A stretch of DNA of 64,000 nucleotides, taken from Utricularia gibba (taxonomy: Eukaryota > Streptophyta > Magnoliopsida > Lamiales > Lentibulariaceae). Below are positions 1 to 64,000 of the stretch, piece after piece (the stretch's first letter is position 1; the number at the start of each line of letters is the position of its first letter). The notes below the pieces were generated by a model. The model did not search any database. It saw nothing but the letters and a program-made list of their open reading frames with translations, and was not told the origin of the DNA. The stretch covers positions 806,001 through 870,000 of the forward strand of contig NEEC01000007.1 of NCBI GenBank assembly GCA_002189035.1. The letters are read 5' to 3'. The position numbers were made by a program, and so were the translations under genes.

Positions 1-367
1 TAGTGAAGGAACAGAACCCATCAACCAGGACGCCCAACAGCAGATTAGTCTTCTGTAACTCGGTAAGTAGGCGACGGAGAGGCGGAATAGATCGAATAAG
101 GCCGCTAATAATTTTCGCCTCGAGAGAATCATATTCCTCGTCTTCTCCTTGTTCCTCCGCCGCGAGAACCACGGGATTAATTCTGGGAAGTCCCCTGATG
201 ACGGATTTTTTAGACTCCAGGGACGACTCCGTGGTGCCGGAGAAGATGATCGTGATGGTGAGGTCACTGTGGTTGTGGAGTAGTTTTCTGGCGAGCTCCA
301 CAAGGGGAATCACGTGACCCATTCCCGGCGATGACAGCATCACCACATGCGGCGGAGGTTGTTCCAT
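1..367 (-). CDS. UDP-glycosyltransferase, N-terminal part (cut by window edge)
   Basis: This is the start of a family 1 plant UDP-glycosyltransferase, an enzyme that moves a sugar from a UDP-sugar to small hydroxylated molecules in the cytosol. The ATG lies at 367-365 and about 122 codons run to the window edge without a stop. The N-terminal motif SPGMGHVIPLVELARKLL, which carries the catalytic His after GMG, is typical of the UGT72 (hydroquinone/monolignol glucosyltransferase) group. The sugar-binding PSPG box is beyond the window. It matches the complete UGT gene at 1875-3490 closely over this stretch and lies on the same strand, so the two are tandem duplicates. The UGT72 assignment is inference; the family call is safe. 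Confidence 0.88.
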   Translation of the reverse strand, partial: MEQPPPHVVMLSSPGMGHVIPLVELARKLLHNHSDLTITIIFSGTTESSLESKKSVIRGLPRINPVVLAAEEQGEDEEYDSLEAKIISGLIRSIPPLRRLLTELQKTNLLLGVLVDGFCSFT

Positions 368-405
368 GGCGGTTCTCAAGATAGTTCTCTTACAACACAG
401 AATAG

Positions 406-414
406 TTTTTTATA
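406..414 (-). promoter_or_regulatory. Probable TATA box of the first UGT gene
   Basis: On the minus strand this reads TATAAAAAA and ends about 40 bases before the ATG at 367. That implies a very short 5' leader if it is used. Confidence 0.4.
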
Positions 415-1874
415 CGGGTGGGAAGAACGGGAAAAATACTAAAAATTGTGGGCCAAATTTTACAACAATAATTAAAATTATATTATTTAAAAGAAAACAT
501 AAAAATAATATTATGGGCTCTGTAACAAACACGGTTTCATTTCACACCATCCCCTATGACACAAATATTATAATTACAAAAATAATTTCTCAACAAAAAA
601 AATCAAATAACAAAAAATCATTTGTACCTTCCACCATTTTATTACATAATATTATCCACTTTAATTACTAAATCCAAATAGTTTTACATTTTCAACTTTC
701 TAAAAAAAATATCATGAAAAATTATACTATTATTCTATTTAATCATGATATTTCATCCCTACGTAATTAATGTGAGATATCGTTACAATGATCTTGATCT
801 TACATCATTTCGTCTAAGATTATTTTCTATATGGGTTCTCGAAAAATAATAATCATTTCTAAAACTTTTCGAAAACAAATTCATTAATATGTAATAACAA
901 AATTGATTTGATATGAAAACAAGGCCGTTGAAAAACACTCACTACCAAGTCCGAAATTGGCCCACAACCCCCATCAATTGGAAACGGTGGTTCATTGATG
1001 AAAGGCAGTAATTTTCCACGCCTAGAACATACGCTATCCCTCCCTCCCTCGTAGCACAATTACACGACAGTTTCCATGTTAAAAATAAAAGGAAATCTCG
1101 CGGTTGCACAGACAAATTCGTCGGTTTCTGTCCTTGTCCATGTTTTGCTGTTTTTCTGGACCTCTGGCCCCTGGGATGGCGCCCCACCGCCGGATCATAC
1201 TATTGAAATAAATGGTTAGATGTATGAATGTATACATGAACAATAAAATTATATTAAAAAAGATTAGATATTATCTATTAATATTAATTCATAATTTTTT
1301 ATATACGTGATTATTTCAATTTTAAATACCGATTTAAAATCATTTGTTCGATATACCGTGGGTCTCATACTGTACAACAGAGAGTCGTGGCACCCCAGCG
1401 TTTCACACATTCTTATGACGTGGAGAGATACCAGAGGGGGTGGATGTGCCGCACCCTAAAACTCATCTACTCTCTCACATCTAAAATCAAAAATTTTATG
1501 ATAAATATTATTAATTTTTACATATTTATATGACCACGTGACTACATTTCTGAGCATACGTGTATCAGATGGCTAAACCTGGTGTGCCTTTTCTTGTTGG
1601 CTGACGCATGAACCCGATGCAAGAGATTGGACAGTTATCTGTCCAAACATGAATGCGCATATAACATTTTTTAAATATTATTGATCTGTAATTTTTTACA
1701 TAATTAATTAATTATTACTATAATAAATATTAGATTACAATATATGTGGCATGCTTAAAACCTAATTTAATGGCAGTCACTAGCATTTGAGAAAGATGGT
1801 CTGGTTCAAAGGACTCTTTGAGTTACTGAAGCAATTCAACATACGCACGTGTTTTTGAAGCTCAAACTCAGTGG
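415..1874. other. Intergenic spacer between the two UGT genes
   Basis: AT-rich spacer with a less AT-rich patch at about 930-1200. It holds a CACGTG G-box at 1535-1540. I see no gene; the reading frames here have no recognisable product. Confidence 0.6.
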
Positions 1875-3490
1875 TCACGCAGTGAGATGCCATTTCAGGG
1901 CGAGATAAGCAAGCGCTTTCGTGGATGAGCCATCTTCATTGATTGCGGACCTGCTCAGGTCCCTCAGTTTCTCCATGGTTCCCCTCATGGCATGCCCTTC
2001 TTCTTCTTTCATCAACCTGTTTGCTAAACTTTCGATCTCTTTGCTCTCTACGATGCCGTCTTCGTTCTCCTTCACTCTTAGAGCCACCTGCAGAAAGATT
2101 TCACGTTATAATTTATTTATTGGTTGATGTTACTGTGGTCATCTGTTTTATGGTCGCCAAGGGAAGGTCCCCACCTTGAGATCTTCACTGAGTATCGCTG
2201 CATTCATCTTCTGCTCTGCAAACAACGGCCATGCAATCAACGGGACGCCATGCAGGATGCTTTCTAACGTCGAGTTCCATCCGCAGTGAGTTAAAAAGCC
2301 ACCCACCGCCGGGTGCCTTAGGATTTCGACCTGCGGAGCCCAGTCACGGAGGACGAAGGCCCTGTCTTTTGTCCTCTCTATGAAGCCTTGGGGAAGATAA
2401 TCCGTACCATCTTCCATGTGGTTACCGTTTAAATATGCAGCACTTTTGTCTCCATCATCAGGTTTTCTGGCGACTAGAAGAAACCTTTCATGGCTGCATT
2501 CTAATCCGATGGCTAATTCCGTTAACTGACGAGTAGATAAGGTGCCCCCGCTGCCGAATGAAACAAAGATCACCGAGTTTGCAGGCTGGAGATCAAGCCA
2601 TTTCAGTGACATTGCTTGTGCGCCGCGAAGGGCGGTGGAAGCCTGCCGGACAAGTGGCCCGACACCGAACACCGGTGGGATATCTACATACCGGTGACAT
2701 AGCAAGGCGTTGAAGGAATGGGGCTCCAGCTCAAAGAAACTGTTGACTAGAATTCCATCCGCTAGCAAGTACTTTTCGATCATCTGAAGATGCATGCTAT
2801 GTGTCTCGACGCACCGATCCTGCATCGAATCTGGCAGATCGGAGATGTCCATCCTCGTAAACCCTGAAATGTCAAGATATGTTTAATCTACTGTTTCCTT
2901 AAATTCTAGAATTTGCTAGGCTACTAGCAAATGTGCATGTATAAATAGCACAGAAAAACAGGAAAAAGATGCAAAACCTGGGATCTTCAGAGGGCCTGGT
3001 AAATCTTTGAAATCACAATCGTGAGAGTGGCAGTGTTCCCGGAAATAGAAGCTCATAGACAGCGCCGCGGCGCCCGACGGGAAAAAGACATAGGCCGGAA
3101 TATGAAGCTCCTTAACCATTTCAAGAGTTGAGGAGCCAAAGAAATCAACCAAGAAAACCAATGCAGGATTAGTTTCCAACAACTCGACCAGCAAACTTCG
3201 GAGAAAGGGGATGCACGGATAAATCCTCCTATGATCTTCGCCGTCAGCGGCTCGTTGTCGTCGCTGCTGCCTTCGGTGGTAAGAGCAACTGTGTTGAGTT
3301 TAGGATGTGTCCAGTTGAAGCATCTTTGAGAGTCGAGAGACGACACGGTGTCACCAGAGACGATGAAGGTGATGGTGAGATTACTGTGGTCGTCGAGTAG
3401 TTTCTTGGCGAGCTCTACCATGGGAATCACGTGACCCATTCCCGGCGACGGTAGCATCACCATGCGCGGCGGCGGCCGAATTATGTCCAT
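1875..3490 (-). CDS. UDP-glycosyltransferase (UGT72-like), with one frameshift
   Basis: A family 1 glycosyltransferase, probably glucosylating phenolic acceptors. Exons on the minus strand are 3490-2978, 2863-2175 and 2087-1875, joined by GT-AG introns. With one base restored the protein would be about 471 residues, normal for the family. The N-terminus has SPGMGHVIPM with catalytic His20. The PSPG box spans about residues 346-389, starts WAPQVEILRHP, contains HCGWNS, and ends in Gln, which usually means UDP-glucose use. Exon 1 changes frame at the G run 3207-3210 (plus strand): upstream it reads GGFIRASP, and the continuation LRSLLVELLETNPALVF lies in the next frame. This could be a recent pseudogene, but everything else, splice sites included, is intact, so a sequencing deletion is more likely. 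Two introns are unusual for UGT72 genes, which are often intronless. Confidence 0.88.
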
Positions 3491-5552
3491 CGCGGTTGCA
3501 GAGTTCTACTGGAGAAATGAAGAGGTATATGTCACGTTTACACATATATTCTAACAAATGATATATATTCCAAGGATCTTGAAAATGAATATCATACAAT
3601 TCATTTATATTTAAATTGTAAAAAATGATTTATTTATTAATAATTATAATTTATAACTTTAAAAAATAAAAAAATACCAATTATTTATATTAAATAAATT
3701 TATAAAATTATACTCTGTGTTATTACTATAATTTCAATAGATTTGTACTAAAATCAAAATTTAAATATACAATATTTTCATAATTTATTTGAAAAATATT
3801 CAAATAATTTGTAGCTATTATACCACACCAACTGCAGCGCAAAGTGGGCTATTAAGGCAAGTTGTCCACGCGCCACAGCCGGATACATGTGATAGTGATC
3901 ATACAAATAGGCTTTTACGGCCCAATTTCCTTTATTGGGCATGGGCTCCAACTCGCTTCTCAGAAACTGGGTTGCGACACCTAAGCCCAAATACGGTGAG
4001 GAAACCATAGTACGGAAACGTTTTGCATATTTTGCATGGTATAAACTTTATTACATAGTTCGTAATTAGATATATAATATTCGAGTTCCTGAAATATTTA
4101 AGAGAATTTTATTTATTTATAATTCTGAGGCCCATGAGACGTGGGCCTCCACCATTGGCAGGCTGGGTGATGGGTCTTCTGAAACATACCCTGTCCTGTC
4201 TCCATTTCTCCTTTGACCAAATCTTTGCCTTTATTTTGTATGTCCGAATCACCGCTGAAGAGGGCGGTGCACTTTTGGGAGCGTAATTAGGGTTTTGCAT
4301 GATTTGGGTACGAGAAAGGAGCAGCCCCAAAGCGGAAAGAGCATACGGCCTAAAGTGGTGGGTTTCGTGTAATCATGTGTTGGGGAGGTGATGGCTACCT
4401 GACGTGCCTTTTCTTGTTTTTTGAGCTGCGTGATTATGTATGTGAGGGCACCGCATCTCCATCCCTAGCGCATAACACACAAACAAAACAAAAGCCTGCT
4501 CGCAGATGCGACCATCGTTCTCCTCCAAGGGACAGCTGCTTATATGCAACAAACGCACCTGCGCCTGCACCCTCACCCATCTCGATCCCACAAGACCAAA
4601 CAAAACTCATCACCTACCACAACAATTACTGCCGCCCACCCACCCGGTGCCCTACTCACTCCTACGCCAAACCGGCCGGGAGCCGCCGGGGAGAATAAAT
4701 GGTAAACCAACTCAGGCACAAAAGCGTGTGTATTGAGTTTATATTGTAAAAGCTTTGCAAGTAAATTATCAGAGTTTTCGTGAAGAAGCAAGATAACAAG
4801 ATCAGCACCGGTAATCAATCTGCGCGACTCAGTGGGCCTCAACAGGTGGGGGGATTGTGGCTGCGGCGGTCGATCGGGAATTGGGGGCTTACGGGGTGAT
4901 ACGCCGGAGTTCTAAGCCACGTACTGTGGTAACTGATGATGGTTGTTATTATGTTGTTTTGCATGCAGAATTGAAGGGAGGAGGTGGTAAGTAAATCATT
5001 TGGCATTTAAGTTTAACTTGTGAGTGCATGACGTTTGAAGTTAGGAAGGAGAGAGGAGGGGTAGGGGGCCGAAGTAAATGCGGTGACGCCGCCGCATTGA
5101 TCATATTCTTGGCAGACACGGCAGAGAGCTACAGAGAGGAGTTAATGAAAACGCTCACACACCCATAGGGATGCGTGTGCGAAGAAACAAAATGAAAAAG
5201 AAAAAGGGGTAAAGGAAAAGAGAAAAGTGAGCTCAGCTGCGCAGGTTTTTCTGCAAATCAATCTGCGAGAGAGGTGATAAATAAGTGTAGTTGTCTGTAC
5301 AAATATGAGCCAATTCTGAGACGACAGCACATCATAGCCATAGGACCACTCCCCCCCATCCTTAATCCTTCATCCTTAGTTTTTAACACAACTCATTCCC
5401 GATCTGATACAAGCGTTTTTACTCACATGTTGTCTGTTCAATCTCACGTTTTTCATGTGTCCACTACCTACCGGAACCGGATTCGTCTCATTAAATCCAC
5501 AGCCTGCTTTCCCAAAGGGCGTCTCTAGTAGCCCACAGGCCACAAGTTGTGT

Positions 5553-5645
5553 GTTTTCGTGGCGTCTTGGTGCAGTGGATGCATCTTATCTCTTCCGGGT
5601 TCAAAAAAAACGTCTGCAAACTCTGCACCGTTACATCTACTGCAC
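5553..5645 (+). repeat. tRNA-like segment, possible SINE head
   Basis: The segment has a TGGTGCAGTGGA stretch resembling a pol III A box. About 30 bases later comes GGGTTCAA, resembling a B box, followed by an A run. This spacing fits the head of a tRNA-derived SINE. It does not fold as a normal tRNA because the T-stem continuation is replaced by A residues. I did not see clear target-site duplications. Low confidence. Confidence 0.3.
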
Positions 5646-8363
5646 GGAAGCAGTGAATCCGACGGGTGACAGAAATAACAACTACAGAACAAGGGAAATA
5701 AGTCCATGACCTTTCTTTCAATGCGTTAACCGGAATCCAAATCTGGGGAAGTTATTCATCACATTCTCTCATGTGCCGTATCTGCCATTGCATTTACGTT
5801 CCAAAGTAACATTTTTTTTTTCACAGGAAGTAAAATTACATTCTCCCAGTAACTCTGCCTTTCTTTTCTACCCATGTTTCGTGATTTTTAACTGAAGATT
5901 TCAGGGCTAGGGGTTGGGGCTCATACATTCCAAGGACGAATATACCCACCCACCCCCGTTGTGTCCAAAAGCACCAGTGCTCAGAGCATTGACCCAAAAG
6001 ATTGACGATCAGTCTATTGAGAAAATTTCCTGTTTCAGAATCTCTGAATATTCATTTATTGTATATTTATTGAAATATAAAACTAAAAGGGGCGAGGCAC
6101 TAGCCCTTGACAGAGAAAAATGGTAGGGGAGTTTACCAGTTTGGGACAAGAGACAAGGACTTAATCACAGAGGGGATCCCCTGAGACGACAGTCAGCACC
6201 GGGAAAACTCCTTCCCGCCATTCCCCATTGTGTACCCAAAATTCATTACCTGCCTAACTAAGTCCAATAATATGTGTGAAAAATAATCATCCTATATGTA
6301 AAATTTTAATATTAATGTGTGAAAGAGAATATTAGCATGAGTAGTAGATGTGTCCAATCTCCTCAAACCCTAAACACAAGATCCTATTTTATAGACTGGT
6401 AATTATAGATTAATTACCAATAATTATATATTTACATTGGATTAGGGTTGAAGGGTTAGGAAACGTTGAAGTGGACAAGTGAAGTATAAGGGCTCAAGAG
6501 TGACACGATGAAGTTACATAAAGTAGACCGGACGGATGAGGTTCCTTAGTTAGGCTAAGGTTCGATGGTGCGATGAACCGACAGCTACTATTGCCTAATT
6601 TTGATTCTAAAAAGGGGAGGCGTTTTCCGCAAGTGTACTCAGTGTCGTTTATATGATTTTAATCACCCCATAATGACGATCATTATGTCCCATACCTAAT
6701 CACCGTAACGCTGCCCTAGTTCACATGGAAGTTCTGCTGAGTTGGGTTGGAAACATTGAATGCAGTGATCTCTAGGGGGGGCGCTGGTGCTGTCTCCCAA
6801 CCATAAACAATTGATGATAATCCAAACGTGATTGCGTTAGGTGGGTTGCACACTAACCTTGTGCTTATCTAATTAATGACCATGATTAGTTGGTGTCATT
6901 ACCATGATAAGTGTCTCACCTCCCATTTTGCTTCACATTCCACACCCCGTAGTAACTGTAGAACAACTTGACATCAAATGTTACAATTCACTTTTGACTA
7001 TAATGAAATTATTCATTTTGAACATTAATCCCTTACGCTTTTATATTCTTTTATTTCGAGAATAAGGATTCATGCAAGATTAATATGGTACTTCTATTTA
7101 AACACGTTCAATCTCCTGTCCAGAGGGGTTGGGATTAAGGGAGAGTAGGGTGGATTATGAGGCAAAAGAGCCTCAGATTGAGAGATTTGGTGTGTGTGTT
7201 TGTGTGTTGCATTTGGCACATGCGTTTGGTTTTGAAAAGTGGGTAGGTGTGATTGGAGTCCATTGAATGAAACTTTAATGATAAAATGCCAATTCATGTG
7301 ACTTGTGAGGGTGAATCTGCGTTTTGGAAATAGGAATGATGAGGAGCATCATTCCCGATACACCATGAGACGTATCTGCTGTCGCCACATGATGCTGCTC
7401 TTAGGTAACACAGACGCGACGCGACTACGAGTACCCATTTCGCTAACGAACTCCCCATCTCCTAAAATTTCTCTATTTGACATCCCACGATGCGCGCAAA
7501 TAGAGCAACCATGAGACACGTTTAGGAGGGGGCAGTAGACTCTTAAGAACGATGGGCGTTGCTGAACCCACAGGCTCATGAGAGATGCAGAAGTGGATCC
7601 CGCCAGGAGAACCATCTGGTTCATTTTCGCCAACTGTGGAGTTATTTCGAATGTTGGTTTAGTTGTACCAAAACCACGAAGCAAGTGGAAATGAACGTCA
7701 GAATGACAAGAAGAATTTTTGCTATGTATAAAATATTAGAACATTAAAAATATAATATCAGTATTTGAAATTGAAATAGTTATTTATAATATAATTTATG
7801 TTTTATGTGTACTTGAGGTTTATGTATATTTGTCTTATCAATCAAATACTAAATTTCAATATAAAATAACTTATACTTATGGAGATGTATTTTAAAATTA
7901 ATTTTATTATCACTTATAAATATTTATATTTCAAAATACTTCATCTTTTTTAACCATTTTTTAAAAAATCATTTAAATTAATTTGTTTATTTGATCGAGT
8001 GAGGATTTAGACCAATAGTCGATATTTTTTGTCATATTATATTAAAAAAGTGGCTACGTATATGACATAATATTCTTTTTTTATAATAAATTTCATAAAA
8101 ATATAATTAAATGTAAGATAAAAAAAATGAAGAATTAAATGATTTTATTTAAAGCGAAAATTAAAGTGGAAAAAAATAATTTGTATTTAGTGGCGAGTCA
8201 TGAGCCTTATGATTGGTGAATAATAATGTGGCAAATTATGATGAATAATATTAAAAATAACAATAAAAATAAAGCGTACGGGAAATGCAGGAAGAGGAGA
8301 AGAGAGGAGAGAGGTTGGGGTCATGGCATTTCATGGTTTCACCTAATGCCTAACTTCGCCAGT

Positions 8364-8382
8364 CACGTGACGAACGCACGTG
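8364..8382. promoter_or_regulatory. Pair of G-boxes (CACGTG)
   Basis: Two CACGTG cores lie 13 bases apart at 8364-8369 and 8377-8382. The first sits in the perfect palindrome GTCACGTGAC. These cores are bound by plant bHLH and bZIP factors. They lie just past the 3' end of the CRF gene. Confidence 0.45.
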
Positions 8383-8517
8383 GCATAGGAGCCGTACCGC
8401 AGTTGCCAAATCCGGGTATTTAATTTCAGAATAATAATAAACAAAGGAAGCCGATAAAATTCCAACTCTCAAATCCTCCTGATTTACTTAACTATTACAA
8501 TAGGATATTTTTCTTAA

Positions 8518-9518
8518 TTAGACGGAGAGAGGATCCGACCCGAAAACATCGTTGAAGTCCTGGAAAAAGTCGTCGGCCGGCCAGAGAAGAGCGGTGGAGC
8601 CGGGATCGGAGTTTGAACTGGTGAATAGCATCTCGTTGGAGATGTCCAAGGGGAAAAGTTCATCCGAGAAGCCCGTTTGATCAAGGAAATCGGGTAACAG
8701 AGGGGGTTCTCGATGTCGGCGAAAAGGTCTTCGATCGGAGGGAATATTGAGAAATTGTACAAACTTTCCGTTGGGCAAAAAGCGACGGGGGGGCAGGCGG
8801 CGTCCGTCGATGGGGATGCAAATTCCTGATGGGTTTGGGTGGAAGGTTCGGGTTCTGGTTCGGTTTCGGGCGAGATAAAGCGGAGCACGGAGCTGGGGGA
8901 CTTGACATTCGTTTGTGAGTCGTCGCCGGAGTTGTATCCGGAGTTCTTTTCGGTCTCCGGGTGTGGATTTGAGAAATTGGTGAGGGCGTCGGGGCCACGG
9001 AGTTGAATGGCGGCGTGATCGTAAACCATGGCGGCTTCTTCCGCAGTGTCGTATGTCCCGAGCCAGAGCCTCACGCGCTGCTGTGGGTCTCTAATCTCCG
9101 CCGCCCATTTCCCCCAAGGCCGCTGCCGCACCCCCCGAAACTTCTTGTTCACCAAATTACTCTCCTGGGCAACACGCACACTCTTCTTCCGCTTCTGCGC
9201 CGTCACCGCCGGCGGGAAACTCCTCGCCGCACCCTCAGAACAACCGCCAACACTCCTATCCTCCGACTGTATCCTCACTTCGTTCACATAGCGACGGACA
9301 CGGCGCCGTTTGACACGTAACCTGTCCTCCTCTGCCTCCTCATCACTGGAGGAGTCAGTAGCATCAGCGTCAGTCACAGAGAACCGTACAGTCCTTGCCC
9401 CAACCACCCCACCGGAATAATGGCTTTTCCGTTGGCACTCCGGCGGATGCACCCCAGCAAACACCGTGGTACGCGTCACGTGCTCACTAATTCTCACTTC
9501 TCCTTCGCAACAGACCAT
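8518..9518 (-). CDS. Cytokinin response factor type AP2/ERF transcription factor, with one frameshift
   Basis: An intronless nuclear DNA-binding protein of ERF subgroup VI (CRF), which acts downstream of cytokinin signalling. The ATG is at 9518-9516. Residues about 41-85 form the CRF domain ([20 protein letters not shown], then a basic [11 protein letters not shown] block). The AP2 domain covers about 126-183 with [19 protein letters not shown] and the [12 protein letters not shown] helix region. After DLFADIE the frame breaks at the five-G run 8702-8706 (plus strand); adding one base joins it to an acidic tail ([12 protein letters not shown], then [14 protein letters not shown]) ending at a TAA at 8520-8518. 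That gives about 333 residues, normal for CRFs. Without the correction the protein would have an unrelated basic tail and lose the acidic activation region. Confidence 0.9.
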
Positions 9519-9774
9519 GATTTCTGTTCCTCCGTGCTCTCAGATTCGCATTGAATGGGGAAAAAGCTCCAAGAGCGTGAAAGGGAAAGAAATGAAAAAA
9601 AGCAGAGAGATTCTTAACGAATAAAGAGAAAGGAAACCAAATCTTGGGTTATCAAGAAAGTTGTGACGAAAGGAAACACTTAAAGAGATGTGTTTCAGAG
9701 AACAAAACCTGAAACCAGGAACCAGAGGAAGAAGAAGACGATGGGGAAAAAGGTGAAATCACAGTTTTATAGTA

Positions 9775-9781
9775 TGCAGAT
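9775..9781 (-). promoter_or_regulatory. Probable TATA box of the CRF gene
   Basis: Reads TATAAAA on the minus strand, about 260 bases before the CRF ATG, leaving a purine-rich 5' leader of roughly 230 bases. Confidence 0.45.
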
Positions 9782-9947
9782 CGATTAAAGCCGCAGAAGC
9801 CCAGACGAGAAATGGAATAAAATGGGTGGGGAGCAAGTGAGCAAAATCCTTACCAGTCAACACTATTTTATAGGATCAGAGTTTCAGTAATTATTTACCT
9901 TAAAACACAATAATTACCTTGATTATAAATTAATTAACCACACGCCG

Positions 9948-10057
9948 ACACGTGGCGCAAAACATCATTCCCAATTCCTAACCGGCTACCGTCGGTCGTC
10001 CTTTTTTTTTGTACGCCTTTAATTGCTCTTGAAGTCTGCGAGTGAAAGTCACGTGAC
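9948..10057. promoter_or_regulatory. Two G-box/ABRE elements upstream of the CRF gene
   Basis: ACACGTGGC at 9948-9956 is a classic ABRE-type G-box. A perfect palindrome GTCACGTGAC lies at 10048-10057. Both are about 170-280 bases upstream of the TATA box, a usual position for bZIP or bHLH control. Regulation by ABA or light factors is inference. Confidence 0.45.
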
Positions 10058-13000
10058 AAACGGAGTTGACCGATTCCGTTAAATCCCTCTCTTCCAATAT
10101 GTCTTTCTACATTTAAATTCAATATATTTGATGAATATTGTTTAATTGGCGTTTGATGGGTTTTTAATTTTAATTTTATTATATTTTTCACAGGGTATTC
10201 ACGATCCAAACACCTCAATTACATGCCACTATGCATATCATATAACATTAGCATGATCTATTTATTTAAGCACATTTATTATTTCATATGTATATGATGT
10301 AGTATATCAACACTAGTCCTCGGGATTTACATTCATATGGTTATGTAAAATTTTACTAAATATCTATCACCAACGGTTGAAACACAATTTTTGAACACTG
10401 ATTGGAGCGGGTCATCTATTGATCTTTGGGTTGAGTCATTTACATGTATTCACTCCAACCAACTTTGCAGCCATTTCCCAAATCATTAGCCCAATCATAG
10501 TCCTGTCACGCCATTGATGGGCGAGTAACTTGGTATGGTATTTGTGACGTGATGAAGTTTGATATAAAGGTGAGGCAATCAAGTTCCGGGATTAATGCCC
10601 CGAGGGGCACTTGTGTGCAACAACGTGTCTTCGCTATCGAAAAGACAAGCTTTCAACTTGTTACTAGGGTTAAAAAAAAAAACATACAACACCATTGCCA
10701 AGTTACCCGCCATGTCACAAGGTCGATATTGACGATCATCGGAGGCGATCTCCGATGGAGAATGTGTTACAAACAGTGGCTTATAAAGATAAGATGATTG
10801 AGTTTATAATAACAGACTGATTAGCTTAGTTTTATAACAGCTCATTATGATGCAAAACCACTCGCATGAGCCGATCGGGTCCAAATTTGAATCGATACCA
10901 CGATAGATTGGATATTTGAAGTTGTTAGTACAAAAAAAACTAATGTACATCTATTTTGATTGTGGTATAAATTGGAAATTTGGTCATATGTCAAATATTA
11001 TATGAGAAAAGTGATCATTCATAATGTAAGTTTTTTAATTTAATGTGATAAAATGCATGGATTATCACTTTTTAAAATAATTCTTGATCGTGGCCGTTGC
11101 TGAGCATTCTAACTCCAAAATGCATTGACTGAAAATAGCACTCCAAAACATGCACAAACTGGGAGCATGCGGGAGGAGAAAATAAAAATAAGGGTGTGGA
11201 ATTTAAATTTCGAATATTTGGGGGGTCACCTACCATAATTAGTTTAGGTGTTGGCAATAAATACCGGGAGCGGATGACATTCATGTATGCACCAAAATGT
11301 TGGCATTATTACATTTTCACCTTCCCATCCCTCCCCCTTCTTTCCTGATATTAAAATTTCGACCAACTTTTGGTCTGTGAGACTGCATCCGCAACCAGTG
11401 CATGCATCTCCACATTTTTTTATTTGCAAATAGCTACTGAGTTCCCTTTCACTATTTACTCTTTACACCAATTGTCCCCAAAACCATAAAATCCATAAAT
11501 ACCCCACATTCATTTTTCTTTTCTCACCTCTTCGATTTCACACGAAGCCCTCATGTGCAGTTTCATCTAGAAACTTGACCATCTTCTGATATGTATGTTA
11601 AGAAATCGAACGTTACTTCTTGATCTTAATGTGGTAAGTTTTCATCTTGAAGTAACTCTATGTTAAAAAATCTAGCGTTACTTCTTGATCTTAATGTGTT
11701 GACATCACAAAGGACTTGATCTAACAACAGCAAAAAAGAAAAGAAACAAAAAAAACATGAATCGGGTGATGGGGATGAAGGAGAATGGAGCAGAAATTGG
11801 TGGATGGGCGCAACAACGGAATTTATCGACGACCCGCCATTGAAATGGTGCAATCATCAGGAATTAAAAATGAGGGTGGGCGTTCCGTACAACACAGACG
11901 CATAGATGAAGCCTGGACCAAGGGCTGGTTGCTTCCCGTGAGCTTCCATTCTTCACTGCAGATACCCATTTTGCGGGTGGACATCAGGGGGGCAACACTA
12001 ACCTGCTGTCCATGTTTTATTACAGCATTACGACGACATTATTTTCGTCTAATTAAGTTTCCCATTAGATTAGTACTTAACTTTCTGCCTAAAAAAGTAT
12101 GGTCTGAAATCGGTGGTGAGACCGCCGGTTGGGGCGGTCGGAGGCCACCCCATCGGCGGTTACTAAAATAAAAACCAAGATAAGGGACTCAATGAGTGGC
12201 AGCTGAGCTGCTTCGAACCACCAAATCATGAAACAAAATATCTACCTTCATAAATTGCTCAATGGGGAAAAAAAAGATTGGTACGGAAATATGAATTATG
12301 GCATTTTTCATAATTTTAAAAATTAAACCCTAGTGCCTAAAGCAAGAATTGATTGCATCATTCAATCTCCCCCTCGCTCCATTTGAACCGTTCGGTGTCT
12401 ATTTTTCGCGTCCGGTATACCTATGTTTCTAATAATAAAAAATACCAAATTTTAGAATTTTTTTCCCCAAAAAACACTTTTTTGAGCTATTTTTTTGAGA
12501 ACATTACCGAAAAAAACTTTAAAAAACAATAATTTTAGAAATAAGTAAATTATATTCCATAATATTAAATATTACACATAAAATGAGAAATATATAAAAA
12601 TTGATAAATAGAGACAACAAGCATTATGAAAAAACTGTCGTATACCATCCATAACTGAGCCCAGGCCCGCTATGACTCCTACGGGCTACGATGCGTATAC
12701 ATATGTTGGGCTGAGAGCACCAATGGGCCCATGAAGAGTTTCTGCATTCATTCATCTTGGGTCCTCGGCCCAGAAGGTCGTAATCCTAATTTTTATTTTT
12801 AATAAAATATAAATTGGAAGTATATGTCGTCTTCATAATAAAAAAAAATTCTAAATTTCTATTTTTTTCAAAGATAATGATCTTTTATTATTACTTTTTT
12901 TTACTTCTGCACCCAATGATGCTCTTGTAAAATTTTAGTTCAGGGAAAGGTGATACGAGAAATGTGGACATGAGTTAGTTAATATTGTGAGCCACCAACC

Positions 13001-13107
13001 GGTCGTCTTGTCCGGCATGGAATGAGGGCAAGTTGTGGAAGACTATTTTCACTCGAAATAGAAGAAGTGGAGGGTGGGTTTTTTCCTACTTATTGATGGA
13101 GGAATGA
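10058..13107. other. Intergenic region between the CRF gene and the pectin acetylesterase
   Basis: AT-rich DNA with no recognisable gene. A 128-codon frame at 11785-12171 overlaps an opposite-strand frame and has no family features. A near-tandem 39-base repeat lies at 11593-11699. Confidence 0.6.
11593..11699 (+). repeat. Direct repeat, two copies of about 39 bases
   Basis: Two copies at about 11593-11633 and 11660-11699 share GTTACTTCTTGATCTTAATG plus similar flanks (ATGTTAA, then an AAATC core). They are separated by about 27 bases. The role is unknown; slippage or a decayed tandem duplication is the simplest explanation. Confidence 0.6.
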
Positions 13108-15251
13108 ATGACTGTTCTTGGCGCTATGGCAAATCACTGGTTCGTCTTTTTCTTGTGCACGTTCTTGGCGCTATGGCATCAGGGCCACTGCGTTCAACTC
13201 GTCGATATTCAATACGTCAAAGAAGCAGCTAGCAAAGGCGCAGGTTTGCCTCTAATTTTTCGATCATCAACTCCATGTTTGGATGTATTACCGGTAATGC
13301 TTCGACACGCAGTTTGCTTGGATGGAAGCCCGGCGGCGTACTATTTTGCTCCCGGATCCGGAGAGGGGATCAACAACTGGATTGTTATGCTAGAGGTGGT
13401 GCCACGCTTTAGGGTTATGTGAAAAAAGTACATTTAATTCGGACGCGTGAAGTGGAATTTGCAGGGCGGCGGATGGTGCACCTGCGATGGTGGTTGCGAT
13501 TACCGACGAAAGATAATTGTCGGAAGCTCTTACTTGCACCTGAAAACGTTGACGTTTGCGGACATGTATGATAACAACCCTAAGTATAATCCAGGTAGGG
13601 TAGCCACTTTAGTTTCTAAGTGATTCTGATAAAATGTTTTGGAAGTTGAAGTGGGAATCTGATGGAAGATTCAGGAAAGGATTTCATCACCTTGATGATT
13701 GAAATCTTGTGTTGTTTGGTTTCTAGAGTTCTATAATTGGAATAGGGTTTATGTGGCCTACTGCGATGGCGGTTCCTTCACCGGAGATGTGGAAGCGGTT
13801 GATCCCGTGAGTTTCTTCACCAAACTTCTCAAGTTGGATTCGTCGATAAAATTGCTGTAACATTCAGAATCCAAACTAATAGTAGCACTGTATGATCTTC
13901 AGCAAATGAACCTGACGATTAGGGGTTCAAGGATTTACAACTCGGTGATGGAGGAGGTTTTGGCGAAAGGAATGAAGGATGCCAAAAATGTACTCCACCT
14001 TCTTCATTTCTTGCTGCTTGAAACTATAGTTGTATTCCCAGAAATGTTATTCTTGAAAACAGGCGATCCTCATCGGAATATCGGCCGGCGCTCTGGCGGC
14101 GATCCTGCACTGCGATGACTTCCATGAGCTTATCCCCAACGCCGGCAGAGTTAAGTGCATTGCTGATTCCGGCTTCTTCTTCTACGGGTAAGTAGATTGT
14201 TGGGGTGTCGCCGGGAAGACATGCTTCCAATATCATAAGATCATGACGCTGTAAAAATGCTCTCTGGCAGGGAGAATCTTCTAGGAGCTTCACTGAGGAG
14301 AGAATACTACAGCAACATGTTCCACTACCATGTAATAATGTCAACTGAAACTGGATGACCATGGTTATTGTTATTTTTATCATTTTTTTGTCCTTTGCAG
14401 AATATGGGGAAGTTCATACCACAATCATGCACCTCTAAAATGGATCCTGGCTTGGTCAGCTTACTCATTTCAACTCTCTGAGCTCATCTGTTTTTGCTTT
14501 TTGTTTTTTTTTTCAATGCTGTCTGATTTGCTGGAAACCCCTCAGTGTCTTTTCCCAGAAAACCTGGTCAGCGATATCAAAACTCCAATCTTTTTGCTGG
14601 ACTCAGCTTATGACCAATACAGGGTACTCAATCATGTTCTCTTTCATTCTCTGTTCCTACAGAATATACACTTAACTAAAACTGGTCTCCTATCAGATAA
14701 AGTATCAATATATCCCTGAAGATCAGAGGCCTCAGTGGGCAAATTGCCTTGAAAACATAACCAGCTGCACAGACCAGCAGCTGTCTATGCTCCAAGGTGC
14801 GTTCTTTCAGCTTAACAACTGTTACATATCCAAGAAAACAAAACCAGGGTAAGAACATGACCAATGTGTGTCATTACTGATGACTATACTCTTGGTTACT
14901 GACGTAGAATTCCGGAAAGCCTTCATGGAGTCGTTGCAGAAACTCCAGCCCTCTTCTTCTCGGGGATTCTTTGTTCACAACTGCTACCTCCATGGCCATG
15001 TGTACTTCCCGGACTACTGGAGGTGCAAGCGGGTTGCCGGCGACACGGTAAAACTACGGTCGATGCGATTCCGGATGCATGTGGATAGATTTTTCTGAAA
15101 CGCGAATGTTACCTTTCCCGTTGTGCAGACGATTGCGAGGATGATCGGCGATTGGTATTACGATCGGAAATCGATCCAGATAATCATGCCTCCTGGAAAC
15201 CCTCAAAACTGCAGCGTTCCCGTGACGGAAAGTTGTCTGCCTGATGAGTGA
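13108..15251 (+). CDS. Pectin acetylesterase (12 exons)
   Basis: A secreted alpha/beta-hydrolase (CE13, Notum-like) that removes acetyl groups from cell-wall pectin. Exons: 13108-13243, 13313-13395, 13465-13594, 13727-13806, 13903-13989, 14063-14187, 14271-14331, 14401-14454, 14546-14623, 14697-14796, 14908-15047 and 15129-15251. Together they make 398 residues in frame with GT-AG introns. An alternative ATG at 13126 starts directly at the signal peptide ([17 protein letters not shown]). Family landmarks are [42 protein letters not shown], the nucleophile motif GISAGA (Ser179), DSAYD with probable catalytic Asp275, CYLHGH with candidate His residues, and IGDWYYDR near the end. The usual motif is GCSAGG, so both the Cys before the Ser and the last Gly differ here; the Gly-x-Ser-x-Gly core is kept. 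Confidence 0.93.
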
Positions 15252-17877
15252 GCTTATTGAAGTAGGGTATTGAATACCATTGGTATATTATTCAAGGGCA
15301 TTTATTAAAAATAAATGTAAAAAAATAGTGATGAATAGTTTCAATCTTTCGGGTTTGGTAGATAGTTTAATAATATTTTTGAATTATTTAATTTTAAAAT
15401 AATTTAAGATAAATTAAAATCATATCCGTAAGTTTATTGAAAATTGATGAGATACTAGGTTTTATATTAAACAGTATATTTATTTTCAATTTAATTTTTC
15501 TACTCTTTATTTTAGAATAAATATAAAATCACAATGTGAATATTTTTTAATTACAAAATATATCACATCGAAAATCGAAATACATCTATCAAACACATCC
15601 TAAATCTAAAACTATTAAAAAAAATTCAAAATAAATTATATTCTCATGAATTTTAATATATATTATTATATTAATATCATTTCAAATTATGATTTGCATT
15701 GTTTCGACAGTAGACCTTGGCCTTCTGTGGCTACCGAACTTTATGCTATGGGCCATGAACAAAGGGCCGATTATATTACTACGAGAGCACATTATTGGGC
15801 TTCTGTGGGCCCAACAGCCGCTTCTTCCTCCACACACTTTTTCATAATTGAAATTAAAATTTGTTAAAAAATTGGAATAGTTCAAAATTTGCATATATTT
15901 AATTTATTAAATAAGTTTTAATTGTCGTATAAAACTACATAACACAAAGTAAATCAAACACAGTATTGTATTATCCATCAAAAAAAGTTTACATTAAAAT
16001 TAATTAGTCAAATATGGTCAACGAAAGAGTTCAAATTATTTGCATATTGTGTAGAGTTATTGGAGATGGCTCTTACCCGAAGAAGTGATAATAAAAAACA
16101 TTTTTTATTCCAACTAAGACCTCGAAAATTGTAGAGTGACACACCGTACGATGCTCCATAAATTTGATGTTTTGCAGTGCGATTGGAGGAAGTGAATAGA
16201 CTCCGGAGTAGGGTTTCGTATAAAGAAGGGGTGAGGGCAGTTCAGCGTCCAGGGCCGTACTGATTGGGGAAGAGGTAGGGTTTAGTGTCGGAAATCGATC
16301 GAGCACGAATTTTTTTTTGTTTCCTTTTTTCTGAGGAATGTAGAGTTGAAATCGAACTTAGAGCCCTAGAAGAAGGCCGGTTTGGTTTAAGTGGCACAAG
16401 CAAATGCACATTGCATCACACTTGTGAAATCGATTCCATCACATGATGAGAGGGAGGGGAGGAAGGTTTTTGTTTGGGGGTGAAGTTGAGGAATGGGTGC
16501 GTAACTGTGGCACATGTATCTGAAAAGTATGGAGAAACAAGGATGTGATTATTGAGGGTAAAAGGAAGTGGTAGGGGCAAGGGGTGGGATCGTGGGATAA
16601 CCCCATTTGTCCAGTAGGAGCCTGAGCCCCAAGTGCACCCACCGCCAGGGGGCACATGTGAAGCAAAGCATGCAATCAATGAATGAAGGAAAGGGGACGA
16701 ATCCTCTGCTGTGCTGCTTCGAAAAACGGGCACTCTGCTCCAACACACCCCACTGTAGTCTGTACCTTTCAAACCAAACCCCATGATCAGTCATACCCGG
16801 CTTGACCCCTTCTGGATCACTATTACTATCAACAGGGGAATTGGAAACCAGAATTACACGTTTTGGAAGTATAAACTAAACCCCTCTCTAATCCAAGTCG
16901 TTTTGATTCCGAAAGTATTTTATTACCAAGTTGTGATGCTATTGCTACGCACGTCGTCTGATTTAAAGTTGATTTATCCTGCTGAGAGCCTGGGAACATG
17001 TGCATTATGGTACAACTGACCGCATCGCAGACTCATTTATGGATTCCCGCATCACGAATTCATCAGAAAATGGTTGGTTTTAGAGAGCGAACAACCATAG
17101 TGTGTCTCTCTCCCACCTTAAAGTATGTCGTATCGTATAGCAAGTGGACGGACGGACTCCTGATGCCATTCTCTATACATTCAATCCATGATAAAAGATG
17201 GAGATAGACGCAAAAGAACACCTGTAAGCCTGCAACTTGCAAGTCGAGGAGGCTTCCTAAAGTTGTTTGAGAAACGACCAAGATTCAGCCACGTCGACTT
17301 TCTTGAAAGAATGGCTGGTTGAAAAATAACTTGGACAGGTAGATAGGTATTGGAAGAACATTTGTTTCAAGGATGAGGGCTTTTTTCTGGTCGGGGGCAT
17401 GGTCTTTGCCAGTTAGGGAAACTGTGAAGCACCACACCACGAGAGCCCACAGGCACTTGTCGCTCTCGATCTTAGATTTGTAGATAACATGATGGTCTCC
17501 TTCTTTAACATTTTTTAACATTCCATCATGTTCATATTCATCCCAGAATTCCTCTGGTGCGAGATCTGAAATGCAATAACAGGCTTAGATCAACACAGCC
17601 ATGGATGTGTTAACAAATTTAGGGAATTGATTTTTTAAGAAACAGTTTTCTCCAAACTTGTTTTTTTCCCCTTTCTGGAGTACTGTGAGCAGAATATAAA
17701 CTGTTAAAGTCACTTGTATTGCTGGTAGGTTTTTCCATTTCCCCCCTTTTTCCAACAGCTCATAGTCGGAGTCGGGAATGAGAATAACTCTGTGATGTCA
17801 CTGTTGCTACTGTTATCCTTTCCGTTTCCCCTTTTAACATTTAACCATTAAAAAACGAAAAAAAGCAAAAAAATGTC
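15252..17877. other. Intergenic region upstream of MIR319
   Basis: AT-rich to about 16060, then more balanced DNA. Frames near 16416-16794 overlap each other in two phases and look non-coding. This stretch probably holds the MIR319 promoter. Confidence 0.55.
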
Positions 17878-17886
17878 TATAAAAAA
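17878..17886 (+). promoter_or_regulatory. Probable TATA box of the MIR319 gene
   Basis: TATAAAAAA is followed about 30 bases later by a CT-rich, A-rich stretch suitable for transcription start. It lies about 150 bases before the hairpin, a common spacing for plant pri-miRNAs. Confidence 0.5.
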
Positions 17887-18031
17887 CCTCCTCTTGCTCA
17901 TACCGACACTTAACACAACTAGGGTTCGCTTCTCTTGCTAGGGATCTGAAGAGCATCAGCCGCGCCTGCTGTGTTTGAGGTGAAGTATCTTTTGCTTGTT
18001 AAATATGGTAATCTAATTGTGATCTGGAGTT

Positions 18032-18232
18032 TGTGGATCTGGGGCGAGAGAGAGCTTTCTTCAGTTCAACCATGGGGGAAGTTGGATCCAAGTTGCTGCC
18101 GAGCCATTCTTACAACTGCTGAACGAGCAAAGGCGCTTCGTTCCGCAGCTGATTGAATGAAGCGGGAGTCAATTTGGATCTTACTGTTCTTGTACTTGGA
18201 CTGAAGGGAGCTCCCTCCTCTCCAAGACATGG
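18032..18232 (+). ncRNA. MIR319: MIR319 precursor; mature miR319 at 18196-18216
   Basis: The 21 bases at 18196-18216 (TTGGACTGAAGGGAGCTCCC plus T) equal the canonical miR319, which silences TCP4-class transcription factors controlling leaf growth and flower organs. The star arm at 18049-18069 (AGAGAGCTTTCTTCAGTTCA plus A) pairs with it with few mismatches. The basal stem extends below the duplex (CTGG...GGCGAGAG against CTCCTCTCCA). The upper stem continues with GATCCAA near 18085 against TTGGATC near 18174, then further pairing towards a distant loop. A long foldback of about 190 bases with the microRNA on the 3' arm is the hallmark of the miR159/319 family, which is cut from the loop downward. 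It is miR319 and not miR159, whose mature form begins TTTGGATTGAAGG. Confidence 0.93.
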
Positions 18233-19010
18233 TAAGATTTCCACCAAACACTATGAACCATGGATCTGACAAACGTGTGCTTCAAAGGGAAGTTGCCATG
18301 ATTCCCTGCTGAGTGTTGAATCTGATAGATTACTTCACGCCTTCTGGATAGTGCGTGTCATACTGTTAGGCAGCAAGTCCCGAAGCATTTCTCATTGGAA
18401 CTACCAAAGCCTCAGGATGCGCGGTGTTATCCACCGGACTAAAGGAGATGCAAACAAAACGAATCGATTAAATGACCCCTCTGAGTGTCTCAGCATGCAA
18501 CTCTTGAGCTGCGCCTCATATTTACTTCTACAGTTTGACTAGAATTCCCAGTAGTTGAACGACTTGTTGAGTTATTTCTGTTTCTTGGAACGTTTGCTTG
18601 ATATTACAACCAGTTACGATTTCCTCGTTGTAAGAAATAAATCAGAGCCGCGGAATGGGAGAATCCGGTGCCTTTTGTTTTTCTACTGCGCCGCATGTTC
18701 TAACGAAAACCTAATTTTTGTTCCATGATGTTGTCTGAACGAACTACAAGGTGCAATTTTTTCATACTCCATACAAAATATGGAGTAATGAAATTTAGGG
18801 TTTAGGAATAAATTTAAGAAGGATGAATGAATTACTTATTATTTATGTGGTCATTCAAGAAATGGAGATGTAAAATACAATAGAAAATATATGAAAATTA
18901 TTTTAGAACAATAAAAAATAAAAGTGAAAATTGCTAATAAAAAACTTTAATACAGTTTGATAAGAGTGTAGGTAAAGAAACTATGGGTTATATTGATGTT
19001 GCAGATTTTG
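18233..19010. other. MIR319 downstream region
   Basis: The first few hundred bases are probably the 3' part of the primary MIR319 transcript; the rest (18760-18960) is AT-rich. No further gene is visible. Confidence 0.45.
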
Positions 19011-21174
19011 TCATCCCTCAGATGCTACAACGAAAGTTTTTGTGCGAGACTTTGATCCTTTGGTATTCCTTCTTGCCTCAAACAGCTTTGCTTCCAAGCT
19101 GTTCTCCTTTAAGTCTGGAGGCAATCTTGAAGATGGCTTCAAGGTATCATTCTCATTGGATGGTAGCTTCCCTGTCCATCTGCGAACCGGACTCGGCGCG
19201 TTCCTCCGAGTGAACGATGTGGAAGCTGGATAACCATCACTGGGAGCCTTCCAGTTTCTCAGTTCTCGTAGGGAATGTCGAGTGTTGAATGAATTATCGA
19301 ATGCGTGATTCGAATCCACACAATCGGTTATGCTACAAGTCTCTTGTTTCCCCTTTTTGTGATCCTGTAAATGCTCATCCGAATGGAGGTTTTCATCTTG
19401 CTGTAGGGATTCGGAGTTCATCTGCGGAGCTGGAAAGTTCCCAGCTGTCTTCAGTCCCTTCTGATCCGTTGTTTCATTGCTGCGAATGGTCTTGGAGTTC
19501 ATCATGTCATCTCTCGTTTTTTCAAGTTCAAGGAGGTTTGAATCGCTGTGCAGAGGATCAGCATCATTGCGTTCATCAGCTGCTATAAGTGGTGCCGTCT
19601 CAGGAAGCTGCCGCCTGAAGGTGGGATCATGGCTTGAGACCAAGGCTTGGATTTCATGTCGCAGTTTCTCCACTGCAGAGCTCTTTCCATCGTGGGTGAT
19701 CGACAACTTAATCTGCATTCGTTCATCAAGCCAAGACTCTGCAACATGAAGAAGTAACTGATCAAGATCACTTCCCCCTCTCCAGTTTTTATCAGATCTC
19801 TGCCTGAGGAAATGCATTTTCTTTTCGTAATCTTTTATACCAATAGCAAATGCATCGCATAGTTCTTCCAGTAGCCCTTTGATCTTCTTTCGTTCTCCAG
19901 TTCTTCAGACACACCCATTAGAGCTGATCTCACACCATCAACCTCTCTTGCCAACTTTCTGTTAAAATCTTCGATGCGGTTCCTGATCTTAATGGACTGA
20001 GCAGGCTTACGCATTGCTTCTTGGAATTTGGTTGTTCTTATGTGCTTCACCAATTCATCCAATTCTTGATGATCCGCATGCTGTTCTCTTAGTAAAGACT
20101 TTATCTTCGAACGAGCCACATCCAATTCTTTCTTCAATCCCCTGACGACTACAGCATTTGAAGACTGCTGCTCTTCCAGCCTCCATATGCGGTTCACAAC
20201 TGTAAGACGTTCAGCAGATGTTCTTAAGGTATGAGTCGTCTCCCTGTCTGTTCTTTCTGATTCTGCAGAGCTCAAGGGCGACATTGCAGGGTTATAAGGT
20301 GGAATCTGCATACCAGAATCATAAATTCTCAGAAACCTCAACCAGTAAAGAATCATTTACAATTTTCAGCTAATACGCTTGATGCATAATTCAAGCACAT
20401 CATCACATACAGTGAAGAAAACTCAGGGATTGCAGCACTTCACACAGGCAGTTAGACATTCAAGCAATCACATAAGCTCATGATCATATGAAGAGCAAGT
20501 GAAATCTCACCTCTATTGATCTACGATGATTGTATGGAACTGCTACTTGCACATGGTGTGTACTACCATGAGATTGATGATGCCCTGTTCGCTGTGGGAT
20601 TCCAAATGAATGCCTCTTCGAACTATCCAAATTTTCCACCTCAGATTGGAAAAAAAGATACCATCTCAGTGTTAAAGGACAATCTTTTTTACATCATGGC
20701 TTGATCAGGTAAGCATGAATGTAGTATTGTCGAGATTAATTACGAGAGCCGCATGCCAGGTTACACTACATAACAATCACATAATCTAGAACATGGGTGT
20801 TTTTCACAGTTTCAAGATGATACGGTTTCTAATACCAGTTTAGAAGGAGAGCAGGGGTGAAGGTCAGTCTTCCGCCGTCGCGGAAGATGATCCGCATCCG
20901 TCATTCTTCGAAGAGGGCGTTTGTAGTGATTGAGCTCCCAAACGGCGGCAGCAAGTTTCCTCGCAGAAACAAGGGAAACCATAAAGGCGCCGCCTTTAGA
21001 ATCACCCACTGCCACTTTATCTCCGGGAATTCCACCATGGGTGTTAACTGAATCGTAATCTATGGGCTTCCAGATCGACGAAACTGGAGTGAATTGCCCA
21101 CCCCTTTTACCTGCTTCGATCAAATTCACTCCAAAAATCTCAGCCTTTTCTGCTTGCGGCTCCACCCTCAACAT
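19011..21174 (-). CDS. Coiled-coil protein, At5g41620/BRANCHLESS TRICHOME-like, with one frameshift
   Basis: A plant-specific long coiled-coil protein related to At5g41620/At1g50660 and to BRANCHLESS TRICHOME; relatives act with microtubules in cell-shape control, but the role of this copy is unknown. Two exons: 21174-20836 and 20305-19011. The ATG at 21174 is the first in-frame Met after a stop. With one base restored it codes for about 544 residues. Exon 1 holds the conserved VSARKLAAAVWELNHY block. Exon 2 starts IPPYNPAMSP, continues with the coiled coil (NRIWRLEEQQSSNAVVVRGL and following heptads) and LLLHVAESWLDERMQIKLS, and ends with SLEAKLFEARR. The frame breaks near 19895: LEELCDAFAIGIKDYEKK is read one base out of phase from the preceding GVSEELE. 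One missing base (C on the plus strand) explains it. Confidence 0.82.
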
Positions 21175-23296
21175 CTCCAATTCCGAACCCTTCTCGATCA
21201 CAACAAAAAACTGTTCAAAACGACGCTTTCTCTTTCACAGGTTTCACTCTCTTTCGCGTATATTTAGCGCCCCCCCTTCGATTGAGACTTGTTCAGTCAC
21301 AGAGACTTCTTTTTCTTCTCTTCCCCCCTTCTTCCCGTGTATTCTCTCCAAAAGTATAGGACGAGGTTTAAAGGCAGTCATGGGTAGCTGTAATGGCATG
21401 AAATCTGGGCCATACCTAGTACTCCGCACGACCATTGATTTTTTATGGTTCACTTTTACACCTCAGCCTTGAATTCGGAACACACTACACCAAAAATCCT
21501 TGGCCACAAACTACGGTGTTCCTTAAAATTTCCGGCAAGACTGTCTTGTATCTGGCGTAGTGTGTTCAGTAAATCCCCTGAAAAACCTGAAGACTGCCGT
21601 GGTCTATGTCTGCATATTCCCCTTAAGAATCACTCGCTGTCAGTTTCCATAGTGTGGCGCAGAAAAATATGGTCTGCGATGCCACACATAAAATGCGTTG
21701 TAACATCAACTAAAGGCATTGTTGTTGGATTGGATCAGTAAAAAAAAGTGTCCCCCAATGAACTGAGAGGTTTCTTGAATCGTCGTCAATGGCGGATTTA
21801 ACAACCATTCCCGAATGGTCACTCGACTACGCATTCAATAACAGAGCCCACGCGGTCCCTTGTGGCCTGGCCCCCTGGTCGGGGCCATTTCCAAATACCT
21901 TCATCTCTTTTCACACATGATGCATGGATTCATCGATTCACACACCGTGGACTGTGGCACCTCCATCGTACACGCCACGCAACCACCTGTCGATTTGAGA
22001 GGTCCTCTGTGTCAGTCATCTCCAGCTCTGCAGCGTTTCCATCCATTTGATTTGTAATGCTTATCCAATAATTTTCAGTTTTATTCTCTTGAAATCACCT
22101 CAGATTACCCTTCACTGGCTTCTCTATCAGGTTCAAAGAAGGGAGACATACTGGGACAGACCTAATCATCTTCACCATGAGCAAGCTTCTGATTTAATGT
22201 CCAAGCGTCAAATGTGCAGAAAGGTATCGACTTGCCCAGCCCTGCGCGCAAGTATTGGGCTTTCTTCAGCCCCATTATGAGGCGGACACATGTGAGCCTA
22301 GGCCTCGCCCTCCATGTTGTTGCCCACCATGAGCGCTTGTCACTGCAGGGGCACCAACTTGCAGGCTTGGGAAATTGGTTTGTTTGTTTGCTTGGAAATA
22401 GTGTCCCGAGTCGTGGGCCGATCTTTGTTTCTTCTCCAAGCACTCCCTGTCTCCATCCTCAATTCGAATACAAAATAGCATCTCTGGTCCAACCCTAAAG
22501 CTCAGGCTTCCAATAATGCAACCCCCAATTTGACGTTTCCTCATCCGGGAGATGATCCCCTCCTGCAGCCAGCGCCGACGTCGACGTCACTCAGGCTCCC
22601 ATGCCATCGTGACAGGCCGGTGGTCTTTTAGACTCTTTTCTTCTTCTTTTTTTCATTACACGCTTGTTTTGGTTGAGATGGTAGTAACAGATTGAAGCGG
22701 TTGCTACATTAAAGTGTCCATAAATGAAGAAGTAGTTGGATTTGTAAGATTGGGGAGATGTCACATGACTGCGCTTTGGAACCTCCCGATCCATCCATCA
22801 CATGACTTCTGCTGACACTACCTACTACACACTAACCATTCTGTCTTGTTTTGCTGAAATCACTTGTAGACGGTTTTATCCTACTGGGAACACCTAAAGA
22901 AACATCACCAGATAGAGATGCACACTGTGAATTGTATTTCACCTTGTTAGATAATGAAAATGAGACATCTTTAGTTTCTTGTGCTCATTTTTACCTTACG
23001 CAAGTTGTTGAAAGGTCTTGCAAGTCTTTTTAGATTCGTAGGACAGAAGTTGTGAAAAAAGTTATGATCTTTCACACCAAGAACGTTTTTTTAACTCTTC
23101 ATGGGAAAGGTCTTGCAAGTTGCAGTGCACTGTGGATCCTACAACATTGCTATGGCTGGTTTTCTAACATAAACTGCATCTTGGCCGCCCCCCTGCACGT
23201 TTCACTGTGGCACGCACAAGCTTTTATTCTTTCTTTCTTCTTTTCTAGGCTTTGTGTGTCTTCCTCAGATTCACTCCTATAGTGGCTCCACCCACC
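21175..23296. other. Intergenic region between the coiled-coil gene and the MAKR gene
   Basis: Moderately GC DNA without a recognisable coding family. It contains the coiled-coil gene's 5' leader, short direct repeats (GAAAGGTCTTGCAAGT at about 23010 and 23105) and one member of a larger repeat at 23061-23100. Confidence 0.5.
23061..23100 (+). repeat. Direct repeat copy 1 (partner at 24181-24220)
   Basis: Forty bases centred on TCACACCAAGAACGTTTTTT recur at 24181-24220 inside the MAKR intron with only a few differences. One copy lies upstream of the MAKR gene and the other in its intron. Confidence 0.7.
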
Positions 23297-24399
23297 ATGG
23301 AAGCCTTCCGTTTGCTCAAATTCTGGCGTCCCAGCGCCGCCGCCTCCTTCGACGCCGATGATGGGCCTTTCATTGACTTCAACTTCCTCCTCCCTGACCA
23401 ACAACAACAAGAAGAATGGTCACACAAAATAGCAACTGATGAGAATATTGACTCTGGGTCTGAAAATGAAGTGCATGAAACCGAAGATGAAGCCAAATTT
23501 GTCGACTGTTTCACGCATGATTCCGATAGCGATGATGTTTCTACTCCTTCCAGTGAAGTTTTAGTTAAAGGGGAGGTTCTACCAGTTGAGCCCACAGTCA
23601 TTTTGGTCAATGGGTCTGAAGAAGAAGCCACAAAAATCCCTAATTCTTTCGGCAAGTTCCGTGTGTTTCTCCCAAACTCGTGAAACCCACCGCTTCAGGG
23701 GAAAAGGGTAATGCCAAGTTCGCCGTGAAGCTTAAAGTTGATGAAGTACCGATAATTTCGTTGTTCTACAGAGAGAAGCAAAAACATCAACAGCCTGATG
23801 GATCCTCCGCAGATGAGAGAAAATTTATCACGGAAGTGGTTCAAAAGTACACCAAAATGGTGAAGCCTTTCCAAATCCGTGTACTGAGAAAGACGGCCCG
23901 AGGTTCAGACCCGCCGTCCCGCCGAGGAAAATCCGGAAACTCTAAGACACCCAATTCCAAGAAAACCCAAATGTGGAACAGTAATTTGCAAGCCGGGATA
24001 AAAGTAGTTCGTAAACATTGGGGTAAAAGCCGATCAAGTACTTGTTCAATCGCCGCCACGGCGCGGGCAAGAAATGACGGCGACGATTCGCTGCTGCAGT
24101 TACAAGAAGGAATACAAGGCGCCATTCTACATTGCAAGAAATCACTCATCACCTCTACAGGTAAAAAAGACAAAAAAGCAGTTACGATCCCTCACACCAA
24201 GAACGTTTTTTTAACCTTTATCCAACCACCCAGATGAGATTCGATGCTTTGTTTATTTTACACAGATGGGGAATCTTCGTCTTCATCTCAGGAGAAATCG
24301 GCGACAATTCCGACGCTCTCTTCCTCCGTATCGATGCAATCCAATGTCTCTGGCGACGCTGAGGAGGTGGAGGTGGATCTTCTAGCTAAGCTAGATTAG
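23297..24399 (+). CDS. Membrane-associated kinase regulator (MAKR family), with one frameshift
   Basis: A small protein related to BKI1 and the MAKR proteins, which sit on the plasma membrane and modulate receptor-kinase signalling. Exons 23297-24160 and 24266-24399; with one base restored the product is about 332 residues. It begins MEAFRLLKFWRPSAAA. An acidic region follows (DENIDSGSENEVHETEDEAK), then FGKFRVFLP, the conserved block AVKLKVDEVPIISLFYRE, VVQKYTKMVKPFQIRV and the C-terminal LLQLQEGIQGAILHCKKS. The frame breaks at the A run 23674-23676: without repair it stops right after FRVFLPNS, and adding one A gives FRVFLPKLVKP. Intact flanking motifs argue for a sequencing deletion. The intron carries a copy of a repeat also found upstream. 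Confidence 0.85.
24181..24220 (+). repeat. Direct repeat copy 2, inside the MAKR intron
   Basis: Partner of 23061-23100. It begins just after the intron's donor region, so part of the intron may derive from DNA copied from upstream of the gene. Confidence 0.7.
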
Positions 24400-25170
24400 T
24401 GGCGTAATTAATTGCACGTGTAACTAAATTAATTAGCGTTAAGTATGGGAATAAAAGGGTCATTAAACACGTGTAGGTCAAAAGCAGTGGAATCGTGGCC
24501 ATTCTTCTTCTCTTCATTTCCTCCCTTTGAATTAATTTAAATATTTAATGCTTCAATTGGTATTCAATATTCTTTGATTCTGGGGAAACCATTTTCAACC
24601 CAATAAAGTCAAAACTATTTAATACAAAAATGGGACTTTGGATATTTATACACACACTATTTAAGGAAAATGATACATTTAATTTGATCGAGAGTTTAAT
24701 TTATTTGAATTTAAATAAATATTACGTAAATGAATTAAATTTTTAAATAATAAGGGTATTATTATAAATACGTTTATGTATGTATAATTAAAAAAACTTA
24801 AATTTATTTAGCTCATGAAGTAAATAATTTATAATACTATCTTTAAACATATCTAATCAAATATTTATATTATTATTGTTTTCGAGAATTCATGTAATAC
24901 ACTAGGAATCATTTGGACAAAGATGCAGTGGCTTTTATCATTTCTCGATAATAACTTTGTTGTACCTTGTACCTCTGTGTACCCTTCCATTATTTATAAT
25001 GGTCTCTGTCGGGAGCCCAAATAATGCAAGAGCGAGTGCGTCGCCTGTAAAAGAAAGGAGATATGAAAAGCCCAATAGTTTACTGGTTAGCGCTGGGCTA
25101 GGCCCAATGAAAGGTGGAGATAAATATCTGGAATGAATAAGTGGAATGCCCGGAAAACCGCCTCGTCGGG
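24400..25170. other. Spacer between the MAKR gene and SPO11-2
   Basis: AT-rich spacer with two CACGTG cores (24415 and 24469 regions). No gene is seen. Confidence 0.55.
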
Positions 25171-27187
25171 ATGGGAGATCTGTTGAAAAACTCTCTGTTC
25201 TTTTCGGATCATCATCTTTGTCATGCGGATATTCTCACGGCGTCGCAGGTTCTTTTAGCGTTTCATTATTCTTGATTACATGAATATTCTGATGGAGACT
25301 GCGATAATCTAACATTACTCTGGTTTTAGTTGTAACTTCAGGCCAGAGCTCGAATCGAAGCGGCGGTAGTTAATTTCCTGAAAATTTTGTGTTCGGAGAC
25401 TCCATCAGTATCAGATCTTCCGTTGGTTTGTAAAATCTTTTTGAGATTCTTGGTGAAGTTCTGTTTCAGTTTTGCTTAGTACCAGATCTTCCGTAGTTCG
25501 ACAGGATTTTCTGAATTTGTTTATGAATCTTGTGTGATGGATTAGTTATTTTCTGATCAAGTTTTTAATCCGCATATAGATCATTAGGAAAACGAGCAAT
25601 AGCCGAGTGAGACGAGGACTGCTATCTGAGAGCACTAGAATTTTCCTATCGCATTCCTTCTGTGCACGATCATTGATGAATGATTCCAGCGCTGCAGCAT
25701 TCGTTAGAGGTATTAGACCCGTTTCCTTTTGCATTGGAATCAATGCGTCTTGAGTTAACTATGTATTGACTTGTCACGCAGTCTGGAAGGTGATGGAAGT
25801 GTGCTACCAGATTTTGGTTCAAGAAAAGAGAGTAACTCAAAGGGAGTTATTCTACAAATTGATTTGCGCTATGCCTAGTTACTTTAAGTCTCAATCGCAG
25901 GTCAATCAGAGTATCCAAGGTTCACAGATTCACCTACATGTTATCTGATATAATATTGCCTTGTTGTTTTGTACACATCTGAATTTCTGACTCAACTGTC
26001 TGCGGGAAAGATTTGGTGGCACTGCTGCGGTGCAGCCGGTACAGTCTTGGAGTTATGGCATCCAGCAGAGGAGCAGTTGGTGGTCGTCTATATTTGCAGG
26101 CATGTAGTGGAAACTTGATATTATGGTGAAGAAAATGCCCTCCATGTGATGCTTCTGGCCTAATTTAGGAGCCGAATAAAGTTGTTGATTGCTCCGTTTG
26201 TGGATCGTCGGGTACCCAATCTCAGGAGACTTGAGGTTGATTGAGAACTTGGTCTTCAAGAGTGACGCTAGATACATCATTGTTCTGGAGAAGGTATTTG
26301 ATACTTGCTCTACTTCCCTGCATCCTGATTTTGCATAAATGAGAAGTTGGCTTGTTAATGCAACACAGTACTTATATACATATATTTCCACAGCATGCTA
26401 TATTTCAGAGACTTGCCGAGGATTGCTTCTTCAATCAAATTCCTTGTATTCTCATCACTGCCAAAGGATATCCAGATATTAGCACCAGGTCATTTTTATT
26501 GGAATTTCAGAAGCAGTATTGTTAATAAAAGAAACATAGTCCTAGAATTTCTATGCAGAATGCTGCTTCACAGATTGAGTCGGGAGTTCCCTGAAATGCC
26601 GATTCTGGGACTAGTTGATTGGTAAGGATGGGGGATTACACTGATTTGGATAACCCATCAAATACTTTGGCTCTTTACTTTGAAGGAACCCAGCTGGATT
26701 GGGGATACTTTGCACCTTCAAGTTTGGAAGCATTTCAATGGGCCTCGAAGCATATCGATATGGTGTCGTTCATCATTCCCTCTTGTAGCTACTCTTTGGA
26801 TTTTTGACTCCGTTGAAGACGAACCCTGTTCCCTGCTTCAGCGTGCAATGTGAAATGGATCGGGTTGCGCAAGGATGATATACAGCAGCTTATACCAGAA
26901 GAAGCTACCATTCCCATGAAGCCACGAGACCATCAGATTGCCAAAAGCTTGCTGTCTTCTGAAATCTTGCCAGTAAAAACATCTCCGATGCTTTAACAGC
27001 GCCATATTCATACATGTAGTTGAATCATGACGAAGGTTATATTTTTGTACAGGATAATTACAAGGAAGAGGTGGGAGCCATGGTTCAAAGTGGGCGTAGG
27101 GCAGAGATCGAAGCTCTTTACTGCCATGGCTATGATTTCTTGGCCAAATATATTGGGAAAAAGATTGTGCAGGCAGATTACATATGA
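25171..27187 (+). CDS. SPO11-2: Meiotic recombination protein SPO11-2, with one frameshift and one GC-AG intron
   Basis: A Top6A-type subunit that, with SPO11-1 and MTOPVIB, makes the meiotic double-strand breaks. Eleven exons: 25171-25248, 25342-25425, 25580-25709, 25782-25919, 26011-26099, 26169-26293, 26394-26488, 26559-26621, 26686-26762, 26842-26972 and 27053-27187. With one base restored they give 381 residues; Arabidopsis SPO11-2 is about 383. The catalytic tyrosine is Tyr122 in RVTQRELFYKL. Other marks are DLVALLRCSRYSLGVMASSR, YIIVLEKHAIFQRL, the Toprim part ITAKGYPDI and LVDWNPAGL, and the end AKYIGKKIVQADYI. Exon 6 breaks frame at the G run 26210-26212 (CGSSG must join YPISGDLRL). 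The intron after exon 5 begins GC (CAG then GCATGT) and ends TTTAG. Confidence 0.93.
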
Positions 27188-27436
27188 ATTATAACCACCT
27201 CCTTGAAAATATAGGAAGGAATGAGCAATTTGCATTCCAAGTAAAATAATGTATATAGCTCTTGAGGCATTGCTCACTCTGCAGTCAAGGGTAACTGTTC
27301 GCTGATGGGTGAAAGAAAAAAGGAAAGGAAAATTGATGGATAGAGTATGGCGAACGTGCCCCACGAGCTTATGGGGTTGTAAAAAGCGCTTCCCAGCAAA
27401 CCGTACTCAGTCCGACGAAGTTAAAGACTGGCGGCT

Positions 27437-28724
27437 ATGGCAGCTTCTTCGGTCTTCTCCGCCTCGCTGCTGCCGGAGAAGTTTCACCCTAAGCAAATTC
27501 CACCTCGGATGAACGCTCCATGCGTCAAGCGCTTCGGTCTTACCTCGATTGGAGTCACCGGAAAGCCGTCTTCTCCTTGTTTTCCCGGAGTAGCGGCGGC
27601 GGTGAGCTCCAACGCCGTTGAGGCAGAGCCAATTTCGGTTCCAAGAGCTTCGTCTAAGGCTCTGCCGTTTCGCATCGGCCACGGCTTCGATTTGCACCGG
27701 CTGGAACCGGGATATCCCCTCATCATCGGTGGGATAAACATTCCGCATGATCGAGGCTGCGAAGCTCACTCGGACGGTAATTTTTCTGCTACTGTATGAA
27801 TTTGATCTTTCATTGTTGGACTTCGCCGACGCTGATTCTGAATTAACTGTTTATCTGATTGTGTGCTAGTTTGGATTCCTTTTTGTATGCGTAGGGATTT
27901 TTCTAGAGTAAGATTATGTTCCGTGAATCTAACTTTGATGGCATGATTCTGTTTTTTCCCCCTCGCCAATGAAGCTATTTCATGGCATAATCTGAATGAA
28001 AACAACTCAAAAGTGTCTGGTAGAACAAACTCTACCTACACTGAAACATGGAAGTTTTACCACAGGGTATTGCATTGTTGGGAAACTCAGAAATGTGCTT
28101 GTCTACGATTTTTCGATATTGATATGATCTAAATGGACTGCAGGTGACGTCTTGCTGCACTGTGTCGTAGACGCTATATTAGGCGCATTGGGGCTGCCTG
28201 ACATCGGACAGATCTTCCCAGACACGGACCCTAAATGGAAGGGAGCTCCATCGTCAGTTTTCATTGAAGAAGCTGTGAGCTTAGCTTTCTTAGCCTTTAG
28301 GCATATATCTGAAAATATTCCGTATGAGTTACCCCTGAATCATGAAAATAGTTTCTCATAATGCTACAGCCACTTTCTGTTCTATCCTTACCATGCCATC
28401 ATATTGAATAAGTTTCTTAGGACATGGTTGCAAGCTTTTTCCCTGTGTACAGTGCGGCATAATTCATTTTGTCTTCTCTGATGGCATCAGGTTCGGTTGA
28501 TGGAAGAGGCAGGGTACGAGCTGGGGAACTTAGATGCCACGCTGATTCTACAAAGGCCAAAGCTCAGCCCACACAAAGAAGCCATCAGGTCGAACTTATG
28601 CAAGCTACTGGGAGCCCATCCTTCTGTGGTAAACCTCAAAGCCAAGACTCATGAGAAAGTCGACAGCCTCGGAGAGAACAGGAGCATAGCTGCTCACACC
28701 GTCGTTCTCCTTATGAAGAAGTGA
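27437..28724 (+). CDS. ISPF: 2-C-methyl-D-erythritol 2,4-cyclodiphosphate synthase, chloroplastic
   Basis: IspF is the plastid MEP-pathway enzyme that cyclises CDP-methylerythritol phosphate to MEcPP and releases CMP, on the route to isoprenoids. Three exons (27437-27776, 28144-28274, 28491-28724) give 234 residues. The first 75 or so residues are Ser/Pro-rich and lack acidic clusters, as expected of a transit peptide. The catalytic domain follows: GHGFDLHR with zinc ligands Asp85 and His87, AHSDGDVLLH with the third ligand His119, [15 protein letters not shown], and the C-terminal block [20 protein letters not shown]. It is intact. It starts only about 250 bases after SPO11-2 in the same direction, so its promoter must be short or lie within the end of SPO11-2. 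Confidence 0.96.
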
Positions 28725-30005
28725 GACGCAGCGATTCTTCCGTACTGTCTTCTTTCTGGATCATGATCAGTTTCTGTTATAGCCCTCCTGTTAAGGCCAA
28801 AACTAGCTTAGGGATGATTCTCTCTCAAAAAAGTGTATTATTACCTCGGAGGATAACGCTAAAACATACAGGTCTTTTGTTTTTTTCGATTAACCTGCAA
28901 ATAATTAGACCAAATTAGTGCCTTTTTTCGGGTGGTCCAGTTCAGGCTCGTTGACTTGCCCCTACGTCTCTTTACCAGCGACCGCCCTCAAGAGCACTGA
29001 CGCATTCTTAGACGACTGGTCAGGCATATTCACAGGATCCAGGCTACGCGTTTGAAACGTAATCCGCGCTTTCTACGAATACCCACAAAGACTAGTCGTA
29101 TATGATCGTTCATCTCCGAGTCGGTCAAACTGTTTCTGGGTTCTTACCCAGTTCGTCGTGCGAAAATAGAACCCTAATTTCATCCCCCAAATCTATAACA
29201 CAAGTAAAAAGACGAGACTCGATCCGCACAGCAAGACAGAGCGAGTGCTAAATGTCTCCACTCGGCAGGAACGGGTTCTGAGCTATTCGTGTGGCCGACG
29301 GAACGGGACCGGACTCCAAATCTTGTAGGATTCTGTCATAATGGATAGTGGTTGAATTAATTAATAATTTGGTCAAAGTGTTTTATTAGCCTCAATCCCA
29401 TCGTGCGCGAACATCCGCACATGATTTCACGACTTGGATGTGTTCCAGCTTAACTTAGCGCCCAATTAAGCAGAGATTAGGAGTAATCACATGTGCAGGC
29501 AGGCAAATTATAAATACTAGTCAAAGTTCATCAAGGATCACTCCCCTGTATCCACTTGCAGAATAATAATAACATTGGATTTGACCCTCTTTTTGTATGT
29601 TTTTGATCGGGGGAGACAGCACGATGGATCATTCCTAGCCTCATTTAGTGATTAAACTGGTATTCTCGTCTTTGCTTTTGTGTGGAGTTAACAAAAAACT
29701 ACAAAGTTTGGGAATCCTAACTTATTGAAATTCATGATTTAATGGTTTTAATAATTATAAATATACAAGAAACGTAAATCATATTAAAAAATTTTAAAAC
29801 ATCCAATAAATACGAATTACATAAAAAACACTTATTATTATTATTTGTATTATTCACAAAAGTATTCTATTACACAAGCAACAACAAGAACGGTAAATAC
29901 AAATGCATCCATACACCAAAAGCTAGACATGATTCTGTCCCCTGATTTACACAACACTTTATTTTACAGGAAAACTTGAAAGCGCTCACGAACGTTGAAT
30001 CGGAA
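28725..30005. other. Intergenic region between IspF and the HMA protein
   Basis: The proximal 200 bases are probably the IspF 3' end. A GC-richer block at about 28930-29330 is followed by AT-rich DNA. I recognise no gene, RNA or mobile element in it. Confidence 0.5.
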
Positions 30006-30591
30006 TCACATGATGTTGCAGCTGGTGGTGTCATCCATGGTGTTGTAGCGCGGATAGTACTGAGGGAGGTAGGAAGGGTTGTAGAAGGGGTCGCTGTTGA
30101 GTTTCCAAATCCGTGCATTATGCTCCATCCCAAGTCTACCGATATCACCCTCACCGGACTTGTACGCGCCGCCTGCTCCTACCCTGTCCCAGTCCTTTGC
30201 CGGCCCGACGCTGACTATCTCCGGCCGCCAAGAGTTTTTCAGTCTGGCCACGATGTCAACCGCATCGACATCTCCCACCACGATTAATTTTTTTGCCCTC
30301 GGATCCATAGATACAGACTCTATCCCTAGTACACAAAAAACGAAGTTGTCATCTCCCCCAGTTTCCCAATACAGGAAATATATTAAAAGAGAGTACTAGT
30401 TTATTAAAAAATGTGTGCAGATTGAGTTCTAACCTTGTAGGCTTGAGACCGCCTTCATGGCTTTCTGCGTCTGTTTGGAACCGTTGATGTCCAATTTGAT
30501 GACCACCTTCTGCAAGACCCTCCAAAATGAACCAACAAAAAAAAAAGAAAATCTGTATCTGACAGGGCAGCAGGATTTTCACCTTCATCAT
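30006..30591 (-). CDS. Heavy-metal-associated isoprenylated plant protein (HIPP) lacking the CxxC motif
   Basis: A small HMA-fold protein with a prenylation signal. Exons on the minus strand: 30591-30583 (only MMK), 30509-30434 and 30325-30006, giving 134 residues. The fold reads KVVIKLDINGSKQTQKAMKA, then GIESVSMD and KLIVVGDVDAVDIVARL. The metal-binding MxCxxC loop is replaced by DINGSKQ, so this member probably does not bind metal by the usual pair of cysteines. The last four residues, CNIM, form a CaaX box for farnesylation, which would anchor it to membranes. The end is Tyr/Pro-rich (YNPSYLPQYYPRYN). Relatives without cysteines act in stress and immunity, and similar HMA domains are decoys in NLR receptors; any such role here is inference. 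Confidence 0.9.
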
Positions 30592-30682
30592 CTTGAGACC
30601 CTAAGGAAGGAAGCCTGCAAGAACTTGAGGTTGAATGGAAGAGAATGAAAAGTGCAAGGATTCTGGGGCTGATGCTGAGTGC

Positions 30683-30689
30683 TTATATA
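30683..30689 (-). promoter_or_regulatory. Probable TATA box of the HIPP gene
   Basis: Reads TATATAA on the minus strand, 92 bases before the ATG. Confidence 0.5.
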
Positions 30690-32711
30690 GCAGAAATTTG
30701 ATTGGTATCCAATCTGGTTGCAGTCATATTCTGGTCAATACTTGCCCTAGCCCTAGCCCTATTTTTTTTATCAGATAAACATTGAAACTATATAAGAATA
30801 ATTAATCTAGAGGTCAACTGAAAGGAAAGAGAACACTACTCTCAGCCTCTGCTCTTACAGCAAAATGTCATGAACTTGGACTTTTTAAAAAGGATTGCAA
30901 TTTTAGTACAATTCAATGCGATAACCAGGTTTATGTTATAACTAACAACTATGCAGCATATAAATTGATACAGTGCTCATGTTTTCAAATTGGAGTTCAA
31001 AATAAGATCAGTATGAAGCCAGTTCAATTTAAAACCCAGTGATCAAATCGAATTTGACCGGTCAAACAATAATTTATTCAAAATAAGTTATAGTGTTTAA
31101 AAAATTCTTTTGGAAAAAAAAGTATATTAAATACTACTAAAATATCAACATCAAAGACTAATAGCATAATATTGCATGGGTTTAATAGTGCATGGATTGT
31201 GTATTTCTATTAGCAAAAGCATAAGGATCAAAGTATTGTTTTTAGCAGTCGGAAGAGTATTTTGTTTGCTAACGGTCATAAAGCTACTTAATTAATGGAA
31301 AGACGACCAGCCTCTCGATCTTGTTTGACAAATGCATAGAGGTTATCCGTTCATAATATTAGAACAATTACACATGAGAACTTTAAATTAAAATAATCAA
31401 ATATATAAAAAATCATAAATCATTAGTAATCGATTAAATCTAATCTTTTTTATGTGATTTATATTTCTTATATACTTGAATTAACGTCTATTCATTCAAT
31501 CTATTGATTTTTTAATTTCAAATCATAAATGTCCAAATTAAGACATACACGAGTAGGAATTTGTGTGGATGATTGAAGTACACAACACCTGTACGAATTC
31601 TTACTTCTTTAAGGAGTGGTTCAAACAACCCTACCACCCTTGTGATTTTTAAAATCGTGATCGCTACCATCACTCCTATCCTCGGGAGCAAGTGCTAGTG
31701 CTATAGCGGAAAATCACTTCAACATTCTCTATACCTAAAAGTGCAACACACATTCTAAAATGCATGCGCAAATCAATTAATGGAATTCCGCTCTTTGTTG
31801 TGATTTTCTAAAATGGATAACACAAATGTTGGCATAAGGATAACAAGTTGCCTTTGCTGTGATCATCTTAAAGTGTAGTTTTTTTTCTATTGCAAGTATA
31901 CCCTATGATCGATTAACAACTTCTATTCGATGTCGAAATATCGATGAAAAAAAGTTTATACCCGGAATAAATAAAGTAAAGTGCATCAAACATGAAGGTG
32001 GATTGTAGCTTTTCGCTCTTTTTCCTCCATGGTTATGATTATCAGAAGCTAAAAAAGTACTGTTCTTGAGTTCAGTTCATGAAGCAAGGAAGCACTTTGC
32101 ATGTGACTCTTCCTAGAGTAAAAAAGAAGAGAATGCAATGGGACATAACATAGAAACCCGATAGATTTGCACGTGGATGAGGATACAGACACCACTTGGA
32201 CAGAACAAGAAAAAGATGCTCGTTCTGATGAGAGGAAACAGGGAAACTTTTGCGGAATGCAGTTCTTTATATTTTATAATCAATGCGTAAAATAAAGATA
32301 ATGTACTCAATTTATAAGCTAAACCTAACTGAAGAAAAGATACCCGGAAACTCATCTATAATTGAAGAGTGTTCAATTATCAGCATTCAATCATTCCATA
32401 TTATAAACTTAATTATGTGAACAATTTATTTTTTATTTTTTACCTATAGACGATCTACACCCAAAATTTTCCATGCTTTTCATCAATGAATAGTAAAAAT
32501 TTCTAGTCTAATGATGAATTTTGATGTCTGAGCTATTTCTTAGTAAGCAGATTTAATAACTGTGAGTTCCTTGAAATCTGATTATGGAGAACGTGGGGAG
32601 GGTCCTGACACCACACTTTTTGTTTTATACCTTGTACGGAAGTTCCTTCCTTGAATCCTACGTACTTTATGCCTAGTGTCTTCATCTAGAAGATCTACAC
32701 GTTTATGTCTC
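30690..32711. other. Intergenic region between the HIPP and ankyrin genes
   Basis: Mostly AT-rich and non-coding. It contains one inverted copy of a dispersed repeat (31385-31530). No gene is seen. Confidence 0.55.
31385..31530 (-). repeat. Dispersed AT-rich repeat, copy C (inverted)
   Basis: Read on the minus strand this aligns with 35955-36105. Shared marks in order are GAAATTAA...TTTGAT/GATTGAA, CAAGTATATAA-like, AATCACATTAAAAAA-like, TTAATCGATTAnTAATGATTTAT and TTTTATATATTTGA. It is probably part of a decayed non-autonomous element. Confidence 0.6.
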
Positions 32712-32718
32712 TATATAG
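32712..32718 (+). promoter_or_regulatory. Possible TATA box of the ankyrin-PGG gene
   Basis: TATATAG about 75 bases before the ATG at 32793, followed by a 17-A run in the leader (32753-32769). Confidence 0.35.
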
Positions 32719-32792
32719 AGCGGCATGGCCAACTCCCGTTGGAGGAGCAAACAAAAAAAAAAAAAAAAAGAAACAAAACTATTGGTCCAAAT

Positions 32793-34368
32793 ATGTCTCG
32801 AGAGTTGAAGGTGGAGGATGAGGCAACGACGAAGCGAGTCCTGATGGAGTGCGCAAGGGAAGGCAATATCGATAAACTGTACGAGACGTTGGTGAAGGCT
32901 CCTTCTATAATGTCCCAGTTCGATAAAGGAGTAGTTCTGGAGAGCCCTCTCCATCTTGCGGTCTCGTTTGGTCACAAAAAGTTAGCATTGGAGATAATGA
33001 ACATGGCTCCTGCGCTTTGCAGGACACTGGATTCATTTGGGGAATCTCCTCTCCATCGAGCGGTTCTGAAAGGGAACATTGACATTGCGGAGAGCATGGT
33101 GAAATTCGACAGGGAGCTGATTCGAGTCAAGGGAAAACATGGAATGACGCCTCTACACACTGCTGCTAAGTACGCTGCCCTGGATTTCTTAGCCTTGTTT
33201 CTGAAACACTTCCCAAAGCCATCCAGGATGTCGACTACAATGGCCAGAACGTTTTTCATATTATTCTGGAAAAAAAGTACATTAAGGCATTCCCTCTGGT
33301 GTACAACTTTGTCATCCGGACAAACCAACTAGAGGTTCTCGGAGAAAAGGATGACGATGGGAATTCTCCTCTTCATATTGCTGTTAAAAACAATAACTAT
33401 GAGGTTTGATCCGATTTAAAGCTTTCTCATGGTTTATATCATCCTTTCTGGATTTGTTTTTGACATTATCATATGGTTACTGATCGTATTTCTGTATTTT
33501 GTAGGCGGTAGTTCTTCTAGTAACCCATGGGAAGGTAGAGATGAACATAAGGAACAATAAAGATAAAACCCCTTATGACATTTCCATGCAGAATGGCAAG
33601 CCGGAAAATGATGGCATTTCTGCATTTCTACTGAAGTCACGAGCATTGGGATCAAAAGATTTGCCACCAAAAGAATTATCGATCAAAAACTTGGCGGAGC
33701 AAGTAACCCTACCAGAGTTCGCTTTCAAGTGTTACTTCACGACGATGAATCAGCTATCCAATGAAATGCGTGAGACCATCTTGATCATCGCCGTTCTCAT
33801 CACCACCGCCACTTACCAGGGCGTACTCCAGCCCCCAGGCGGCGTCTACGACTCGGGGTCTGAAGCCCCACCCTCTGGCCCGGCGCCGGCGCCCGCCCCG
33901 GCTATGGCCAAGCTCTCTAGGCGACTCCTGTTGGGCGCGCACCACGCCGCCGGCGAAATGGTTATGTCCAAAAGTGATTATGACCGGTTCGTGCCGACCA
34001 ACACATTGGCCTTCGTGCTATCCATGGTTATAATCATTTGCATGCTTCAAGGCAGGATGTACACCTTCATTCTTCATCTCTGCCTGGTATGCATGGTGCT
34101 CAGTTACGTCTTCGCATTGAACACCGTCTCGAGCAGGAGTTCCGGTGATCTTTACATGTTTGCCGCCTATATTTCTATCGGCATGGCCGTCTTGGCGTTC
34201 ATCCTCAAGTTACTTCACTTCTTTTTACGCTCTTTCCTTGAAGACATTTGGTGGTTTCCTAGAGGAAGCGCTATTCTCTTTAACACCCTTCCCATAATCC
34301 CCGGAGGTTGGAAATTTCTGGAGCTCGTCCGCCGTCTCCGCCGTCTGCATAAACATCTGTCTAGATGA
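32793..34368 (+). CDS. Ankyrin-repeat PGG-domain membrane protein, with one frameshift
   Basis: A plant ankyrin-transmembrane protein of the ACD6/ITN1 broad class. Exons 32793-33403 and 33505-34368; about 491 residues once one base is restored. I chose the ATG at 32793 because the reading upstream passes through a poly-A run (Lys-rich) that looks like leader. Ankyrin units include ESPLHLAVSFGHKKLALEI, ESPLHRAVLKGNIDIAESM, MTPLHTAAKYAALDFLALF and NSPLHIAVKNNN. The PGG domain reads NEMRETILIIAVLITTATYQ, then GVLQPPGGVYDSG. Several hydrophobic segments follow (LAFVLSMVIIICMLQ, LHLCLVCMVLSYVFAL, ISIGMAVLAFILKLL). The frame breaks at the A run 33215-33217: KHFPK must join AIQDVDYNGQNVFHII. Roles in salicylate, salt or immune signalling are known for relatives, not shown here. 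Confidence 0.88.
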
Positions 34369-35954
34369 TTTCAGGCAACCTGTTTGTTTGAGTGTGTTGT
34401 GTTTCTTCTTTTAAATCCCTGTGTTGTTGTCTGTCATACCTTGGAAGCAAGGTATCAACAACACTTATTTGATTATATAAAATAAAATATATTATTTTTA
34501 TGACAGATTTTTACATTATTAAACCCTAAATCTTAAACCTTAAAGTAAAATGAGTAGTATGGAATAAAATTTAAATTCATTTATATAAAAATAATGCCCA
34601 ATTTTTGTTAGCCTCACTTGCGGCAACATAAGTTCATTTGATTTTGGCCACGTGCAAGCTGACTCATCCCCATAATCTGACAAGCGACGGAATGGCTGAT
34701 CGTGGCTCGGATTTGGGCCGCGCGGAATGGGCCCAATTTACGATTGGGATTTTATGTAGAGTACACGGCTTTTAAAAACAAAAAAAAAAAAAAAATCAAT
34801 TCAAATTGATTTTAATAGAATTAAAAATTTTGATAATGATATTCTATGCAGCATATCAAGCAGATTATTCTATGTTAAATCAATTAATAATAATACATAA
34901 TTAATTATATTATTTTAATTTTTTATCTGAGATTATTTCCTCTAGTACACGTTATCAAGTCAAATTGGATTTGATCTGATGAAGATTTATTTTTTTATTA
35001 GTACATCAATCATATATCGATTTAATTTTTTTATCGTCTAAAACCAAAACATCTTCTATATTCAACTCTATTTTTTTTTTTTGCTCGATAGATAACATTC
35101 TATACTTGGATCAAAATAGTTACAAAATATATCTTGTGGCGAATATTCGAGGGGTGAATTAATTAGTGATAATCTTGGGTTAATCACCGGGCTAAACGTA
35201 TTAATTCAATTGTTGGGGATGGACCATATAACATAACCACCACCAAACCAATAGGGTGGTGTGCGGGGTAACATTATAATTAATCCAATGGTACTACTAA
35301 CTAATGAATGCGTGTCTCCCCAGTTGTTGAGATTTCCCCTACGCTCCCAAATATTCTCCCCATTCGACATTTCGCAATCCATCTTCAATGCGCCCTCCCG
35401 GGGAAAAAAGGGCATTTCCCAGATGACATTTGCGCTGCGTAACAAACTCTATCGCCGGGGGAAACAACCGGAGCCCGTGGCGGCGGAATACGGAGGAGGA
35501 CCACGGAGGAGACGGGAGGGGAGGGAAGATAAACGTGGTGTTACTGTTGACGCTGATCATGACGGATGAGGGAAGAGTCATCATCGGGACATTGAGACAC
35601 CAACGAACTGAAACCGGCAGAAACCAGTAGCTTAACGCCAAGGATTTGCGGTTAAGTAGCACTTTCAGAGGATTAATGAGGGATCGCCATTCGCTTCTAA
35701 CCCCAATTCATTAGCGTTAAACGTCGATTACATTCCCACTGGATGAATGGGACGCCCATGTTTCCACCAATAAACAAATCTTTTCACAGGGATTAAAAAA
35801 TAGCAAGGGGCCTCTCTCTCTACTTGCAAACTGGATATACAACTTTTAATGGAGAGAAGTCGCACCAAACAGTGGTTATGATGTTTTACATCTGATTATT
35901 TTACTAGATGGGTTGATTTTTTTTCACTAAGTTAATGTTTGGTAGTTCGGTTTA

Positions 35955-36105
35955 TGTTGAAATTAAGTATTTGATGAATTGAACGAATACATATGAAGTT
36001 TAAGTATATAAAAATATGAATTACATTAAAAAAAATTAAATTCAATCGATTATTAGTGATTTATAATTTTTTTATATATTTGACTATTTAAATTTCATTT
36101 CCTAA
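35955..36105 (+). repeat. Dispersed AT-rich repeat, copy A
   Basis: Begins GTTGAAATTAAGTATTTGAT and runs through GAACGAATACATATGAAGTT and TCAATCGATTATTAGTGATT. It shares this layout with copy B at 36240 and inverted copy C at 31385. Confidence 0.65.
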
Positions 36106-36239
36106 TTAAGTATTGTTTGTTTTAATACTCATTCTCAAATCGAACTAGTGTATGCAATCCATTTTTTTTAACCAGATTTCATACCAATATGAAAATCATC
36201 TTGACCATCCAAGTTGTGTCACAAATCAAATGTTTTGAT

Positions 36240-36357
36240 ATCACGTTAAAATTAAAAATTTGATAGATCGAACGAATATATATCAAGTTCAAATACATAA
36301 TAAATATAAATAATATTAAAAAAATTATATTTTTTGAATTATTAATGATTTATAATG
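36240..36357 (+). repeat. Dispersed AT-rich repeat, copy B
   Basis: Begins with GTTAAAATTAAAAATTTGAT and GAACGAATATATATCAAGTT, ending GAATTATTAATGATTTATAA. It is a diverged direct copy of 35955-36105, about 285 bases downstream. Confidence 0.65.
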
Positions 36358-37035
36358 GTTGATACAATTAAATCGTAGGTTCAAAAAAAAAAAATGAAAC
36401 ACATACTTCCAAAAGTTAACCTAATTATTTTGAATTTTAATTTGCTACCAAACGCCCCTTGAAGTTTTCCAAGGTGAATCATGTAATTTTTTTTTTTTTA
36501 CATCATTGAGGCACGTTGCATGAGGGTAGCTACATGGGTTACTATTTAATTAGGTGTAAGGAAAAATGAATATTTGGACAAACCTAGTAAGTAGCCACAT
36601 GGCACGTACTCATCATAGCTACGGGTCCAATTGTTATATATGTGCATGTAATAAATACATGCCAAAAGGGATGTGAACAAACTCAAGTGCCGACATGAGG
36701 CTTTTCCTTAATGTGATCTTGTAAAAATGGATTATGAACATGGAGGATGTAAGGATACTTGGAAAAGGTGAGACTTTCGGGTCGAAATCAATAATATTCT
36801 TTCGTCGTGTTCAATCCATTCATCGATTTAACACTTATTAATAACTCAATCAAATGAAAAGTATCTGGAACCGCGAAATGGAAACCACCCAGAAAAATAT
36901 GGATATAGAGATTTGAAGTAACATTAAAAAAATCATGAATTAAAATGCATGAGAAAAAAAAAAAGAAGTACAAATGACAAGGGTTTTGTTGTACATCAAA
37001 ACCGACATCCTAAGTTCACTAATCTCTAAGGTATA

Positions 37036-37059
37036 CCCCCCCCCCCCCCCCCCCCCCCC
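37036..37059 (+). repeat. Poly-C tract of 24 bases
   Basis: An uninterrupted run of C about 45 bases past the BEL1 stop codon. In the BEL1 transcript it would be a poly-G tract in the 3' UTR. The exact length is doubtful for any sequencing method. Confidence 0.8.
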
Positions 37060-37102
37060 AATGTAGCCAACTGTGCCTTCGCCGGAGAAAACCGCCGCCG
37101 TG

Positions 37103-39513
37103 TTATCCGGCGAGATCATGGAGAAGTTGAGCTCCCATCAAATTCCTATAAGGAAGTGTCTGGCTTTCTGAATCCAACAGTGAGTACTGCTCCGTTTGGC
37201 ATTCTTCAATCTGCTCTCTACTGTAGAAAAGCGAGCTCTGAGCTGCAGCAGAAGAAAACCCCAACCCGCCACCACTTGCTCCGCCTTGCAGATGAAGCCC
37301 AAGTGTTAAAGAAACCCCACCCCCGCCGCTGCTCTGGAATCCGATCGCGCCTCCGGGGGCGTCGTTCAAATACGGGACGGCGGCTGCGGGGTGGTGGCCG
37401 TGCTGCCAATCAAGCTCCATGGCGTTGTAAGAGTTGATGAACGCCTGTTGTTCATTGAGAAGAACCTTGCTCTTTCTTATATCATTCTTCTCTTGGGATA
37501 CGACGATGGATGTTAAACATTCGGGATCTATTCGGACAAGCTGGTCTTGCGTCGGCTTTTGATCCTCCAGCCCTTGCGGGTTCCGACCATCCATGTTCCC
37601 GCCGCCGCCGCTGTCGGCCGATGCCGACACTATACCCTCATTCTCTTTCACTTCTTCAAGGTACATCTCTTCCACCATCGGCTTCCATAGCCTCACTCTT
37701 GCGTTGATAAACCAATTTGAAACCTATACAAAACCATGCAATATACATGAATTCCTTAATCCTATACAACTTCAATCATAAAATATGATAAACTTAGTCT
37801 ATTTCTCGTAAAAAAAAAAAATTCATTGACTTGCCTGGCTTCTTGAGAGTCCGGTTTGGCGAGCAAGGATATGCTTATCAACATCACAAGGGTACCTAAA
37901 ACCAAACCCCAAAGTGTATTGTAATGAAAAATAAATTCATAGTTGGTCTAAAGATGCGATTTTTATGTCATAAAACATTTTAACAAGTCACTATTTTTAT
38001 ATTTTGTAAACCTCTGTAACATTAGGGTGGTAACTTACGGGTGTAAGAAGTGTTCGAAAAGCCAGGCGCGGAGGACGGAGACTGCGCGCTCCGGCAGGCC
38101 GCGCTGGGGGCGCCAAGGGTGGCTGTCCATGAGGCTCATTTGCTGTAGAGCCCGTTGCTGCCGTAGAGTTTGATCAAGGAGTCTTAGTCTTGGGGTCTCC
38201 CCTTTAGTGGTCCCTGGAGCGGCCGCGTCCTTATCTCCAATGGCCTTCTTCGTCGCTCTTATTTGGCTCACGATTCCATCTCTCAGACATCGGAAATGCC
38301 TCGACATCGCCTTGGACGCCATCGCCGAATAAGCGGTGGCCCTACCGGCTCCGACAACCGCCTCGAAAGAGGACACAACGCCTCTCATCTGATCACAGTA
38401 GTACTTGTACCTCCGATCCACCTGAATACAATAACATGGCAACAAAAATGTATCTGATGGCAGAAAATGTGGAGAATAAAAAGGAAGGATTGAGGTTCAA
38501 AATTTAATGGAAGTCTTGAGTTGTCATGTGAGCATTAAATAGTGAAGAGCCTCTTCACTCGTAGGTAGTTCAGATTTTTAACTACACTTTCACCTGGTAA
38601 AGTAGGCTTATTCAACTGAAGAGAAAAATCGATGCTTATTGTAACATGTAGCATGAGAGATTGGATGATTTTGTTTTGTTCTTGAAATACGTACCTCTAC
38701 CAGCATTTGAAGGAGCTTTGTTTTTCTTCTCTGCAACTCAAGGAGATCGAGAGAGTAAAGCGACTGTTTCTTGATGATGATTTCCTCCTGATGTTCAATG
38801 GGTTTCTGTCCCTTGAGTCTCAAGGAATTCTCAGTGATATCTTTAGTGCTAAGACTGCAGAATTCGTTGAGAAGTTCCTGTGCGGGAGACAAGTATCTGG
38901 AATTTTTTAAGATGGACTGTGCCTGAAGAACATGCGGCTGGGGATTTAAACACCGGGAACTCGACGCTCCGAATCTTAAATCTTGTCGGAGCTCGAAGTG
39001 CTGTAAGCCGATGGCGGAGGGATTGGAAGAGCTTAGAGAAAGTGAAAGCCCTTGGCTCGGGCGCTCGTTACCCTCGCAGGGAAAAACGCAGCTGGTTAAG
39101 GAGTGATCGTCGCCGGTGATGAACGCTCTTCCGGAGTTATGTTGTTGTTGTTCGTGGTGATGCTGGCTCCACGGTGGCGGAGAATTAATCAAGGCTTCGT
39201 TGCTCGGATCGGGGATGCCTCTGAAATCATGATGATAAAACTCGGACGAACTCGGTTCGTTCAACGTATCCTTACCGGAACACTGAGTCCCACCGCCGTG
39301 GAACGCGGTACTCTCCACCGCCGCAGCTTTACTAACCAGCTCCTTCCACATCACGGCGGCGGGTTCCCCTTGCTTGGTCTGAAACCCTATCATCTCCATG
39401 CCGGACGTCATACTATAGATCTCCGGTGCCGCCGCGTACCCCACCAAATCGGGACTCTGGTTTCCAGCGAAGGAAGCGTTCCCATAAACAAACCCCGTTC
39501 TCTCCTCAGCCAT
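37103..39513 (-). CDS. BEL1: BEL1-type TALE homeodomain transcription factor
   Basis: A nuclear TALE homeodomain protein that pairs with KNOX partners; in Arabidopsis BEL1 specifies ovule integuments. Exons on the minus strand: 39513-38695, 38421-38039, 37895-37835 and 37723-37103, giving 627 residues with no frameshift. The ZIBEL-like motif [13 protein letters not shown] is at about 153-166, the SKY-type box [16 protein letters not shown] at about 205-220 and the BELL domain at about 260-330. The homeodomain spans about 375-437 with [20 protein letters not shown] and [13 protein letters not shown] second ZIBEL motif, VSLTLGL, is at 558-564. The C-terminus [15 protein letters not shown] and the segment [14 protein letters not shown] match BEL1 itself rather than other BLH proteins. 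Intron 3, inside the homeodomain, uses a GC donor (CAG then GCAAGT). Confidence 0.96.
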
Positions 39514-39689
39514 CAATCAATCAAACATTGAAATCACCCCAAATTTATTATTGTTTTTCTCTGGGTTCTTCCAAATCAAACACAGAGAAAAGCGTACTCC
39601 TTTTTTTCTCCCACTCCACCTTTTTTCTCCTCACCCAAAAAGCTTAAACTCTCTTTCTCTAGGCACACAAGATACAAGATATAGGGAGA

Positions 39690-39740
39690 GAAAGAGAGAG
39701 AAATCCAGTGACAGAGAGAGAGAGAGAGGGGGTTAATTGA
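39690..39740 (+). promoter_or_regulatory. GA-rich tract in the BEL1 5' region
   Basis: A run of GAGA units (including GAGAGAGAGAGAGAGGGGG) lies about 180-220 bases upstream of the BEL1 ATG, in the leader or core promoter. Such tracts are bound by BASIC PENTACYSTEINE proteins, which control ovule homeotic genes; that link is inference. Confidence 0.4.
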
Positions 39741-42700
39741 TGAGGAAGAGTAAAGTACTTATTGAGGTTCTTTGAAGAAGAAGCTGTTAAAAAAAAAAAG
39801 AAGCATTGGTGTGGTGGGTGGAGTGAGAAAACTTTGTGATTGGTCCTCACCTTTGTTCCTACCTAAATTCAAAAAATTTAATCTTATAACACCCCCCCCC
39901 CCTCAAAAAAAAAATTAAAACCTTATGTTATGTGAGCATATTTCCACCTACCCAAATCCAAATATCTATTTTTAATGAAAAATTAACAAATATACACATA
40001 TATTTCAAGAAGAGAAAAAAAAAGATAAGAAGATAAATAAACAAAACAAGAGTAGACAATATCTCCCACCTCAACCACCACAGAGGGGGGCCCATCTTGA
40101 AATCAGTGAATAATTTCATGCTCCCACCATTAAAATAGTGATTGGAACCATCCAAGACTTTGATCCCCCCAAAGACCTTTTTAATTATTTCTAGGTACAT
40201 TATAATAGAATTTTATTCCTTTCATACAAAAAAGTCTCCAGGTTTTATTTACTATTTCACATCTCTAAACACTCAAGTAATTCAATCATTTTGGAGCGTA
40301 AACAGTTTATAATAAATATTACAATATGTTTTTTTGTAAGAAACACATTCAAAAGATTTTTTTTAAAAAAGAGAGTCATTCAATTAAAATTAATCACCAT
40401 GGAACCCATTAAACTGCTATTTAAAACAATGATTGCAATTTATGAACACATATGTGATAAAATACATCCATCTTGTATTAAGTTGAGAAGAGCCATTTAC
40501 AAATTTAATAACTATCATTTTTTCTATACATAAATGAAAAGGTGATCAGATTACTAAATGTTTTAGGAAACCAAGAAAATCCTGATCATGTCACAAACTC
40601 CCGGTTTCTCCTGCCTCCAAACATGTTGTTCGTACAAACGCCCGGATCACAGGATTGTGACTAATCTACGCATGTTTCCTTACCAGACAGGAGGTTTTCT
40701 AACACATGAATGTCGAATTAAAACTTATAAGATGACTGAATCGCAGTTTGGAAGAAGGGGGCGCTGCCCCTGGAATGAATGAAGGATGACACACTGTGTT
40801 TATGGGTAGCAGAGCAGATGCTGCTGTACAGAATCCCAAGAAGTGCAGTGCAGTGCAGGGAAACTGAGGTCTGTGCAGCTTTTACAGAGGGTTATGTCAA
40901 TGAATAAAAGCAGGCTCCGGGAGAGGAGGGGAAGGGGGGCTGGTTGGAATGAATGCCCCCCCAAGTCTAAATTGTTCCTAAGATTGGAGCCTGCGTTGCC
41001 CAACTTGTGATGTGGTCCAAAATTTCCAACTAAACCTCATTATTATTTTTCTTTCTTCCTTCTAAAAAATAATGTTATCTGTTCTGGGGACCAGTCCCTT
41101 GGATTCAATTCTCTAAATTATCATGTCATTTCAGCTGCAATTTGGGTTCATTTATGTCTCTCTATTGCCTGCCTAATTGTGTGCCAAACCATCACAAAAA
41201 GCATTTCCTTTCCCTTCTTTCTCCAAAACTCTTGTTTTGAGAAAGATCTTGTTACTATGATGTCATTACCCTATCAATACCCCAACACCCCAATTATCCC
41301 GATCATGCATATTTGTCCCACATAACCATAGTTGAATCAAATCGTTTCGGATAGAAGGGTTTTAATGTAACAACCTATTCTTATTTTATATTATATTGTC
41401 TATTTTAATCATTCAATTTTCATAGTTTTACATTTTTTTCTTTCAAGAAAAAGGTTTCGTACAATATTGCATATGGTGCAATGGGAACAAGGAGGGTATG
41501 TGGTGTTGGGAACACAGGGACATGCCTGGATCTTGTTGTGTCCGGGATGGAATGAATGATCATGATGATGATTTAGACCTTCTCTTCAAACGGCTCCTTA
41601 TCGGTGCTTTGCTACAAGAGGAACTAATTAGTAGTTAGAGAGCCATTAGGAGAAACCAAAGCACTTCTACTTAGTTTCTTTGTACAACGACGTGGCCATG
41701 CCCCAAAAGTATGTCATACAGACTTGGACAATCATGACGCCTCTTTCCCTCTTCCATTAATGTCCTCATACATACATGTCGTGCGAGACCATTTCAAACC
41801 ACTAGACTCAAATCTCATTGGAAAATAGATACAAACTTAAACGAAAAAATAGTAAACCCTTTGTGTTACATCCACAATAGTAAACTTGCACCCTCGAGGT
41901 ATCATGCGTTTGAATTGGGTTACAACCTAAGTATAAGGTTTCGAATCATGATTCGAAGCGCATATGTTTTCGATTTCGAACCGATGATTAAATATTTAGA
42001 GATGTCTCGTATCTTACCTAGAATCATGGTTGGAATAACATTCACCAAAGCACCTATAAAATTAATGACCGTACATGCAATAGTCTCTAATTCTATGCTT
42101 CTAGTGTAGGATTAGATTTCATAGGTTCAATTCTGTATTTAAATCATGGGTGTACTAACATGTCCCCTAGGAGCCATTCGTGGGGGAACAAGGTCCACGC
42201 CCGTAATATTTGGTAATAACAGTAATACTTTTTTTAAATAATAAAAAAAGCAAATTCCCTTTTTTCATTGGTATAAAATTTATAATTTTTTTTGTTGAAA
42301 AATTGGATGGGATTGGTTCGCCCACTGGCTGGGTGGTCCTCTCTAATCAATTTGCAAATTGAATTTTGGGGGAAACTTGTTATTTGGCTTTTGGGTGGGA
42401 TTTATTAAAATTAATTTTATATCCGTTTTATTTGTTTACTTATGCAACTAAACTATTTATTAATCTGGTTGTAATATTGAAATTATGAGCAACGTGAGAG
42501 AACCGTGACATGTCTCATGCAGGCCATGGCCCTAGTGCCCCTCAACAAAGAAACCATAACTTAAATAATGGGTGACGTCGAATATGATAATGACATTGTT
42601 TCATAATTAATTAAGTAATTAATAATATATTGTTTTTTTTTTTTTGCATTTTTCGAATTTTGAACATTAGAAGGTTTGAATTAATTAATACAAAAAATGG

Positions 42701-43542
42701 ATAAATAAATAAAGAAAAAGAAAAGTGTGATGAGGGCATTGAAACTTGCACTTGTTTGTTTATGGGCTTTGGCTTTAATGGGATGGTGCTTTACAGAGTC
42801 ATATTACCATAGTGTGGTCCATCCCGTATTTTTCCACATTGGACCACCCAAATCTGCATGCCTATTGCCATGCCATGCCATGCCATGCCTGGATGCCCAT
42901 GTTGTCATGTACATGTACGGTTTTTAATTATTTCCTTGAGAGTGGGGCCGGGTCGACATGAACCGGGTGGCAATGAACTCCAAGGATCGATCCCGTTTCC
43001 TTCCTGTAATAAAACTAGGTACGATGTACCAGTCGACACAAATCAATTATTCATTATATATATAAAATAGTTATTGTGGTGGTATTCTATATTAGTTACA
43101 AATGAAAAATGAACATGCACTTAAATAGATGAATACTTTTAATTTTATATAAGATTTTTTTTAAGAAATAAAAATATAAAACTATGAAAATCGTATATCT
43201 AAAATGTATAATATCGTGTAAAAATATGGTTGAATATTCTAATATCTAATCCTCATGATTTTAAGTTATCTTCTTTAAAAAAAAAGTTTTACATAAGATT
43301 TGTATAATCATTCTACTCAATCTTATTTTTCACAACACACGTAATTAGTAATATATGTAATGCTTATATCTCAAATATGTAACCCACGTCATCTTCTAGT
43401 ACGAATCAAGTTCTTCATTGACTCATGATTCGACGAGTATGGAGCTATGCGGGTAAGTCTGGGGTGAGATTAAATAAAATTTAGATGATTTAGAAGTCAT
43501 TAAAGAAAACTAATGGGAAACCAAGTGTCCTGGTTGATCAGA
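39741..43542. other. 3.8 kb intergenic region between BEL1 and the BTB gene
   Basis: Probably includes BEL1 promoter sequence. It holds an 11-C run (39892-39902), a TGCCA microsatellite (42866-42890) and long AT-rich segments. A GC-richer stretch at 40740-41000 has no recognised coding or RNA feature. Confidence 0.5.
42866..42890 (+). repeat. TGCCA pentanucleotide microsatellite
   Basis: Four perfect TGCCA units followed by one TGCCT. Confidence 0.8.
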
Positions 43543-45516
43543 TCAGGAGCTGTCTCCGTTAGCGGGCATGATTCTCATCTGAGACGGTCTCTGGAGCTCT
43601 TCTTTTCGTCGCCAGAATGCCCGCCTCCACCAAACCTCAAAGCCTCGCTGGATGTTGGGGCAATCCTCGCCTGAATTGAGGAATCGTTGGAGCCATGAGA
43701 GGAGTATCTCTTGCTGCCAGGACATGGGAAGTGTCAAGATGGTGTTGCTCAGGCCATCTTCGATCAGATGCCGATCGAGACCCCTTGACGCCCTTCTCAT
43801 CCATCCGAAATCCTCGTAGAAGGGAACTAGCCATGTTTCCAGGAGCAGGCATCGTGCCTGCCGTGAAGCCAAGACCTGCCCTTTCCCGATTCCAATGAAC
43901 AGCCTTGCTGTTACTCTGCTCACCTCGTATCTGTACACTGCCGGAACTTTTGGATGTGCTTCGGATAGCTCGGATAGTGAAACCCATGTCTTAAGGAACT
44001 CCTCCGCAATTTGCCTGTCGATCAGTATGTCTAAAAGCCAATGCAGATTATCAGACTGTCTGGCTATCTGGGCTGCATCCTGGATATCCCCTGCTGCTGC
44101 ATGTAGGAAATGAGAGTGAAGGGAGTTGAGGCAGCCATCACAGGCTGCATAAAGTGACTCCTTTCGCAAATCATACTTATGTGATGCATTCTCCCGGAGC
44201 ATTTTTGTAACCATGGTTTTCATTTCTCTCCTTGCCTTTTCATCTTTCCCTTCAAGCACAACCTGCAGTAGCTTGATAAGGACTTCCTCTTGCCCCATTC
44301 CATCGACAGGGTCGAAAGAAACTCGCTTCAACACTTCCGCAGCTCCACCACCCTCGAGCCTGAGTTCAGATAAGAGAGAGGCAACATGTTCCTCCTCCTC
44401 TTCAGCCCATGGTGCTGCTTCAAGGTACTCCAAACAAGACAGCACGCCTGCATCGAATCCAATCGCTGCTGATACCTTCAACAGCATCCACAGAACAAGA
44501 AACATCAGGAACACTGACGCAGCACTTCCAAATCATGGATGACAAGAAAACCTACAGAACTCTCAAGAATAGTGTTTAGTGACGTGCTCTGTCTAAGTTA
44601 TTTTGTAAAACCCCAGGAACGAGTCAAGTTGCAGGCAACCAGAAAACGTCAAATTCATTCATGGCTACTCATTCAGCATCTTTTGATGTGGGTTCGATTC
44701 AGAAACAATTTAAAAAAATACTCATATAATCTACAGTACAGATCACTTGCTAAAAAGGAGGTCCAAACAAGAGAGAAGCACCTTGAGAATGCCGAGAACA
44801 CGAGGAACATCCTCTTTCATGAGCTTCCTCCTCAAATCCTGGGAATACATCAATCTCAATGTCTCGATGTAGACCTCAATATCGTCACAATCAGCAATCT
44901 CCACGAAATACGGTCCAGAGTTGAGCTGCCTCTGGGCCCATCTCTCGTTCAACTTCAAAGCAAAGAACCTGCTGTGCGCCACCAGTATCTGCCTGTGAAC
45001 ACTCAAAGAAATTGTAATCCCGTCTTTAGAACTCAAGGTGAGCTTCACATCAGCCGAAACGGTGTCGTTAAACTGGTTCCCAGGGCTCCTAGACCCAAGA
45101 AGCTCCGTTAACCGCTGCTGAACCAAGGCCTTCTTGTCCGGTGGAGGCAGGATCGCGTAAAGCTTCGAGCTTTGTTGGACATGAGCTGGAACGGCGCCAT
45201 TTTGTACCACACCCCCTGCTCTTGGTTGACAATCTGGCTCATTAGCCATCATCTCGAAAAGGGTCGGGCTCGAGCGAGCTTTATCAGCCACAGGCGGCGG
45301 CGGCGACATGGGGTTAAGAAGGCCGGCGGTGAGTGCGGAATTGAACTTGCTCAATGAATTAGAAAAATTATCTTGAGCAGCGGTTAAACACCCACTATCA
45401 CTGCAGGACTCCGCCGCCGAGGGTGAATGCCGGGTCCTGAGATCTGTCACTGGGAAGGGCGTAAGCGGTAGAGTAGTGGGAGCAGCGGTGGCGTCCGTGA
45501 CGGAATGGGTAAGCAT
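43543..45516 (-). CDS. BTB/POZ domain protein (At1g63850/At2g13690 type)
   Basis: A BTB/POZ protein of the plant group without a known partner domain; members may act as CUL3 ubiquitin-ligase adaptors. Exons 45516-44782 and 44475-43543, 555 residues, intact. The BTB domain is about 150-245, starting [20 protein letters not shown], with [14 protein letters not shown] and [20 protein letters not shown]. The C-terminal half is helical and plant-specific ([19 protein letters not shown], then [19 protein letters not shown] and [10 protein letters not shown]). The first 130 residues are Ser/Pro/Thr-rich and probably disordered. The open frame runs about 16 codons further upstream ([12 protein letters not shown]) without a Met and just after an AG, so an extra upstream exon is possible. 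Confidence 0.9.
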
Positions 45517-45954
45517 CTCCTCTAATCGGAGGATTTGAGCTTGCGGGTGCCCTCGGATCTGTTACTGTCCTTCCGCTTCAAAAATCAATTGCCCCACTTG
45601 CTCATACAAAGAGAGGGAGACAACGTTGTGTCCATTACAAACGAATCATTAGATTCACTTACCAGACACCGACTGACGGACCGTAGAGTGTAGACGACAT
45701 CACTTATGGGCCGACATCTAAATCAGGCCCCTTAACACATCTCTACTCCCCCTCGGCCCAACACCCTAAACAATAATATTTATTAAATAAAAAACATTAT
45801 TTGTGTAAATTATTCTAACATTATTTGTTTAGGCGTGTGTGGTGTGTGTCGGAACAAACAAAATGGAGTGGGGCCCGCATTGTTTTGCTTATGAGTTTAG
45901 GGAAGTGTTGATGTCCACAAGCTTTTGGATCCCCAACTGCTCCACCCGAATCCG
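45517..45954. other. Divergent promoter between the BTB and COPT genes
   Basis: About 440 bases separate the two start codons, which face away from each other, so this is a bidirectional promoter region. No distinct element stands out. Confidence 0.5.
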
Positions 45955-46398
45955 ATGGATGGAATGGGCTCGTCTCCGGCGCAGGACACGGGGGACGCGG
46001 GAGGAGGCGCCATGGCGATGATGCACATGACCTTCAACTGGGGCAAGAACACGGAGATTCTGTTCTCCGGATGGCCCGGCTACAATCGTGTGGGTATGTA
46101 TATACTGGCCTTAGTCGTCATCTTCTTCTTCGCCGTCATTTCGGAGTGGCTGGGCCGTAGCCGTGTCCTCCGTGGCCGGAACCACTTCTGGAAGACGGCG
46201 ATTTACGGGATCCGGGCTGGGTTCGTGTACTTGCTGATGCTCGCTATCATGTCCTTCAACGCCGGCGTGTTCCTGGCGGCCGTAGCCGGTCACTGCGCCG
46301 GGTTTTTCTGGTTCGAACGCCGGAATGACAACGGAGAGGCGGCGCCGGAGCTTGGGAAGACGGTGGACGTTAAACAGTCAAATTCCGTGTGTGTTTGA
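45955..46398 (+). CDS. COPT/CTR-type copper transporter
   Basis: A three-helix high-affinity Cu(I) importer of the plasma membrane (COPT1/2-like) that works as a trimer. Intronless, 147 residues. The ATG at 45955 (MDGMGSSPAQD) is the first in-frame Met. The N-terminus is rich in Met and has MAMMHMTFNWGKNTEILFSG, which collects copper. TM1 is VGMYILALVVIFFFAVI, TM2 contains the pore motif MxxxM (LLMLAIMSFNAGVF), and TM3 contains GxxxG (AGHCAGFFWF) for helix packing. The C-terminus ends CV, where COPT proteins often carry a Cys-containing tail. All key residues are present. Confidence 0.95.
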   Translation: MDGMGSSPAQDTGDAGGGAMAMMHMTFNWGKNTEILFSGWPGYNRVGMYILALVVIFFFAVISEWLGRSRVLRGRNHFWKTAIYGIRAGFVYLLMLAIMSFNAGVFLAAVAGHCAGFFWFERRNDNGEAAPELGKTVDVKQSNSVCV

Positions 46399-46647
46399 TG
46401 AGTCATTCGAATAATGAGGTACTTACTGTTTCTAAGCAGCCATCCATCATTCATGACCACGATAGCTTGGCTTATGAGAATTCATTTTAAAAGAATATAA
46501 AAATTGTAGAATATGATGCATCCTCTAAAAATAAAGCTTTGATTGTGTAAACAAAAATTAAATGACATTTTCTAAATTTAATGAAATAAATATTACAGAA
46601 TCCAAGTTCCAAAGAATTTTTCAATCTGATGAACCATCCCAGACAAG

Positions 46648-47395
46648 TTGGATCATGTCAATATCTTCTGGAAGGGCTGTGAGTTCATGCCACATCGCAC
46701 CAAGCATTTGAGCAAGAACTGCAAAACTGCTTCAGAAAATGGTTCTGAGCACAGTGATAAGCATTCGGAAGCTGGCTCACAGCAGTCAATTGATGATCTG
46801 CAGCACCATAGGGACTTTTTTCTTCAATCGAGACTTGCAGTCTTGGCTTCCGGAAGTTGCAAGAACAGCAGCAACTACCCTGATGATGATGTTATTCTTT
46901 TGGGGGTAGGCGATGAGGATTCTGAGGAGAGGCTTAGCTATATATCTGATAGTGTCCTTTTTCCAGAGAAAACGGATCTCTGTGATGAGATATCAGAAAA
47001 GTAAGCATCTCATTAGCATACTCGAGCTTGAAAACATGTCTAGTGGCTAGTGCTCCTTAGAGAAATTCCCATGTCAAGTAAATCTATTCTAGACAAGTCC
47101 TAGAGATTCGATCACCATAAACCTTGTTTTTCTCATCTGCTTTCATTGATTGACCAGATCTACTGAGCAAGTTGGGCTGAAGATTCCACCAACAAACTCC
47201 AGCCAAAAGAGACCTTCTAGATTTTCCACTGACCGGGTCCCCTCCAAAATTCAGAGTAAATCAATCCACCAAAACTTGTGCACTCCTGTCCGCTTCTCTC
47301 ATCTGTTTCCACTTCCTCAGGTTCAAGATGAGCTGCCTCCAGTGCTTCATCTGCACCTAAAACTCAGAAAATATGGCAATAGAAAATACTTCTAA
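46648..47395 (+). pseudogene. Probable kinesin-14 C-terminal tail remnant
   Basis: Frames at 46648-47004 and 47150-47395 resemble the tail of plant kinesin-14 proteins. They contain GSQQSIDDLQHHRDFFLQSR, DDDVILLGVGDEDSEERLSY and IPPTNSSQKRPSRFSTDR. No kinesin motor domain lies upstream, since the COPT gene occupies that space. The two pieces are separated by stops, so this is a fragment, or less likely an exon pair of a different gene. Identification is by remembered resemblance to kinesin tails and is only moderate. Confidence 0.4.
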
Positions 47396-48348
47396 GCTAC
47401 CTGCGATCATTGCTTGGCCCTGAAGGAGTCGAAGGTGACAAGAAGTACTGCATTTAAAAGAAGCGCAACGGAGTGTTAGTTTAGATGATCAGTCCATTCT
47501 TGTTGAATATGTTCAGTTTTCACCAATAAATACCCTTCTTTACCGGAGAGCAACTCATTGCAAGAACAGATTATCAGACTTTTCTCTGGTGCAAATATCA
47601 GCTGCAGAAATGCTGCTTGGGTAGTGTTGCTGTGTGTTGTGTTGTGTTCAGTTTATTTGAGAATTACAATGGATCGGGCTCATATATAACGAGCCTCGTG
47701 GAAATGTGGGCCGATCGGCCTAATAACCGCGAAGGGCCTTATTTTCCACATGGCGTAGACGAATTGGCACCGTTGAAGGATATGAACCACACAACGGGCG
47801 GGCCCGCAAGCTATGTGTTCTATTTCAACACCGATTAAAATTCTCTCAAACCAGATTCTTCCCTTGTCGAAAGTTGAAACTTCCTTCTGGTTCGAGGATA
47901 TTCTGCAATTCTTGGGGACCGTGGAGCTGCATATCATTCATAAGAAAGGGGGAAGTTTCCGCAAGGGATGTGGTCTCTTTTTTAGTTTCTGAGGTTGTGG
48001 TCGTTTGGGTCTTTCAGGGTGTTTGCTGAATTTATCTGTGTCTTCGTCTTTCTTGTGGCTTTTGAGGGGTTACTGTGAAGGGATTTGCCGTTGATTTAAA
48101 GGGTTTGGTGGGAGTGCTGCACCCGTGTTTGTGTGTGAATATTCTGGCCGGAGCGTCCAATAGACGGAACGTTGTGCATAATTTGCATCTTGGTTGGAGG
48201 ATTTTTGTTGTTTGACGTTTTGTAGATTATTTCTGGTGGGTTTTTTGTGAGGGGCATTCGAGTTAGGTCGTTGCCTTGTTCAATTTGAAGGTCAGAATTG
48301 ACGGTGCGAATCAAAGCTAGATTTAGGGATTTGGCTTGATTGGAAAAG
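47396..48348. other. Upstream region and probable 5' leader of the HAD gene
   Basis: Roughly 950 bases with no recognised coding exon. The T- and G-rich part from about 47950 looks like a transcribed leader, perhaps with an intron. Confidence 0.45.
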
Positions 48349-49425
48349 ATGGTTGATACAACTGCTGCAACTTCCCTTCTGGGGCATCTGCCAATTTATG
48401 GAAGCTGGTATCTTGGGGATGCCATGAACAAAGGACAGCGAATGTGTCCTCGCCGGCTGCAGACTAACAGATTTGTGGGTAGGAAATATTGCTCACCCTC
48501 GACAAGAAGGCGTAGCGAGCGGCTTATCGTGCCAATGGTAAAGGGCCAAGCAATGGAATTGACACGAGAGACGTATTCGTATCGTGAGCAAGAGAGACCA
48601 CTCAGGGAATTTAGATATGGAACTGACACAACCGTGGATCGCAGACAGTCCCAGTGGCCTCCGGCGAATAAGGCTGATAACCCTGCTCTTGGTAACCCAT
48701 TGCTTCGGCAGGAAAGGATGGGTTGTGGGTGGTTAGGTGTTATATTTGAGTGGGAAGGAGTGTTGGTTGAAGATATTCCTGATCTTGAGAAGCAAGCATG
48801 GCTAACTCTTTCTCAAGAAGAAGGAAAATCACCTCCTCCGGGTTTCATTCTACGGAGGATAGAAGGAATGAAGAATGAGCAGGCAATCGCTGAAGTTCTT
48901 TGCTGGTCAAGAGACCCCAGTGAAATGAAGAGAATGGCATGTAGGAAGGAGGAGATTTACCAGCGGTTGCAGGGCGGGATTTATAGATCCCGTTCGGGTT
49001 CAAAGGAATTCGTGAATGTTCTTATGCATCACAAGGTGCCAATGGCGTTGGTCTCGACGCGACCCAGAAAATCCATTGAGAATGCCATTGGAGCCATTGG
49101 TATCGAGGGAGTATTTGCAGTCATTGTTGCAGCAGAGGATGTTCACCGAGGAAAGCCTGATCCTGAGATGTTCGTGTACGCTGCCCAACTTCTGAAATTC
49201 ATCCCAGAGAGGTGCCTTGTCTTTGGCAACTCAAATCAAACAATCGAGGCTGCACATGATGCACGAATGAAGTGCGTTGCTGTTGCCAGCAAACACCCTG
49301 TTTATGAGCTTGCAGCGGCAGACCTGGTGGTGCGGCGCTTGGATGAGCTCTCCGTGGTTGACCTGAAAAACCTTGCCGATACCGAATCCGGTGAGCCGGA
49401 GTTGGAGATGGAAACAGAGACATGA
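48349..49425 (+). CDS. HAD-like phosphatase, PyrP2-type, chloroplastic
   Basis: A haloacid-dehalogenase-fold protein matching the plant At4g11570 group, annotated as 5-amino-6-(5-phospho-D-ribitylamino)uracil phosphatase (riboflavin pathway). Single exon, 358 residues; the ATG at 48349 gives MVDTTAATSLLGHLPIYGSW. The N-terminal 110 residues are Arg/Ser-rich, consistent with a transit peptide. Motif I is VIFEWEGVLVE, with Glu where HAD enzymes have the nucleophilic Asp. Motif II is ALVSTR and motif III is the Lys of RGKPDPEMFVYAA. Motif IV is CLVFGNSNQTIEAA, with Asn where Asp usually binds magnesium. The fold is intact, but both acidic catalytic positions differ. I recall the same changes in its relatives, so this is likely a property of the clade rather than damage. 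Confidence 0.9.
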   Translation: MVDTTAATSLLGHLPIYGSWYLGDAMNKGQRMCPRRLQTNRFVGRKYCSPSTRRRSERLIVPMVKGQAMELTRETYSYREQERPLREFRYGTDTTVDRRQSQWPPANKADNPALGNPLLRQERMGCGWLGVIFEWEGVLVEDIPDLEKQAWLTLSQEEGKSPPPGFILRRIEGMKNEQAIAEVLCWSRDPSEMKRMACRKEEIYQRLQGGIYRSRSGSKEFVNVLMHHKVPMALVSTRPRKSIENAIGAIGIEGVFAVIVAAEDVHRGKPDPEMFVYAAQLLKFIPERCLVFGNSNQTIEAAHDARMKCVAVASKHPVYELAAADLVVRRLDELSVVDLKNLADTESGEPELEMETET

Positions 49426-49822
49426 TCTCCACCCTCCCGCAAGCAGTTGGCCCTGATCATCATCAAATCTGGTAATCTCCTTAAAAATGTATATAACTGT
49501 AATTGTAGTTAGACAAGTCCATCATCATGTGTACTGTATCACCAATAGGAAACCCAAAAAGGAAACTGCATATCATCAGTCTTCATATTACTCTGTACTG
49601 GATGTTGTGCCTCTTCTATGCGTATAGTGATTATTCATTGCACTTGAGTGGTCTCTACTACATCCATTGTCATGTTTATCTTGCTCCTTCATAGACATTG
49701 AAGGTGGTTGATTCCTCCTGCTAAGATTAAAACCAAAAAGAGGAAGCGTCAGACATAATTGTTCCATTCACTTTTGTGAAGAACAAAAAGAAAGAATGGT
49801 AACAATTCATTTGGAATTACTT
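49426..49822. other. Convergent 3' spacer between the HAD gene and the first WAT1-type gene
   Basis: Short AT-rich spacer between two genes whose 3' ends face each other. Their 3' UTRs may overlap. No other feature is seen. Confidence 0.5.
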
Positions 49823-51379
49823 CTACATTGATGGTACGAGCGTTTTCTCATCATCATCAACAAGAACACTTGTGAACGTTTCTGGTTGCCGAGTTGTCTG
49901 GACTGTTCCTTGTTCTTCGGTTTTTGCATTTTGGTCCGTTGACTTTCCCCAAATCACCATATACAACCCAATCACCAGCACCACAGCTCCGCACACCCTG
50001 CAACATTTCATCACAGTAAAGCTGGCGGAGTTCTTGGAGAAAGCCATGAAGAGGGCATCTTGAGGATGGGGAAGTACTTACTTTCCGACAGTCATTTCCT
50101 CTGCAAAAATGAAGGAGCTTAGCACCGCAACGATGACCATGTTGAACGGGTTAAAGGCCGTCACGAAAACCGGTCCTTTCTTCTTCATGATCATGCCGGA
50201 AAGGGAGTAGGTGAGCCCAGAAGAAACAACTCCCTGCATCAAAAAAAGGTCGTCTTCAACATGAACCCGACGTTTTCCTTTACATCGCAGAGCACTTACC
50301 CCGTAAACGTAGGCCAAAAGCTTAGTATCAAACTTGAGTACCCAAACAGACAGGTTGTTTCTCTCTACAACCAGTGTCACGACGGTTCCCATCAACGACC
50401 CGCAAGTGCAGATCATGGCGGTTAACGAGAGGCATGCAGGGTACGACCTCAAAGTGATCGACTGATGAGCAGGATTAGGCGGTGAGAGAGATCATATGAC
50501 GAGAAGGATTGACAGCAAACGGAATATCGAGGTGGTCACCTGTAGAATGTAGAAGGCGGAGTAGCCGAAGCAGCCGGCGGCGATCATGAGTGCGCCTTTG
50601 ACGGGATCCGGTTGATCGTTGGGGTTAGATGATTTGTGGGTATCGTGCGATGGATGGGTCCATGGAAGTCCTATGCTATGACCTTTAATCAAGGTCATGA
50701 TCGTGGCTCCTGCAAGAGTCACCAGAGTTCCCAAAACCTTTGCATAGCTTGACAACTCTTTGAAGTTCAGCTTCTCGATCCTGTGATAAGAATCCCTTAT
50801 TAGCAGTCGGCACGTCGAATGCATCGATGGGCCCTGATTGATTACCTGAGAACCCAAGCCAGTACAAAAGTGAAGGCTGGAATAAGATTGCAGAGGGCGG
50901 AGCTGACGGTGGCGGTGGTGTATCTCATTCCGGCGTAGAACATGTTTTGTCCAAACACCGGACTGTTCCATGAGAAACGAAAGAAAATCAGACAGATTTC
51001 TTTCCAAACCCCACTTTTCAAAAAAGAAAAAGTATTTACTCAAACAAGGCGAGGAGGAGGATCTTGATGAATACACTGAGAGTCATTTTTGGACGGGTCT
51101 TCCTGTAAGAACCAGAAGAGAGTTTTTCATGTACTACTTTACTAACAACGAGCAGATACACAGCAGTGAGAGAGGCACAAACCTTTCGAAGATAATCCCA
51201 AATGGAATGAAAAGAGCGGCGGCGATGGCGTCTCGGTACACCGCGAACACGAAATGGTTGCTTCCATCATTCAGAGCAGCCTTGGAAACGATTGCAAAGC
51301 CGGCGCAGCCGAACTGTAGGATGATAACTCCGATGTACGGCGTCATTCTGCTGAGTAAAGTGGAAGACGCAGTTTTCAT
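49823..51379 (-). CDS. WAT1-related (UMAMIT, EamA) transporter, array copy 1
   Basis: A ten-helix membrane transporter of the plant drug/metabolite class (WAT1-related, UMAMIT), whose members move amino acids or auxin. Seven exons: 51379-51183, 51102-51040, 50962-50846, 50780-50540, 50461-50300, 50233-50082 and 49997-49823, 368 residues, no frameshift. EamA domain 1 starts MTPYIGVIILQFGCAGFAIV and has GQNMFYAGMRYTTATVSSAL. EamA domain 2 holds SLTAMICTCGSLMGTVVTL, KLLAYVYG, GPVFVTAFNPFNMVIVAVLS and the end VLVIGLYMVIWGK. It differs from copies 2 and 3 in the central hydrophilic loop (HSIGLPWTHPSHD) and in CLSLTA for GMSLTA, so it is the most diverged of the three. It is convergent with the HAD gene. 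Confidence 0.93.
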
Positions 51380-51455
51380 CTCTGGAACCTTAGAGGAACA
51401 GCTTTAAATGAAACGGAAAACTAAGGGATGCTGCTACAGAAAATCAGGGATCGCA

Positions 51456-51461
51456 TTTATA
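51456..51461 (-). promoter_or_regulatory. Probable TATA box of WAT1-type copy 1
   Basis: TATAAA on the minus strand, 77 bases before the ATG. All three array members have a TATA box at almost the same distance. Confidence 0.55.
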
Positions 51462-54284
51462 GAGAAAAACAAAATAGGACTTTACACTACCTGGAACTCG
51501 TATCTGGTAGCACATGCATTTTTCGTACTCTGCGAGCATTCCATGGAGTTAGCGCACTGATCAATCTAGTAAAAGGACTTCCATTTACGGTATGCTAATT
51601 CAATCTAAGTGTACTAAAGTTTGAGTACATAGCCCGGATCTTAGGCAGGCCGCCACTAACCTTTCCAATCCGCCACTGTAATCCTCCTCCATCAGCCCCC
51701 AGTTTTGGATGTGAGACAAATTCTGCACCCCACACTACGTGTTGGATCGACAACCAGATAGTTATCAGTGCGTGGACTGATCGGATCTTGACAGAGAGAA
51801 GGGGTTCCTTGAGATAACCGCCTTGTTGCAGAAAAAAGCAGCGTGGCTTGAGAAATAAAAAAACAGGGCAGTTGCCTCCTGTTTCTGTGATTCTGAGGGT
51901 TTTGTGTACGAACACAGATGTTTTGGAAGGAAAAACTCTTCTTTTCAATTTTCAAGAAAACGTTTTAGGAACACACGAATAAATACCAAGCGCAAGAAAC
52001 GCAAACAACTTAAATGAAGAAGAAGCTGGCAGAAACTGACGGATGGGTTCTCATTTAACATAATTGTGGTGCCCTGGAAACTAGGACTGAGCTGCTTCTC
52101 GGTTGGCTTCCGATGGCACGCATGGGTTCAATTCGGTCCAACAAAACGAAGGTCTGATATGGCCATGCCGATTCCACAACTGTTCGGCGAGTATTGAGTA
52201 TCTACAAATAGCCCAATTTCAGAGATTAAAGCCACTGTCTTCGAAGCAATGATGACAACTAAATTCACTCTCTTAAAAAAATGTTCATCTTTCAAATTTC
52301 GGCAATCTGATGCACATGCATCAAAATTTTTCGCTCTATGTGGGCACGTAAAAGGCAAAAGCAAGTACATTAGGGCTGCATTTTACTACAAGGACATTAG
52401 GGCTGGCGAAGGTTGGCTGAACAGGTACTGTAGCCAAGTGTCTCCATTGAGGAAATACTCGCTTCGATGGCGATGATCTAGCAAAGTTAGATCCAAAGAC
52501 ACCAAAAATCAGCCCCGCTTTCCGGATCACTTATCTCCTGCCGTTTTACTTGGTAGTAACTCACAACGCAGACGTTGACAGCAAATTCATTTCGAGTAGG
52601 TATGTAGTACACCATCTTCAATACTGCGTGCGTGGAAGGTTACTAGTCCAGGAGGTTACCAGAGTGATAACATGAACGGAGTTACAGACCACTTGGGCCT
52701 GAATAAGATGAGGAGGTTTTATTGTGCACTACAAGGGATCAGATTAAAAGGAAGCCATGTGCGTAGATATGTTAGTTTTAGATCCTCAAAAGGGTGGGTC
52801 TTTTGCAAACTCCGCCACTGGGATCACAGCCCCAGGGCTTCCCATATTCTTGGATGAATAAAAAAACTTTCTGTGTGAGTTCAGACCTTTCTTGGATTAC
52901 TACTCGATCATTTCCACGTTAGGTGTAGACCCTTCTTTTGTTTTATTATAAAAAACATGAATGCAGTAGTAACTATCTTGGATTTCCCATCAAATTTCAT
53001 CACAAATTAGAGCATCGCGAGGCTCTCACGACATGTCCATCTCAACCAACCCCATCACCATAGCTCGTGGCTATGGAAGTGTCGGAACAATCGTGTGACA
53101 ACCCCGAATCATGGGAGTGGAAATAGGCTCATTTAGAAAATTGGCAATTATCAATTTATCTACTGTATATTATATGACACATGATCAATTTTCTAATTCA
53201 TTTCACGGAAATATCTTATGTAGTGCTATGAGCAAGATGTAGGATATTATCATGAGAAACATCTCGAATTTATTAAAAGAAAGAAATTGGTACTCAATTG
53301 GAACTTGATATTTTCCTTCCTTTTCTCAAGTTTCATCCAGATGAATTTACCGATATAGCCTCTTACCTGGTAGCAGACCCTTGTAGGAGGAGGGGTGTTT
53401 TGGTCAATATCTGAAAATGTGTGATCCTGAAACACCTACTGTACTCTTACAATTCACAATGTCATCCACTCGAATATGAACCGTACACCAGTCAACGGCC
53501 GACATCGTTGACCATTATCCATCTCAGAAGCACGACTCCGCTTCTTGACTGTTGACTTTCTTGTTGACTCCAGTTTACTGCGCGGTTAAATTTAAATTAC
53601 TCACAACCCATTTAATATTTTTTTTATCCCATGAGAAAACCTTTCAACTTAGGAAGGCCCTGAAATTCAATTTCCAACAAATTTACATGCTTTAAAAACC
53701 CTTTTTTTATAAAATATTAGGTATGGAATTTAGGGTATAAGATAATTAAAGCAGTAACATAGTGTCACATATCACAATTCTTGGTCATCAATTTCGGCCG
53801 TTGACTGGACCTTGTGCCATTCTTGAATCAATTAGTGGGCCACGTGTCCGGACAGGGAACCTTCCCGATGCCCGCCGCGACAGAATTTCGACCATTCACC
53901 CGCTTGGACACAATCAACCCCAAAATAGAAGCGGCGGATAAAAATAGCTACAGAAGAATATACAAAAAATTTTATCAATATTTTGAAATTAAAAAATAAA
54001 GGTATTAAAACGTAATTTAAGTTATGACAAATTTTTAAATGGAAATTGGTGCTTTTTTTAAAAAAAAATCATAATAAAAAGGAAAAAAATAGAAAAATAA
54101 AAAACATTGAATTAGTCGAAAATGGCCATTCTAATACTACTATTACAAAATATTATATTACGAAAAATGAAAAAAAGGAAAATGTGTACGGTGGCAGGCG
54201 GGGTAGGATGCAGATCTTGATTGTCCTTTTAATTAATATTTAAAGGCTCGCCATCGTTTACTTGACTGCACGAGGCTTCTCTAC
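51462..54284. other. Spacer between WAT1-type copies 1 and 2
   Basis: The two genes are divergent and this 2.8 kb holds both promoters. No coding family is recognisable; the part from about 53960 to 54240 is A-rich. Confidence 0.55.
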
Positions 54285-54290
54285 TATAAA
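54285..54290 (+). promoter_or_regulatory. Probable TATA box of WAT1-type copy 2
   Basis: TATAAA 83 bases before the ATG at 54373. Confidence 0.6.
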
Positions 54291-54372
54291 GAGTCTTCCT
54301 TCAGTGATGTTGTAGCTCACAACCAACACATCTTCTCTCATCCTCCTCAGACACAAACATCGCGCACTAAAC

Positions 54373-56019
54373 ATGTCTTCAAAGGTTCTAAACAAGATCA
54401 GGCCCTACATCGGCGTCATCTTCCTGCAGTTCGGCAGCGCCGGATTCGCAATCGTCGCAAAGGCTGCGCTGAACCAGGGAAGCAGCCACTATGTGTTTTC
54501 TGTCTATAGGAACGGCATCGCTGCTGCTCTCTTCATCCCATTTGCGCTCATCTTCGAAAGGTTCGTTGTATAGACGGCATTTTATGACCCCTCATGATAT
54601 GGATTCTGTTGGAAAAACGTTAATGGATTATTGTGGTTTGGGTTTGTACAGGAAGACTAGACCGGCGATGACTTTTAGTGTCTTCTTCAAGATCCTCCTC
54701 CTCGGGTTGCTTGAGTGAGTAATTTCGGATTTACTGGTTTTCGGGAAATTTGATTGGGTAACGAGAAAGATTTCTTATCTGGGGTTTTTTGGAACAGTCC
54801 GGTGATCGGGCAGAACATGTTCTACGCCGGAATGAGGTACACGACGGCCACGGTCACCTCTGCGCTATGCAATCTTATTCCGGCCATCACCTTCGTAATG
54901 GCATGGATTCTCAGGTGAACTACAATATTTCATCTCATCCTAAACCCGAGAAGCAATTTGGATTACTTACATATATAAACATCTGTTTTGACAGGATCGA
55001 GAAGTTGAACTTCAGAAAGCCTTCAACCTATGCCAAGATTTTCGGAACTGCGGTAGCCCTGGGAGGAGCCATGATCATGACCATGATTAGAGGCCAGACA
55101 ATCGGCCTCCCATGGACTCATGCACCCACTAACGCCAATGCTTCCGCAAACCCTAATGATCATCCTGATCCCATCAAGGGCGCACTCATGATCGGCGCTG
55201 GCTGCTTCTGCTACTCTCTCTTCTACATTCTTCAGGCGATCACCTTGAAATCATACGGCGCCGGGATGTCGTTGACCGCGATGATCTGCGGATTCGGATC
55301 GTTGATGGGCACCATCGTGGCGTTCGCCGTAGAGAAAAGCAACACCTCCATATGGATTCTCAGATTGGACGCTAAGCTCTTGGCCTATGTCTACGGGGTA
55401 AGACCACGAACCCCTTTTACCTCCATACGAATACCTAATTCTGCATTCACGTGGAGAGATCTAAAGGCTTTTCTTTTTTGTTGATCTGGTGTGCAGGGAA
55501 TTGTCTCTTCCGGCATCACTTACTATCTCTCCGGTGTGATCATGAACGAGAAAGGCCCAGTTTTCGTGACCGCCTTCAACCCTCTTAGCATGGTCATCGT
55601 CGCCATTTTGAGCTCCTTCATTTTCGCCGAGCAAATGACCGTCGGAAAGTGAGTACTCTATTCTATATTCATTTAACACCCGGCATCACACCCAATTCCC
55701 TTCCAAGCTGATTGTGATGAAATACTGCAGAGTGGGTGGAGCTTTGGTGATCGTAATCGGGCTGTACTTCGTGATATGGGGGAAGTCAAAGGATCAAAAA
55801 TCCGAAGAAGTTCTCCCAACAACTCAGCCACCGAAAATGGACACAAGTTCGTCGTCGGACGACGAGTTACCGGCCTCTTCTCCAAAGGAACACGAAGGGA
55901 GCCAGGAGACGCAGGATCAAGGTGGAAACCAAGAAACAGCAGTTAGATTCGGGAGAGCATACAGTAGGAACAGACGAACCATGATGAACCCAATGGTTCA
56001 TGTTGTGGTTCAGGAGTAA
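54373..56019 (+). CDS. WAT1-related (UMAMIT, EamA) transporter, array copy 2
   Basis: Paralogue of the flanking genes, on the opposite strand. Six exons: 54373-54560, 54652-54714, 54798-54914, 54995-55397, 55497-55648 and 55731-56019, giving 403 residues. Exon 4 fuses what are two exons in copies 1 and 3: FYILQ runs straight into AITLKSYGAG with no intron. The first exon, RPYIGVIFLQFGSAGFAIVA, is nearly identical in protein to copy 3. The C-terminal tail after VIGLYFVIWGK is longer than in the siblings (about 80 residues) and is Ser/Glu/Gln-rich, ending NPMVHVVVQE. A tail this long offers room for phosphorylation or partner binding. Substrate cannot be told from sequence. Confidence 0.93.
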
Positions 56020-57514
56020 ATACAAGTACAATAGTTGTTGATTTGTTAATTAATCATAACACTCCACATGCATGGAAATGAGCTCCATTTTGTAACATGA
56101 AATGATGCAATAAATTGTTACAAAGCATACTCAATGCCCTCCTGTCTCATCAAAGTAGCAAACCTCCACCCCTATATTTATTTGCACAGAATAAGATAGA
56201 GCAAAGGAGAAGTCATTATATTATTATTATTTTTAATTATTTAAAAATATATTAATCATTAAATTTGTTTTAGTTCATTAGGGGGGGGGGGGGGTCTTAT
56301 TATTATTATTATTATTATTATTATTGTAAGATTGATTTATGATTGGTACTTCTTTCCCCTTTTATTTTATGCTACTCTAAATCGAGTTAAGTAATTTTGA
56401 ATTATGTTTTAAAATATTTGAAAAAATAAAATTTTTATTTAAAAGATTGAACCCATTCTTTCATTTAACTATGAATTTGAATTGAATCGAATTGAACCCA
56501 TGAATTTAAAATAATGAGTCTATCCGGTTTGACTCGATAATGAAGTGGCAAACTCATCTCCACATAATCGTCAAATAGAAATATACATGCTTCGGAACTT
56601 TCCAAAATGGCATGTTATTCAGTTCAAATTTAAGATTTTTTTGTAGGCTTTGGAAATCGAGTCGGCGGGTATCGATTCAGGCAACATGCGGTCAAAATTC
56701 TTGTCGGTACAAACGCCCCGCATAAGATTCCTTCGCAAGCATTTTAAAGAATAAAACGTGTTCAACATGAGTTCTAGAAAATTTGAGATGCAAATGTGCC
56801 GAATGAAAATGCTGACAATTCCTAGTCGAGATAATTACATATTTGAAACATTTTAAAACATTTTATGCTATATTATTGTACTTTTTCATTTTTTATCATT
56901 AAAATTTTATTTTATGTTTAAAAATAGTATAATTAGACATGTATAATTATGAATACAAAATGTGCATGATATTTATTTTATATAATTTTTTAAAGCGTTT
57001 AATTGATTAATTATACGTTCAAATCAAGTTAGCACATATATTGAGATTTTTTAAATATGTTTCCAACTAACGTCACGAAGAAAATACTAGATTTTTATAT
57101 TATTTTTTATCAATAAATTTATTTTTAAATAAAATTAGATATATCTAGTTATACTTATAAAATTTGAGAAAAAAAGAACTTACTAGATACAATTTTTTAA
57201 AGTATGTAATGAATTAGTTATCCATTTGCGTTAACTTAATCTATTAAAAACATTGATTTTTCGTACCCATTGATAGCTCGTAAATTGTACTTTATTGACT
57301 AGATTTTTATGTTATGGTTAGAGGGAAAAGGGTATTTTGGAAATTATTTCCTTACAAATATTAGATAAACAAAAGGTTATCACACTCATGTTTAAGTGGA
57401 AAATCCCCACCAACACATAGGGTACTTGGCGACTTTTGGTGCAGCCTAGACATGGTACACTTCGAAACTGGATTGAATTAACAAGAAATAGTAACCATGG
57501 TTAAACCTCCTCCT
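56020..57514. other. Convergent spacer between WAT1-type copies 2 and 3
   Basis: AT-rich spacer. A 14-G run at 56281-56294 is followed by a TTA microsatellite (56297-56325). No gene is seen. Confidence 0.6.
56281..56325 (+). repeat. Poly-G tract joined to a TTA microsatellite
   Basis: Fourteen G, a TC junction, then about nine TTA units. Both are prone to slippage, so lengths are unreliable. Confidence 0.8.
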
Positions 57515-59091
57515 TCAAACTATGTTATTGGCCGACAATGGTAACTCATTCTCGAGTGAAGTATTTGTAGAACCCTTCTCTTGGTCATTTGTTGGGAGGT
57601 CTTTTTCTTCTTCTCGGTCCCTTGTCTTTCCCCATATCACTAGGTACAGCCCAGTGACGATCACCAAAGCTCCGGTTACTCTGCGAAATGTTCCTCACGA
57701 CAAGCTTTTAGCGCTGTGCTTGATGTCATTGCCAACGAAAGAAAAGAGAATGATGGTTCAGTACTTACTTTCCGATGGTCATTTGCTCGGCGAAAATGAA
57801 GGAGCTTATGATTGCAACGATGACCATGCTAAGAGGGTTAAAAGCAGTGACGAAAACAGGCCCCTTTTCGTTCATGATCACGCCGGAGAGGTAGTAGGTG
57901 ATGCCCGATGAGACAACTCCCTGCAGAAGTGAAGAATCAAACGTCTTTTAGCCATCCGAATCTTGTGTCGTTTCAATGCAAAGCAAACATTCCCTTAAGT
58001 TTCGTGTTGTTCTTACCCCGTAGACATAGGCCAAAAGCTTAGCATCTAATCTAAGGATCCAAATGGAAGTGTTGCCTCTCTCGACAATGAATGCCAGCAC
58101 GGTTCCCATCGTGGACCCCAAAGTGCATATCAGTGCCGTTAACGACATCCCGGCGGAGTACGATTGCAAGGTGATTGCCTAATGGATAAGAGGAAGACTG
58201 ATGAGTTTTTTCGGGTCAGGAGAGGGTACACGATTTACAGAAAAAAAAGGTTTAAGAAATAGTACTTGTAGGATATAGAAGAGGGCGTAGCAGAAGCAGC
58301 CAGCCCCGATCATGAGCGCGCCCTTGATGGGATCGGGATGGTCGTTGGGGTTAGTGGAAGCATGGACATCATGGGATGGATGGGTCCATGGGAGTCCAAT
58401 GGTTTGGCCCCTGATCATGGTCATGATCATGGCTCCTCCTAGAGCCACCACAGTTCCCATGATCTTTGCATAGCTTGAAAGCTTCTTAAAGTTCATCTTC
58501 TCTATCCTGTTCAGCCAGTTTCCTGACAATAAGTATTTGATTGGTTTTAGTTCTTATCACAGTTTGTCTGATTTTACCTCAGTACCCACGCCATTACAAA
58601 AGTTATGGCCGGAATGAGGTTGCAGAGAGCTGAGGTGACTGTGGCCGTCGTGTATTTCATTCCAGCATAGAACATGTTCTGCCCAATCACCGGACTGTCA
58701 AAAGGAACAAAGAAATATTTACTATCTTCGTCAAAAACACACCAATAAAAACCAAAACTACTTACTCAAGCAAGCCGAGGAGGAGAATCTTGATGAAAAC
58801 TCTGATAGTCATTGTCGGTCTCGTTTTCCTACAAAAAAGTATCACCCCTTTTTAGGATCATCAACAAAGAATACGGTTCATTTCACCTTCCTGGGAAACA
58901 AACCTTTCAAACAGAATCGCGAAGGGGATGAAGAGAGCTGCAGCAATGCCGTTTCTATAGACACAAAACACATAATGGCTGCTCCCTTGGTTCAGTGCCG
59001 CCTTGGCGACGATTGCAAAACCGGCGCTGCCGAATTGCAGGAAGATGACGCCGATGTACGGCCTCATTCGGGTGAAGAAGCTCGACGACAT
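57515..59091 (-). CDS. WAT1-related (UMAMIT, EamA) transporter, array copy 3
   Basis: Seven exons on the minus strand: 59091-58904, 58828-58766, 58694-58578, 58506-58266, 58178-58017, 57920-57769 and 57680-57515, giving 362 residues with no frameshift. Exon sizes 2-6 (63, 117, 241, 162, 152) equal those of copy 1 exactly, fixing the ancestral structure. The ATG at 59091 begins MSSSFFTRMRPYIGV. Protein blocks shared with copy 2 include GFAIVAKAALNQGSSHYVF and GAMIMTMIRGQTIGLPWTH, so copies 2 and 3 are the younger pair. The tail after GLYLVIWGK is acidic and short, ending LSANNIV. It faces copy 2 tail to tail. Confidence 0.93.
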
Positions 59092-59168
59092 CGCTGGTTG
59101 AGAACTCAAACTACACAGAAGCTGTGATGTGTTAGTTGCCTGATGGGGCTGCAAGAACTGAGGGGAGG

Positions 59169-59176
59169 TATTTATA
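59169..59176 (-). promoter_or_regulatory. Probable TATA box of WAT1-type copy 3
   Basis: TATAAATA on the minus strand, 78 bases before the ATG, matching the positions in copies 1 and 2. Confidence 0.6.
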
Positions 59177-61285
59177 GGTCAGTTTCCAAGTAAAACTTGG
59201 CGAGCTTCGCCAACCATCCTAGTCACAAGTCACCATCTACTTCATAATTAATGTTTTTAGTGGTATTTATTATTTATTAAATATTTCAAAAATTAAAAAA
59301 TAACAAAAATAACAATTATAAATAATAAATTACTTTATGATGACAGAAATTGCCAATTTGCTCGAAAAGGGGCAAGATTGGAATTACACTTGTTAAGAAA
59401 AGAAAGCTACACTCGCACGTGTTTATTACCCATTTAATTACAGCATCAAAGAATAATTAATATTCGACTTCGAGTAATAGAATATTAATTTTCATTTCTT
59501 TTGAAGGAATTCCGGAGACCCAACGGAAATATTCTGAATGCCGGCACTATGGCTGGTCGCCAACCGCACGTGCGGTTCACAATCCATCATTAAACCTTAA
59601 ATTCAAATTAAACATACTATTAAAGTATAAAATTAAATGATCAAATATATACAAAAATAAAAAAAATAAATAATCAAATTTAATATTTTTGAATGTAATA
59701 ATATTTATTATATATTTAAATTTCATATGTAATAATTTCAAATATAAAGTAAATTGAAGTACCACTAGGGTTTAATAATTAATGCTTTGCTTTCACTTTG
59801 CTGGTTTTTTGAATGAACCTATTAGATAATCCATGTAGGCATCCAAGCCATAGGGTAATATTTCACATGGGAAACAAACGCCATCATGAATTCAGCTATC
59901 TGGGAATCCACAGCGATCAAAAACAATAGTGATTCATTGCACACACAGTGTCACACACTAAAGAATATGCTCTCCACCACCATCCAGCAGCTCAACTCAC
60001 ATCCTTCAAGAAAAAAAAAAAAGCAAGAACTCATTACAGATCAATTTTTTTTCCCAAAACAACGAAACCCAGTGTAGAGCATCATAGGGTTTGGAATAAT
60101 ATGAATGGTGTAATGATGTAGGTAGGGTTTGGGGCCGTCGACTTTGAACATTTACTTTAGCTACTGGAGGCCTGGTCAAGCAGTAGCAAAACTTTCCCTG
60201 TTTCGCCAAGGCATTGTCTTTTACAATCCTGTGTCAAATCTCATTCCCAGTGTTCTTCTGGTAAGCAACTTCCCAGTGCCCCTTTACTCCTCCACACCGC
60301 ATCATATCAGTACTCTCTCATGTTTTATTCTACTCAAAAGGGCTCATTTTTGTTCCCTTTTAGTTTAATGTGGTTTGGCTCAGTGATTCTCCTCTCATTT
60401 TATGAACTCCTTCTGCATAACGAAACCTGAGTTCTTGGCCTTCGACTAATCGTAGTCTATAGAGGCGTGCCCCGAAATGAAACCCAGGGACACCACTTGA
60501 CCTAAAGAATCTCGCCTTTCTCCAGCAGCAGCATCTTCTCACTCCATTTCAATGTTTGAATCGAATCACAAGGATCTTACGCAGTGCTTCTTGTCATACT
60601 AAACATGTTTTATTCGCTTTTAAAGATAAACATGCTTTATTCTGTAAATGCGCCAAGGGAAGAACATGCCTCATGTTGGATCAAGTGTCAATATTCATTT
60701 TTGTTTCATAATATTTCAAAACAAAAGCTAAAGAAGAAGACATTCCCCAAGTTCAAGTTTCACTATATAATATAGTGCTACACACTAGTTTTATTACCCA
60801 TTAGAAATATTTTTTTATTAATTATTACTATTTTAATGAATTGGGCTTAATCGTGGGCCACAGAAGACATTTTTATTGTGTATTTTTAAACTTAATGGGC
60901 CCAACGCATGGGCTAGAGCAGGGAATGCGGGCTTTTACTCGGGATGAAGCTCTTAATTTGGACGCCCTGAGTGGCAGTCCAGTCCATGTATTTTTATTCA
61001 CTGTTTGTTTTATTGTTGCCTTTTTCCGTTTCGTGGAGTCGCGATCTGCTTCTGTGGAAGCTTGTGACCGTTCTGAATCTTGTTGAACCCATCTTTTTGA
61101 TTCAAGTGAGGAATTCTGTATTTTTATGTGTTCAGTTGCTGAGAACCGTATGTTGTAGAGTTTTATAAGTGTTTTGTGGGTTTATTGTTTACACTGTTTG
61201 GTCATAGTGTACAGAGTTAATGGGTATTTGCATCTCTCGGTCTGAAGATTTTTTTTTTCTAGGTCAAATTTAGATAAGGAGTTTG
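59177..61285. other. Spacer between WAT1-type copy 3 and serine racemase
   Basis: AT-rich in the first 600 bases. From about 60840 it looks like the transcribed leader of serine racemase, with a T-rich tract and AG just before 61263 that may end a leader intron. No other gene is seen. Confidence 0.5.
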
Positions 61286-62715
61286 ATGGAAGAAAAACCG
61301 GAGTATGCTGCTGATATTGTTTCTATAAGGAAAGCACAGGAGCGAATCGCCTGTTATGCGCATAGGACACCAGTTTTGTCAGCCTCCACTCTGGATTATT
61401 CTTCTGGAAGAAAACTTTACTTCAAATGTGAATGTTTCCAGAAAGGGTGAAGTTATCCGTGCCTTGGATTTTTGCGTGTTATTTGTGGGGTTTTGATTGT
61501 TGTTTTCTTCTCGTATTTCAGGGGAGCTTTCAAATTTCGAGGGGCTTGTAATGCTGTGTTCTCACTTACAGATGATGAGGCTTCTAAAGGCGTTGTCACA
61601 CATAGCAGGTGTTAGTAGCATCTCCTTGAAATGCTTTTCTGCGAGTTACATCTGAAGTTAGCTGATCCCACATTTCAAAACATTAGTGGGAATCATGCTG
61701 CAGCACTTGCATTGGCAGCAAAGCTAAGAGGTATACCAGCGTATGTCGTCATACCAAAGAATGCTCCTAGATGCAAAGTGGAGAATGTATTACGCTATGG
61801 AGGCAAGATAATCTGGAGCGAGGCAACTATGCAATCTAGGGAGGAGGTTGTTTCCCAGGTTCTGAAGGATACGGGTGCTCTCCTTGTTCATCCATACAAC
61901 GATCCACGAATAATAAGGTGTGTATCTTTGAACCAGAGTATCTGTCTCATGTATCCTCCGAAGATGTTTGTTTGGAATTCTGTTTCTCTGATTATTGTGT
62001 CTTTGAAGTAATGAGTTTCAAGATCATTTGTTTCAGTGGACAAGGAACCATTTCTCTAGAGCTTTTGGAGCAGATTTCTTCAGTGGATGCCATAATCGTT
62101 CCCATCAGTGGTATAATTTAGTCTGTGGATTGGTGCAAGATTCGATTTTTAGTCCTCCAACATTTAATCAAACGTTGTTGTGTTCATCTTTGCATTTCCC
62201 ATCGCAGGAGGCGGTTTGATTTCCGGGGTGGCAATAGCAGCCAAATCCATCAACCCCTCGATCAGAGTATTAGCTGCAGAACCAAAAGGCGCAGATGATG
62301 CTGCTCGGTCCAAACAAGCTGGCCGCATAGTAATTCAACCTGAGGTCAAGACCATTGCTGATGGCCTTCGAGGTTCTCTTGGATCCTTAACATGGTAACC
62401 ACCGCTTCATCTCTTTACCCACTAACACATCAGATTAACAAACCCTTTTCGCCTTCTACCAGGCCTGTAGTACGGGACTTGGTTGACGACATCATAGTTG
62501 TCCATGACAAGGAAATCATATATGCCATGCGACTTTGCTATCAAGTTCTGAAGGTAGCAGTGGAGCCAAGTGGTGCCATTGGTCTTGCTGCTGTTCTCTC
62601 GGATGGTTTCAAGGGCGACCCTCGTTGGAAGAACTGCAACCATGTTGCCATTATACTCTCCGGGGGCAATGTGGACATGGATGTCTTCTGGGAATCTCTG
62701 AATCAACTTGCCTGA
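61286..62715 (+). CDS. SR: Serine racemase (PLP-dependent)
   Basis: A fold-type II PLP enzyme that interconverts L- and D-serine and also dehydrates serine to pyruvate. Six exons: 61286-61446, 61522-61608, 61687-61917, 62037-62110, 62208-62394 and 62463-62715, giving 330 residues in frame, normal for eukaryotic serine racemase. The PLP lysine is Lys58 in GAFKFRGACNAVF. SSGNHAAALALAAKLRG binds the cofactor ring and VPISGGGLISGVAIAA its phosphate. PYNDPRIISGQGTISLELL and the C-terminal AIILSGGNVDMDVFWE are also typical. Compared with biodegradative threonine dehydratase it lacks the C-terminal ACT domains, which supports the racemase call. Promoter and leader probably lie in 60840-61285. Confidence 0.94.
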
Positions 62716-63076
62716 GGAATGATCCTCGCCCTCTCCGGTAGAAGAACAGCAGCAAAATCAACCCAAGAAGCAATATTTTGATGATATGTACTCGTTGCTG
62801 TTCCTTCAAGCAATGTTTTGATGATATCGAAAAATTGGCGGCTCCGAGGCGCCGAGCAGATTCATGTTGGGATATTGAAATTTCAAACAATTCTAGGAAG
62901 AAAAGAAATTTAAAGAAGTTAATACGTGGCTTTGAAATTGCGAGAAGTTTTGAGGTGTAACTGATATTTCCGAACACTTTGGGGGCTTTATGTTTCAGGG
63001 GGAACCTACATAAGTACATAACTCGTCTTGCTTCCATCCTCCGCCGTCAACCTGCTTAGGGTTCTTCCGTCGAGGT
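62716..63076. other. Spacer between serine racemase and NOB1
   Basis: About 360 bases that must hold the serine racemase 3' UTR and the NOB1 promoter. A short imperfect repeat (CAAGCAATGTTTTGATGATA and CAATATTTTGATGATATG) lies near 62770-62830. Confidence 0.5.
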
Positions 63077-64000
63077 ATGGAGGTGGAGACTCCTGCTCCG
63101 GGCTTGTCGTCTTGGAAGGATGCATTGACCAATCTGAGAGATACGCCGCAACAAGAAAGCCAGAAAATCGATCTCTTTCCCGCCGCCGCGGCTCCTGCGA
63201 GCGACGGCCGTGTACTGGTGGGGAGCTGCACGTCATCGAAGGGAATTTCGGTGGCTGTGGTTGACGCTAACGCTATAATACATGGTGGGGAGAAACTTTT
63301 TCACTCTGCTGACCGATTCGTCTCCATTTCGGAAGTCATCAGCGAAATCCGCGACTCGCGTTCTCGCCACGCCCTCAATTTCTTGCCTTTTGATGTTGAT
63401 ATACTTGAGCCGTCGCCTGAGGCGTTGAAGAAAGGTATTCTTATCTCTTCAGCCGTAAGTGTTTTCCGTTGTATCTTTTTGGTTGTTGTTACTTGCCCTA
63501 GACTAGATGTTTGCAACCCTCATGTCTAGAAGGTGATCATTGACTTGGCGGCATCCATCTGGGGTTATTTTTCTCAGTAACACGTTCTCGTGTATACTTA
63601 ATTTTGCAGTGATCAGCTTCGCGAAAGCCACAGGTGATTTCCGAACGCTTTCCGATGTGGATTTAAAGCTAATTGCTTTAACTTATATGTTCGAGGTTCA
63701 ACTGCATGGGACACAGCATCTCAGAGAAAATCCGCCTCCCATTCAAGCAGTTAATGTTAAAAGGCTTCCTGAGAAGGATTTACCCGGCTGGGGTTCGAAT
63801 GTGCCGAATATAGAGGAATGGGAAGCACTGGACCGTGCAGATGAGGATATATCAAATCAAAAATCCCGGATTTTACCTCTTCAAAATCTGAGCTTTGATA
63901 CCTTCGATACTCATTCTCCTGATCAACATCTTCCAGGGGATGCTTCAAAGGGAGATGGAATGGACTCAGAGGCCCCAAATCTTCCGGATGTTGATGATGC
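63077..64000 (+). CDS. NOB1: NOB1-type 18S rRNA 3'-end endonuclease (cut by window edge)
   Basis: A PIN-domain nuclease that trims 20S pre-rRNA to 18S rRNA in late 40S subunit assembly. Exon 1 is 63077-63434; exon 2 starts at 63610 and runs off the window. The PIN domain starts VAVVDANAIIHGG (first catalytic Asp), followed by VISEIRDSRSRHALNFLPFD and, in exon 2, FRTLSDVDLKLIALTYMFEV with further acidic residues. After it come VKRLPEKDLPGWGSNVPNIE and EEWEALDRADED, typical of plant NOB1. The zinc ribbon and C-terminus lie outside. No frameshift is seen. The start at 63077 gives MEVETPAPGLSSWKDAL, a usual NOB1 N-terminus. Confidence 0.92.

Follow-up and report, generated by a model that had tools for sequence, protein, structure and literature searches.

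The microRNA miR319 is of ancient origin in plants and keeps in check TCP genes that control growth, and a locus carrying its sequence in a 64,000-nucleotide stretch of Utricularia gibba DNA (the window, that is, the whole of the DNA analysed) raises the question of whether it is a working MIR319 gene and which small RNAs its stem would release. Judging from the sequence, the mature RNA, the bi-duplex hairpin, the selective conservation and the TCP-type target sites together indicate that the locus is almost certainly a canonical, functional MIR319 gene. It is of an already known kind, an ordinary member of a textbook family that shows no departure from the described type 1 form, and it alters nothing in what is known of this family. 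As an annotation the locus is useful; protein-gene callers overlook loci of this sort.

Mature sequence and precursor hairpin

The sequence TTGGACTGAAGGGAGCTCCCT is the exact 21-base miR319a/b and lies on the 3' arm of the hairpin at 18196-18216 of the plus strand, exactly where the preliminary description had read it. This 21-mer corresponds to the mature form of the family, UUGGACUGAAGGGAGCUCCC(U/C). When the genome (100.1 Mb in 516 contigs) was searched with the 20-base miR319 core, six occurrences were found, while the core pattern read backwards, used as a control on the same 100.1 Mb, occurred nowhere, indicating that the word at 18196-18216 is not due to chance. Comparison with Rfam covariance models (cmscan) matched positions 18040-18227 to RF00638, the MIR159 family of Rfam, in which MIR319 is included, with a score of 116.8 bits against a gathering threshold of 74 (E = 7e-25). 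The match covers the full length of the model with no difference of note, and no other Rfam match at gathering thresholds was present in the window. The coordinates of the features are collected in Table 1.

Table 1. Features of the MIR319 locus and its surroundings, in window coordinates
Feature	Position	Strand	Basis
AP2-domain transcription factor	8514-9518	-	Conserved in duplicated region
Candidate TATA box (TATAAAA) of the primary transcript	~17878-17884 (+/- a base or two)	+	Homeolog alignment
MIR159/319 precursor hairpin	18040-18227	+	Rfam RF00638 match 1-196 (full-length); minimum free energy -100.4, z -6.8
miR319* (passenger), 2-nt 3' overhang, AGAGCTTTCTTCAGTTCAACC	18051-18071	+	Minimum-energy pair map; ath-miR319b.1* register
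Middle duplex, 5' half, holds GGATCCAA	18072-18092	+	Pair map; homeolog 19/21
Upper duplex, 5' loop-proximal partner (ACR5)	~18093-18113, limits approximate	+	Pair map
miR319a.2/b.2 counterpart (conserved 3' loop-proximal region, ACR3)	18152-18172	+	17/21 vs ath-miR319a.2 and b.2
Middle duplex, 3' half, holds TTGGATC; spacer between predicted cuts	18173-18195	+	Pair map; homeolog 18/23
Mature miR319, UUGGACUGAAGGGAGCUCCCU	18196-18216	+	Exact sequence; identical to ath-miR319a.1/b.1 (PMC2945783); homeolog 21/21

Folding of 18020-18240, the check that the preliminary description had proposed, yielded a stable, single, long and unbranched hairpin of -100.4 kcal/mol, compared to -68.3 +/- 4.7 kcal/mol for 200 shuffled sequences, none of which was equally stable (z = -6.81). 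In this fold 20 of the 21 bases of the mature miR319 are paired, and the mature RNA occupies the basal part of the 3' arm of the long hairpin, opposite a star that leaves 2-nt 3' overhangs and has few mismatches. The pairing of mature RNA and star had been noticed before and is borne out; the star had been placed at 18049-18069, however, which gives a blunt-ended partner, whereas the pair map puts the Dicer-type star at 18051-18071. This register is supported by the Arabidopsis miR319b star, GAGCTTTCTTCGGTCCACTC (PMC2945783), which aligns to 18052-18071 with 16 of 20 positions identical. The sequence of the star differs from that of every paralogue, being unique among the six loci described below. 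A hairpin on the opposite strand was considered too: its sequence folds as well (z = -6.5), which any long inverted repeat would do, but it has no miRNA sequence in sense orientation and was set aside.

Paralogues, homeolog and neighbouring genes

Including the locus in the window, the genome holds six MIR319 hairpins. All six match RF00638 and form hairpins of this kind, with 18 to 20 of the 21 mature bases paired. In an alignment of the six paralogues 63 consensus pairs are predicted, and at 11 of them at least one copy has substitutions on both sides and still pairs; covariation contributes little to the energy (-1.5 kcal/mol), because only six sequences were compared. One of the other five, L002 (G000:C142:1737560), scores lowest of all six against the family model (91.8 bits); its arms next to the loop have diverged, and it may be a type 4 gene that is processed less well.

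The nearest copy lies on contig C244, near 2,517,000, within a duplicated region of conserved gene order, in which the AP2-domain gene is followed by the MIR319 hairpin, by the counterparts of the minus-strand open reading frames at 19011-20356 and by further matches up to ~24,530 of the window. Between the two homeologs, miR319 is identical at 21 of 21 positions, the star at 18/21, the loop at 29/37, the upper arms at 24/29 and 18/21 and the middle arms at 19/21 and 18/23. Outside the hairpin, identity is 0.44-0.45 in the 3' flank, 0.34-0.56 in the upstream DNA and 0.68 in the 5' leader. Since the hairpin segments are thus 78-100% identical and the flanks 34-68%, the hairpin has been maintained by selection, and the mature RNA most of all. 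The candidate TATA box has also been retained, with CTATAAAA kept in the homeolog amid diverged sequence.

These comparisons bear on the possibility that the locus is a silent or decayed copy, of which the hairpin remains but which is no longer transcribed or diced. With six MIR319 copies in the genome, one could be redundant. Against this stand the preservation of miR319 and its star between flanks that have diverged so far, the retention of the loop-proximal duplex and that of the candidate TATA box, and we consider a silent copy very unlikely. A functional MIR319 gene is the reading that we retain, and its naming as MIR319 in the preliminary description is upheld by the mature RNA and its hairpin, by the Rfam covariance model, by conservation among the paralogues and by the target sites.

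Upstream of the hairpin there is a pectinacetylesterase exon (PF03283), in agreement with the pectin acetylesterase neighbour reported earlier. The pectinacetylesterase stretch (~11.4-17.7 kb of the window) gave no DNA-level match in 19 kb of the duplicated C244 region, where the genes on either side of it are retained, and its absence there is probably due to gene loss after the duplication. The two minus-strand frames downstream of the hairpin (19011-19817 and 19835-20356), on the side where a coiled-coil gene had been proposed, had no Pfam match. As for small frames in the primary transcript, the first ATG past the candidate TATA box (~18005) gives only MVI followed by a stop, and a peptide from it was dismissed. 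A 16-codon frame that starts with ATG, MGEVGSKLLPSHSYNC (18072-18122), is open in the homeolog too, which is explained by the conservation of the stem. A coded peptide was rejected here as well: the frame lies in a hairpin arm and, on our reading of the alignment, its changes in the homeolog have no synonymous-site bias.

Tiers of the stem and a possible second small RNA

The locus had been described as a two-duplex foldback; the foldback is confirmed, but the pair map resolves it into three stacked tiers rather than two: miR319 and its star at the bottom, then 18072-18092 paired to 18173-18195, and on top ~18093-18113 paired to 18152-18172. Type 1 MIR159/319 genes are defined by a distance of over 60 nt from star to mature RNA, an unbranched stem and two conserved duplexes (PMC3118147), and all of these are found here, the unbranched stem carrying two further conserved regions next to the loop. 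On the 5' side of the uppermost duplex, GCTGCCGA..CATTC is conserved in the paralogues and in the Rfam consensus. The upper tier is looser in this copy, where the minimum-energy fold leaves 8 of its 21 bases without a partner. Compared to Arabidopsis MIR319a/b, the locus has an identical mature 21-mer, the same star register and the same position of the loop-proximal second small RNA (PMC2945783), and differs in the sequence of the spacer and the loop.

That a second small RNA might arise, as the preliminary description suggested, is reasonable and has precedent in the family (PMC2945783, PMC3118147), but its placement near 18085/18174 is one duplex too low. The GATCCAA/TTGGATC pairing named as its source does not belong to a second-product duplex; it sits in the middle tier, which has one of the two conserved duplexes above it and the other below. 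The Arabidopsis miR319a.2 and miR319b.2 have the sequences AATGAATGATGCGGTAGACAA(A) and AATGAATGATGCGAGAGACAA (PMC2945783), and the best placement of miR319b.2 in the whole window is 18152-18172. If the second documented small RNA of the family is made here, its source, on this alignment, would be 18152-18172 rather than the neighbourhood of 18174. Steps of 21 and 23 nt separate the starts at 18152, 18173 and 18196, the spacing that successive dicing from the loop downward would give.

Could the second small RNA of the upper duplex, with targets of its own, be the main product of the locus instead of miR319? The upper duplex is conserved, and in one Arabidopsis data set miR319b.2 had 491 reads compared to 30 for miR319b (PMC2945783). 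However, conservation of the upper duplex is sufficiently explained by dicing that begins at the loop, and 18152-18172 is less conserved among the paralogues than miR319. In addition, the reverse complement of 18152-18172 with up to three mismatches was found at five places, three of which are MIR319 hairpins, the others being C328:2227033 and C413:1783736. Such a main product is therefore extremely unlikely, and a gene of two products, in which the small RNA of 18152-18172 has targets of its own beside miR319, is also improbable. That the hairpin is an inverted repeat that arose by chance, or a remnant of a TCP or MYB gene or of a transposon, is refuted by the Rfam E value, the fold z of -6.8 and the syntenic conservation centred on the hairpin, and its probability is practically nil.

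Target sites and proposed mechanism

Prediction of TCP targets in the same genome had been proposed as a further check, and it gave six miR319-type sites at TCP loci. The whole genome, in which there are 42 TCP-domain matches, was searched with the miR319 target pattern allowing up to two mismatches. Eight places were found, and the six at TCP loci all read (A/G)AGGGGACCCCTTCAGTCCA(G/A). Four of these GAGGGGACCCCTTCAGTCCAR-type sites lie within single open frames of 462-470 codons that contain the TCP domain, and there code for QRGPLQSS; the other two belong to a nearly identical pair of loci, on C480 and C486, and there the site is downstream of a short TCP-domain frame. Target penalties in our scoring were 4-4.5 at the TCP sites, compared to 9 and 7 at the two non-TCP places. 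The complementarity of miR319 to the TCP sites is imperfect; most mismatches fall at miRNA positions 14, 15, 17 and 20, which is the usual miR319-TCP pattern. At the two split loci (G000:C480:701497-702466 and G000:C486:25808-26776) the TCP-domain frame has 141 codons and the miR319 site falls in another, downstream frame; the arrangement may be due to an intron or to a frameshift, or the pair may be a duplicate in the assembly, C486 being a contig of 35 kb.

In the mechanism that we propose, Pol II would transcribe the MIR319 precursor, with the candidate TATA box at ~17878-17884. By analogy with the family, DCL1 would dice the hairpin from loop to base, with cuts near 18152, 18173, 18196 and 18217; processing in this direction is described for MIR319 in two reports (PMC3118147, PMC6195573). 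The miR319/miR319* duplex would be freed and its guide strand loaded into AGO1, and mRNAs of CIN-type TCP genes would then be cut at the conserved QRGPLQS-coding site, again as the family suggests, so that TCP activity would be limited in growing organs. As in Arabidopsis, 18152-18172 may give rise to a second, minor small RNA. TCP genes are conserved targets of miR319, and their cleavage has been seen in melon (PMC6195573). Small-RNA sequencing of U. gibba places miR319, at the level of the family, among the five abundant families that together account for 94% of the miRNA reads (PMC8333044).

The sister module is present as well: the standard miR159 sequence occurs at two loci that fold into hairpins, and two ELPSLQ-coding sites complementary to it lie in MYB-like open frames. 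Small as it is, the genome has a full miR319-TCP and miR159-MYB module. At both miR159 loci, L007 and L008, the miR159 core is exact and the RF00638 score stays below the gathering threshold. Two further candidates, L009 (G000:C2:4170637) and L010 (G000:C451:289618), had no RF00638 match and were rejected as miRNA genes; they match the miR159-like pattern because each carries, on the opposite strand, a MYB-type target site in an ELPSLQ frame.
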